From: Thermoprotei archaeon
Lineage (GTDB): Archaea; Thermoproteota; Thermoprotei; Thermofilales; B15-G2
DNA length: 44,575 nt
Assembly: GCA_003650815.1 (NCBI GenBank)
Contig: QMSB01000004.1
Span: 1 to 44,575 of the forward strand
Direction of reading: 5' to 3'
Shown here: one piece after another, positions 1 to 44,575 of the stretch
How positions within the stretch are numbered: the stretch's first letter is position 1
How the letters are laid out: each line of letters begins with the position of its first letter
Program-made: the position numbers and the translations under genes
The notes under the pieces: model-generated
Database searches by the model: none
The model's input: the letters and a program-made list of their open reading frames with translations, nothing else
Told to the model about the DNA's origin: nothing

Positions 1-81
1 AGACAAGATAGAGTCGAAGAAATATTACTAGATACCTCTATTCTCATATAGAATTTATTAAAAAACTTTCACTAAGTTTAG

Positions 82-131
82 TCAGCGAGGGTGATATTCA
101 TCATTAGTCAGACCGCTGAACGGGTCATCAC
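82..131 (-). ncRNA. C/D-box sRNA, double guide (box core; mature ends a few nt wider)
   Basis: Minus strand reads GTGATGA(C)-cccgttcagcggt(13 nt)-CTGA(D')-cta-ATGATGA(C')-atatcaccctcg(12 nt)-CTGA(D). All four boxes match consensus with canonical spacing; flanking TAG/CTA can pair. Confidence 0.85.
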
Positions 132-173
132 TCTACTATATTGTAATATATTGGACTCACTTATTTTCTCTAC

Positions 174-392
174 GTGAAGCGGATAGTCAAAGTAGGGCCT
201 CAGAGGACTCCTGACGGATACTTTATTGCAGTCGCTCCTCCAGAGGCTAAGTCGTATTTAAATGATTTCTCAAATATTGAAGTCGAGGAAATGGGGACAG
301 AAGTCATTATAAAGAGCCGAAGCAGAAGTACTTTAAAGAAAATTATTCTCGAATTGAAATCTAAGGGCTTTTACATCGAAGGACACCTATAG
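174..392 (+). CDS. Small hypothetical protein, 72 aa
   Basis: ORF with GTG start, plausible composition; no family recognised. Confidence 0.5.
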   Translation: MKRIVKVGPQRTPDGYFIAVAPPEAKSYLNDFSNIEVEEMGTEVIIKSRSRSTLKKIILELKSKGFYIEGHL

Positions 393-409
393 TAATCCTC
401 TCTTTTAGC

Positions 410-517
410 CTAAAGCCCTACTAATTCTTCATGTCTGCCTAGGAGTCTCAGGTAGTTGTTCTCAAGGAGATTCTCTTCCTTAGAGACTACATCAATGTTA
501 GCTAAAACTAGAACTCC
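410..517 (-). pseudogene. Possible gene remnant: start-less 35-codon open frame
   Basis: Minus frame reads GVLVLANIDVVSKEENLLENNYLRLLGRHEELVGL*, protein-like but preceded by in-frame stops and lacking a start codon. Confidence 0.3.
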
Positions 518-644
518 CTATTACTGTCTTTATTGACGTTAGCAGAAAACGGATTATAATATGAAAGAGGAAGCCGTCTTTACGTCATATAACCTTTTGA
601 AAATCTGAATTAAAGCTTAATATGTCATTTAGTCTATTTAATTT

Positions 645-1421
645 ATGCCTTATATAAGTGAGCTCACTGTTGATGAGGTTTATGATATTTTGAAGAAAAC
701 AGACACTGCTTATATTCCTGTAGGCTCCACTGAAGGTCACGGTTATCATCTGCCTATGGGTACTGACACATATATAGCTGAAGCAGTTTCTCTTCTAGCA
801 TCCGAGAAAACAGGAGGTCTCGTATATCCTTCAATACACTATTCGTTCGCTGGCGCTACTTCTGCTTTCAGGGGTACGATAACTATACCGTTAAGGCTTC
901 TCTCAGAGCTAGTTAAAGAGATAGTTAAGTGCCTCTGGGGGCAAGGCTTTAGAAAAATCTTTCTCATAAGTATTCATGGTCCAAACGAGCTCGCTCTGAA
1001 GACTGCTGTAAGAGAGCTTTATGAGTACGACGAAGTCTTAGCAGTATACTTTAACCCATATACGGTGATCAGAGAAGAAGTGTTGAAAGAAGGATTTGAT
1101 GAAGCATGGCTTGAAGCCTCTATTCTCTACGCTGCACTCAAAGTTCTAGGTAAAGATCATCTCACCGAGAAGTATCTTAAGAAGGTATCTGAAGAGAAAA
1201 TAATTCACGTTCCTGGGCTAAGCGAAATAACTAGAAAGGGTGGATACACTGGTTTTAGGTACACTGACTTTACTCAGCATATGCCCTGGCGACAGAATAT
1301 TAATTCTGAAAGAGGCTTGAAGCTACTAAAAGAAGCCGCAAATACACTAGCCGAGCTATCGATTTCGCTAGAAAAATACATAAATTATTTAAAAGAAAAG
1401 GGCTTTAAATACTATGTTTAA
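645..1421 (+). CDS. Creatininase / creatinine amidohydrolase family protein
   Basis: PVGSTEGHGYHLPMGTDT metal-binding motif and full-length family pattern. Confidence 0.85.
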   Translation: MPYISELTVDEVYDILKKTDTAYIPVGSTEGHGYHLPMGTDTYIAEAVSLLASEKTGGLVYPSIHYSFAGATSAFRGTITIPLRLLSELVKEIVKCLWGQGFRKIFLISIHGPNELALKTAVRELYEYDEVLAVYFNPYTVIREEVLKEGFDEAWLEASILYAALKVLGKDHLTEKYLKKVSEEKIIHVPGLSEITRKGGYTGFRYTDFTQHMPWRQNINSERGLKLLKEAANTLAELSISLEKYINYLKEKGFKYYV

Positions 1422-1434
1422 ATACTATCACTGG

Positions 1435-1689
1435 CTATACTTTGTCGTATACTGATGGATTCCAGTCACGTACCTCATATTCTTCTTTTTCTTCTTTCTT
1501 CAGTATTATCTTGAAGGGCGGCAGGTTATGCATGAGCACTACACCCGGACCCATTATATTACCCGGCATAAGCAGTGCGCCGACTCCAGTACGAGAGTAG
1601 TCTCCTAGCATTCTCCCATGGGAGACACTTAGAGTACAAGTGAGATGCCCAGACCCCAGCTTAGGGGCCAGGCGGGTTGATAATAGCAT
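1435..1689 (-). pseudogene. C-terminal remnant of sugar-1-phosphate nucleotidylyltransferase (left-handed beta-helix end)
   Basis: GRMLGDYSRTGVGALLMPGNIMGPGVVLMHNLPPFKIILKKEE resembles the C-terminus of archaeal GlmU/ST0452-type enzymes (GDxARTGVNxxIxPGxxIGPxxxVGPGVxxxxDVPP); nucleotidyltransferase domain absent. Confidence 0.6.
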
Positions 1690-1755
1690 TAAGTAAACAT
1701 TACACTAGCAATACTCAGTACTTTAACAGAAAACCATTAATATTTATTGGTTTAA

Positions 1756-1902
1756 ATGAAATATAATGCAGCATACAATATTTTAAGAAAGTATAGCGAC
1801 GTGAAATTGAGTGAAAAAGAGTTGAAGAGACTTCTTAATAGTCCTACAGCAGCATACGCATATTTGATTAAAGAACAGAAGTGGTTGAAAGAAAATATTT
1901 AG
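1756..1902 (+). CDS. Possible 48-aa small protein (MKYNAAYNILRKYSDVKLSEKELKRLLNSPTAAYAYLIKEQKWLKENI)
   Basis: Uninterrupted ATG-initiated frame, amphipathic composition, preceded by an AT-rich promoter-like stretch; too short for the ORF track. Confidence 0.35.
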   Translation: MKYNAAYNILRKYSDVKLSEKELKRLLNSPTAAYAYLIKEQKWLKENI

Positions 1903-1909
1903 TTTCTTT

Positions 1910-2045
1910 ACCCCGAAAAGGGAACACCCCACTAGCCCTTTCGGTCACCTGACCGAGGGGTAACCCGCTTGACCCCCCAGGTCACGATGAAAGGCCAGCC
2001 AGCCTAGAGCTAAAAGGGAGTCTCAAAAGTGAGATGTGCTCGGAA
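1910..2045 (+). ncRNA. GC-rich structured RNA candidate, strand inferred
   Basis: GC island in an AT-rich intergenic region: ACCCC..TCGGTC-acct-GACCGA-GGGGT nested hairpin, GACC-cccca-GGTC, TCTC-aaaagt-GAGA; TATA-like aatattta about 20-25 nt upstream. Confidence 0.5.
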
Positions 2046-2080
2046 ATGTAGAAGGTTATTTAATGTTTTAAAGAGTAATA

Positions 2081-3040
2081 GTGTTGATGAAAGTGGAGGT
2101 CTACGGTTTAGGCGAAGTACTAGTAGATATCATTCCTGAGGAGCCGGGTAAATATCGTGAAGGAACTAAGCTTACTGTACATTTTGGTGGAGCGCCAGCA
2201 AACACTATCATAGGTGTTTCTAGACTAGGGCATAAAGCAGGTTTGATAGCTGCTGTAGGCGAGGATCTTTTCGGAGAATTTATCCTAAGTACGCTTGAGA
2301 GAGAAGGAGTTTACACTAAGTGGGTTAAAGTCAAGAAGGCTAGAACGAGTTTAGCGTTTGTTGTGCTCGAGGAAGGTGGTGAGCGGTCGTTTTTCTTCTA
2401 CAGAAAGCCTTGGGTTGAGACAGCTGACACTATGCTTAAGCTATCTGATGTTGATTTAGATGACGTATTAAAGGCTAAAGTAGTGCATGTGTCTGGTGTT
2501 TCTACAGCATATGCTCCTCTAAGCGACACTGTTTTCGAAATAATGAGGGCTGCATATGAAAATGGTCTTGAAGCATCATTTGACCCTAACTATAGACCTG
2601 ATATCTGGGGATCTGGTGAGAGAGCTCTAAAAACTTTTGATAAGTATTTAAAGTATACTACTTTGCTTACAATGGGTTTAGATGAACTTACAAGCTTGTT
2701 CAATACATCAGATTACAGGAAAGTATCAGAAGAAGTCTTAGAAAAATATCCCTCGCTGAAGTGGGTTGCTGTAAGACTCGGAGCTAGAGGAGCATATGTT
2801 AAAACAAGGGAAACAGAAGTCTACCAGCCTGCTTTCAGAGTGAAGGCAGTAGACACTACTGGAGCAGGAGATGCTTGGACAGCAGGTTTCATAGTATTTC
2901 ATGTGCTTGAGGGGAGAGATCTAGAGACTTCTGTGAAGATAGCTAATGCTGTTGGAGCACTTACTTGCACAAAATACGGGGCTACGACAGCTCTGCCTAC
3001 GAGAACAGAGCTAGAAGAGTTTCTTAAGTCGCGTGACTAG
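2081..3040 (+). CDS. PfkB-family carbohydrate kinase
   Basis: N-terminal GEVLVDI, FGGAPAN, and C-terminal DTTGAGDAWTAGF signatures; start may be ATG at 2087. Confidence 0.92.
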   Translation: MLMKVEVYGLGEVLVDIIPEEPGKYREGTKLTVHFGGAPANTIIGVSRLGHKAGLIAAVGEDLFGEFILSTLEREGVYTKWVKVKKARTSLAFVVLEEGGERSFFFYRKPWVETADTMLKLSDVDLDDVLKAKVVHVSGVSTAYAPLSDTVFEIMRAAYENGLEASFDPNYRPDIWGSGERALKTFDKYLKYTTLLTMGLDELTSLFNTSDYRKVSEEVLEKYPSLKWVAVRLGARGAYVKTRETEVYQPAFRVKAVDTTGAGDAWTAGFIVFHVLEGRDLETSVKIANAVGALTCTKYGATTALPTRTELEEFLKSRD

Positions 3041-3077
3041 CTATTTAAACTAATATTATGTTATTTTAGCGATCTGA

Positions 3078-4136
3078 ATGATAGTATCTTGGTTTAATAC
3101 ACGTACTGCTTTTGAGAGAGGCGTCGAGAAGGTAATTAAGGAGCTGAATGATCTCAGAGTAGAGAAAGTCTTTCCAATAATAGTGGACGGCTCAGGGTCT
3201 CTCTACGATAGTATTCTCTACGATAAGGGAAGAAGTATCATTGGGGACGAGAAGCTGAAAGAGCTTTTCGATAAACTGCATAAGGCTGGAATAGAAGTTC
3301 ATCCGTGGATAGTTTCTCTTAATAGGCCTCATCCAGACTTTGTATCTAGACATAGAGACTGGTATGTAGTGAACAGGAACGGAGTGAGCTGTGTAGACAA
3401 GCCGCCTTACGTGGATCACTACAAGTGGTTATGTCCTTCGAGAGAAACTACGAGAAGATTTCTCGCAGAAACGGCTCTTGAAATAGTTTCTAAGTTCGAC
3501 GTTGAGGGTGTGCACTTAGACTACATTAGATTACCCGATGTAATTTTACCGATTCACTTCAGGAAGAGATATAAGCTACCTTTAGAGGCTAAGATATTGC
3601 CAGAATACGACTACTGTTACTGTAGCGTATGTAGGCAGAAGTATAAGGAGGAAACAGGAATAGATCCTATCGAGATAAAGTATTCTGACAAAATAAACTA
3701 TGAAAGATGGTTTAAGTGGAGAGCAAGGCAGGTATCTAGTGTAGTCGAGGAAGTCTACAAGAGTCTCAAGAAATATGATAGTGAACTAAAGCTTTCAGCA
3801 GCAGTATTTCCGACACCACTTATAGCATACAGATATGTTTTCCAGCAGTGGGCTTCCTGGAAAATAGACTTCCTGTGCCCCATGATATACCATAAATACT
3901 ACGAGAAACCAGTCGACTGGATACTAGAAGCTTCACTAGAATGTGTAGCTACAGGACGAGAAATATATGCAGGTATACACGCATACATGCTTGAAGAAAA
4001 AGAGGACGCGATGAAGGCTGTCAAACTAGCCCTTGAAAGCGGAGCAGACGGAGTGTGCTTCTTCCTCTACCCATTCCCTTATGAAAAACAAGTAGAGTAT
4101 TTCAAAGAGGCTGTAAGAAAATATACAGCTACTTAA
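3078..4136 (+). CDS. Glycoside hydrolase-like TIM-barrel protein (GHL10-like)
   Basis: IEVHPWIVSLN, EGVHLDYIRLP, CPMIYHKYY pattern of family 10-like glycosyl hydrolases. Confidence 0.75.
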   Translation: MIVSWFNTRTAFERGVEKVIKELNDLRVEKVFPIIVDGSGSLYDSILYDKGRSIIGDEKLKELFDKLHKAGIEVHPWIVSLNRPHPDFVSRHRDWYVVNRNGVSCVDKPPYVDHYKWLCPSRETTRRFLAETALEIVSKFDVEGVHLDYIRLPDVILPIHFRKRYKLPLEAKILPEYDYCYCSVCRQKYKEETGIDPIEIKYSDKINYERWFKWRARQVSSVVEEVYKSLKKYDSELKLSAAVFPTPLIAYRYVFQQWASWKIDFLCPMIYHKYYEKPVDWILEASLECVATGREIYAGIHAYMLEEKEDAMKAVKLALESGADGVCFFLYPFPYEKQVEYFKEAVRKYTAT

Positions 4137-4980
4137 CTCTAGCTGTAATAGCTCTAACGATATCTGTCTTAGTAACTATTCCTACTAAATCTTCTTTTTC
4201 ATTAACTACAGGTAAGCCGCTGATACCGTGATGTATCATAAGTCTAGCAGCTGAAACCAAGTCTTCGTTATCCCTCACTGTAATGGGATCAGGAGTCATT
4301 AAGTCTTCTGCAAGCGGTATTAGCGGAACCTTAACAACACCTCGTCTACCTCTTTCTCTGATATACTTAGCTTTTCTAAGATGATACTCTCTCATTATGA
4401 ACGGAGAAGAGAAAGTTACATCTCTTATAGTTATTATTCCTACGGGTTTTCTTTTTTCAACAACAACGATCCTAGAAATATTGTATCGAGCTAGCAGGTC
4501 TATTACTTTCATAGCCGAGTGATAGGGCTTGACTGTCACGACATTCTCTGTCATAAATTCTCTCACTAAAGCCAGTCCAGCACATTTATCCTTGTAGAAA
4601 TTACATAGATCAGTTTTAGTCAGGATCCCCTCTAAGGTCTCGTCTTCAGGGTCGAGAACTACTAGAGAGCTTATGGCTTTATTCACCATGGTTCTCGCAG
4701 CGTCAACTAGAGATTCGTCTGGATAGGTCGTGATAATGTTCTTTGTCATAACGTCTTTGACTAGTACCTCGTCTATGTCGTGTTCATTTTCTATACCTTC
4801 TAAGATTACTCGGGCAAAATCTTTTTGAGTGAATATTCCAATAGGCTTACTGTCTTCAATAACAATCACTCTATTGACGTTATATCTTAACATGAGTTTT
4901 CTAACATGAATTAAGGAATCGTTAGGGTGTACGACAACAGGGTCTAGTGTCATATAGTCTTTAACATAGTATCTCGTCAT
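4129..4980 (-). CDS. Protein with four CBS domains
   Basis: Four repeats of the type VKDVMTKNIITTYPDESLVDAARTMVNKAISSLVVLD...GILTKTDL. Confidence 0.92.
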   Translation of the reverse strand: MTRYYVKDYMTLDPVVVHPNDSLIHVRKLMLRYNVNRVIVIEDSKPIGIFTQKDFARVILEGIENEHDIDEVLVKDVMTKNIITTYPDESLVDAARTMVNKAISSLVVLDPEDETLEGILTKTDLCNFYKDKCAGLALVREFMTENVVTVKPYHSAMKVIDLLARYNISRIVVVEKRKPVGIITIRDVTFSSPFIMREYHLRKAKYIRERGRRGVVKVPLIPLAEDLMTPDPITVRDNEDLVSAARLMIHHGISGLPVVNEKEDLVGIVTKTDIVRAITARVK

Positions 4981-5088
4981 AGCTTCTCTATTTATCTAAC
5001 TTCTGCAGGCTAATAAAATACTCTTTCTATTTAAAAATACCAATTATCATAGTAATATTTTAGTGAAAAGTATAGAAAAATTTATATA

Positions 5089-5112
5089 AGGTATATAATT
5101 GATTATATACCT
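5089..5112. promoter_or_regulatory. Perfect inverted repeat AGGTATATAA-ttga-TTATATACCT, candidate operator
   Basis: 10+10 bp perfect dyad immediately after TATA-like TTTATATA (5081-5088) and about 20 bp upstream of the 5131 start. Confidence 0.75.
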
Positions 5113-5130
5113 AGAAGATAAATATTATAG

Positions 5131-5472
5131 GTGAAGCGTATAGGTGATACATGTGTACACGAACCCAAAACTCTTTGTGAGCTCGCTAAAGCTCTCTCCA
5201 TTTTGTCAAATCCCATTCGCTTGAGGATGATAGCCATGTTAGCGGAGAAACCTATGTATATATCAGAAATAGCACGAGAACTTAAGATACCTTATCCAAT
5301 AGCACATCTTCATCTATCAGCACTAGAAAGAGCAGGATTCATTAAAGGAGAGTATAAAATGTATACAGGGAAGCGAGCATATATCAAGAAGTACTATAGG
5401 GTAGTCTCTTTTAAAATAACTATTACTCCTGATAAAATAAGAGATTTAGCTAGAGGTGAGAGCTATGAATAG
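5131..5472 (+). CDS. ArsR-like winged-helix transcriptional regulator
   Basis: ALSILSNPIRLRMIAMLAEKPMYISEIARELKIPYPIAHLHLSALERAGFI wHTH pattern; GTG start. Confidence 0.88.
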   Translation: MKRIGDTCVHEPKTLCELAKALSILSNPIRLRMIAMLAEKPMYISEIARELKIPYPIAHLHLSALERAGFIKGEYKMYTGKRAYIKKYYRVVSFKITITPDKIRDLARGESYE

Positions 5473-5842
5473 TACTGAAGTGAAGGCGTTAATGGGCGTA
5501 GGGTTATTTGCAGCTGTTTTCGCTGTTCCCGTAGCTATGTTTTACTTCGCCGCTAGATATGGCTTAGACACGTGGATAGCGACAGCAGTTTCAGTACTAG
5601 CTATAATTGTAGGAGGAGCACTAGCTGTAGGTGCATTAGCTATCGCTTACGGCGCACTAGGTGAAGATGAAACCTATGCCAGGAGAATGTTGAGGAAGAT
5701 CAGAGAGGAATATGAGGAAAAGGAGCTAGCCTATAGTGCTCGCCAGAGGGCTATGCTTGAGGAGCTAGATGAGATAGCTGAATTGCTTAGAGAAATACGT
5801 GATTTACTCAAAGGTGAGTACGATGAGACGAGAAGGTACTGA
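5456..5842 (+). CDS. Membrane protein with C-terminal coiled coil (LLREIRDLLK tail)
   Basis: Two hydrophobic segments then charged helix; overlaps the upstream ORF. Confidence 0.8.
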   Translation: MRAMNSTEVKALMGVGLFAAVFAVPVAMFYFAARYGLDTWIATAVSVLAIIVGGALAVGALAIAYGALGEDETYARRMLRKIREEYEEKELAYSARQRAMLEELDEIAELLREIRDLLKGEYDETRRY

Positions 5843-5975
5843 TGAGAGGAAGCTTAAGTATGCCGATTTAAGCGATAGTGAGGTAGAGGAGCTTATTATG
5901 AAGCGTCTTAGGGAAATGAAAGAGCTTTTGAGAGAGATAAGGGATCTCTTAAAGGAGGCTGGGGGATATGAGTGA
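5823..5975 (+). CDS. 50-aa coiled-coil protein with LLREIRDLLK tail (absent from ORF track)
   Basis: ATG frame MRREGTDERKLKYADLSDSEVEELIMKRLREMKELLREIRDLLKEAGGYE*; overlaps both neighbours and shares the LLREIRDLLK motif with the 5456 product. Confidence 0.75.
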   Translation: MRREGTDERKLKYADLSDSEVEELIMKRLREMKELLREIRDLLKEAGGYE

Positions 5976-6780
5976 GTTATTTGATGAGTACTATACGGTT
6001 TTGAAGAGTAAGAGAGGAAGGTTGACTGCGGCGCGAAACGTAGTGTATGGGGGTGAAGTGCTTAAAGTAGCGGGTAGTCTCGTATTAAGAGAAGACACTG
6101 AAGTTTCTGTGCTGAAAGTTGCTGGGAGTTTAAAGCATATGGGCAACATTAAAGCTAAGGAGGTTAAGGTTTCGGGTAGACTAGAGGTTAAAGGATTTTT
6201 AAAGGCAGACGTAGTTAAAGTTGCTGGTTCGCTATTTGTCGGCGGAGACCTTATTGTTAATAATGTAGTTAAAGTAGCGGGGTCAGCTAAAGTGGGCGAG
6301 ACTGTTGTGGGGGGAGATGTGAAGGTAGCTGGAAGCTTAAAGACTAGTAGAATCAAGTGCTCTGTTTTTAAGTCTAGTGGAAGTATTCGTGCAGAGGATC
6401 TTTTAGCTAAGGAGGTTTACATAAGACTGCACTCGAGCGTATGTAGGATAAGTAATATTAGGGCTGATGTTATTGAAGTGAAATTACGTGAAGAAGAGGA
6501 GTGGTCTCTCGGAGAGTTTGTTGTGAGAGCTCTTAGCAGTTTTCTAGAGTGCTTTGATGTAGATTTAGAAAGAGAGGGGAGACTGTATTCTGAGAAGATA
6601 GCTGGGAGAGATGTCTACTTAGAGAACACTACATGTAGGCTTGTTGAAGGAGACTGTGTTGAGATAGGTCCAGAGTGTGATATTGATAAGGTTGTATATA
6701 AAGTGGATGTATCGGTTCATCCGTCTTCTAAAGTGAGAAAAATAAAGAAAATGACGAGTGGTCAGAGCAGCGGGGCTTAA
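5968..6780 (+). CDS. KVAGSL-repeat beta-solenoid protein, bactofilin-like/polymer-forming
   Basis: About seven KVAGSL-type repeats (LKVAGSL, LKVAGSL, VKVSGRL, VKVAGSL, VKVAGSA, VKVAGSL, FKSSGSI). Confidence 0.75.
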   Translation: MSELFDEYYTVLKSKRGRLTAARNVVYGGEVLKVAGSLVLREDTEVSVLKVAGSLKHMGNIKAKEVKVSGRLEVKGFLKADVVKVAGSLFVGGDLIVNNVVKVAGSAKVGETVVGGDVKVAGSLKTSRIKCSVFKSSGSIRAEDLLAKEVYIRLHSSVCRISNIRADVIEVKLREEEEWSLGEFVVRALSSFLECFDVDLEREGRLYSEKIAGRDVYLENTTCRLVEGDCVEIGPECDIDKVVYKVDVSVHPSSKVRKIKKMTSGQSSGA

Positions 6781-7385
6781 GGATATATTTTTTCTCCCAT
6801 TAACTTAGGGTCGTTATCGTATATTTCTTTTATATGGAAGAGGTAGACTGGTGTCTTGCTCCAATCTCTTGCTTTTCTTCCTCCATGAAAGAGATCGTGT
6901 ACCGCGTTCACGTACTTCCAGTAAATATCATTTTCGTGTATAGTTACTGTGCACCTAACTTCGTAAGTTATGTTAGGTGGTATGTAGAAGAGTATAGTTG
7001 CTTCAGGGTTTTCAAGAACATTTACCCAGGTATGCTTCTTGGCGAGTTCTATTGAGGTCAGTTTTGTAAAGTCTACTTTATCTTCGTCGTAAACTGTCTC
7101 AAGGAGTATCTTAAGAGCTGTGATTCGATCAACTCCTCTTGATAATTGTTCTAGAATAATATTTGTAGCTGTTTCTAAGTACTCTTCCTTTACTATGAAG
7201 CCTACTCCTTTAATGGAAGCATTTAGTCCTGCTGGTCCGTAAGTGGCTACAGCGGGAGTATGTCTAAGAAAGCCTATTAAAAAGTCTTCTCTAGTACTCT
7301 TTCCTTCGATTACTCTTTTTATGAGTTCTTTTCTCTCAACGAAAATATTTTTAATAAATTTGCTAGGTAGAGGCGCTTTTTCCAC
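6777..7385 (-). CDS. Hypothetical protein, 202 aa (possibly FMN-binding split-barrel-like)
   Basis: Full-length ORF; weak resemblance to PNPOx-like folds only. Confidence 0.6.
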   Translation of the reverse strand: MEKAPLPSKFIKNIFVERKELIKRVIEGKSTREDFLIGFLRHTPAVATYGPAGLNASIKGVGFIVKEEYLETATNIILEQLSRGVDRITALKILLETVYDEDKVDFTKLTSIELAKKHTWVNVLENPEATILFYIPPNITYEVRCTVTIHENDIYWKYVNAVHDLFHGGRKARDWSKTPVYLFHIKEIYDNDPKLMGEKIYP

Positions 7386-7399
7386 GTATATTTAATTGG

Positions 7400-8101
7400 C
7401 TAAATGTACTTAAGTGCTTTGACTGGTATACTATGAAGCCTAGCGATTTTGTCTGCTGTCTTTCGAACAACTATAAGCGCAAAAACTCCTATGGGTACTG
7501 ATTTAGTTATTCTACAGGCTTCTAGTAAAGCTGAAATTGTTGCCCCTGAGCGGACGATATCGTCTACTATGAGTATGTTTTCTCCAGGCTTTAGAGTGCT
7601 TTTAGGTAAATATAAATAAGAGTAGATTCCACTGGGAAAAACTCTCTTAACTTCAATAAACTCTCTTACACCAATTTCTTTCTTATGTTTAGCTATAGCT
7701 ATTCCTACTCCAAGTTTTTCAGCTATGAGCACGGCTAAAGGTATACCATCGGTCTCTATAGTCAATACTTTGTCGACATTATTGAATTCTCCTACAGCTA
7801 CGCTAGCTACTAGGCTTAATAGCTGAGTATCGCTAATCACTTTAGAGACGTCTATGATTCCGTCAGTAACTCTTATTTTCCTGTCAAGGAGCTTTGGGAG
7901 CAGCTCCTTGTAAAACTTATCGATTATTTCTTTTGCTCTCTCAGCTCCAGGCAGGATTCTGCCGTTGATATACTGGCTGAGAAGAGAGGGAGATAAATTG
8001 AATATAGGGGATAGTTCATCGTAAGAAAACTCCTTTTTAAGTGCCTTTAAAACCTCTATCGACACTAGTTTGAGCCTGAGGTGTTCTAACTTACTCGGCA
8101 T
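7400..8101 (-). CDS. HTH-phosphoribosyltransferase fusion regulator (GfcR-like)
   Basis: N-terminal HTH (LSPIFNLSPSLLSQYINGRILPG) plus PRPP-binding ILIVDDIVRSGATISALLEA. Confidence 0.82.
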   Translation of the reverse strand: MPSKLEHLRLKLVSIEVLKALKKEFSYDELSPIFNLSPSLLSQYINGRILPGAERAKEIIDKFYKELLPKLLDRKIRVTDGIIDVSKVISDTQLLSLVASVAVGEFNNVDKVLTIETDGIPLAVLIAEKLGVGIAIAKHKKEIGVREFIEVKRVFPSGIYSYLYLPKSTLKPGENILIVDDIVRSGATISALLEACRITKSVPIGVFALIVVRKTADKIARLHSIPVKALKYI

Positions 8102-8142
8102 TCAAATACATAAAATAGTGATAAGAGCTTAAAAAAGTTTTA

Positions 8143-9264
8143 CTATCCTGTTAAAATTATTTTCTTTACAAAGTTGACTACTTCAGCTTGGTCTCCTTTC
8201 TCCCTAATAGCTTCAAGTTCATCTTTATGAGCATAGATTAAGAGAGCTTTCTTGAGACAGTTGGCTATTAGTTCCTTAGAGAGAGCCATGGCTTTGACTG
8301 GGTCCATTCTATAGGTAAACTGGTCTTCACCATACCATCCTTCGTAGCCTATGTCGACTGTAGCGTAGAGGAAGTCTACGTAGCGCCATATATCGCCTGT
8401 TCCAGCTAGTCTATCCTCGTCGTTGCTATGCAGTTTAGCTGTATTAGAGTGTATGTTGAGCAGGGGTACTCCGAGGACTTTTAGAGCATATACTGTTTGA
8501 GCGGGCTCGGACGCGTACATTTGCTCATGTCCATAGTCTATACATAAGCCCATGTTGTCTACTCCACACTCCCTATTGACTTCTTTAGCTATGAAGGCTG
8601 CTAGGTGGGTCGTCGGTATGATCATGTTGCCTTCTCTAGGCTCGTGTAGTTTAGCTTCTACACAGAACTTTAGTCCGTTCTTGTATGCTTCCTTATTTAT
8701 TGTAATACATGCTTCTATAAACATTTCGAGCTGTTTACCGTAATTTACTTCAAAATTGTAGTCCCAGCCATCAGAGCCTGGCCAGAGGTTTACTGTTCCA
8801 CAACCGAGTTTCTTAGCTATTTCAATAGCTTTAAGAGCCTGCTGTAAAGCTTGCTCTCTGATCTCTTTCTTGACATTAGTCACTCCACCCATTTTCCACT
8901 TAGGGTCTGTCCAGAGGTTCATGTTCATGTTTGTTGCAACTATGTCGTGTTCTTTCAGGAACTCTTTAACTTCAGTTATTTTATCTTCATCTATTTCGCC
9001 TTTTTCGTTTAGAAACAGTACATCGTGAAACTCTACTCCCTTAATGCCGGCTTTACATACTCGCTCGAGCTGGGAAATAATGTCGCTTTTGAGCTCAGGG
9101 AAGTATCCTCTAGTGGCGAATCTGTCTAAGAAGTCACCTGCTGCCCAGTGTCCAGCAGCGATCTTTACATCAAAGTCTCTTATGAATTCTTCTAATTTTT
9201 CTCCTTCGAGGTACCCTACATAGTATGTTTCGAGCTTTCTTAAATTCTCCTTAGTTACCCTCAC
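8143..9264 (-). CDS. Xylose isomerase-like TIM-barrel sugar isomerase
   Basis: GCGTVNLWPGSDGWDY, KFCVEAKLHEPREGN, GLCIDYGHE, GYEGWYGEDQF. Confidence 0.8.
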   Translation of the reverse strand: MRVTKENLRKLETYYVGYLEGEKLEEFIRDFDVKIAAGHWAAGDFLDRFATRGYFPELKSDIISQLERVCKAGIKGVEFHDVLFLNEKGEIDEDKITEVKEFLKEHDIVATNMNMNLWTDPKWKMGGVTNVKKEIREQALQQALKAIEIAKKLGCGTVNLWPGSDGWDYNFEVNYGKQLEMFIEACITINKEAYKNGLKFCVEAKLHEPREGNMIIPTTHLAAFIAKEVNRECGVDNMGLCIDYGHEQMYASEPAQTVYALKVLGVPLLNIHSNTAKLHSNDEDRLAGTGDIWRYVDFLYATVDIGYEGWYGEDQFTYRMDPVKAMALSKELIANCLKKALLIYAHKDELEAIREKGDQAEVVNFVKKIILTG

Positions 9265-9360
9265 GAAAATTTCTCGGAGCTGAAATATTTAAAACTAAGT
9301 ACGTGAACCTTTACACAAATCTAGCAACAATTATATAGTTTATTCTACTTTTCTCCTCTG

Positions 9361-11676
9361 ATGAAGAAAACGTTAGCTGTTATAGTAGTTGCTTTACTCG
9401 TAGTTTCTACTATCAGCTATGCTGTTAAGGCAGAAAGCCCTGAAAAAACCATCGATATAAATGGTCTAGCAATATGTGAGCTGGTTTTCGCTAGAAAAGA
9501 CTATAGAGTAAGGAGGCCGCCTATTTTCGCTCAGCAGGAGTCTGTTTTCATATATCTATGGATGACTCTCAAGGGACACAAGCTCGGGGAGCGCTACCGC
9601 TATTCAATAAAGTTTAGAGTAAGGATAATTAACCCATTTAATCTGCCTATATTCGATAAGACTGTTGAGGAGAGCTTTAACAGCACAGAGCCTGTTGAAG
9701 AGTATATATGGTGGGAGTGCGTAGACCTTATTCTAACTCTTCTCGTATTTAATGGGAAGTATAGGGTAGTGGTAGAGGTTGAAGACCAGATAAACGGGTA
9801 TACCACTAGTGCTGAGAACTATTTCTACGTAAAGAACGCGAATTCACGGACACTGATATTTGACTTGAAGATAGATTTCATAGTCGGAAACTTGGGAAAA
9901 GATCCTCTTCCAATTAACGTAATGTGCATAGCGATACCGGAAACCATCGAGCCTTACCAAGAGCTGTTAAGCCAAGTAGAGCTAACGCCGAAGCCTCAGA
10001 AGTATATTAGAGATAAGTATGGAACGCTTTACGCAGTATACAAGGATCTCACAGTTCCTCCTGAGACGAACGCTACTTTTACCATGAAGTTTAAAGTGAA
10101 GCTAAAAGCGCTCGAGTTTTCCTTAAATAAAATAGACAGAAGTCTTCTCAAAAACATTCCCTCTAATCTGCAGGAATTCCTAAAGCCCTCGCCTGAGATC
10201 GAGTCTGATGCAGACGAGATAGTAGAGACCGCAAAGAAGCTGGTAGAGGGGGTTGATGACGTAGTATACATGGCATATAAGATAGTTAACTTTACAGCTA
10301 ACTATCTATGCTACGCTGTAGTCCCAGAAAACAGGTCTGCCCTCTGGGCTTTCAAAAATAGAGCTGGAGACTGTACTCAGTTCTCAAGACTCTGTGTAGC
10401 TCTAGCTAGGGCAGCGGGCATACCCGCAAAACCTGTGGCTGGAATACTGATAGTCAAGACTCCATTCATAGAGAACACTGGTCTGCACGCCTGGGCTGAG
10501 CTATACCTACCCGGATTCGGATGGCTTCCTGTCGAGCCTCAGTCTCCGGAAACATTTGGCTACATGCTACCTTACTACATAGTGACCTGTAGAGGCTACG
10601 AGGGCTACTTTGAAGTGGATGGATGTAAGCTACCCACATCTATAGCGTCTATAAGCTACGAAGGATTCGACGTCATACTTGACTTAGACTACATGTACAA
10701 TGTCACGTCCTTAGAGGAGAAGTTTGAGGAGTCATGGATAAAAGCTGAAGTAAAGCCTGAAAGCATAATGTCAGGTGAAGAAATCACTGTAACAATACAT
10801 ACTTTACCAGAACTCGCTGGAGAAAAAGCTGTAATATATCTTGAGACGCCAGACAAGAAGCTAAAGACTGTGCTAGTGCCTATCAAGGAAGGAGGCCTAG
10901 GAGAAGTCTCTATAAGGCTCGATAGAGCAGGTGTCTGGAAAATATGGTGTATAGTAGGTGGCAGATATTACTTCCCGTCGAGTACTCAGGTATTCGAAGT
11001 CAGTGTAGCTAAAAAGAAGCTGAAGGAATTTAAGGCGACTATACCCTCTGTAATCACTATTGGAGAGAAAGTCGAGATAAAGGGACATATGGTGCCTCAG
11101 CTAGACACTATAGTCACCATTAGAGCTAAGAGTCCAAGCAAAGAGCTTACTGAGATTAAAGTAAGCGTGCTTAAGGGAGACTTTACTGCACCGATAGTAT
11201 TCAATGAAAGTGGAAAATGGATAGTAGAGGTTTACTGGCCTGGAAACGAAGAATACTACGAGGCAACAGTTGTGCTAGAAGTAGACGTTACTAAAAGAAA
11301 TTCCAGTATTGAGCTGAGCTATCCTAAGGAAGTAGCTAAAGGCAAGGAAATCATAATAAAGGGAGCGCTCTCGCCCCCCATAAAAGGAACTAAAGTGTTT
11401 CTCAAAATAGTATCGCCGACCGGCAAAATAACAGTGTTAAATACTACTGTCTCTGAGGGAGGAGTATTTGAGTTCATATTCACTGCAAGCGAAGTAGGAG
11501 AGTATAAAATATCAGCGTACTGGCTAGGAACAGAAGTCTACAAAGATTGCTCTACTACCTCTAAGATCATTGTTAAAGAAGAATTTCCTGTAGTAGTCTT
11601 AGTGGCAGCACTGCTTGTAGTAGTAGCGATTATTGCAGGAATAGTCTACTGGAAGAAGTTAAAGAAAACTAGCTAA
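9361..11676 (+). CDS. Secreted/membrane-anchored transglutaminase-like protein with Ig-like repeats
   Basis: N-terminal signal; NRAGDCTQFSRLCVALARAAGIPAKPV...HAWAELYLPGFGWLPVEP core; three beta-sandwich-like repeats; C-terminal TM VVVLVAALLVVVAIIAGIVYWKK. Confidence 0.88.
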   Translation: MKKTLAVIVVALLVVSTISYAVKAESPEKTIDINGLAICELVFARKDYRVRRPPIFAQQESVFIYLWMTLKGHKLGERYRYSIKFRVRIINPFNLPIFDKTVEESFNSTEPVEEYIWWECVDLILTLLVFNGKYRVVVEVEDQINGYTTSAENYFYVKNANSRTLIFDLKIDFIVGNLGKDPLPINVMCIAIPETIEPYQELLSQVELTPKPQKYIRDKYGTLYAVYKDLTVPPETNATFTMKFKVKLKALEFSLNKIDRSLLKNIPSNLQEFLKPSPEIESDADEIVETAKKLVEGVDDVVYMAYKIVNFTANYLCYAVVPENRSALWAFKNRAGDCTQFSRLCVALARAAGIPAKPVAGILIVKTPFIENTGLHAWAELYLPGFGWLPVEPQSPETFGYMLPYYIVTCRGYEGYFEVDGCKLPTSIASISYEGFDVILDLDYMYNVTSLEEKFEESWIKAEVKPESIMSGEEITVTIHTLPELAGEKAVIYLETPDKKLKTVLVPIKEGGLGEVSIRLDRAGVWKIWCIVGGRYYFPSSTQVFEVSVAKKKLKEFKATIPSVITIGEKVEIKGHMVPQLDTIVTIRAKSPSKELTEIKVSVLKGDFTAPIVFNESGKWIVEVYWPGNEEYYEATVVLEVDVTKRNSSIELSYPKEVAKGKEIIIKGALSPPIKGTKVFLKIVSPTGKITVLNTTVSEGGVFEFIFTASEVGEYKISAYWLGTEVYKDCSTTSKIIVKEEFPVVVLVAALLVVVAIIAGIVYWKKLKKTS

Positions 11677-12580
11677 GGTAATCTTTCCAGTACTTCACAC
11701 TCTTAATAATATCACTTAAGACCGTTTCTTCTCTTGCTTCAAATGGATGTATTATCTCTAGGAAAAGATAGACTTCTTCTGCGCCCCCTTCCTCAAGTGC
11801 GTGTATCACTTTATCCGGTTTTATTATTCCTATCTTATTATACTCTTCTGTAAATGGCCAGTGTCTATCTGCTTTACCGTCAGTCTGCTGGATGTGGAGA
11901 CATGGAGTGTACTTGGCTAGTGAGCGGAGCCACTCGTAGGGGTCTAGGTCCTTGGTAGAGGATGCTTTAGGATTGCATGCGTGTCCTACATCTATGCAGA
12001 GTTTTACGGGCACCTTAGCTATCTTATTTACTTTATCGATTATAGTCTCAGCTTCCTCGATGCTAGAGGGAGGTTCTCTGCTAATAGGCATAGGCTCCCA
12101 CAGAATCATGTTGAGTCCACGTGTTTTCGCGTGTGCAGTAAGTCCAGCGACTTCTTCAATGAGTATTTCGAGGAGCAGTTTTCTGCGGTCTTCGTTTTCA
12201 TAGTCTCTCATGCTCATTGCCCCTATATGGCCTCCTGTAGCCTTTACTCCCATAAGGGAAGTCACTTCGATGGCTCTGCAATACCAGTCTAAAGCATCTA
12301 GTCTCAGAAGCGGATCAGGATGGAGTAGAAGGTTGAAGCTATAGGCAGCCAGGCCTGTAAAAGTACTGTGAATCTCGACTCCATATTCTTTTAGGAGATC
12401 CTTACATCTATCAATATAGTCTTTGGCAATTTCTATAGGTGTCCGCGGATCGAGTAAATCAAAGCTGAACTGAACGTATTTAATATCAAACTTGGTAGCT
12501 GTTATCTCGATCCAGCTTTCAGGTTCAACAAATCTCTTTACAGCCCAACAATTATTTACGCCTAATACAATCTTTGCCAT
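11669..12580 (-). CDS. Sugar phosphate isomerase/epimerase (AP-endonuclease 2-like TIM barrel)
   Basis: MILWEPMPISREPPSS, VKLCIDVGHACNP, CLHIQQTDGK. Confidence 0.82.
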   Translation of the reverse strand: MAKIVLGVNNCWAVKRFVEPESWIEITATKFDIKYVQFSFDLLDPRTPIEIAKDYIDRCKDLLKEYGVEIHSTFTGLAAYSFNLLLHPDPLLRLDALDWYCRAIEVTSLMGVKATGGHIGAMSMRDYENEDRRKLLLEILIEEVAGLTAHAKTRGLNMILWEPMPISREPPSSIEEAETIIDKVNKIAKVPVKLCIDVGHACNPKASSTKDLDPYEWLRSLAKYTPCLHIQQTDGKADRHWPFTEEYNKIGIIKPDKVIHALEEGGAEEVYLFLEIIHPFEAREETVLSDIIKSVKYWKDYLS

Positions 12581-12763
12581 GTTTCTTTTACTAGTAAGAG
12601 ATATAAAAAATTGAGTGCTTGAATTTTCTTGGCGATGTTAAGTGGGATTATTTTTGCAAATAATACTGTTCACGGTGCAGAGTATTACTCGAGTATCCCT
12701 CCTCTCTTTGAAATAGGTAATTTTAGGTGAAAAGAGTTAAATAGTCATTGAGGAAAAAGTGAA

Positions 12764-13114
12764 GTGTCTAAAACAGCTGAGAGAAAATACCATAATATAG
12801 TCAACGAAAAATCAGCAAAGAAGAGTAATAAGCCAAACATTAATTCAGTTAAAGCATTTAACTGGAGACATAGCTTGCATTTCTCTAGAGAGAGAGGTGA
12901 TTTGATGAGTGAAAATGAACTGGTATCGTTACACTGTAGGAAAATTAGCAAAAAGTATTATAGAATTGGGCTAAGAAATATTTACAAAAATATAGTATTA
13001 TCTTCTAAATTTAAGTTATCGCCAAATATGTCTGCAATAAATACACTTATATGGGGGTTTGAGGCACTTTTATTCAAAGCAGTGTGGAGCTGGAGGATAG
13101 CATATGATGTTTGA
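12764..13114 (+). CDS. Hypothetical 116-aa protein
   Basis: ORF overlapping the next start by 11 nt; no family recognised. Confidence 0.35.
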   Translation: MSKTAERKYHNIVNEKSAKKSNKPNINSVKAFNWRHSLHFSRERGDLMSENELVSLHCRKISKKYYRIGLRNIYKNIVLSSKFKLSPNMSAINTLIWGFEALLFKAVWSWRIAYDV

Positions 13115-14117
13115 TAGCAAAACATTTAAGATTTTGAGCGCACTTCACTTAAATCCCTTGAACTTAATGGAAATATCGAGAGTAACGAAAATACCTTATT
13201 CCACTTTAAGACGTAGAATTAATAAGCTCAGAACTCAAATAAAAGTCTACGCTAGACCAGACTACTGGAGGCTTGGATTAGCTCCAATGATATATATCAT
13301 GCCTTTTAAGAAAAAGGAATTTGATGTCTTCAGTAAGGCGTACTACACTCGAAGTCTAATGAAGTTCTTCTACAAGACTAGTAGCATGTTATTCATGTTT
13401 TTGACAGTTCCAATAGAGTTTAAGAGCATAATAGATGCTGTTTTGAAGTCAGTTGCCGAAGTAACGTTTTCTGATGATGTATTAGAGATAACCTCTCCGA
13501 AAGAATTTAAGGCAGAGATAGACTGGGATGAAGTATATGACACTGTAATTAAATCTGAGGAAAAGAAGATAGAAGTTCCAAGAGAAGAGGTATTTGATTT
13601 AAAAGACTTACTTATAATAAGGGAGCTTGAGAAAGATTCCCTAATAACATTTAAAAATATAGCTGAAACTGTTGGAATAAGTGAGGAACTCTGCTTATAT
13701 CACTACTATAGGCATATAGCTGAAAGAAAACTAATCAAGGAATTCTCCGTAAGAGTGAAAATAAGTAAGGAAGAGATACCATCGCTACTAATAATGATAA
13801 AAGCTAAGAAAAGTGCCATAGGGCTTCTTAGAGGCTTTCAGAAAATACACTATGTGGAAACCATATATCTCACACGAAACAACTCCATTTTAGTACAGAT
13901 TCAACTACCTTCAAGTTACTGGGTTAGCTTCTTTAGGCTTCTAGATAGGCTCCAGACCAATGGAATAATAAGTGAGTACGATTTTATGGTTCAGGATCCC
14001 AGTCTATGGCTAGAACTTCCACTTAACGACAAGGCGTGGAATGAGACTCATAGAAGGTGGATGATAGATCCTGTCTTAGAGGAAATTATCAGAGGTAGGC
14101 GTACATCCGCTGCTTAA
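13104..14117 (+). CDS. Winged-helix transcriptional regulator with two HTH-like regions
   Basis: NLMEISRVTKIPYSTLRRRINKLR and ITFKNIAETVGISEELCLYHYYRHIAERKLI. Confidence 0.75.
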   Translation: MMFDSKTFKILSALHLNPLNLMEISRVTKIPYSTLRRRINKLRTQIKVYARPDYWRLGLAPMIYIMPFKKKEFDVFSKAYYTRSLMKFFYKTSSMLFMFLTVPIEFKSIIDAVLKSVAEVTFSDDVLEITSPKEFKAEIDWDEVYDTVIKSEEKKIEVPREEVFDLKDLLIIRELEKDSLITFKNIAETVGISEELCLYHYYRHIAERKLIKEFSVRVKISKEEIPSLLIMIKAKKSAIGLLRGFQKIHYVETIYLTRNNSILVQIQLPSSYWVSFFRLLDRLQTNGIISEYDFMVQDPSLWLELPLNDKAWNETHRRWMIDPVLEEIIRGRRTSAA

Positions 14118-14433
14118 AGCTAATGGTTAATGGAATTTTTTTATTTCTTGACCTAGAGTAGTTATAGTAGTATTCTTTTATAAAGGACTTTATTATATTA
14201 TCGAACTCAGCTTTATTTCTATTTCTATACTCTAAGATATGTTTTTCTAGCTCTGGGCATGAAAGTCCTCCATTAGGCTTAAATAACGTTTGAAGAGCGT
14301 TTTCAATATAGAAGACTATTGGATGGTTCTCTCTAAGTCTTTCAACTTCTGTTGTTAATGAATCGTCCCCTACTTCGTCTAAAGTACGTAAAATAAGTTC
14401 TCCTAGTAAACTCCATATGACTAGATTGCTCAC
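14089..14433 (-). CDS. Hypothetical protein, 114 aa
   Basis: ORF between flanking genes, slight 3' overlap; no family. Confidence 0.5.
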   Translation of the reverse strand: MSNLVIWSLLGELILRTLDEVGDDSLTTEVERLRENHPIVFYIENALQTLFKPNGGLSCPELEKHILEYRNRNKAEFDNIIKSFIKEYYYNYSRSRNKKIPLTISFKQRMYAYL

Positions 14434-14455
14434 ACTACTATTTTGAGGAAGAAGT

Positions 14456-15355
14456 TTATTTTCTTTTCCTTTCTTTAATTCTCTGAAGGATGGTTATTTT
14501 AGAGAAATCGATATTATCGCTTACCAGTAGATATTCTCTGGCTTCCTCGAATATTTCTGCTCCTCTTTTTGTGAGCACTAGTACTGAGGAAAAGTTATTT
14601 AGTGAGCCTACGTTTCCGACCGCTATGTCTGCTTCAGACGGTATAAAGTTTAGACAATTTAGGCACTTTTCACTAGATTTAAATTCTGTTAATTTTATGG
14701 AAAGTGTTTTACTGAGGGTATGTATTTTCATGCTCTTTCCTACTATTTCAGTTTTTGTTACATCGTTTAGACTTATATTATATTTGGCTAAAGTTTTTAT
14801 AAAGCTAGAGAAGTAGAAGTTTTTAAAGCAGAATAGACCTATCTTTATAGTATTTAAACCCATTACTTTCTCAAGGTTAGTGGCAGCACGTATATGGCAG
14901 GGCAGACCTACTATTCCTATGTTATCTCTGGTCTTTAATTCTCTAATGGGAGCTAGTATAGGTACATAGAAGTATCTAGAACCCGCGGACCTTACTACCT
15001 TCTCGGCTTCAGTGAGAACAAGAGGCTTGGGTTGAGTGAAGTCTCTAGCTGAGGTTAGAAATATATCTACAGTTTTTGACTTGAGTAGTGAAAAGACTAT
15101 AGTTGATACTACGCCTCCGTTTTGAGCTACACTAGTCAACTCTTTTAGTCTTGACCTAGCGGCATACATAGATATTATGTTTAGTTCGCCTACTATGCTC
15201 ATGTCTGGACATATCTTCTTGCATAAGTTACATGACCTGCATAGAGCTTTATCTACAGTTACTGTCTCTTCTCCGATAGTGATAGCATTGAAGGGACAGA
15301 CTGCTATACAGCCTCCACAAAGGGAGCAGTTTTTCCTTTTCATCTGAATAACCAC
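14456..15355 (-). CDS. FrhB/FdhB-like F420-associated iron-sulfur protein
   Basis: Two ferredoxin 4Fe-4S motifs (CSLCGGCIAVCPFNA, CRSCNLCKKICPD) then FrhB-type region with AQNGGVVSTIVFSLL and IGIVGLPCHIRA. Confidence 0.85.
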   Translation of the reverse strand: MVIQMKRKNCSLCGGCIAVCPFNAITIGEETVTVDKALCRSCNLCKKICPDMSIVGELNIISMYAARSRLKELTSVAQNGGVVSTIVFSLLKSKTVDIFLTSARDFTQPKPLVLTEAEKVVRSAGSRYFYVPILAPIRELKTRDNIGIVGLPCHIRAATNLEKVMGLNTIKIGLFCFKNFYFSSFIKTLAKYNISLNDVTKTEIVGKSMKIHTLSKTLSIKLTEFKSSEKCLNCLNFIPSEADIAVGNVGSLNNFSSVLVLTKRGAEIFEEAREYLLVSDNIDFSKITILQRIKERKRK

Positions 15356-16101
15356 TTTTCTTCAGGCATATTAAGCTCTCGTGCAGAACTCTCCTCGGAT
15401 CTAGTATACTTAAGTCCTTTAATTATAGCTACTGGGACTCCTTCAGAGCCGTTTCCCATGACAAGTTCTGCAGCAGAGGCTATTTCATCAGCTAGCGCTA
15501 TTCTTTTGATTCTCAAGACGTAGCCAAAAAGGTCCTTTTTGCCTCTATAGTCTCTAAAGGGCTCTAATCCTGAGAGTCCTACGGCCATGTTAATATGTCC
15601 TTCTCTAAGAGGTCTCCCGTAAGTATCTGTAATTAGTACAGCTACATCCTTACCAGTCAACTCTTTTATTCCAGCTCTTATTCTTTCAGCACTTCTATCC
15701 GGGTCTTCTGGGAGCAGTGCTACGATGTAAGGGTCTCCTACTACATTAGATTTATCTACACCAGCGTTAGCACAGACTATACCATGCTTAGTAGAGACTA
15801 TGAGGTGTCCTTTAGTCGCCTTAACTACCTTAGTACTTTCTCTGAGGATGACTTCAACCAGTCTAGGATCTTTGCCTGTAATCTCGGCTATGTCTAAGGC
15901 TTTTTTAGAAGGCTCTACATCTCTGATATCTACTATTCTCCCCTCAGACTTAGAGACTATTTTGCTTGAAACTACTATTATGTCACCGTCATCTATCTTC
16001 ACATAATTTTCTGTAGCTACTTTTACTATAAGCTGTGCTAAATCATCGCCTTTCTTCACTATAGGGAAGTTTTCTAGACCTATAATCTCTATTCTAGGCA
16101 C
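15340..16101 (-). CDS. cofE: Coenzyme F420-0:L-glutamate ligase
   Basis: DGDIIVVSSKIVSKSEGR, GKDVAVLITDTYGRPLREGHINMAVGLSGLEPFRDYRGKKDLFG. Confidence 0.93.
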   Translation of the reverse strand: MPRIEIIGLENFPIVKKGDDLAQLIVKVATENYVKIDDGDIIVVSSKIVSKSEGRIVDIRDVEPSKKALDIAEITGKDPRLVEVILRESTKVVKATKGHLIVSTKHGIVCANAGVDKSNVVGDPYIVALLPEDPDRSAERIRAGIKELTGKDVAVLITDTYGRPLREGHINMAVGLSGLEPFRDYRGKKDLFGYVLRIKRIALADEIASAAELVMGNGSEGVPVAIIKGLKYTRSEESSARELNMPEEKWLFR

Positions 16102-16178
16102 ACTGAGGACTCGGCAATAGGATATTTTTAAATTACGATAACTTATTGAGTGAGTTAGTATAATATCTGAATAGGAAT

Positions 16179-16700
16179 ATGTCTAAGAAGAAAAAGGTAG
16201 GTAGATTTCAGGTAATGGCTCTTCTGCAGGCGGCGCGCTTCTATGTACTGACAGGAGACTTGAAGAGAGCTAAGTCTTTTGGACTCAATAGAGCGATTTT
16301 CTACGCCTGGGCTAAGTACTATGGACGCTTTGTTCCACGGAGAAAAGAGGTCAGGAAGGGAGAGGAAGTCGTGACCGTAAAAGAGGGAGGCAAGTATATG
16401 GCCTATGTGGGAAACGAGGGAGCTTTCGTAACTAAAGACGGCTGGTTCATAATAGGCGATAAAGAGCAGAGACCTGAGGACTACGAGAGGGAAATAGCAT
16501 CTAAAATAAACAGTGTCATACCGTATGATGAGGCTTGGAGAGTCGCTGTCGAGTATGTAAAGCAGTTTAGTAAAAGCGTGCTTCTAGATCAGCAGAAGTT
16601 CTACGAAAAAGTATACAAGCCTGTAAGAGACAGTTTTGCAGAGCTAGTAGAGAGATACAGGAAGTCGAAGAAATCTACTCTCGAAGAGTTCTTTGGTTAA
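16179..16700 (+). CDS. Hypothetical archaeal protein, 173 aa
   Basis: Clean ORF with basic N-terminus and downstream operon-like spacing. Confidence 0.7.
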   Translation: MSKKKKVGRFQVMALLQAARFYVLTGDLKRAKSFGLNRAIFYAWAKYYGRFVPRRKEVRKGEEVVTVKEGGKYMAYVGNEGAFVTKDGWFIIGDKEQRPEDYEREIASKINSVIPYDEAWRVAVEYVKQFSKSVLLDQQKFYEKVYKPVRDSFAELVERYRKSKKSTLEEFFG

Positions 16701-16721
16701 ACTTAAGTTCTCTAACAGTAC

Positions 16722-17480
16722 TTGAGAACTGTGAACAAGTGGGATGAAAAGCTACTCGAGTTCTGGTACACTAGGGTAGGAAGTCCTTTCGACATAACAA
16801 AAGACCTAGGTGTTCTTAGATTAGAGCTTTTGAAACATAGATTCCAGAGGATACTAAATAAATTAAAAGTAAAGCTTACTCAAGAATCCAAAGTACTCTC
16901 GCTTTTCGCTGGAACAGGCATAGATGCTTTCGCTTTAGCTGAGTCTTACGGCTGTCGTGTAGTGTGCGTTGAGAAATTAGAAAAGCTAGCGAAGAAAGGT
17001 GAGAAGTATGCCAGGAGAAATAAGCTAAATGTAGAGTTCATAGTAGGAGATGCTAGGAGACTACTAGACCTAATTGATGAAAAAGACTTCAACTTAGCGC
17101 TCCTCTGGGGAAACTCTGTGCCTCACATAGACATCTATGAGCTAGACTCAACTGCTTCTCAAGTCTTAGACCTGTTAGCAGACTCGGCTCCTTTTCTTAT
17201 AGAGTACTTTGAGTCTACTTATAGCAGAGAGTACAGGCCAGTTGTAGCTGAATTCGACAAGTACCCTACGGTGAGTATTCATCTAGACTTTAATCCAATG
17301 AAAGGATTTGCTGAAAGGTTATTACTTGTTTTTAAGGAAAGCGGCTTATGCGAGTACATAAAGTATCCTTACTATACTTGGAGCCCATGGATCATAGAGT
17401 ATGTCTTCAGGAAAAACGGGTATAGAGACGTAGTGACTTTTATAGATGAAGGAGCATATGTGACAGCTGCATTTAGGTGA
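16722..17480 (+). CDS. Class I SAM-dependent methyltransferase-like protein
   Basis: VLSLFAGTGIDAFALAESYGCRVVCVEK...VEFIVGDAR. Confidence 0.82.
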   Translation: MRTVNKWDEKLLEFWYTRVGSPFDITKDLGVLRLELLKHRFQRILNKLKVKLTQESKVLSLFAGTGIDAFALAESYGCRVVCVEKLEKLAKKGEKYARRNKLNVEFIVGDARRLLDLIDEKDFNLALLWGNSVPHIDIYELDSTASQVLDLLADSAPFLIEYFESTYSREYRPVVAEFDKYPTVSIHLDFNPMKGFAERLLLVFKESGLCEYIKYPYYTWSPWIIEYVFRKNGYRDVVTFIDEGAYVTAAFR

Positions 17481-17485
17481 GCTAG

Positions 17486-19063
17486 ATGAAGGGTTATGCG
17501 CTAGTAAACTGCACAGTTTATTCTCCTAGAGAAAAATACGAGGGAGTAGCTATATGCTTCAATAGAGTAGTCAAGGTGGGCTCAGAGAATGAAGTCAGGA
17601 GAGTAGCCCGCGCGCTAGGTCTCAAAATATACGACCTCAAAGGAGCAGTAGTTTTGCCCGGATTTATAGACTCTCACATGCATCTAGCTGGTCTCGGCTT
17701 CTCTCTATCTCTAGTGGAACTAGATTTAAGAAACGTGTACTCTATTGCTGAGCTTAAAGCAATCGTAGCAAAAGAGGCTTCGAGAAAACCTAGAGGACAC
17801 TGGATCATAGGGAGAGGCTGGGATCAGGAGAAGTTTGCTGAAAGAAGATATCCTTCCCGCTGGGACTTAGATGAAGTAGCTCCTCACCACCCGGTGTTCC
17901 TCAAGAGAATATGCGGACATGTGGCAGTAGTAAACTCTCTCGCACTTAAGCTGGCTGGAATAACTCGTGATACGCCAGATCCTCCGGGAGGAAAAATAGA
18001 CAGAGATGACAGAGGAGAACCAACAGGAATCATTAGAGAGTCGGCGCTAAGGCCAATCTATAGTATCATTGAACAAGAAAACGAAGACTACGAGAATGCG
18101 GTACTGAGAGCTGCCTTTCAGCTGGTTTCTCAAGGAGTAACCTGCGTAGGAGCGGTATCCTGTGATATTGAGGAGCTTAAAGCATTGTTTAGACTAGCTA
18201 AAAAAGATGTCCTACCACTCAGAGTAAGGACATACCTTAGATACTCTTCATTCGCCGAGGTAAAGGATGTTCTTCCAGTAGATTTCTCGCTAAAGAATGT
18301 CAGTATTGCTGGAGTAAAAATTCTACTCGATGGAAGCCTCGGCGCTAGAACAGCTTTCCTCAGAGAGCCCTACTCTGATGATCAGAGTACTAGAGGAGTA
18401 CCTGTAGTCAAGCCGGAAGAACTCAAAGAAATGCTTAAAACAGTATCTAGGTACGGGTGGCAGCCAGCAGTACACGCTATAGGAGATGCTGCCCTCGAGC
18501 TATACTTGAAAATTCTCAAAGAAATAGGCCACGTCAATAGGCCTAGAGTAGAACACGCCTCAGTTACTCCACCAGATCTCCTTGAGGAAATGAGGGAGCT
18601 GGACGTAGTCCCAGTAGTTCAGCCACATTTTGTGATAAGCGACTTCTGGATAATCGATAGACTAGGAGAGAGAGCTAAGTACGTGTATTTATTTAAGACT
18701 ATGATTAAAAAAGGTCTTAAAGTAGCTTTCTCAACTGATGCTCCAGTAGAGCCATCAGATCCACTAGAAACAATACATGCAGCAGTCACGAGAGGAGAAG
18801 GTTTAGTAAAACTTTTCGAGATAACTCCGGGCGAAAAACTCTCTATTAGAGAAGCCCTCGAAGCATATACTATCGGAAGCAGCCTTGCATGTAGACTAGA
18901 GAATATGTGCGGGACTATTAGGGAGGGATCACTGGCCGACATTGTTGTGCTCAACAGAGATCCCTATAAAGTTAATCTTAGCGAGTTGAAAAATATCAGA
19001 GTACTTGCCACAATAGTAGATGGGCGAGTGGTCTACGGAACACTAAACTTAAAACACCCGTAA
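17486..19063 (+). CDS. Amidohydrolase (YtcJ-like)
   Basis: GFIDSHMHLAGLG, HWIIGRGWDQEKF, DGSLGARTAFL, FSTDAPVEPSDPLETIHAAV. Confidence 0.92.
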   Translation: MKGYALVNCTVYSPREKYEGVAICFNRVVKVGSENEVRRVARALGLKIYDLKGAVVLPGFIDSHMHLAGLGFSLSLVELDLRNVYSIAELKAIVAKEASRKPRGHWIIGRGWDQEKFAERRYPSRWDLDEVAPHHPVFLKRICGHVAVVNSLALKLAGITRDTPDPPGGKIDRDDRGEPTGIIRESALRPIYSIIEQENEDYENAVLRAAFQLVSQGVTCVGAVSCDIEELKALFRLAKKDVLPLRVRTYLRYSSFAEVKDVLPVDFSLKNVSIAGVKILLDGSLGARTAFLREPYSDDQSTRGVPVVKPEELKEMLKTVSRYGWQPAVHAIGDAALELYLKILKEIGHVNRPRVEHASVTPPDLLEEMRELDVVPVVQPHFVISDFWIIDRLGERAKYVYLFKTMIKKGLKVAFSTDAPVEPSDPLETIHAAVTRGEGLVKLFEITPGEKLSIREALEAYTIGSSLACRLENMCGTIREGSLADIVVLNRDPYKVNLSELKNIRVLATIVDGRVVYGTLNLKHP

Positions 19064-19074
19064 CTACTTTAGTT

Positions 19075-19584
19075 TTGAGAAGCTTGAGCATCATATACTC
19101 ATCTATAATAGCTGAAAACCTACCTATACTAAAGAGACTATTACTGAAAAGAAGTGTTTTTGAGGAAATAAGGAGAGAGTCCGAGAAAGCTTATCCATTA
19201 GAAGCTTGTGGAGTCTTGTTTGGCAGACTAGAAGGCGAAGAAGCTATAGTCAGCAAGTACCGTTCTTTGAGAAATGTTATAGAGACTCCAGGCAGATTCT
19301 GGTTTAGTGAAAGAGAATGGATGAAGGTAATATGTGAGGAGAGAAAGCTCGGACTTGATTACATAGGCTTATTTCACAGTCATCCTCGTGGATCACCCAT
19401 ACCTTCTCCTGCAGACAGACATAGAATGCTAGAGTGTCCTGGAGAGGTGTGGGTTATCGCTGCCTATGAGCCCAAGAAGTTATTCAAGTTATGCGCATGG
19501 GTAATACTAGACCTTAACTGGTCTTTTTCTAAAATATATATCACTGTTGTGCAAGAGGGAATAAGTGGGAGTCACACAGCATAA
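19075..19584 (+). CDS. JAMM/MPN+ metalloprotease
   Basis: YPLEACGVLFG and GLFHSHPRGSPIPSPADRHRM; start uncertain. Confidence 0.87.
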   Translation: MRSLSIIYSSIIAENLPILKRLLLKRSVFEEIRRESEKAYPLEACGVLFGRLEGEEAIVSKYRSLRNVIETPGRFWFSEREWMKVICEERKLGLDYIGLFHSHPRGSPIPSPADRHRMLECPGEVWVIAAYEPKKLFKLCAWVILDLNWSFSKIYITVVQEGISGSHTA

Positions 19585-19617
19585 AATGTTTTATATCTTT
19601 TGTGATAACCCTTCACT

Positions 19618-20322
19618 GTGATATCCATTGACATACCGCTGTCGCCAACGCTCAGCATCCTCTCATTCACCATGCTCCTAGACATATATGTATACGCGAA
19701 GAGACTCCCTACAGCACTATACACAATGTTTCCCCTAGGAATGCTTTTTCTATCATTCATATCTTGTGTATCAAGAGAGCTGGACCATCTTCTATGCTTC
19801 ATATCTTTTATAGTGGTGCTACTAGCACTTATTATAGAGAATCCATTTGCAGTAATTCCTATAACACATTACCTCTATTTTGCTTTTATGCTATCAGTCT
19901 TTAATATTATGGTATTACCATGTATGCTTTTGACAACTCTTTTAAATGAGGTATTTGCACTAGTATTTTCTTACGTGTACTTGGTTGCATCTATTCTTTC
20001 AAATATCCTCGTACTACTATTTTTATCAGCAGCGACTAAGTTTAATGAACATATAAAAGTCACGAGAAAATATCTATTTTTATCAGCAGCTTTAGCAATT
20101 ATAGCATATACAATAGCATTATTTAAAATACTTACAAGCGAAAAGACACTACTTCCATTGACTGTCTATACTTCAGTGATTTCAGCACTTTTCTCATATC
20201 CTATGTTTACTATAAGTATGGCCATGGCTCTATATCACGTACCTCCAGTGTTAATAGAATTTCTTAGATTTTTCTATGAAATCATTCAGAAGATCTTACC
20301 TACTTACTGTAAATTAAGATGA
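19618..20322 (+). CDS. Polytopic membrane protein
   Basis: Multiple hydrophobic segments across 234 aa; GTG start. Confidence 0.65.
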   Translation: MISIDIPLSPTLSILSFTMLLDIYVYAKRLPTALYTMFPLGMLFLSFISCVSRELDHLLCFISFIVVLLALIIENPFAVIPITHYLYFAFMLSVFNIMVLPCMLLTTLLNEVFALVFSYVYLVASILSNILVLLFLSAATKFNEHIKVTRKYLFLSAALAIIAYTIALFKILTSEKTLLPLTVYTSVISALFSYPMFTISMAMALYHVPPVLIEFLRFFYEIIQKILPTYCKLR

Positions 20323-20725
20323 AAACAGAGCATGTCTTAGTCTTCTTTCTTACCTTTTTAGCAACAACCTTAGAACCGATAATAGTAGATAAATAACCTT
20401 CTATTATTCCTTTAGCTAAAGCTTCCTCCATGCAGCTTTTCACTTTAGATGCCTTAACTATTACTTCGTCTTCTTTCTTGTTGACTGTAAACTTAAAGAA
20501 CTTTATACTCGACAAACGCTCAAGAGAGCTTTTAATACTATCTTGTGTAGAGACTTTAAGTTGCTGTGCAAGAACTTCTCCCATACACCTACCTAAGTAC
20601 CATGCCACGATATAGGCGTCAGCACCTATTTTAGCCTCCATTCTACTAAGAGCATTTTTAAGTAGTCTACACATATTGATTCTAGTAGATCCTGTACTGG
20701 TGTTACTGGCGTTACTAGTGTTCAC
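20300..20725 (-). CDS. Hypothetical protein, 141 aa
   Basis: ORF with promoter-like AT sequence upstream. Confidence 0.6.
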   Translation of the reverse strand: MNTSNASNTSTGSTRINMCRLLKNALSRMEAKIGADAYIVAWYLGRCMGEVLAQQLKVSTQDSIKSSLERLSSIKFFKFTVNKKEDEVIVKASKVKSCMEEALAKGIIEGYLSTIIGSKVVAKKVRKKTKTCSVFILIYSK

Positions 20726-20803
20726 TTTAATAGCTTTACCTCAGCCCCATATTTAAATTTGTGTGTTTCTTAAGTCTCCTAGTCCTTTACTTAAAAACAA
20801 GTC

Positions 20804-21139
20804 TCAGATATTATGGGAAATTTCTTTAAGTGATTTAAGTAGCTTTTCTAAGACCTGCTCTTTTCCCGCATTTTTAATCTCTACTACTTTCACCCTGCTT
20901 CTGGTTCCGTGAACTATGCTGACCTGATGCTCGGGAAAGCCTATTTTGAGTAAAAATTTCTTAAGAGCGGCGTTGGCTCTTCCGTGAATCGTGGGCTCTG
21001 GTGTCAGATAAACTAGTTCTCCTCCCTCTACTACAAGTTTCTCAACTGGTTTCTCACACCTTACTACTATTCTAACTCTAGTACCTCGTGGAGTTTCCTC
21101 TAAGCTTTTTTCTAAAACTTTCTCACTCTCGGGTCTCAG
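20804..21139 (-). CDS. DUF167/YggU-family protein, non-canonical start (absent from ORF track)
   Basis: Minus frame KVLEKSLEETPRGTRVRIVVRCEKPVEKLVVEGGELVYLTPEPTIHGRANAALKKFLLKIGFPEHQVSIVHGTRSRVKVVEIKNAGKEQVLEKLLKSLKEISHNI*. No in-frame ATG/GTG/TTG before the conserved region; CTG at 21139 is the only near-cognate after the upstream stop. Confidence 0.75.
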   Translation of the reverse strand: MRPESEKVLEKSLEETPRGTRVRIVVRCEKPVEKLVVEGGELVYLTPEPTIHGRANAALKKFLLKIGFPEHQVSIVHGTRSRVKVVEIKNAGKEQVLEKLLKSLKEISHNI

Positions 21140-23057
21140 CTTCGATCACCTCTTTCTTCTCAACTACCTCTACAGGAACAACTGCTCTAGCCATTTCCCT
21201 GATTATGTCCATTTTACATATAGTTCCAACTAGGCGCCCCTTTTCGTCTACAACAGGGACTCCGTCAACATTGTAGTCAAACATTAGCTGAATAGCTTTC
21301 GCAACACTGTCTTTTAAGGAAATTCTTGCTTTTACGGGAATACAGGCATCTTGTGCAGTAAGTGGAAGTATTCTGATGTATCTTGCAAGCTTCTTACCTG
21401 CCTTAACTAGTTTTCTGACCCACATTATCAGCACTGCTTTTCTTCCCTTGAGGTATTCTTCTATAGGTACGAAAACCAGCCTGCTTTCACATACTACGCC
21501 GAGTATTCTGTCTCCATCAGCTACTGTTACTGTGTCTAAGTTGAGTGATCTCATTTTCCTAAGCACGTGTAGCAGTGAGTGATGAGGATGAACTACGCTG
21601 AAGTCTCTAGGCATAACTACATTTTCTACTAACGGTATGTCTTGTGAATGCTTCAAGTAGGCTTTAACCACATCGTCTTTAGTGACTAATCCAATGATAT
21701 CGCCTTTCTTGTTCACAACAAACACGGCGTCTATATCATTAGCGACCATCTGATATGCTATTTCCTCTAGGCTAGCACTTTCCTCTACTTTAGGGACGTC
21801 TTTAACTACAATATCTTCAACTAGTGCTGGCTTCTCCAGAAATGTTACGCCAAAACGAGTCTTCATTAGGGGCTCTGCGTGAGGACTTGGTCTCTTCCAG
21901 TATCTTCCATGTTCAGCTATATAGTAGAGGATATTTCTTCGAGAAACTACTCCAACTATTTCACCGTTATAGTCTACTACTATGCAGTGACTAGATTTAA
22001 ACTTCAGTAAGCTCTTACGGCAGTGCTCAATAGTATCTTTTATAAATACTATTGGGAGGTCTTTTCTAACTATAGTTGACGCGACTAAACCTACTTTAGC
22101 AGGAGCTACTTTGCGAGGAGTAACTACTAGCTGTAAGAGTGCTCCAGTAGGCTTGCGCACAACTCCCTGCGAGTATGCCTCTATGGGTATAGGTACGGGC
22201 ATAGGGACTACGGGCTCTCTGCCAGGTTTTCTTCCCTCAATATAGGCTCTAACTACATCTTCTATTGTGACTATACCCACCAGTTGCTCTTTTTCATTTA
22301 CTACAGGTAGTACGCTTAAACGTGTTCTAGTCATGAAGTCAGCTACTATATCTATAGGAGTATCAAGACTTACTAAGGGCACTCCTCTTCTTGTTAGCCT
22401 AAATACTTTCATTACGTAAGATACTCTTGGACCTCGAGCCATTATCTCCTGTTTCGCTTCTCTCCTGAAGAACCATCGACTAGTCTCTATGAAATCTTCT
22501 GCTGTGACTATTCCTTGGATTCTCCCTTCATCGCTTAAGACTACCGCTGCTTTAGCTCCATAGCCCACGATGCGCCACCACAGTTTATCTACTCTATCGC
22601 CGCCTTTGCAGACGATCACTTTATCTTCTTCATCAAGGCTTGTGTAAACTTCAGCAACAGTACTTGCTTTATGTGTAACTCCTTCTTCTCTGAGCTTATC
22701 GAGTATATCGAAGAGGGATATTGTTCCAACAACTTTTCTCTCGAAAGGAGAAGAGACTACAAGAGCTTCCTCTAGTCCAAACTCTACCATTATGTTGTAA
22801 GCTTCCTCTAGGCTCATTTCAGGGGTCAGAAGGGGGTGTTCTCTAACAACGTCGCGTACTCTAAGTCTGGATTTCTTACTAGTTGCTATCAACACGTCGT
22901 GTAGCGTGATGAAACCTACACAACTATCGCTAAAAGGATCTTTAAAGACGGGGGCTACCTTAAGCATAAGTTTTCTAAATATTCTCCTACAGTCAACTAA
23001 GCGCTCGTTGAGCAGAATTCGGATGCCTAGAGGAACTACTATCTCCTTTATTTTCAT
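21123..23057 (-). CDS. Large protein with about eight tandem CBS domains
   Basis: Repeated CBS signatures such as VSLDTPIDIVADFMTRTRLSVLPVVNEKEQLVGIVTIEDVVRAY. Confidence 0.92.
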   Translation of the reverse strand: MKIKEIVVPLGIRILLNERLVDCRRIFRKLMLKVAPVFKDPFSDSCVGFITLHDVLIATSKKSRLRVRDVVREHPLLTPEMSLEEAYNIMVEFGLEEALVVSSPFERKVVGTISLFDILDKLREEGVTHKASTVAEVYTSLDEEDKVIVCKGGDRVDKLWWRIVGYGAKAAVVLSDEGRIQGIVTAEDFIETSRWFFRREAKQEIMARGPRVSYVMKVFRLTRRGVPLVSLDTPIDIVADFMTRTRLSVLPVVNEKEQLVGIVTIEDVVRAYIEGRKPGREPVVPMPVPIPIEAYSQGVVRKPTGALLQLVVTPRKVAPAKVGLVASTIVRKDLPIVFIKDTIEHCRKSLLKFKSSHCIVVDYNGEIVGVVSRRNILYYIAEHGRYWKRPSPHAEPLMKTRFGVTFLEKPALVEDIVVKDVPKVEESASLEEIAYQMVANDIDAVFVVNKKGDIIGLVTKDDVVKAYLKHSQDIPLVENVVMPRDFSVVHPHHSLLHVLRKMRSLNLDTVTVADGDRILGVVCESRLVFVPIEEYLKGRKAVLIMWVRKLVKAGKKLARYIRILPLTAQDACIPVKARISLKDSVAKAIQLMFDYNVDGVPVVDEKGRLVGTICKMDIIREMARAVVPVEVVEKKEVIEAETRE

Positions 23058-23107
23058 TAGGGCATATTCACTTTCAGCAAAATTTAAGTTTTATGTAGGC
23101 AGGAGTC

Positions 23108-23599
23108 TTAAACTAGCTTGAAGAGAGTATCCTTATGTAAAATTCCAGCTGAACCCGGTTTTACAGACTCTACTTCGACTTCAATCCAAGTGTTTTCCGA
23201 CTTTAAGTATACTGCAGTAGTACCATTTGAACACACAGGAGTTCCTGTCAGAAGATGCTTAAGAGCCTTAAGACTTTTGTAGTCTATCTTCTTATTCTCG
23301 GGAATCACTAGCTTGGCTGTAATTTCGCTGATTAGTTTTACTCCTGATTTTTCTAGAACCACAGCAGTGCTAGCATATCCGTTGAAACCAAGCGAAAGCC
23401 AAGTGTCTTTAGAGACTATTATCTCATTTTTTCCATCAAATACTCCTCTAAGCCAGCAGGCAGTCTTTTTCTTGCCTCGCAGGACAATTATTTCTCCGCA
23501 TTTTAAGTCGAGATTCTCAGCTAAGTCTCTCGAGACTTTCACGTACATACCTCCTCTGTCTTCTTTCTTTATCTTCCTTACTAGTGCTGCTGTCACCAT
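23108..23599 (-). CDS. Stand-alone Cdc48 N-domain-like protein (double-psi barrel plus CDC48_2-like)
   Basis: MVTAALVRKIKKEDRGGMYVKVSRDLAENLDLKCGEIIVLRGKK... and KHLLTGTPVCSNGTTAVYLKSENTWIEVEVESVKPGSAGILHKDTLFKL parallel the VAT/Cdc48 N-terminus; no AAA domain. The ORF-track start at 23629 is also possible. Confidence 0.65.
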   Translation of the reverse strand: MVTAALVRKIKKEDRGGMYVKVSRDLAENLDLKCGEIIVLRGKKKTACWLRGVFDGKNEIIVSKDTWLSLGFNGYASTAVVLEKSGVKLISEITAKLVIPENKKIDYKSLKALKHLLTGTPVCSNGTTAVYLKSENTWIEVEVESVKPGSAGILHKDTLFKLV

Positions 23600-23755
23600 A
23601 CTCTTCTCTCCTCGGCGTAAGCGGTTCAAGAAGTTTCGTCATCAAATAGTTCTCAGATATTTAAACTTTTCTCTGAGTCTCATAGGTAGCCGAGAGCTTT
23701 GAATTAAAAGTAGCAAGTTAGTTAATTTGATATACTCTAGTAGAATAGCTTTACC

Positions 23756-24079
23756 GTGATAACGATAGAAGAGTTCGCAAAAATCGACTTGAGAGTAGGA
23801 GTTGTAAAGAAGGCTGAGAAAATATCCGGGTATAGAAAGCTGCTCAGACTTGAAGTAGACTTAGGAAATGAGACTAGAACACTTGTGGCGGGAATAGGCG
23901 AATACTACTTGCCAGAAGAGCTCGTAAGCAAGCGTGTAGTAGTTCTAGCTAATTTGAAGCCTAAAAAGATAGCTGGTATTGAGAGCCGGGGCATGATACT
24001 GGCAGCGGTGGACGAGAAAAAGAACGTATACTTGATAACAGTAGACGGTGATGCTCCACCCGGTTCAAAAGTGACGTAA
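23756..24079 (+). CDS. tRNA-binding (OB-fold) protein, MetRS beta/CsaA-like
   Basis: FAKIDLRVGVVKKAEKISGYRKLLRLEVDLG...VVVLANLKPKKIAGIESRGMILAA. Confidence 0.92.
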   Translation: MITIEEFAKIDLRVGVVKKAEKISGYRKLLRLEVDLGNETRTLVAGIGEYYLPEELVSKRVVVLANLKPKKIAGIESRGMILAAVDEKKNVYLITVDGDAPPGSKVT

Positions 24080-24081
24080 CT

Positions 24082-24612
24082 ATGGAAATAGAAGCGAAGT
24101 TCAGAATAGCGAAGCTAGAGAAAGTCGAAGAAAGGCTCAGAAGCCTAGGAGCAGAATTCAAGGGAACTGAGATAGAAGAAGACGTGTACTATCAGCATCC
24201 CTGTAAAGACTTCAGGAAGACAGACGAAGCACTCAGAGTGAGAATAACTCCTTCGTACAGCGAGCTGACGTACAAAGGACCCAAAGCTCCTATTAAGGTA
24301 AAGGCTAGAGAAGAGATCTCGGTTAGAGTAAATGATCCTCTTAAAACGTGCTTGCTCTTAGAGAAACTAGGTTTTCGGAGAGTAGCAGTAGTGAAGAAGA
24401 CTAGAAAGAAGTACGTGTTAGAAGGAAGAGAAATATCCCTCGATGAAGTTGAGGGATTAGGATATTTTATTGAAATAGAGCTTCTCTCTAAGAAGAGCCT
24501 CGATGAGGCTGAAAAAGAGCTCTTAGAGTTCTCGAGAAAACTCGGAATACGAGAGATTCCTATTACTAAATCATATCTAGAGCTTTTGCTAGAGAAATTG
24601 AGGGAGAAATGA
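24082..24612 (+). CDS. CYTH-domain protein (class IV adenylate cyclase-like)
   Basis: MEIEAKFRIAKLEKVEERLRSLGAEF...DEALRVRI...ISLDEVEGLGYFIEIE. Confidence 0.92.
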   Translation: MEIEAKFRIAKLEKVEERLRSLGAEFKGTEIEEDVYYQHPCKDFRKTDEALRVRITPSYSELTYKGPKAPIKVKAREEISVRVNDPLKTCLLLEKLGFRRVAVVKKTRKKYVLEGREISLDEVEGLGYFIEIELLSKKSLDEAEKELLEFSRKLGIREIPITKSYLELLLEKLREK

Positions 24613-25418
24613 AAGTACTAGTTGCAGGCTGGAGGGATTTATCTACAGTAGACATGATAGGTGAACCATGTTTCGTTATATGGTTATGTGGATGTAACTT
24701 TAGGTGCCCCTGGTGCCAAAACTGGCATATTGTGGAGTGTTTTGACTGTAGGTGGTTAGATCCTCAGACTGTAGCTGAGAGAGCTGCTGAGAACTTAGGG
24801 CTAGTAGAGTATGTTCATGTGACTGGCGGCGAGCCAACTCTTCAAGACAAGGGTCTCTTAGAACTCTGTAAGGCTCTGAAAGAAAAAGGTCTTAAGGTTA
24901 GCGTAGATACTAACGGCTCGAGACCAGAGGTTTTAGAGAGAATTCTTCCCTACTTAAATCATATGGCTATAGATATCAAGGCTCCCTTAAGTGAGCCAGA
25001 CAAATATGCTAGAGCTATAGGACTGCCTCTGGAAATAGTCGAGAGCTACGAGATTCCTGCAAAAGTTGAGAAGAGTCTTCAAGTAGGGTTATGTAACTTA
25101 GAGAAAGTTGAGATCAGACTTCCTGTAGTACCTAAAGTTCATGAGCCTAGCGATGTCTTGAGAGCGGCCCATGAGGTAGAAGAGGTAGTTGGCAGAACTA
25201 GGTTCTGGAACAAGGCAGTAGTAGTGCTACAGCAGTATGTTCCATCAGAAACAGTTCCATCGCCATTTCTCAGAGAGCAGCCTATGACTGATGCCGGGCT
25301 TCTACAGGCTCTAGCATACAAAATACTGGATGAGACAGAATTCACGCAGATATATATTAGAGCAGTAGACTCTGTTATAAAAATAAAGAGAAATAGTTTT
25401 AGAAAAGAGTCTTTGTGA
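24609..25418 (+). CDS. Radical SAM protein
   Basis: WLCGCNFRCPWCQNWH cluster motif, VTGGEPTLQ, VDTNGSRPE. Confidence 0.9.
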   Translation: MKVLVAGWRDLSTVDMIGEPCFVIWLCGCNFRCPWCQNWHIVECFDCRWLDPQTVAERAAENLGLVEYVHVTGGEPTLQDKGLLELCKALKEKGLKVSVDTNGSRPEVLERILPYLNHMAIDIKAPLSEPDKYARAIGLPLEIVESYEIPAKVEKSLQVGLCNLEKVEIRLPVVPKVHEPSDVLRAAHEVEEVVGRTRFWNKAVVVLQQYVPSETVPSPFLREQPMTDAGLLQALAYKILDETEFTQIYIRAVDSVIKIKRNSFRKESL

Positions 25419-26736
25419 AGTTAACTTCCTTGACTAGCACGTAGGGAACCCATGAAGGTATCGGGGTTTCCCACCAGTGGACATGGTAGAGTTTCTTGGA
25501 CAGCGCAGCTATATTATTGAGGAGTCTTAAGAAGCTGTCTGCTATTCTCAGTCCTTTAACAGCGTACTTTATTTCCCCATCTTCGATGTAGAACACGCCG
25601 TCTCTACACACAGTGGAGAATATGCCTTCTCTAATATTCTGGAAGCGTGTGTACCAGTTGTTAGAAATGTAGATTCCTTTCTTAACTTCTCGGAAGAGCT
25701 CTTCTTCATTGAAGTCTCCTGGAAGAACTTTCAGTACGGTGGGCGCTGGAGCAATCCATCCGGCGTTTCCAGTAGAGTTTGTCTTAAAGGCTTTAGCTGT
25801 CATAGTGTTGTGTAGAAGTGACTTGAGTACACCTTTCTCGATAACCACTGTATTCTGTGTAGGTATTCCTTCGTCGTCGAAGCTTCTAGCACCTAGTGTA
25901 TCAGGTTCTCTGCTGGCGTCTACTATAGTGACTATGTCTGTTCCTACTTTCTGTCCAAGCTTATCTGTGAAGAAGGAGCTCTTCATGAGCACGCTGAGTC
26001 CAGTAGCAGCGCCCAGCACATGTCCTAAAAGATCTGCTGCTACAAGAGGATCGAGCACTGCGTCGTATTTTCCGGGCTCTATGTCTCTCAAGTTTTTCGA
26101 GTCTCTCGCTATCTTCCCGGCTTTCTCTCCAGCTTTCTCAGGGTTAAATGATGATAGTGTCCTCGAGCAGGAGACTCCTGTTCCAGAATACTCGCTGTCA
26201 GCGAAAGCTCTGACTGTAATCGAGATTCCTGTAGACTGCTCAGAAGCCTCTACTCCAGTAGAAGTAACCAGGACTCTCGTGCCTTCGCCCAGCGAAAGTT
26301 GTCCAGCACATCTCTCCGCGCCATTCTCAAGGGCAGCTGAAATAGCTCTCTCAACTAGCTCGTCTATCTTGTCGCTCGCCTCAACTACCTTTTTATCATA
26401 GAGCTTTTCTACAGGAGTGTACTTAAAGGGTCCTTCAGGAAGAGGTGTAAGTAGCGGATTTTCTCTAGCATATTTAGCTATACTTACAAGTCTCTCCACA
26501 GTTTTCTCTACTTCAGCTATATTCAGTGTAGATCCGACTACTATCTTCTTACCGACACGTATTCTAATTCCTATGTTCGTTTCATTCCAGTGTTTAATTA
26601 TGGTTATCTGGTTGTTAGCAAATCTAGCCATATATCTCCTGCCGCTGTGAATCATTACTGCTACATCATTTACTCCAAGGCTCAGAGCCTTTTTAACAGC
26701 TTTATTACCCAGCTCCTTAAGATAGTCTACACTCAT
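25399..26736 (-). CDS. TldD/PmbA family protein, TldE-type subunit
   Basis: Family pattern with C-terminal NTMTAKAFKTNSTGNAG...FSTVCRDGVFYIEDGEI; start placed at internal ATG (MSVDYLKELG) just past the tldD stop. Confidence 0.85.
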   Translation of the reverse strand: MSVDYLKELGNKAVKKALSLGVNDVAVMIHSGRRYMARFANNQITIIKHWNETNIGIRIRVGKKIVVGSTLNIAEVEKTVERLVSIAKYARENPLLTPLPEGPFKYTPVEKLYDKKVVEASDKIDELVERAISAALENGAERCAGQLSLGEGTRVLVTSTGVEASEQSTGISITVRAFADSEYSGTGVSCSRTLSSFNPEKAGEKAGKIARDSKNLRDIEPGKYDAVLDPLVAADLLGHVLGAATGLSVLMKSSFFTDKLGQKVGTDIVTIVDASREPDTLGARSFDDEGIPTQNTVVIEKGVLKSLLHNTMTAKAFKTNSTGNAGWIAPAPTVLKVLPGDFNEEELFREVKKGIYISNNWYTRFQNIREGIFSTVCRDGVFYIEDGEIKYAVKGLRIADSFLRLLNNIAALSKKLYHVHWWETPIPSWVPYVLVKEVNFTKTLF

Positions 26737-26740
26737 GTTA

Positions 26741-28192
26741 TCACCCAGGTCTAGTAAACGAAATCTTAGGAGGTGCGACACTAAGCTTAACATTCCTTAT
26801 CAAGACATGAGGTCCTCCTATCCATACAGGGACTCCTTGCATCGGATTGCCTTTTCCGCATGTCGCGGCGAAGAATTCTACTTCTTTGCCTACTGCCTCT
26901 ACTTTAGAGTAGAATCCTTCAGTAGTGAATTCTATGAATGGATTCCTCACAGGATGCTTTATCTCGCCATTCTCTATGTAATAGGCTTCTAGTCCTCCGT
27001 ACCTCTGGTACCACCGGCGGTCACAGATGTTCCACTCAGCGAAGCTCTTAATGTATACTCCTTTCTTGACTTCTCTAAGCATTTCCTCGAAAGTCAAGTC
27101 ACCGGGAGCCATATAGGTGTTAGCCATTCTGACTATTGGCTCTCTATCGAATCTCGAGGCTCGGGCAGCGGCGTTGCTCTTTTTATTGAGAAGTGCTGCA
27201 AATTCTCTGTTCATTAAAAACTCGTTTATCAGGCCGTCTTTAAAGAGGTATCTTGGCCTTGCTTTCACACCCTCGTCGTCGAAGAGGTAGAAACCGTAGC
27301 TGTTCGGTATAGTCGGGTCGTCGATTATAGTCACTTTATCTGATCCTATTCGCTTGCCGAGCATGTCTATTTTCATGTAGCTTTCGCCAGCTTCCGCGCC
27401 TTCTCTACCCCATATCCTGTCGAGCTCAGAGGGATGACCACAGGATTCGTGGACAATAATGCCTACAAGCTCGGGGCCTAATATGACGTCTACAGGTTCT
27501 TTGGGAGGAGCAGTGCCCTCTTCTAAAACCTTTGCTATTGTTTTGACTTCTTCAACGGCTCTCTTTACGACATCCCATCTTTTGTAATTCTCCCATCCCC
27601 CACTTTCTCCTAGCTGAATCCATCTCATGGCAGTTCCTTTGCCCGGAACATTGACTATGAACATAGCGAAGAGCGCAACTCTGGGTATCTTAGAGTATAT
27701 CATTGCGCCTTCACTATTGTGAAAGATTTTCTCTGAGAGGCTGGTGATTAGGTGAAGGCTTCGAGAGGGGAGCTGTACTTTAATTTCGAGAAGAGACTTA
27801 TCTATTTCACCCAGTTCTCCGAGCTTTTCTTCAAGAGATATCTCAACGGGATTCTCTTTAACATGAAGTATGTAAGAAACTCTATACGCCTCCTCCTCAG
27901 TCAAATTAATAGGCTTTTTCCTAAGCTTTTCACTAACCTTAGCTTTCTTGTAAGCTTCTTCCACTATTTCTCTTATACTTTCTCTCGTCATCTCATTTGT
28001 AGCAGCAAAGCCTACTCCTCTCTCAGTAAATACTCGAACACTTATTCCCGCGGCGGAAGAGAACCCTACGCCCAGAGGGACGCCGTTAACGAGGGATACA
28101 TGGTCGCTCAAACTGACTTGGTATCGAGCTTCGGCGTATTTAGCTCCCTTCTCTATGGCGCAGCTTACAGCGTACTCAAGAAGGTCTTCCAT
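26741..28192 (-). CDS. tldD: TldD metalloprotease
   Basis: Zn motif VGIIVHESCGHPSELDRIWGREG, YFLFDDEGV-type region. Confidence 0.93.
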   Translation of the reverse strand: MEDLLEYAVSCAIEKGAKYAEARYQVSLSDHVSLVNGVPLGVGFSSAAGISVRVFTERGVGFAATNEMTRESIREIVEEAYKKAKVSEKLRKKPINLTEEEAYRVSYILHVKENPVEISLEEKLGELGEIDKSLLEIKVQLPSRSLHLITSLSEKIFHNSEGAMIYSKIPRVALFAMFIVNVPGKGTAMRWIQLGESGGWENYKRWDVVKRAVEEVKTIAKVLEEGTAPPKEPVDVILGPELVGIIVHESCGHPSELDRIWGREGAEAGESYMKIDMLGKRIGSDKVTIIDDPTIPNSYGFYLFDDEGVKARPRYLFKDGLINEFLMNREFAALLNKKSNAAARASRFDREPIVRMANTYMAPGDLTFEEMLREVKKGVYIKSFAEWNICDRRWYQRYGGLEAYYIENGEIKHPVRNPFIEFTTEGFYSKVEAVGKEVEFFAATCGKGNPMQGVPVWIGGPHVLIRNVKLSVAPPKISFTRPG

Positions 28193-28307
28193 CAGAGTAA
28201 ACTCTTGAACTGTGTATAAAAGTGTTTAGAACGTAGGGTCGCGTAGACGAGGCGCCGAGTTGACTAACCTTTAAATATTCTCCACGAGTTTCAATAGCGG
28301 CGATTAG

Positions 28308-30140
28308 ATGAAAATAGTACTACTTCACAGCGATTTTATAGAGTTTGAGCCGAGAGAAGAAGCTATCGAGGAAGCAGAAAAAGTAGTCAAAGAGAAGAAG
28401 AGAGTCGAAGAAGCTCTAGTAGTTTTCACAACTGTCGAGAAGGGTGATTCACTGGAGTTAGTCGAAAAGGCGGCTGATAATATAATAGATGTAATGAATA
28501 GAGTTAAGGCGGAGAGAGTAGTTATTTACCCATGGGCTCACCTGAGTAGTAAATTAGCTCCACCGGATATAGCACTAGATCTGCTTAAGAGACTTGAAGA
28601 AGAGCTTAAGAGAAGAGAAATAGAAGTAGTCAGAGCCCCCTTCGGCTGGTACAAGGCTTTCACTATATCTGTTAAAGGCCATCCCTTAGCTGAGCTTTCT
28701 CGAAGTATTACATTAGAGGAGGCTAAAGAAAAGCCCGTAAAGAAAGGTGAGAAAAAGCATATCATAGTTACACCAGATGGACTAGAACTAGATCCAGAGA
28801 AATGTGATCTCTCTCAGTTTAATCCAGAGTTCAGAGTTCTAGTAGAGAAGGAGGCTTTAAAGAAAGAGCTCAAGGGAGGAGAGCCTATAATACTAGAGTA
28901 TCTGCAGAGATTCGGCTTTGAGTGGGAACCCTACTCCGACTTCGGACACATGCGGATGGGTCCTTATGCTTCACTAATATTCGACCTAGCCGCGGAGTAC
29001 TCGAGAATTGTCGCTCATAGTCTAGGAATACCAGTATTCGAAGTTAAGGGGACTGCTTTCTTCAATCTCAAAGTTAAACCTGTGAGAGAGCACGCTGAAC
29101 TCTATGGAGACAGATTGTACGTGGTGAGAACAGATAAAGGAGATATGGTGCTGAGATATGCTGCATGTCACCAGCAATTTAGTCTCATTAAAGACTGGAC
29201 TATTTCATATAAAGATCTCCCCTTCGGAGCATTTGAGATAGCAGATTCTTATAGATATGAGCAGAGCGGAGAAGCAGAGCTCTGTTTTAGGCTCAGAAGA
29301 TTCTATATGCCAGATCTACACGTCTTTGTAAAAGACGAAGAGGAGGCTAAAAAATGGGTTTTCATAATACATGATAAAATAATGAATGAGATGGCTAAGC
29401 TTGGTAGGAATTATGAGCTCTTAGTAAACTTGTCGAGCCCACAGCAGTACGAGCGCTATAGGGACTTCATAGTCGAGCTCGCTAGGAAAATAGGGAAACC
29501 TCTCCTAGTAGCTATCTACCCTCCGGGAATAAACTACTACTGGACAATAAACATCGAGTACCATATCCTAGATAGACTAAACAGACCACGTGAAGTGGGT
29601 ACAGTGCAGATAGACATAGGAAACGCCAAGAGATTCGGCATTAAATACATGGATAAAGACGGCTCAGAAAAATATCCCGTTATACTCCACACAGCTATCA
29701 TAGGAAGCCTAGAGCGCTACATCTACGCGCTCTTCGACACAGCGCTACTAAAGAAAAAGCCTATGCTCCCCACTTGGATAACTCCAGTACAAGTCAGAGT
29801 AATTCCTGTAAGCAAAGATTACATGAAATACGCGGAGAAAATAGCCGACGAGATCTCTCTCCGAGGATTCAGAGTAGACATAGATGATACAGACAGACCC
29901 CTGGGAAGAAAGATAGTAGACGCTGAAAGAGAGTGGGTACCATATATAATCGTTGTAGGCGAGCGTGAAGCAAAAGAAAACACTATTACCGTAAGGTTCA
30001 GAGAGACAGGAGAGCAGAAAGCATTAAAGCTGAATGAACTAATAGCTAGGCTCGAAGAAGAGACCCAAGGCTATCCCAAGAGACCCTACGGTATTCTGAG
30101 ATTCTTGTCCAAAAGACCAGGCTTCCTGAAGTACTCCTAA
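28308..30140 (+). CDS. thrS: Threonyl-tRNA synthetase, archaeal type with N-terminal editing domain
   Basis: Archaeal editing domain (MKIVLLHSDFIEFEPREEAIE...GWYKAFTISVKGHPLAELSR) plus class II core and anticodon-binding domain. Confidence 0.95.
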   Translation: MKIVLLHSDFIEFEPREEAIEEAEKVVKEKKRVEEALVVFTTVEKGDSLELVEKAADNIIDVMNRVKAERVVIYPWAHLSSKLAPPDIALDLLKRLEEELKRREIEVVRAPFGWYKAFTISVKGHPLAELSRSITLEEAKEKPVKKGEKKHIIVTPDGLELDPEKCDLSQFNPEFRVLVEKEALKKELKGGEPIILEYLQRFGFEWEPYSDFGHMRMGPYASLIFDLAAEYSRIVAHSLGIPVFEVKGTAFFNLKVKPVREHAELYGDRLYVVRTDKGDMVLRYAACHQQFSLIKDWTISYKDLPFGAFEIADSYRYEQSGEAELCFRLRRFYMPDLHVFVKDEEEAKKWVFIIHDKIMNEMAKLGRNYELLVNLSSPQQYERYRDFIVELARKIGKPLLVAIYPPGINYYWTINIEYHILDRLNRPREVGTVQIDIGNAKRFGIKYMDKDGSEKYPVILHTAIIGSLERYIYALFDTALLKKKPMLPTWITPVQVRVIPVSKDYMKYAEKIADEISLRGFRVDIDDTDRPLGRKIVDAEREWVPYIIVVGEREAKENTITVRFRETGEQKALKLNELIARLEEETQGYPKRPYGILRFLSKRPGFLKYS

Positions 30141-30183
30141 ATATTTAAACTATATTTCCGCAATATTTATCGGCTGTCAACGT

Positions 30184-30765
30184 ATGATACCTCTAGTCTA
30201 TAAAATCAATCCAGTAGATAATGTAGCTACAGCTCTCTCAGATCTAGAGAAATTCAAAAAATACGAGGTATTTGAAGAAGGTAAAGGTATAGTAGGTGAA
30301 ATAGAGACTAAGACTAGAGTACCGAAGTGGTATAAAGTAGCTCTCGTGAAAATACCGGAAGAGTCTCCTGTATTGAAGTTTGGGTACTCTATAGGGCTAG
30401 CAGTAATAGATATTGAGCCGGGAACAGTAGTACACCTAACGAATATAGTTCTTTCAGAGGACTATAGCTTCGCAGAGCTTGTTGAAAGAGGATTTATCAT
30501 CGGAAGAGCCTTAGTCAATATAGATAAGGGAGATAGTGTAAGAATAGGGAAAAACGTAAAGCCACTTCATCCCGCTTTCTACTCAGCTCCTTATGGTACT
30601 AAAGTAGGAATTGCTGCTAAAAGAATACTCGAAGATGAGCTAGTGAGACTAGGAAACATTATAGATGTTCCCCATAAGCTTGGCTGGAACGAGAAATACA
30701 GGAGTCTAGTCAAGGAATTCTACAAGTTTCTAAACACAGGCGTAATGAGCATGAGCAGGGTGTAG
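30184..30765 (+). CDS. UxaA-family SAF-domain small subunit
   Basis: Precedes the large subunit; SAF-like segment including IDKGDSVRIGKNVKPLH. Confidence 0.6.
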   Translation: MIPLVYKINPVDNVATALSDLEKFKKYEVFEEGKGIVGEIETKTRVPKWYKVALVKIPEESPVLKFGYSIGLAVIDIEPGTVVHLTNIVLSEDYSFAELVERGFIIGRALVNIDKGDSVRIGKNVKPLHPAFYSAPYGTKVGIAAKRILEDELVRLGNIIDVPHKLGWNEKYRSLVKEFYKFLNTGVMSMSRV

Positions 30766-30768
30766 CCG

Positions 30769-32025
30769 ATGGACAAGTGTCTCGCATACTATAGGGAGAA
30801 GCGCAAAGTATATGGTGTGAGAAATCACGTTCTAATTCTCCCGACTACTTTCTGTGTAAACAATGTGGCTTATAGAATATGGTCTCACTTTGCTGAAGAA
30901 AAGTGGGGAGAATATGAAGAAAATAAAGTAGTCTTAGCCTCACATGACGCGGGCTGCTGTCATGTCGGCTTTGACAGAGAGGTAGCTTTCAGAACATTTC
31001 TCGGAGTAGCCTCAAACCCCAACGTGTATGGAGTACTGCTCGTCAGCTTAGGATGCGGACAATTCTGTAAACCTCCATTAAAGCCAGGAGAAGACAAGAA
31101 AGTGAATTTGATGAGCTTTGAGCTCTACGACAGGCTAGTAAAACGAGGAGTCAAAGTGAAGTGGGTCAATGTGCAAGAGGCCGGCTTCGAAAAGGCAGTA
31201 AAGATAGGAGTCAAGCATGTAGAGAGAATGATCAAAGAAGCCCGCAAACTCGAAAGAGTAGAATGTCCTCTAGATAAAATAGTAATAGGTGTCGGAAACG
31301 GCGCTAGCGATCCTACATCCGGGCTCTTCGCTAACCCCGCAGTAGGACACCTAGTAGACTACTTTATAGAAAAAGGAGGAACAGTAGTTTTCAGTCAGTC
31401 AACAGAAGTTCTCGGGGCAGAGGAATACTTATTCAGCAAAGTGAGGAGAGAAAAAACTAAATTGAAGCTAAAGAGGCTGCTGGAGACTCTCATAGTGTTC
31501 AAAGAAGGTCTAGAGGAGTACTTAGGAGTATCAGATCCTACTCCAGGAAACATAGAGAGCGGCATATCAACACTTGCAGAGAAGTCTTTAGGTACTGTTC
31601 TCAAAATAGGTCACAGCAGAAAAATAGAGATCAAGGACGTACTTTCTTTTGCTGAAAAAGTGCCGAGAAACGGAGGATTGTACTTCATGGATGGTCCTGG
31701 AGAAGATCTTCTTGCAATAACTGGCATAGTTGCTGGAGGAGCGCACGCAGTGATCTTCACTACAGGTTTAGGGACACCTATAGGTAGTGTAGTAGCGCCA
31801 GTAATAAAGGTCACAGCAAACAAAGAGACTTTCACTAAGCTAGCCGACATAATAGACGTCTACATACCAGTAGAAAAAATATTTGAAGAAAAAATGACAC
31901 TCAAAGAGCTAGCCGTCAAAGTACTGTATGATTATCTTCTTAAGATATTATCTGGAGAACCGTGTAAAGCAGAAAAACTAGGTCAAATGGATTTTGGTGT
32001 CAGAGAGTACTGGATGAAGCTCTAA
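30769..32025 (+). CDS. UxaA-family hydratase/dehydratase large subunit (altronate dehydratase-like)
   Basis: NPNVYGVLLVSLGCGQ, VGNGASDPTSGLFANPAVGHLVDYFIEKGGTVVFSQSTEVLGAE, GLGTPIGSVVAPVIKVTAN. Confidence 0.9.
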   Translation: MDKCLAYYREKRKVYGVRNHVLILPTTFCVNNVAYRIWSHFAEEKWGEYEENKVVLASHDAGCCHVGFDREVAFRTFLGVASNPNVYGVLLVSLGCGQFCKPPLKPGEDKKVNLMSFELYDRLVKRGVKVKWVNVQEAGFEKAVKIGVKHVERMIKEARKLERVECPLDKIVIGVGNGASDPTSGLFANPAVGHLVDYFIEKGGTVVFSQSTEVLGAEEYLFSKVRREKTKLKLKRLLETLIVFKEGLEEYLGVSDPTPGNIESGISTLAEKSLGTVLKIGHSRKIEIKDVLSFAEKVPRNGGLYFMDGPGEDLLAITGIVAGGAHAVIFTTGLGTPIGSVVAPVIKVTANKETFTKLADIIDVYIPVEKIFEEKMTLKELAVKVLYDYLLKILSGEPCKAEKLGQMDFGVREYWMKL

Positions 32026-32032
32026 TCAAGCC

Positions 32033-32260
32033 TCAGTAGTTTTTCAAATAAAGCTTTATGCTAGCAGAGTTAAGATATATGTGAATTATAGCCGGAATAA
32101 GTATTAGAATCGAAGAAACTGTATACAACTTAGCTATATTCTCTCTAACTGAACCAGCACCTTTTCCGTGCGGAAGTAATATTAAGAGAGCTCCTGTGAC
32201 AGCAGAGATAGTGAAGAGCACCAATAACGTTAACGATACTACAGCCCTCAGCCTGCTCAC
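32033..32260 (-). CDS. Small membrane protein, 75 aa
   Basis: Two hydrophobic helices; GTG start. Confidence 0.6.
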   Translation of the reverse strand: MSRLRAVVSLTLLVLFTISAVTGALLILLPHGKGAGSVRENIAKLYTVSSILILIPAIIHIYLNSASIKLYLKNY

Positions 32261-32263
32261 ATC

Positions 32264-32598
32264 TTATCCCTTCTTAGTTACCTCCAATAACCTATTCACA
32301 AATATATGTCCTACTCTTCTCCCATCGTACAATAGCTCTATCTTAGGCTCCCTTCCCCCTTAATAGAGCCCAGCTCGAGCTTACTTAAATCAACTTTTTC
32401 TTTAAGCACTCCGATTTCCTGTCCCTTATACACTATCACGTAGTGAACTCCTTCTTCGCAAGTCTTCTCTATCACAGAGCACTTAGGGAGAACTTTAAAC
32501 ACTAGTTCCTTGAGTTCGGCTGATACCTCTACATTCGCTGTACTTTCTCTAATCCATCACATGTACAAAAGTATGGCTAAAATAGCTATAGCCATCAA
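32264..32598 (-). pseudogene. Interrupted small membrane-anchored protein gene (in-frame TGA plus -1 frameshift)
   Basis: Same-frame TM segment VVVGLMAIAILAILLYM, TGA (32559-32557), then WIRESTANVEVSAELKELVFKVLPKCSVIEKTCEEGVHYVIVYKGQEIGVLKEKVDLSKLELGSIKGEGSLR*; a -1 shift near 32350 continues EPKIELLYDGRRVGHIFVNRLLEVTKKG*. Confidence 0.55.
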
Positions 32599-32651
32599 AC
32601 CAACTACTACCGTTTTCGTCGAAAAGGACCCTTGTAAAGAGAGAACAAGTA

Positions 32652-32672
32652 TTACTCACTTTTTGTGAGTAA
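32652..32672. repeat. Perfect 8-bp inverted repeat TTACTCAC-ttttt-GTGAGTAA
   Basis: Read directly; lies just upstream of the tRNA-Thr promoter. Confidence 0.8.
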
Positions 32673-32714
32673 AAACAAAGCAAACTTAAATAGGCTTCGG
32701 GGGATACTATTATT

Positions 32715-32799
32715 GCCCCCGTGGCTTAGTGGTAGAGTGCCCGCGTGGTAAGGCTCTCTACAGAGCGGGTGGACCCGGGTTCGAATCCCGGCGGGGGCT
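32715..32799 (+). tRNA. tRNA-Thr(GGT) with about 13-nt intron at 37/38 (approx. 32751-32763)
   Basis: Acceptor GCCCCCG/CGGGGGC, D-arm GCTT..GAGT, anticodon stem CCCGC/GCGGG, T-arm CCGGG-TTCGAAT-CCCGG, U73; TGGTAA loop places GGT at 34-36. TATA-like TTAAATA at 32686-32692. Confidence 0.92.
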
Positions 32800-32806
32800 C
32801 TATGCA

Positions 32807-33616
32807 CTAAAGCAGTTTGATGGAAGGTTTTCTGGATACAAATTCGCAGTACTCATCTCCCTTCGAGAGACACCTCGTTTCGATCAATGAAATTCTCTCA
32901 CCTATTACATAAGATATAAACCCTGCTAATATTCCTCTTAAATAGTGGCTTCGAGGAGTTTTACTCATACCCTTAAATGGTCTGCATTCAAAGCTATCAT
33001 ATAGCCTAAATCTAATTCTCTTTTCTTCTATATCGAATTCTACCAGCTCGTAGTCCTTAATCCAGTTCAAAGCCTTAAATATTTCAAAGCCTAAGATCAG
33101 CAGATTTTTTCCAGTAACTCCGGCGTTCACGCTCCATTTTTCTCCCATTATGTATCCTGCTCGATAGCCTAGATGGTACATGAAGGCGAGGCCGGCGACT
33201 CCAAAGTACTGGTCTAGGGCTTTATAAAGCTCGTATAGCCATGCATCGCGCTCTACTATAGCCTCGCCTCCCAGAGTAGTTATTGAGGCCTTAAATGGTG
33301 GTAGGAGTATTTCTCCGATTTCCTTGGCTCCATGTTCTATGCCTAAAACCACGTCTAGTTCTTTGAGTTCTTCAAATATCTTCTCTGGCGGGACATCAGC
33401 TTCCGTAAGATCTATTTGTGAGATCCAGTAAGCCTCTTTCTCTTCGGCGGGGGCTTCAATAATACCACTAAGAATGTTTACATTATATTTTGCTAGTAGC
33501 TGAGAAACTTTCATTAAGGCTCCGGGCTTGTTGACGAGTTTCAGAGCTATATAAGCTATCTTTCTTCCCTTAACTTTTCTGACTATGAAAGGATAAGTTA
33601 TTCTGTAGCTGGACAC
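32807..33616 (-). CDS. ACT-domain plus V4R (4-vinyl reductase) domain protein
   Basis: ALKLVNKPGALMKVSQLLAKYNVNILSG and C-terminal ETRCLSKGDEYCEFV. Confidence 0.87.
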   Translation of the reverse strand: MSSYRITYPFIVRKVKGRKIAYIALKLVNKPGALMKVSQLLAKYNVNILSGIIEAPAEEKEAYWISQIDLTEADVPPEKIFEELKELDVVLGIEHGAKEIGEILLPPFKASITTLGGEAIVERDAWLYELYKALDQYFGVAGLAFMYHLGYRAGYIMGEKWSVNAGVTGKNLLILGFEIFKALNWIKDYELVEFDIEEKRIRFRLYDSFECRPFKGMSKTPRSHYLRGILAGFISYVIGERISLIETRCLSKGDEYCEFVSRKPSIKLL

Positions 33617-33818
33617 GTTAGCCCCTTTAATTAATGTGAAAACTTATATATGTTTATTCTTATGTCAAAACTCATACTAGCTTGAGATAAACAATGAAGA
33701 CAGGACTTAAATGATGTGTTTCCGTGAACAGCTTGAGTTTCTAGTCATCTTCCTCCAAGGTACTATACGCATATTTTCGCTTAGAGAAGCTATATTAAGC
33801 TCTGGTGAGTAGTAGAGT

Positions 33819-34244
33819 GTGTTAGACATCAAGGTAATAGAAGACAGATTTTCAACCCATAGGAGAATAGAACTACTCGACTTTACTTCAAAGCTCAATG
33901 AAGTAGTAGAGAAACATAGACTCGAAGAAGGGATAGTAATGGTCTTCCTGCCTCATGCTACAGCAGCAGTTACAGCTAACGAAAACGAGCCAGGTCTAGT
34001 AGAAGACATAATAGATGTTTTAACTAAAATAGCTCCTCCAGATGGCTCATTTAGACACAACCTAATAGACGATAATGCTCATGCACACATACTCTCAGCC
34101 ATAGTAAAGTCGTTCTATGTTTTCCCTGTTAAGAGGGGGAGAGTTATTAGAGGAACTTGGCAGAACCTGTTTATCGTAGAACTAGACGGCCCTAGGCACT
34201 ACAGAAGAATAGTGTACGTACTGCTAGGTAAGTTCAAGCAGTAA
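33819..34244 (+). CDS. UPF0047/YjbQ family protein
   Basis: FLPHATAAVTANENEPGLVEDIIDVL, HAHILSAIV, RGRVIRGTWQNLFIVELDGPRHYRRI. Confidence 0.92.
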   Translation: MLDIKVIEDRFSTHRRIELLDFTSKLNEVVEKHRLEEGIVMVFLPHATAAVTANENEPGLVEDIIDVLTKIAPPDGSFRHNLIDDNAHAHILSAIVKSFYVFPVKRGRVIRGTWQNLFIVELDGPRHYRRIVYVLLGKFKQ

Positions 34245-34276
34245 AACTTAAAGTCTTATGAGGATATAGTATGACT

Positions 34277-34341
34277 GCGGATGACTGGTTTTCGGGGAGC
34301 CTGAGGGACTCCCGATGAGGTAGCCCTTATCCCGCTGACGC
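34277..34341 (+). ncRNA. C/D-box-like sRNA candidate
   Basis: cgGATGA(C)-16 nt-CTGA(D')-ggactccc-GATGA(C')-16 nt-CTGA(D), GCG/CGC terminal stem; GC-rich in an AT-rich intergenic gap. C boxes match only GATGA of RTGATGA and spacers are long. Confidence 0.55.
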
Positions 34342-34395
34342 TATAGAAATTTTTCTCCTGTAAAATGTTTAAATAGTAAAATAATAAGTATAGTA

Positions 34396-35481
34396 TTGAT
34401 GCAGTATCTTTCTTCCGTGAAGCATGTTCTGCCTTCCAGTATTCTTAGGGAGGCTTTGAGCAAAGCTATTGATATTAATGAGGCTGAGGTCCCTGTAGCC
34501 GATGAAAATTCACGATACTTAGGAGTAGTAGATCTCAGGCCCCTGTTTCTTCCCTCGACAGATATACTTGATACACGTGTCTCAAATATTATGGTTAAGT
34601 ATCCTACTCTCTCCGAGGAGTTCTTTTCACCTGAAGAAGCTATGAGTATTATGATTAATAGTGGTGTTAGAGGAGTTCCAGTAGTTAGGGGTAAGAGTGT
34701 TTATACAGGAATGTTTTATCATAGAAATGCACTAGAGTATCTTAGAGATAGAGGCTTTGGGAGCAAAATTAAGGTTAACCAAGTAATGAGAACAGTGGTT
34801 CCCTGCGTTTTTTCTGAAGATACTCTCGCTAAAGCTGCTGCTGTTATGAGAAGGTATAAGGTTTCAAGAGTTATTGTTACTGAAGAGAGGAGAGGTATTA
34901 TTAAACCTATAGGCGTGCTTACTAGAACTGATCTTCTTAGAATTCTCTCGAAGTATAGCAAGGACAGGGCGAGTTACGGTGAAGTTGTCGGAGAAAAGTA
35001 TAGATTTCTTTCTCAGAGAGTTCGAGAATTCGTATCATTTAAACTAATTACCATAGACTACAATGAGCCTATATCTAACGCTATAGCCCTAATGCTAGAC
35101 AACGATGTTAGGAGTCTCCCTATAGTAAAGAACTCTGAGCTAATAGGGCTTATCGCTTCTACGGATATAATTAAAACTTACGTCAGGTACCTCACTTTAA
35201 AGGAGAAAGCGAAGAGAGTTTACTATAAAGTTCACTGTAACGTAGAGGAGCTTAAATCGACTATAGAAAGCATTATTTTATCTAAAAGAATTCCTCCAGG
35301 CGTTAGTGTCGACGTAGAGTTCTATAGGCGTAGAGGTAATCTATATGAAGTCTACGTGAGGTTTAGAACATTCAACCGATTTGTTGTCTACGGCGATACT
35401 GCGAGAGGAGTAGAGAGAGCATTAAAAGTTCTCAGAAAAGCCATAGACTACTGTAGGGCACGCATTTTTGAAATAAGATAA
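34396..35481 (+). CDS. CBS-domain protein with C-terminal HPF/YfiA-like domain
   Basis: CBS repeats followed by RVYYKVHCNVEELKSTIESIILSKRIPPGVSVDVEFYRRRGNLYEVYVRFRTFNRFVVYGDTARGVERALKVLRKAIDYCRARI, a b-a-b-b-b-a pattern. Confidence 0.8.
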   Translation: MMQYLSSVKHVLPSSILREALSKAIDINEAEVPVADENSRYLGVVDLRPLFLPSTDILDTRVSNIMVKYPTLSEEFFSPEEAMSIMINSGVRGVPVVRGKSVYTGMFYHRNALEYLRDRGFGSKIKVNQVMRTVVPCVFSEDTLAKAAAVMRRYKVSRVIVTEERRGIIKPIGVLTRTDLLRILSKYSKDRASYGEVVGEKYRFLSQRVREFVSFKLITIDYNEPISNAIALMLDNDVRSLPIVKNSELIGLIASTDIIKTYVRYLTLKEKAKRVYYKVHCNVEELKSTIESIILSKRIPPGVSVDVEFYRRRGNLYEVYVRFRTFNRFVVYGDTARGVERALKVLRKAIDYCRARIFEIR

Positions 35482-35493
35482 TGAGGTCTCTAT

Positions 35494-36285
35494 ATGAATA
35501 AAATAAGCTTCGGCATAAGCATATTAGACAGTATCCTAAAGGAAGGATACCCTAAGCAAAGCTTAGTACTACTTGTAGGGGAAGGAGGTATAGGCAAGTC
35601 GGTTTTCTTAATGCTGATTGCGAAACATAGACTAGAGCTAGGAGAGCCCGTGCTTTTCGTATGCCTGGATAATGATCCCCTAGCGATTATCGAATCATTT
35701 AAAAGCTTTGGATTCGAAGTCGATAAGTATACTGAGAAAAACTTACTAGGCTTTATTGACTGTTACTCCTTTAAAGTAAGTGCTATTTACCGCAAAAACT
35801 TAAGCTATGTTTTAGGGATAGCTGATCCTAAGAATCTTAATCAATTAGCAAAGACTATAGTTGAGGCCATGTCAAGATTAAGTGTAGGGAAAGGAGGATG
35901 TCTTCTGCTGGACAGCTTAAACGAAATATTTCTCTACAATGACTTAACTAGAGTATCTGACTTCCTTAAGGAAGTGAGGTATATTGTGATAAGGCACTAT
36001 GGAGCGTCTTTCTTCGCTACAATTCACGTAGGCTTAAGCAAGTGGGAGGAGTTAAGATCTATGATCGAGCACTTAGCTGACGGCGTAATAGAATTCAGGT
36101 TCGAGCCATCACTTAGCGAAGCAGGTGTTTCTGTAAGACAAGTTAGAGTAAAAAAGATGCGTGCAGTTCCACACGACTCAAATTGGTATAGTTTTCACAT
36201 AACTAAGGAAGGTATAGTTCCATTAAAAGTTAAAATAAGAGTTAGTGGAGAAATACAAGAGAAGCGAGATGATGATAAGAGCTAA
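35494..36285 (+). CDS. KaiC/RadA-like ATPase, single domain
   Basis: FGISILDSILKEGYPKQSLVLLVGEGGIGKSVFL (Walker A), GCLLLDSLNEIF. Confidence 0.87.
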   Translation: MNKISFGISILDSILKEGYPKQSLVLLVGEGGIGKSVFLMLIAKHRLELGEPVLFVCLDNDPLAIIESFKSFGFEVDKYTEKNLLGFIDCYSFKVSAIYRKNLSYVLGIADPKNLNQLAKTIVEAMSRLSVGKGGCLLLDSLNEIFLYNDLTRVSDFLKEVRYIVIRHYGASFFATIHVGLSKWEELRSMIEHLADGVIEFRFEPSLSEAGVSVRQVRVKKMRAVPHDSNWYSFHITKEGIVPLKVKIRVSGEIQEKRDDDKS

Positions 36286-36389
36286 GCGCGGATAAATGAC
36301 ATAGCCGGTGCTCGCTGATAACGCGTATTCTCGGCAGAGAACTTAGAGCTACTGAATAAAGATCACCAATAAGGATAAATATTCTGTAA

Positions 36390-36836
36390 TTATTTATTAG
36401 TTAACTTAATTTTCTTAATTACTTTTATAGATTCAATCACTGTAGTTGGATATTGTCCCTTTACGTCTTTCTCATACTCTTTTACCATGTCCCATATGCA
36501 GAGTAGCGCTACTGATACAGCGGTTAGGGCCTCCATTTCAACTCCTGTTTTAGCATATGCTTTAACGGCAACCCTTACCCTAACTCCGTCTTCTTCAAGC
36601 TCGAAGGCTATATCAACATGAGTTAAAGGTAGTGGGTGACACAGCGGAAGTATCTCAGGTGTTCTTTTACAAGCCTGAATAGCCGCTATCTTCGATACTG
36701 TAAAAACATCTCCTTTCCTCACCTTTCCGCATCTAATTCTTTCTACGGTGTCTTTTCTCAGTTTTATTTTACCTTCAGCTACAGCTATTCTGAGAACATC
36801 TTTCTTACCCGAAATATCTACCATTGAAGCAGACAT
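36390..36836 (-). CDS. moaC: Cyclic pyranopterin monophosphate synthase
   Basis: ILPLCHPLPLTHVDI, AKTGVEMEALTAVSVALLCIWDMVK. Confidence 0.95.
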   Translation of the reverse strand: MSASMVDISGKKDVLRIAVAEGKIKLRKDTVERIRCGKVRKGDVFTVSKIAAIQACKRTPEILPLCHPLPLTHVDIAFELEEDGVRVRVAVKAYAKTGVEMEALTAVSVALLCIWDMVKEYEKDVKGQYPTTVIESIKVIKKIKLTNK

Positions 36837-36864
36837 AAGACCACTAATAGTATGAGAATAGGAG

Positions 36865-37785
36865 CTATTTAAAGAAAGGTTCTCTTAGAGAATTAGCTTT
36901 AATGAACAGTTTTGTTAAGACTTCCTCTTTCTCAGGTAAAGTCATGTTAGATCTAATTACATGAAGCAGACTTATAGTATTGTCATTTCTCATTAAACAT
37001 GGCTTTAATTTACCATCATGAGTCAATCTGATTTTCCTGCACTTTAAGCAAAACTCGGAATTACCGTACGACTCTACTAGCTCTACCTTAATTCCTGTAG
37101 GTAGTACATATACAGGTCTGTTTTGAAGATCTCTCCTATATTCCTCTACGCAGTGCTTTCTCAAGTAATTCTTAATGTGCGTCAGCGACACATGATATTT
37201 ACAGTATTCTTCAAAGCCTACTCCAAGCGGAATTAGCTCAATGAAACAGACATCAGCTCCTATTTTCGAAGCAAAGTTAATTATTTTTAAATATTCATCG
37301 TGGTTTAATCCATTTAATATGACTGTATTTAATTTAATTTTTAATCCATAACTAGCTATATTCTTAATACCCTCGATAACTCTTTTTAATCCATTTACTT
37401 TAGTTATAGTCCTATAGACTTCCTCGTTTAGAGAGTGCAGACTTACGTTAATTCTATCGAGTCCTGCCTCTACAAGCCCTTTTGCTCTATTTTCTAAAAA
37501 ATAGCCATTGGTTACCAGAGAAATCTCAACATCTTCAAATCGGCTTAAGTACTGTACAATGAGCTCCAAGTCGTCCCGTAATAAAGGCTCTCCTCCCGTT
37601 ACCTTAAAGAACCTTATTCCCAGCCTATGGGCTACTTTACATACTAGAGCTATTTCTTCCGCCGATAGCTCGTCACTAGACATTTCTTCGCCTTCTCTGT
37701 GGCAGAAGAAACACATGTAGTTACATCTGCCTGTAACAGATATTCTCAAGTGAGTTAAAGGCCTTCCATATTTATCTACTAGCAC
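36865..37785 (-). CDS. moaA: GTP 3',8-cyclase
   Basis: LRISVTGRCNYMCFFCHREGE, VTGGEPLLR, C-terminal FCLKCRKIRLTHDGKLKPCL. Confidence 0.95.
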   Translation of the reverse strand: MLVDKYGRPLTHLRISVTGRCNYMCFFCHREGEEMSSDELSAEEIALVCKVAHRLGIRFFKVTGGEPLLRDDLELIVQYLSRFEDVEISLVTNGYFLENRAKGLVEAGLDRINVSLHSLNEEVYRTITKVNGLKRVIEGIKNIASYGLKIKLNTVILNGLNHDEYLKIINFASKIGADVCFIELIPLGVGFEEYCKYHVSLTHIKNYLRKHCVEEYRRDLQNRPVYVLPTGIKVELVESYGNSEFCLKCRKIRLTHDGKLKPCLMRNDNTISLLHVIRSNMTLPEKEEVLTKLFIKANSLREPFFK

Positions 37786-39749
37786 GCGTAAATCACCTTA
37801 CCTGTATCCTTGTGGAGAGAGTATCCCGGGAGGAGAGTAATTATTTTCTTAAGACTACTTGGATCGAGTACATGCATAAAATCTTTAGCTATGTTTTTAT
37901 TTAATATGTCTTTGCTTAATATAAAATCATATATTTCTGTTGAAATTTTTGTAAATCCTAATTTATATTTATCTGCAATGTACTTTACTGCTACCCCTAC
38001 GTCGGCTATTCCTCTAGAGATCAGATATCCTACTGCTTCATGTGTTTTTACTTCATACTCGAACCCCTTTATCCTTTCCTTGAATTCTCGAGAACTTACT
38101 TTTTCTTTTTTGGCTTCTCTTTTAATAATTTCTTCTATTAAAGCTCTTGTTCCAGAACCCTTATTTCGATTAATAAACCTTAGTTCATTTTCAATTATTT
38201 CTGTAAAAGACTTTATCTTCAGGTCTCTGCGGTACACAAAACCTTGCTCCCTTAAGTATCCTCTCACTACAACTAGGTCTCTATACTTATATTTCTCTAT
38301 AAAAGGAATGTTGTATTCTCCTGTAGATGGATCGTATAAGTGTGATCCGGCTATATCAGCTATCTTTTTGCCTACTAAGTTTAAACCTGTAAGACTACCT
38401 GTGATAATTATTTTTAGTGAATATCTTTCTCTAAGTCTCTCTAGAAGGCTTATCGCTAGAGGACAGTGGCTTCCCGCGAAAAGTACACGTTGTCTGAAAT
38501 TCTCTGAAAATATTCTGACGGAAACCGTTGCTCCTTCAGCTAAGTACTCTGTGTTCTCCGGTATTGTTATGAATCCGTCGCTCATGTAAAGTGTGTATAG
38601 AGCCCCGCTGTGTGTACTCAGTGGATACGCATAGATTTTACCTCTTCTCTCAGCTATTATCGCTGGTACAAGCTTAACTAGTCCTACTGCTCCTCTTACA
38701 GGAGACAGGAGTTCTGCTTCTACTGTTTTCTCAATAACGCTAGGTGATGTTCCCTGAAGCATTTTTATTAACGGAACTAGCAGTAATTTAGCTATATTAA
38801 GGCAAGATACAGGAAAGCCGGGAAGTCCGAAAAGCACTTTTTCTCCAGCTAGAGCTATCACAGTAGGTCTTCCGGGAGAAACCTTTAGTCCGTGGACAAT
38901 TACTCCGGGTCCGTACTCTGAAAAAACTCTGTAGGTTAAGTCGCCGAGACCTGCTGAAGTGCCTCCTATCGTCACTACAATATCGCTGTCCTCGAGAGCT
39001 CTATCTACAGCATCCTTTATTTCACTATAGCTGTCTTTAACTATATTCAGTCGCTTTACAGAAGCTCCAGCTTCTTCTAGCAGCGCAGCTATCATAAACG
39101 AGTTCGAATCATATATTTTTCCATACTCGAGCTCCACGCCGGGCTCAGCTAACTCGCTACCTATCGGTATTACTGTGACTTGAGGCTTAGAGTAAACTTT
39201 AATCTTCGTTATACCCGCCGACAGGAGTACTCCGATAAGCTGTGGGGTCACTATTTCGCCTCGCCAGGCGACTATTTCTCCTTCAGCAATATCTGATCCT
39301 ACTAGGTCTACGTTTTCTCCCTTAGCTACTCTTCGATAGACTTCTACTTCATTAGAAGGAGTCTTACAAGTATACTCTACTGGAATTACAGCATCTGCGG
39401 GATAAGGTATAGGGGCCCCTGTGTCTATTTCAGCGCACTCTCCTTTTCTGAGCTCAAAGGAGGGAGCTTCGCCTATCTTCACTACGCCTGCGAGCTTCAG
39501 TTTTACGGGCTTATCTTCGTATGCGAGTGATGTATCTGAAGAATAGACAGCATAGCCGTCCATCAGCGCTCTGCTGAAGGGTGGAACCGAATATGCTGCT
39601 TTGATATTTTCAGCGAGCACTCTTCTAAGAGCTTTTTCGACTGGAACTTCTTCTACACGTAGACTTCTCGCTTTCACTATTTTAGATAATATTTCAAATA
39701 CTTCGCCTAAGTCAGCAAGCTTTCTATAAACTTTCCTATATTTTCCCAT
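37779..39749 (-). CDS. MoeA fused to C-terminal periplasmic-binding-protein-like domain
   Basis: MoeA signatures (PPFSRALMDGYAV, TGAPIPYPADAVIPVE, GGTSAGLGD) plus GSHCPLAISLLERL...RNKGSGTRALIEE. Confidence 0.92.
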   Translation of the reverse strand: MGKYRKVYRKLADLGEVFEILSKIVKARSLRVEEVPVEKALRRVLAENIKAAYSVPPFSRALMDGYAVYSSDTSLAYEDKPVKLKLAGVVKIGEAPSFELRKGECAEIDTGAPIPYPADAVIPVEYTCKTPSNEVEVYRRVAKGENVDLVGSDIAEGEIVAWRGEIVTPQLIGVLLSAGITKIKVYSKPQVTVIPIGSELAEPGVELEYGKIYDSNSFMIAALLEEAGASVKRLNIVKDSYSEIKDAVDRALEDSDIVVTIGGTSAGLGDLTYRVFSEYGPGVIVHGLKVSPGRPTVIALAGEKVLFGLPGFPVSCLNIAKLLLVPLIKMLQGTSPSVIEKTVEAELLSPVRGAVGLVKLVPAIIAERRGKIYAYPLSTHSGALYTLYMSDGFITIPENTEYLAEGATVSVRIFSENFRQRVLFAGSHCPLAISLLERLRERYSLKIIITGSLTGLNLVGKKIADIAGSHLYDPSTGEYNIPFIEKYKYRDLVVVRGYLREQGFVYRRDLKIKSFTEIIENELRFINRNKGSGTRALIEEIIKREAKKEKVSSREFKERIKGFEYEVKTHEAVGYLISRGIADVGVAVKYIADKYKLGFTKISTEIYDFILSKDILNKNIAKDFMHVLDPSSLKKIITLLPGYSLHKDTGKVIYAC

Positions 39750-40941
39750 AAACTTCTACCCCCACTACTTCTCCTTCATCGTATCCCTCGATGTCTTCAG
39801 GAACCACTACAAACCCGTTTCCCAGAACTAGGCTTCTAAGAGATCCTGATCCTCCAACAGTTAATGGTTCGGCGTAAAAGCCACTGTTTCTCCTGAAGAC
39901 TCTGACTCTAACAAATCCCATGAACCCCAGCTTTACAGTAATTCTCTTCGTGAGCTTGGCCTTAATAATAGGCCTAGGCAGGTACTCTACTCCAATCCAC
40001 TTCTCTAAAACTGGCTTAACTACTAGCTCTAGTCCAGCTAGAGCAGCTACAGGTAAGCCGCTTAAATTCACTACAAGTCTTCCTCTGACAGAGGATAATG
40101 CAGTGGTTTTGCCTGGCTGAATAGCTATTCCGTGTACATGTGCTTCTGGCTCTAGTTTTCTGACAGCTCTAACACTGTAGTCTTTCGATCCTAGGGAGCT
40201 GCCACCACACAGGACTACTATGTCGTTCTCTTTGAGCAGTGTTTCTAGAAGATCTGCTATTTCATCGGAGTTGTCTCTAGCTATCAGTATTTTTGAGACT
40301 TCAATGGAGTGTTCACGAAGCCACCCCTCTACTATTCTCCTGGTGAAAGGCACAGCCTTTTCCTTAACGAACTCGTCTCCAGTACAGATAATCGAGGCTT
40401 TTACATCAATTACAGGAACTGTAGCAAAGCCCAGCGCCTCTAAGGCAGCTAAATGCCAGGGTCTGATTAAGTCTCCTCGCTTTAAAACTAGATCTCCTTT
40501 GGCTAGCTCCTCTCCAGGAAGAGAAACATTTTCGTATCTGCTCACTTTCCTGTAAATCAATATTTCGTTATTTCTCCTAGAGGTATCTTCTACTCTAACA
40601 ACAGAGTCTGCTCCCTCGGGGAGAAAGCCTCCAGTCTCTATAGCTACGCCTTCACCAGCTCCTATTTTTACTGAAACTAATTGCCCCGAGTATATATGAT
40701 ATGGAAGAAGCTTGACTAGAGCGGGACTCGTGTAGGATGCTTCCTCGCAGTCTTCACTTCTAACAGCATAGCCGTCCATAGTAGCTTTCATATATGGAGG
40801 AAAATCTCTATCAGAAACAATGTCGGCTCCACAGATTTTGTTCAAGGCTTCCTCTAGAGGTAAATCTGTAATAGATAGATTCTTTTTAAGTAGGCTAGAT
40901 ACTTCTTCGACAGCTCTGTGTACTCTAGTTAGTTTCCACAT
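39736..40941 (-). CDS. moeA: Molybdopterin molybdenumtransferase MoeA
   Basis: PPYMKATMDGYAVRSEDC, GGSSLGSKDYSVRAV, NLSGLPVAALAGLE. Confidence 0.93.
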   Translation of the reverse strand: MWKLTRVHRAVEEVSSLLKKNLSITDLPLEEALNKICGADIVSDRDFPPYMKATMDGYAVRSEDCEEASYTSPALVKLLPYHIYSGQLVSVKIGAGEGVAIETGGFLPEGADSVVRVEDTSRRNNEILIYRKVSRYENVSLPGEELAKGDLVLKRGDLIRPWHLAALEALGFATVPVIDVKASIICTGDEFVKEKAVPFTRRIVEGWLREHSIEVSKILIARDNSDEIADLLETLLKENDIVVLCGGSSLGSKDYSVRAVRKLEPEAHVHGIAIQPGKTTALSSVRGRLVVNLSGLPVAALAGLELVVKPVLEKWIGVEYLPRPIIKAKLTKRITVKLGFMGFVRVRVFRRNSGFYAEPLTVGGSGSLRSLVLGNGFVVVPEDIEGYDEGEVVGVEVYGKI

Positions 40942-41004
40942 CAGTTTCCTAGGTTTCTACTCTGTAGACAGATATAAGCGTTATATCTGCGCGGAAACAA
41001 CGCT

Positions 41005-41850
41005 TTAGACGAATGCCTCTTCGTGTTTAGCTTCGCGCTTATATTTCTCGATGAATTCTCTCAGCGCAGTGAAAGCCTTCTCCCTATTCTCGGCTGCGAC
41101 TGCCGCTACTATAATGACATCGCCGGGCACTAGTGTTCCCGAAGACAATACTGCATCTATCTTCACTCCATGTTTTAAAGAGATCTTCTCTGCGATAGTC
41201 TTTAAAGAGTCTCTACTAATGCCTGCTTTAAACCAAAGCACTCTTTTCCCCTTAGAAACCTCCTTAACTTTTCCCACGAAGACGCAAATAGCTGGATCTC
41301 TAGTAGACAGAATTTTCTTTATAAAAAGACATGCGTCATCTGCACTCACTCTATCCTTTTCTAGGATCTCCGATCTCCCCCAGTGAGAAACTCCTCTCAG
41401 TGTTTCGAGAGCGTGTTCCGCTAAAGGAAGAATTATTTCCTTTAGAGCCTGCTCAACAGCCGAAGGTTTTCCTGGAACAACAAACACTAGAGAAGAGCCA
41501 ATGGCACCCGCTAAAGCCCTAGATAAAACAGCCCTTACTCCCACTTCCTTAGAGGACAGTCTCCTGAAAAATTCTCCAAAGCCTTCAAGCCTTTTTTCCA
41601 GCAAAGGCTCGACAGCTTCTACTGAGAGATCTCTAGGCCCCAGCCCCGTTCCCCCACAGACAATCACTACATCTGAACACAGAGACTCCTCAAGCACTTT
41701 AATCTGAATAAGCCTCTTCTCGTTTGGAACAATATGGTGACTTATCTCACTTACACGGCCACTGACCGCCTCTTCAACCGTGTGAAGAATACGGTCAAGA
41801 GACTTGTCAATAAAGACTCTATCACTTACTATTATCAACGAAAGTCTCAC
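41005..41850 (-). CDS. MoaB/MogA-MoaE fusion protein
   Basis: N-terminal VIVCGGTGLGPRDLSVEAVEPLLEK; C-terminal MoaE-like GTLVPGDVIIVAAVAAENREKAFTALREFIEKYKREA. Confidence 0.88.
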   Translation of the reverse strand: MRLSLIIVSDRVFIDKSLDRILHTVEEAVSGRVSEISHHIVPNEKRLIQIKVLEESLCSDVVIVCGGTGLGPRDLSVEAVEPLLEKRLEGFGEFFRRLSSKEVGVRAVLSRALAGAIGSSLVFVVPGKPSAVEQALKEIILPLAEHALETLRGVSHWGRSEILEKDRVSADDACLFIKKILSTRDPAICVFVGKVKEVSKGKRVLWFKAGISRDSLKTIAEKISLKHGVKIDAVLSSGTLVPGDVIIVAAVAAENREKAFTALREFIEKYKREAKHEEAFV

Positions 41851-41879
41851 AAAATATCTTTGCGAACAAGTATTAAAGG

Positions 41880-42128
41880 TTACTTCGTATTTTCTGTACT
41901 CGAAGTCCTAAAGAACTTTAGTGCTGAAACATCTTCAACTGCTTTCTCCGCTAAATATTCTTTTAGCGCTCTATATACTCCCTCCTTCACTCCTTGATAA
42001 ACTACTGCTAGAAATACTTCTCCTTTGCTCACTCCCTTGCTTCTTGCCAAGTCTTCAAGAAGAGTATCTAGGGTGTCCTTAATAGCCCAATAGATAGCCT
42101 CGTAGACTTTCTCCTCTTCCAGCTTCAC
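41880..42128 (-). CDS. Hypothetical protein, 82 aa
   Basis: Clean ORF abutting the GNAT gene. Confidence 0.65.
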   Translation of the reverse strand: MKLEEEKVYEAIYWAIKDTLDTLLEDLARSKGVSKGEVFLAVVYQGVKEGVYRALKEYLAEKAVEDVSALKFFRTSSTENTK

Positions 42129-42658
42129 AATTCTTGATAAAGAAAAGCCTTTATTGAAACTTTCCCGCTAAGAGCCTTAATCAACAATACATCGTCTTCA
42201 TAAGCAGACATTTTGACCACGATATCATAGTCATTAAAGAAATCTAGAACATACTCGTAGTATCCTAGCTTCTTGAATAGTTTTCGTGAAGCAATATTAT
42301 CTATAGTTGTTGAGGCAAGTGAAAAGTTGGCTCTTCTTCGCTTGAAATAGTCTTCTGCTTTAAGAACCATTTGCGACGCTATACCCGTCCTTCTATATTC
42401 TTTTAAAACTCCAACATAATATATCACACCACATCTATGTCCTCTGATTTCTGTAACATAGGCTTCGAGGAAACCTACCATTCTGCCTTTCTTCTCAGCT
42501 ATGAATACTTTAGTCCTTTTAAGTGCGAGAACTGCGTAGTAGCTGTGCCAGGAGTCGAAGATCTTCTCGATTACTTCTGCTACCTTGTCTTTTTCACCGT
42601 CTTTAACTTCTCTGATAATCACCTTATCTGAGGTAAAGTTAATAGTCTTTTTAATCAC
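42125..42658 (-). CDS. GNAT-family N-acetyltransferase
   Basis: GVIYYVGVLKEYRRTGIASQMVLKAEDYF, NIASRKLFKKLGYYEY; start trimmed to GTG at 42658 (MIKKTINFTSDKVIIREV) because the longer ORF overlaps hypD. Confidence 0.85.
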   Translation of the reverse strand: MIKKTINFTSDKVIIREVKDGEKDKVAEVIEKIFDSWHSYYAVLALKRTKVFIAEKKGRMVGFLEAYVTEIRGHRCGVIYYVGVLKEYRRTGIASQMVLKAEDYFKRRRANFSLASTTIDNIASRKLFKKLGYYEYVLDFFNDYDIVVKMSAYEDDVLLIKALSGKVSIKAFLYQEL

Positions 42659-42667
42659 ATAGAGTCT

Positions 42668-43783
42668 GTGCTTAAAACTCCAATAGAGCTCTATAAGCTT
42701 TATAGGGACAGGAAGACAGCAGAGAAAATTGTACGTAGAATTCATGATTTGGCGAAGAATATTGGGTACAAAATTAAGATAATGAATTTTTGTGGTACTC
42801 ATGAGTATACTATTACTTATTATGGTATTAGGAGTCTTATGCCGGATAATGTGGAGCTTGTAGCGGGCCCAGGCTGCCCTGTCTGTATTGTTCCCGCGAA
42901 GTACATTGATGTCTGCGTGGATTTAGCTCTTAGTGGAGTCACTGTCTTTACCTACGGAGATATGTACAGGGTTCCGGGGAGCGAGTATAGTTTAGCTGAG
43001 GCTAGGAGCCAGGGAGGTAAAGTTAGAGTTGTATATGGTTTTCTTGACGTATTGAAGGAGCCTGAGTCTAGAGAAGCTGTCTTCTTTGGTGTTGGTTTTG
43101 AGACTACTCAGCCTACTGTCGCTTCTCGTATTGTCGAGAACTCTGTGCCAGATTCCCTGAAGATACTTTCTGCTTATAGGCTTACTCCCCCTATAATGAG
43201 ATATTTGCTGGAAAACAATGTAGTAGAGCTACATGGAGTTATAGCGCCGGGCCACGTGTCGACTATCATAGGGTCTTCTTCATGGGAATTTCTTTCCGAG
43301 GAATTCAATATACCCACAGTTGTAGCAGGATTTGAGCCAATAGACGTCTTACTGGCTATTCTGAATATCATTGAGCAGATTTCTTCAGGCAAAGCTTATC
43401 TCTATAACGAGTACTCTAGAGTAGTTAAAAGAGAAGGAAATATTTTAGCTAAAAAATATGTCGCGGAGTGTTTTGAAGTATGTGATGCCTCTTGGAGAGG
43501 CATAGGCGCGGTCTCCCGGAGTGGCCTCTCTTTTCGAGAAAAATACAGGAAGTACGATGCTGTAGCGGAATACGGACTAGATTTGACGGGCGGACTGGAT
43601 ACTAGGCCTGGATGCAGGTGCAGCGATGTTATACTGGGTAAAGCTAAGCCTACTGACTGCCCCTTCTTTATGAAAGCATGTACTCCCCGCCATCCCTATG
43701 GCCCATGCATGGTATCTAGCGAAGGTACCTGTAGTATATGGGCTCGCTATGGTGCATTACTTAGAGATAGCGAACCCGAGTAG
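42668..43783 (+). CDS. hypD: Hydrogenase maturation protein HypD
   Basis: MNFCGTHEYTI, GPGCPVCIVP, TYGDMYRVPG, FFGVGFETTQPT, CRCSDVILGKAKPTDCPFF. Confidence 0.95.
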   Translation: MLKTPIELYKLYRDRKTAEKIVRRIHDLAKNIGYKIKIMNFCGTHEYTITYYGIRSLMPDNVELVAGPGCPVCIVPAKYIDVCVDLALSGVTVFTYGDMYRVPGSEYSLAEARSQGGKVRVVYGFLDVLKEPESREAVFFGVGFETTQPTVASRIVENSVPDSLKILSAYRLTPPIMRYLLENNVVELHGVIAPGHVSTIIGSSSWEFLSEEFNIPTVVAGFEPIDVLLAILNIIEQISSGKAYLYNEYSRVVKREGNILAKKYVAECFEVCDASWRGIGAVSRSGLSFREKYRKYDAVAEYGLDLTGGLDTRPGCRCSDVILGKAKPTDCPFFMKACTPRHPYGPCMVSSEGTCSIWARYGALLRDSEPE

Positions 43784-44575
43784 GGCGAATATGAACAATA
43801 GTTTATATGCTTCAATAACATCTTGTGCCTCGTACCGAACTACTGACCCGGAGACTCTTTTTACGCCTGGAACTAGTGAAGCTACTTCGGCGATTGAGGA
43901 GTCTGTGAAGAATACCTCAAGTGATACAGGTTCTTTTACTTTAAGAGGCTCTATTTCTCCTCTTTTAACTTTACTTAAAGCTCTTTTGGCTGCCTCAGCT
44001 ATGAGTAGCTGGGCTTTCTTCGGATGAATATGCCTAGCAGCATATCTGCTGATACCGTATTTGACAGGCACTACTTCGATATTCTTGATGGTTTTCTCGG
44101 CCTCACTCGTAATTTTATCGTCTCCCGTCACGAGAGCCACGGGGACTCCATAATGTCCTGCAACTGCTGCGTTTAGGTAGAATTCGCTTACTTCAACTCC
44201 ATTTATCTTAACATAGTTGATTGCCCTACCTGAAATAGTATGGTCTAGCACTGCTCCTGCAGTATGCTTTTTGGCGTGATAGCCTATGAAGAAAGCCGCG
44301 CTGAAACTAGAGTCTAGTCCCTCCATCATTAACAGAGGCTTCAGTCCTCCGGTAATTATTTCGACATTTTCATATGGCAGTTCATCGAGCAGCAGGTTTA
44401 TCATAGATCCATGCGAGTCATTTACCAGAACATATTCTGCTTCTTCTTCGAGAGCTGCTCGGACAGCCGCGGAGACCTCGCAAGTCATATATTTTCTCAT
44501 TTTTTCATAGTCTCGTCCAGTAGAGCTTACATGATCTTTAGCTACAACGCCTGCTATACCCTCCATATCCACAGA
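43757..44575 (-). CDS. M55 D-aminopeptidase (DppA-like), 5' end outside window
   Basis: SVDMEGIAGVV, LVNDSHGSMINLL, FFIGYHAKKHTAGAVLDHTISG; the frame continues past the window edge. Confidence 0.92.
   Translation of the reverse strand, partial: SVDMEGIAGVVAKDHVSSTGRDYEKMRKYMTCEVSAAVRAALEEEAEYVLVNDSHGSMINLLLDELPYENVEIITGGLKPLLMMEGLDSSFSAAFFIGYHAKKHTAGAVLDHTISGRAINYVKINGVEVSEFYLNAAVAGHYGVPVALVTGDDKITSEAEKTIKNIEVVPVKYGISRYAARHIHPKKAQLLIAEAAKRALSKVKRGEIEPLKVKEPVSLEVFFTDSSIAEVASLVPGVKRVSGSVVRYEAQDVIEAYKLLFIFALLGFAISK

Follow-up and report, generated by a model that had tools for sequence, protein, structure and literature searches.

The window (the whole 44,575-nt stretch of Thermoprotei archaeon contig QMSB01000004.1 that was analyzed) carries a four-gene operon, g1-g2-g3-g4, which represents a real and deeply conserved archaeal module, apparently undescribed. 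It encodes an ArsR-type regulator, a membrane protein, a small helical protein and a predicted beta-solenoid protein related to bactofilins. The best-supported reading, whose chances we put at about even, is that the operon specifies a sub-membrane scaffold of bactofilin type along with its regulator, and that this scaffold serves exporters or the upkeep of the membrane. No description of the operon was found in the literature searched (open-access subset).

Organization of the operon

Inspection of the ORFs of the window revealed four plus-strand genes, each of which overlaps the next (Table 1). The ATG of g2 (position 5465) precedes the stop of g1 (5472), as does an in-frame GTG (5456) that would yield a product of 128 aa; the ATG codons of g3 (5823) and g4 (5968) precede the stops of g2 (5842) and g3 (5975), respectively. 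An earlier interpretation of the DNA letters (hereafter the sequence-only reading) had placed four overlapping ORFs at this site, and the start and stop coordinates bear out each pairwise overlap. The product sizes that it gave for g3 (50 aa) and g4 (270 aa) also stand; that of g2, given as 128 aa, is probably 125 aa, counted from the ATG at 5465.

The operon is flanked by a divergent gene for a four-CBS protein (4129-4980), one of three CBS proteins (two to four domains each) encoded in the 44-kb window (the others at 21123-23057 and 34396-35481). The stop of g4 is overlapped by 4 bases from the opposite strand by a gene (6777-7385) with a weak PNPOx match. The window also encodes an HTH-phosphoribosyltransferase fusion (7400-8101), matching PRK08558-type adenine phosphoribosyltransferase above the cut-off, and a MoeA protein fused to a PBP-like domain (37779-39749).

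Table 1. Genes and sequence features of the operon (window coordinates)
Feature	Position	Strand	Description
Putative archaeal BRE/TATA element GAAAAATTTATATAA	5075..5089	+	from sequence; TATA-like part 5081-5089
Candidate operator, 24-bp near-palindrome AGGTATATAATTGATTATATACCT	5089..5112		between TATA element and g1 start
g1	5131..5472	+	ArsR-type winged-helix regulator, 113 aa
g2	5465..5842	+	125-aa membrane protein with two predicted TM helices followed by 56-residue helix
Conserved g2 C-terminal helix YSARQRAMLEELDEIAELLREIRDLLK	5732..5815	+	invariant residues; pLDDT about 88-95
g3	5823..5975	+	helical protein, 50 aa
g3 helix in heptad register of g2 tail	5880..5954	+	hhalign; charge/hydrophobicity profile
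g4	5968..6780	+	bactofilin-family beta-solenoid protein, 270 aa
g4 N-terminal motif MSELFDEYYTVLKS	5968..6009	+	predicted helix 2-14, low confidence; candidate docking element
g4 beta-solenoid core, seven KVAGSL-type coils	6043..6486	+	predicted strands, residues 31-170

Distribution and conservation

A g3 profile gave matches in 33 of 398 Thermoproteota genomes (21 of 163 genera), and a deeper g3 profile added no genomes from this set. The g2 profile matched the same 33 genomes plus one more, and relatives of g4 were detected in 24 of the 61 genomes of the first search. Across the 398 genomes the distribution is patchy, the operon being missing from some close relatives of its carriers.

Thirty-five operon loci (including L065 and the window) were examined, with 12 kb analyzed for each where contigs allowed. 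Twelve families are represented, as is a Thermoproteota MAG identified by name; the g2 scan gave at least seven named loci, and these include Thermofilales, Thermofilum sp. NZ13, a Thermoproteales MAG, Bathyarchaeota ex4484_205 and the Thermoproteota MAG. The g2 and g3 genes are adjacent in all 35 loci and the order g1-g2-g3 is kept in 34 (the exception, L072, is cut by a contig end), while a solenoid gene follows g3 in nearly all of them, except in L078. In the latter (G020:C11) g1-g3 are intact and the g4 frame contains several stops, which points to gene decay or misassembly in this copy.

In most of the loci the downstream gene starts at position -1, -4, -8 or -20 relative to the preceding stop; such offsets are the usual mark of translational coupling. 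Since overlaps and gene order are repeated in 12 Thermoproteota families, the arrangement goes beyond chance. The sequence-only reading had staked itself on a conserved neighbourhood in related genomes, and this expectation is confirmed by the 35 loci.

The solenoid protein and its N-terminal motif

AlphaFold2 modeling (eight sequences) predicted a beta-solenoid for g4, with a mean pLDDT of 82 (about 86-97 over residues 31-170 and about 95 in the core). Seven KVAGSL-type strands follow one another at intervals of 16-18 aa, each with a glycine (positions 36, 53, 70, 87, 105, 122 and 138) that is invariant in 15 relatives. Both the solenoid fold and the presence of about seven such strands had been anticipated in the sequence-only reading, as had a likeness to bactofilins. 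The last of these is supported by Bactofilin (PF04519) matches in 15/15 relatives (E ≤ 0.01, best 3.5e-13) and by the g4 family profile, whose top two matches in the PDB are the bactofilins 2n3d and 6ria (E 0.004 and 0.006, respectively). Placement of g4 in the bactofilin family is therefore supported by sequence comparison at the family level. The g4 of the window taken alone reached E 0.006 and 17.2 bits, compared to a Pfam cut-off of 27.9, which counts against the scaffold reading. A single-sequence PDB search with g4 gave no matches; a Foldseek comparison of its model with the PDB gave none at E ≤ 0.001, a result that is uninformative and was counted against the same reading.

In families f9 and f13 (complete genomes), g4 is a 171-aa variant with a different repeat and no Pfam match, hence none to Bactofilin. 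These variants start with MAEKFDRYYEYF, which resembles the MSELFDEYY start of the window protein.

The shared element near the N-terminus of g4 is the motif [F/L/M]xxY, for which the strict pattern [KRELDIV][FLM][DERKVA]xY was used. This pattern is present in 33 of the 35 operon loci; of the other two, L092 (MAEKYDEYEK) differs only by a Y in place of F, and L078 is the decayed copy. It was found in 15 of 366 neighbouring genes, and none of the 12 entries for stand-alone solenoids (9 distinct) has it. It is retained even in operon-linked g4 proteins with another solenoid type, and the motif may serve for docking to partners encoded in the same operon. The genome of the window also encodes a stand-alone 410-aa solenoid protein (L026:3366-4598) with Bactofilin matches (1.7e-10); it belongs to a separate family of ~400 aa, which several relatives share and which has neither the N-terminal motif nor an accompanying operon.

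Bactofilins typically, though not universally, reach the membrane via an N-terminal peptide, which in the BacA type reads MFSKQAKS (PMC12448750). The canonical BacA-type targeting peptide was not found in g4, the N-termini of which read M(S/A)ExFDxYxxxL. The membrane recruitment usually performed by this peptide could fall to g2.

The membrane protein, the small helical protein and their shared helix

The AlphaFold2 model of g2 consists of three helices (residues 3-32, 36-65 and 69-124), the first two of which are predicted to be long enough to cross the membrane. Since both ends of the protein are charged, we infer that they are cytoplasmic. Alignment of the g2 family (15 relatives) revealed invariant residues in the C-terminal helix (Y90, R93, Q94, L98, E99, D102, R112 and D113), and the conserved end of this long helix is the best predicted part of the model. 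Foldseek comparison of the g2 model with the PDB gave no match at E ≤ 0.001, which is uninformative. No Pfam family matched g2 above the cut-off (a weak Holin-X match, E 0.006, fell below it), and none matched g3. The g3 family comprises helical proteins of 39-50 aa with the signature LKYxxLSDEEVxxLIxKRLREMKxLLxEIRDLLK.

The LLREIRDLLK helix that the sequence-only reading had assigned to both g2 and g3 proved to be real: residues 24-46 of g3 align with the g2 tail over 23 columns (hhalign, family versus family; E 2.5e-8). Across the 35 loci, the hydrophobic positions of the two helices coincide with 3-4 spacing and the closing EIRDLLK-type stretch is alike. The half before this stretch carries opposite charges, with g2 basic and g3 acidic, and then the reverse (mean charges of aligned g2/g3 positions: +0.8/-1.0, +1.0/-0.3, -0.9/+1.0 and -1.0/+0.9). 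Coinciding hydrophobic positions combined with opposite charges would suit a parallel, in-register g2-g3 hetero-oligomer, and this common heptad register is compatible with an interaction between the two proteins. The likeness of g2 and g3 tails was 8.2 (of 17) for the same locus versus 7.7 across loci, a value reached by 0.06% of permutations; this excess is explicable by shared ancestry, and the loci are not independent.

The regulator and its upstream region

The g1 protein matches HTH_5 (Pfam) with E 6e-13 and 48.8 bits, compared to a cut-off of 22, and is thus an ArsR-type winged-helix (wHTH) protein, in agreement with the sequence-only reading. The best PDB match of the g1 family profile, and its closest solved relative, is the ArsR-family regulator 2p4w (E 5e-15), which we take to be Phr. 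The likeness to the Phr-type regulators of Thermococcales is limited: the NCBIfam Phr model matches g1 weakly (36 of 320 bits, far below the cut-off), and these regulators have ~200 aa, whereas g1 corresponds to the wHTH region only (~100 aa). The g1 of the window contains two cysteines, neither of them conserved among 13 relatives, and the conserved metal-binding cysteines of ArsR/SmtB metal sensors were not found in this family, which makes metal sensing, and with it a metal-type ArsR signal for g1, appear unlikely.

TATA-like tracts, like the putative one in the window, are present upstream of g1 in many relatives. The near-palindrome adjoining this element lies where a repressor would block initiation; since its arm length was equalled by 18 of 500 dinucleotide shuffles, this candidate operator is suggestive at most, and its statistical weakness was counted against the scaffold reading. 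An operator motif common to the loci was also sought and rejected: the palindromes present in some loci differ, and most do not rise above shuffled sequences. In L066, where an ABC ATPase gene diverges from g1, an almost perfectly symmetrical 44-bp promoter, CTATATATAAACTTCCCCTTATACAAGGGAAAGTTTATATATAG, lies between the two genes; both of its strands bear a TATA-like element.

Exporter and Band_7/NfeD genes adjoining the operon

Genes of ABC exporters (ABC_tran, ABC2_membrane) adjoin the operon in about 17 of the 35 loci, representing 7 families, in three arrangements. Directly downstream, an ABC ATPase accompanied by permeases of ABC-2 or similar type is encoded in L069, L071, L080, L088, L089, L093 and L097; in most f9/f13 loci the exporter is upstream, with its permease end toward g1; and in L066 it is divergent from the operon. 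No adjoining exporter was found in the window, in most loci of family f4 or in the single loci of families f11, f55 and f58. The neighbouring ATPases form groups that are ~30-43% identical to one another, which argues against one inherited block and makes more than one origin of the association probable. The genomes contain 19-65 ABC_tran matches each (12 genomes counted). By our own estimate, exporter adjacency would be expected by chance in roughly 5-10% of loci (with ~four genes per locus), compared to about half observed, related genomes not being independent.

In four Thermofilum-type loci (L067, L068, L073 and L074), Band_7 followed by NfeD is the convergent neighbour of the operon. At the locus of the window itself, both an ABC exporter and Band_7 are missing from the immediate neighbourhood, which counts against the scaffold reading. 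The membrane linkage proposed in the sequence-only reading is supported by the predicted helices of g2 together with these recurrent ABC-2 exporter and Band_7/NfeD neighbours. Taken as a whole, that reading is borne out in part.

Possible function of the operon

According to the scaffold reading, g2 would be anchored by two membrane helices and extend its long C-terminal helix into the cytoplasm. There g3, a free, copy-like partner of this helix, would join it in a parallel heteromeric coiled coil; g2 may thereby act as anchor and g3 as bridge. The g4 protein would dock on the g2-g3 bundle by its N-terminal FDxY helix and polymerize, or otherwise form a platform, beneath the membrane. This scaffold would position or stabilize ABC-2 exporters and other membrane proteins. 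The g1 protein would act as an ArsR-type repressor of the operon and, in many lineages, of the adjoining ABC-2 exporter, tuning the level of the scaffold to a membrane or exported-compound signal; envelope stress may be the input. The observed basis of this proposal comprises the genes, their linkage, families and predicted folds, and the adjacency of exporters and Band_7.

In another reading, possible though on the unlikely side, the operon as a whole would act as a membrane sensor that has g1 as its output: a g2-g3 membrane complex, perhaps including g4, would capture or release g1, and the solenoid would be a docking platform rather than a cytoskeletal polymer. This follows what has been proposed for the bacterial HAAS-PadR pair (PMC11237479). 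The reading is favoured by the first position of the regulator in every complete operon and by a layout like that of HAAS-PadR-Toastrack modules. Against it, g1 is a bare wHTH domain of about 100 aa with no element that would obviously contact the helices, and the g4 family resembles bactofilins, not Toastrack.

The parallel with these modules extends further. The PspA-free bacterial Toastrack modules include HAAS-PadR-Toastrack and GntR-HTH/ABC/Toastrack operons (Ravi et al. 2024, PMC11237479), and share with the operon an HTH regulator, a small membrane/helical protein and a cytoplasmic beta-helix protein, as well as an ABC ATPase and permease often nearby and Band-7 associations. Pfam scans of g1-g3 detected no PadR, GntR, HAAS, PspC or LiaI-LiaF. 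The Toastrack domains DUF4097/DUF2807 gave a match below the cut-off with the g4 of the window (E 0.087), and among its 15 relatives DUF4097 matched one weakly (0.0013) and DUF2807 two (best 0.0023). Membership in the Toastrack group was therefore rejected, in respect of both the Toastrack domain and its partners (PspC/LiaI-LiaF/HAAS/PadR). The text on these modules mentions neither bactofilins nor ArsR regulators (PMC11237479). The layout of the operon is thus comparable to that of bacterial HTH-membrane-Toastrack modules, built from other families.

A bolder, and unlikely, version is a membrane-sensing system of archaea complete in itself: a bactofilin polymer, hung from g2 by the heteromeric coiled coil, would directly govern g1 and so export capacity. 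If true, cytoskeleton, membrane anchor and transcription switch would be united in one operon.

We regard as quite unlikely that g2-g4 are a dedicated accessory of ABC-2 exporters, assembling with the exporter for clustering or gating, with g1 as its local regulator. The number of families with adjoining exporters, their downstream, upstream or divergent placement and the divergence of the ATPase groups speak for it. The loci without such neighbours, including the window, speak against it, unless the operon copies there act on an exporter encoded elsewhere; moreover, ABC genes are common, and single cases are therefore weak.

Band_7/SPFH-NfeD membrane-organizing pairs likewise adjoin the operon in the Thermofilum-type loci, but as convergent neighbours outside it, and are absent from the other loci. 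The bactofilins (PF04519), including Caulobacter BacA, Thermus bactofilin and the halofilins, resemble g4 in the matches of its family and in its beta-solenoid model; g4 differs in its acidic FDxY helix, and the operon adds a membrane protein, a small helical protein and a regulator. The halofilins, described as archaeal bactofilin homologues shaping Haloferax cells (PMC12186497), provide a precedent for a cell-shape cytoskeleton in which g1 merely tunes dose. Despite the bactofilin membership of g4, this is very improbable: the patchy spread (33 of 398 genomes) ill suits a core shape determinant, and the exporter neighbours would be left unexplained. A virus-derived or toxin-antitoxin/defence cassette, suggested by a small holin-like membrane protein (the sub-threshold Holin-X match of g2) beside a regulator, is scarcely credible and was disfavoured, as g3 is encoded on no viral contig, PHROGs and PADLOC gave merely generic HTH or chance-level matches, and the genes are tightly conserved over deep lineages.

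Two families without a Pfam model, g2 and g3, are found to accompany a regulator and an archaeal bactofilin constantly, throughout deep lineages of a single phylum. For the poorly known bactofilins of Thermoproteota, this supplies a membrane anchor and probably also an adaptor, and it places them in the functional context of export and membrane upkeep. It also suggests that archaea have built, from different parts, a module resembling the bacterial HTH-membrane-beta-helix stress operons.

Follow-up and report, generated by a model that had tools for sequence, protein, structure and literature searches.

The question and the known family

What does the 361-residue CBS-domain protein encoded at 34396..35481 (+) do, and does the ATPase gene that follows it belong to the same system? 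The whole stretch of DNA analysed here, hereafter called the window, is 44,575 nucleotides long and comes from an archaeal MAG of 2.0 Mb (175 contigs, 85% complete). The original prediction, made from the letters alone, proposed a candidate archaeal ribosome-hibernation module. The function has turned out to be largely right, but the kind is no longer new, since HibA was published in April 2026 (PMC13324472). HibA of P. abyssi (Q9UYR4; ribosome complexes PDB 9SR9-9SRF and 9T7H) consists of four CBS domains (residues 1-269) followed by an HPF/RaiA domain (270-392), and 47% of archaeal genomes carry such a protein. HibA binds within the mRNA channel and over the tRNA sites and inhibits translation in vitro, and the knockout phenotype indicates that timely recovery from stationary phase needs it (PMC13324472). 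The dimerisation that was also mentioned for CBS proteins does not, as far as checked, apply to them: CBS goes unmentioned in the paper that describes the dimerisation factor aRDF.

From the ORF list, homology and AlphaFold2 modelling, I conclude with a probability of about 0.8 that the window protein is a ribosome hibernation factor of the HibA type, although a divergent one whose HPF domain is shortened. Its architecture, the homology of its CBS module and its predicted fold come from the present analysis, while its abilities to bind ribosomes, to block translation and to bind AMP would be those of P. abyssi HibA by analogy.

A HibA-like CBS module

Pfam recognises three CBS stretches in the protein, all matching PF00571: CBS2 (34579..34746, +), CBS3 (34774..34950, +) and CBS4 (35020..35181, +). 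A fourth, degenerate stretch at the N-terminus (CBS1, approximately 34408..34575, +) is missed by Pfam and is seen in the alignment to HibA and in the AlphaFold2 model, which brings the number of tandem N-terminal CBS domains to the four found in HibA. The best match among PDB sequences is chain H of 9SR9, P. abyssi HibA itself (E 4e-20), and a profile built from 51 other HibA-type proteins gives 160 bits for the window protein and 143 bits for its orthologue from the MAG G025, described below. Foldseek against the PDB returned mostly CBS modules, including those of ribosome-bound Sri and Dri, which were matched via the CBS part.

Two features of the module deserve particular attention. After CBS3, the phmmer alignment places a long loop equivalent to the PTC loop of HibA (residues 189-206; 34960..35013, +), in which YGExxGEK is identical to residues 195-202 of the P. 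abyssi protein; pLDDT is low in this loop. In addition, CBS3 contains the motif GVLTRTD, whose Gly and Asp (G173 and D179) are invariant in the alignment, and CBS4 the motif GLIASTD, whose Gly is invariant. CBS3 and CBS4 are the pair that binds AMP and ATP in P. abyssi HibA, where neither nucleotide clearly altered ribosome binding (PMC13324472). By analogy, adenylate sensing by the variant is plausible. The mechanism that I propose is that the tethered four-CBS module would, via the loop after CBS3, take up empty tRNA sites or peptidyl-transferase sites of the 50S subunit, and that idle 70S ribosomes would thereby be blocked and protected until growth restarts.

The C-terminal domain is predicted to be a short HPF fold

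The original prediction had assigned an HPF-like fold to the C-terminus, and its last 86 residues or so are indeed predicted by AlphaFold2 to follow the order β-α-β-β-β-α. The domain extends from residue 276 to residue 360 (35221..35475, +), with strands at 276-281, 304-311, 316-324 and 329-337 and helices at 284-296 and 339-360. The model was obtained with a 53-row alignment that includes canonical HibA, an alignment on which the high-confidence fold depends, and it reached a pLDDT of 88.7 and a pTM of 0.74, block means over residues 276-360 being mostly 82-96; from the single sequence, five of the six elements were recovered, but with so low a confidence (pLDDT 32) that this model was set aside. 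Comparison of the AlphaFold2 model by Foldseek, the check proposed with the original prediction, matched S30EA/HPF proteins among viral models: the second match is an S30EA/HPF protein from phage GAP32 (E 6e-4, probability 1.00), and phage PBECO4 contributes the seventh, a ribosomal subunit interface protein. The outcome of this check agrees with the prediction. A C-terminal HPF/RaiA domain is thus indicated by AlphaFold2 and Foldseek, sequence support coming solely through the orthologue.

This last point was quantified with canonical HibA C-termini, which are valid as HPF domains since a profile of nine of them finds many bacterial HPF structures besides P. abyssi HibA. When 51 canonical HibA C-termini were made into a profile, the window C-terminus alone obtained 2.8 bits, a value equalled by 199 of 2463 shuffles; by sequence alone it is barely above chance and not significantly similar. 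By contrast, the orthologue C-terminus, which is 46% identical to that of the window protein, obtained 13.5 bits, a value that none of 2340 shuffles equalled, and its alignment to HibA continues through the HPF domain, collinear into the last helix. A profile of the two sequences compared with the canonical profile scored 20.6, a value above the maximum of 16.4 reached by 300 column shuffles, although the reported probability is low (11.6%). The HPF-like C-terminus and the putative hibernation role originally predicted are well supported, both by the fold that is predicted and by the homology with HibA.

Measured from the alignment column of residue 272, the HPF domain of the variant is 90 residues long, as compared with 102-119 (median 111) in 51 canonical HibA proteins. 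HibA has two archaeal-specific HPF insertions, β13-α11 and β14-β15, and the variant, as judged from domain length and loops, appears to have neither. It seems to be devoid of regions by which HibA contacts uS19, uS12 and the mRNA exit, a point against the preferred assignment. Since deletion of both insertions from HibA left in vitro inhibition unchanged (PMC13324472), their absence is no argument against function.

Distribution and descent of the variant

A single close relative was found, an orthologue with 47-49% identity that is truncated at its 5' end, in the MAG G025 (Thermoprotei archaeon isolate B17_G15) of the same order; a conserved-peptide scan of the genome contigs revealed nothing beyond it. 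The variant was thus found in only two MAGs of the order, that of the window and G025, which are 85% and 80% complete. Canonical HibA C-termini occur in 12 of the 14 good genomes of the order, and none was detected in these two, both of which are incomplete. In these genomes the variant thus seems to take the place of canonical HibA. Elsewhere, canonical HibA is found as two paralogues per genome in G004 (contigs 8 and 14) and G010 (contigs 30 and 55; loci L062, L063, L066 and L067).

A carefully built CBS-module tree shows canonical HibA as one clade (93/86), and the variant falls outside it, grouped with the N-terminal modules of Dri; the split between this group and all other rows carries 93/86. 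The variant could accordingly be a divergent HibA, a sister of HibA, or the product of an independent fusion between a CM-5/Dri-N-like CBS module and a small HPF-like domain, which would bind ribosomes without being HibA by descent. An HPF domain shorter than that of any of the 51 canonical proteins fits such a fusion, as does the marginal rejection (AU p 0.04) of a clade uniting the variant with the HibA of f2/f5/f7, families that belong to the same order. The branches of the tree are long, however, and forcing the variant together with HibA costs 3.3 log units and is not rejected (AU p 0.22), nor is its grouping with f4 HibA (AU p 0.12). Furthermore, the orthologue C-terminus aligns collinearly to HibA into the last helix, and a fast-evolving HibA that lost its insertions is a simpler account than an independent fusion, which I consider unlikely. 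The corollary, that the HibA architecture arose twice and that the fusion protein is a second factor acting alongside Dri in one cell rather than excluding it, is similarly doubtful. A quite different reading would make the protein a CBS-regulated RNA-binding protein devoid of any hibernation role, with a KH- or dsRBD-like C-terminus, engaged in RNA metabolism or as a partner of the KaiC-like ATPase. It draws on the fact that the C-terminus is not identified by sequence alone: Pfam yields no match to the isolated domain up to E 10, bacterial HPF (PF02482) included, searches of Pfam, PHROGs and PDB sequences gave nothing usable, and the weak matches were to NusA (E 0.38) and PhoR (E 0.65). The order of the structural elements and the Foldseek matches to HPF proteins speak against this reading, as do a CBS module that resembles that of HibA and retains the PTC-loop motif, and the apparent substitution of the variant for canonical HibA; together they make it highly improbable. 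Collinear homology and apparent phyletic replacement thus favour a fast-evolving HibA or a sister of HibA.

A Dri orthologue in the same window

The window contains a likely second hibernation factor. A gene at 21123..23057 (-), about 11 kb from the variant HibA-type gene, encodes a full-length Dri orthologue with two CBS modules (phmmer E 1.7e-87 to 9e6q_3 over residues 4-639, 9e6q being the P. calidifontis Dri complex). Assignment of the 361-aa protein itself to Dri was considered and rejected: it has one CBS module and an HPF-like domain, and the true Dri is the protein encoded at 21123-23057. Among the 81 genomes of the class, canonical HibA was found in 44 and Dri in 23, counting the lone N-terminal module of G025. 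Only G001 and G004 have both (Fisher p 1.5e-7, kinship ignored), in agreement with the usual mutual exclusion of HibA and Dri (PMC13324472). A genome with a HibA-type protein and Dri together goes against this exclusion and makes a division of labour between the two factors testable.

Other CBS proteins were observed in the two genomes. The lone module of G025, which is Dri-N-like and lacks Dri-C, is encoded on contig 44 (L132, 3006-3890, -); its neighbours lie on the opposite strand and resemble RNA polymerase subunits and ribosomal protein S12. In the window, a stand-alone four-CBS protein of 283 aa (4129-4980, -) groups with the CM protein of locus L018, beside Dri C-terminal modules.

Gene organisation and the KaiC-like ATPase

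The annotated start of the variant gene is a TTG at 34396, directly followed by an ATG at 34399 from which the protein would be 360 residues long. The candidate TATA box TTTAAATA (34368..34375, +), about 27 nt upstream of this ATG, suggests a leaderless start there. An ORF on the same strand, which begins 12 bp downstream of the variant gene as originally noted, encodes a KaiC-like RecA-fold ATPase (35494..36285, +; PF06745, E 5e-32), and is preceded by a Shine-Dalgarno-like GAGGT (35483..35487, +). The spacing of TTTAAATA to the ATG and the presence of GAGGT ahead of the ATPase point to a leaderless first gene with which the ATPase gene is probably cotranscribed. Scans for sigma-70 promoters and terminators gave nothing above chance, and Rfam at gathering thresholds found no RNA in this stretch. 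Below threshold, Rfam matches to C/D-box sRNAs (sR42 and sR17) flank the two-gene unit at 34274-34340 (+) and 36265-36320 (+), and partial C-box and CTGA-like D-box motifs can be seen in them by eye. Upstream of the unit lie a tRNA-Pro (TGG) gene at 32715-32800 (+), which at 86 nt is longer than usual and possibly contains an intron, and an ORF at 32807-33616 (-) in which an ACT-like domain precedes a V4R domain and which may encode a ligand-sensing regulator.

The operon-like layout, with its 12 bp gap, shared strand, GAGGT and TATA-like box, is what recommends the idea of a two-gene module in which the KaiC-like ATPase would regulate or release the hibernation factor, an addition to the preferred explanation rather than an alternative to it. 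The pairing is not conserved, however. No KaiC-like gene lies beside the G025 orthologue or directly beside any of 20 other HibA-type loci; one of these 20 neighbourhoods contains such a gene, with other genes between, and none of the other 26 genomes of the order encodes a protein more than 34% identical to the ATPase. The partnership envisaged in the original prediction is consequently very unlikely.

Comparison with known hibernation factors

The variant resembles bacterial HPF, RaiA and lHPF in the predicted fold of its C-terminus and in the apparent absence of the archaeal insertions; the bacterial proteins differ in being devoid of a CBS module, and no significant sequence similarity to them was found. 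With Dri of P. calidifontis (PDB 9E6Q and 9E7F) it shares a CBS module and, probably, the role of a hibernation factor, and the N-terminal module of Dri is a candidate sister of the variant module; Dri, however, carries a pair of CBS modules without an HPF domain, and is encoded by a separate gene in the window. HibA is the closest counterpart. The variant differs from it in a degenerate CBS1, in a CBS module placed outside the HibA clade, and in an HPF domain that is some 20 residues shorter than that of its canonical relatives: the turn behind the first strand and the β2-β3 loop (RRRGN) are short, and both the W-D-P loop ahead of the last helix and the basic C-terminal tail are missing. The newly described family would thereby include a shortened form, which hints at the parts of the HPF domain that may be dispensable. 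What the two proteins have in common is the succession, in equal order and over a similar length, of four CBS repeats and a β-α-β-β-β-α domain of the HPF/RaiA type, together with the YGExxGEK loop after CBS3 and the conserved G..D motifs of CBS3 and CBS4.
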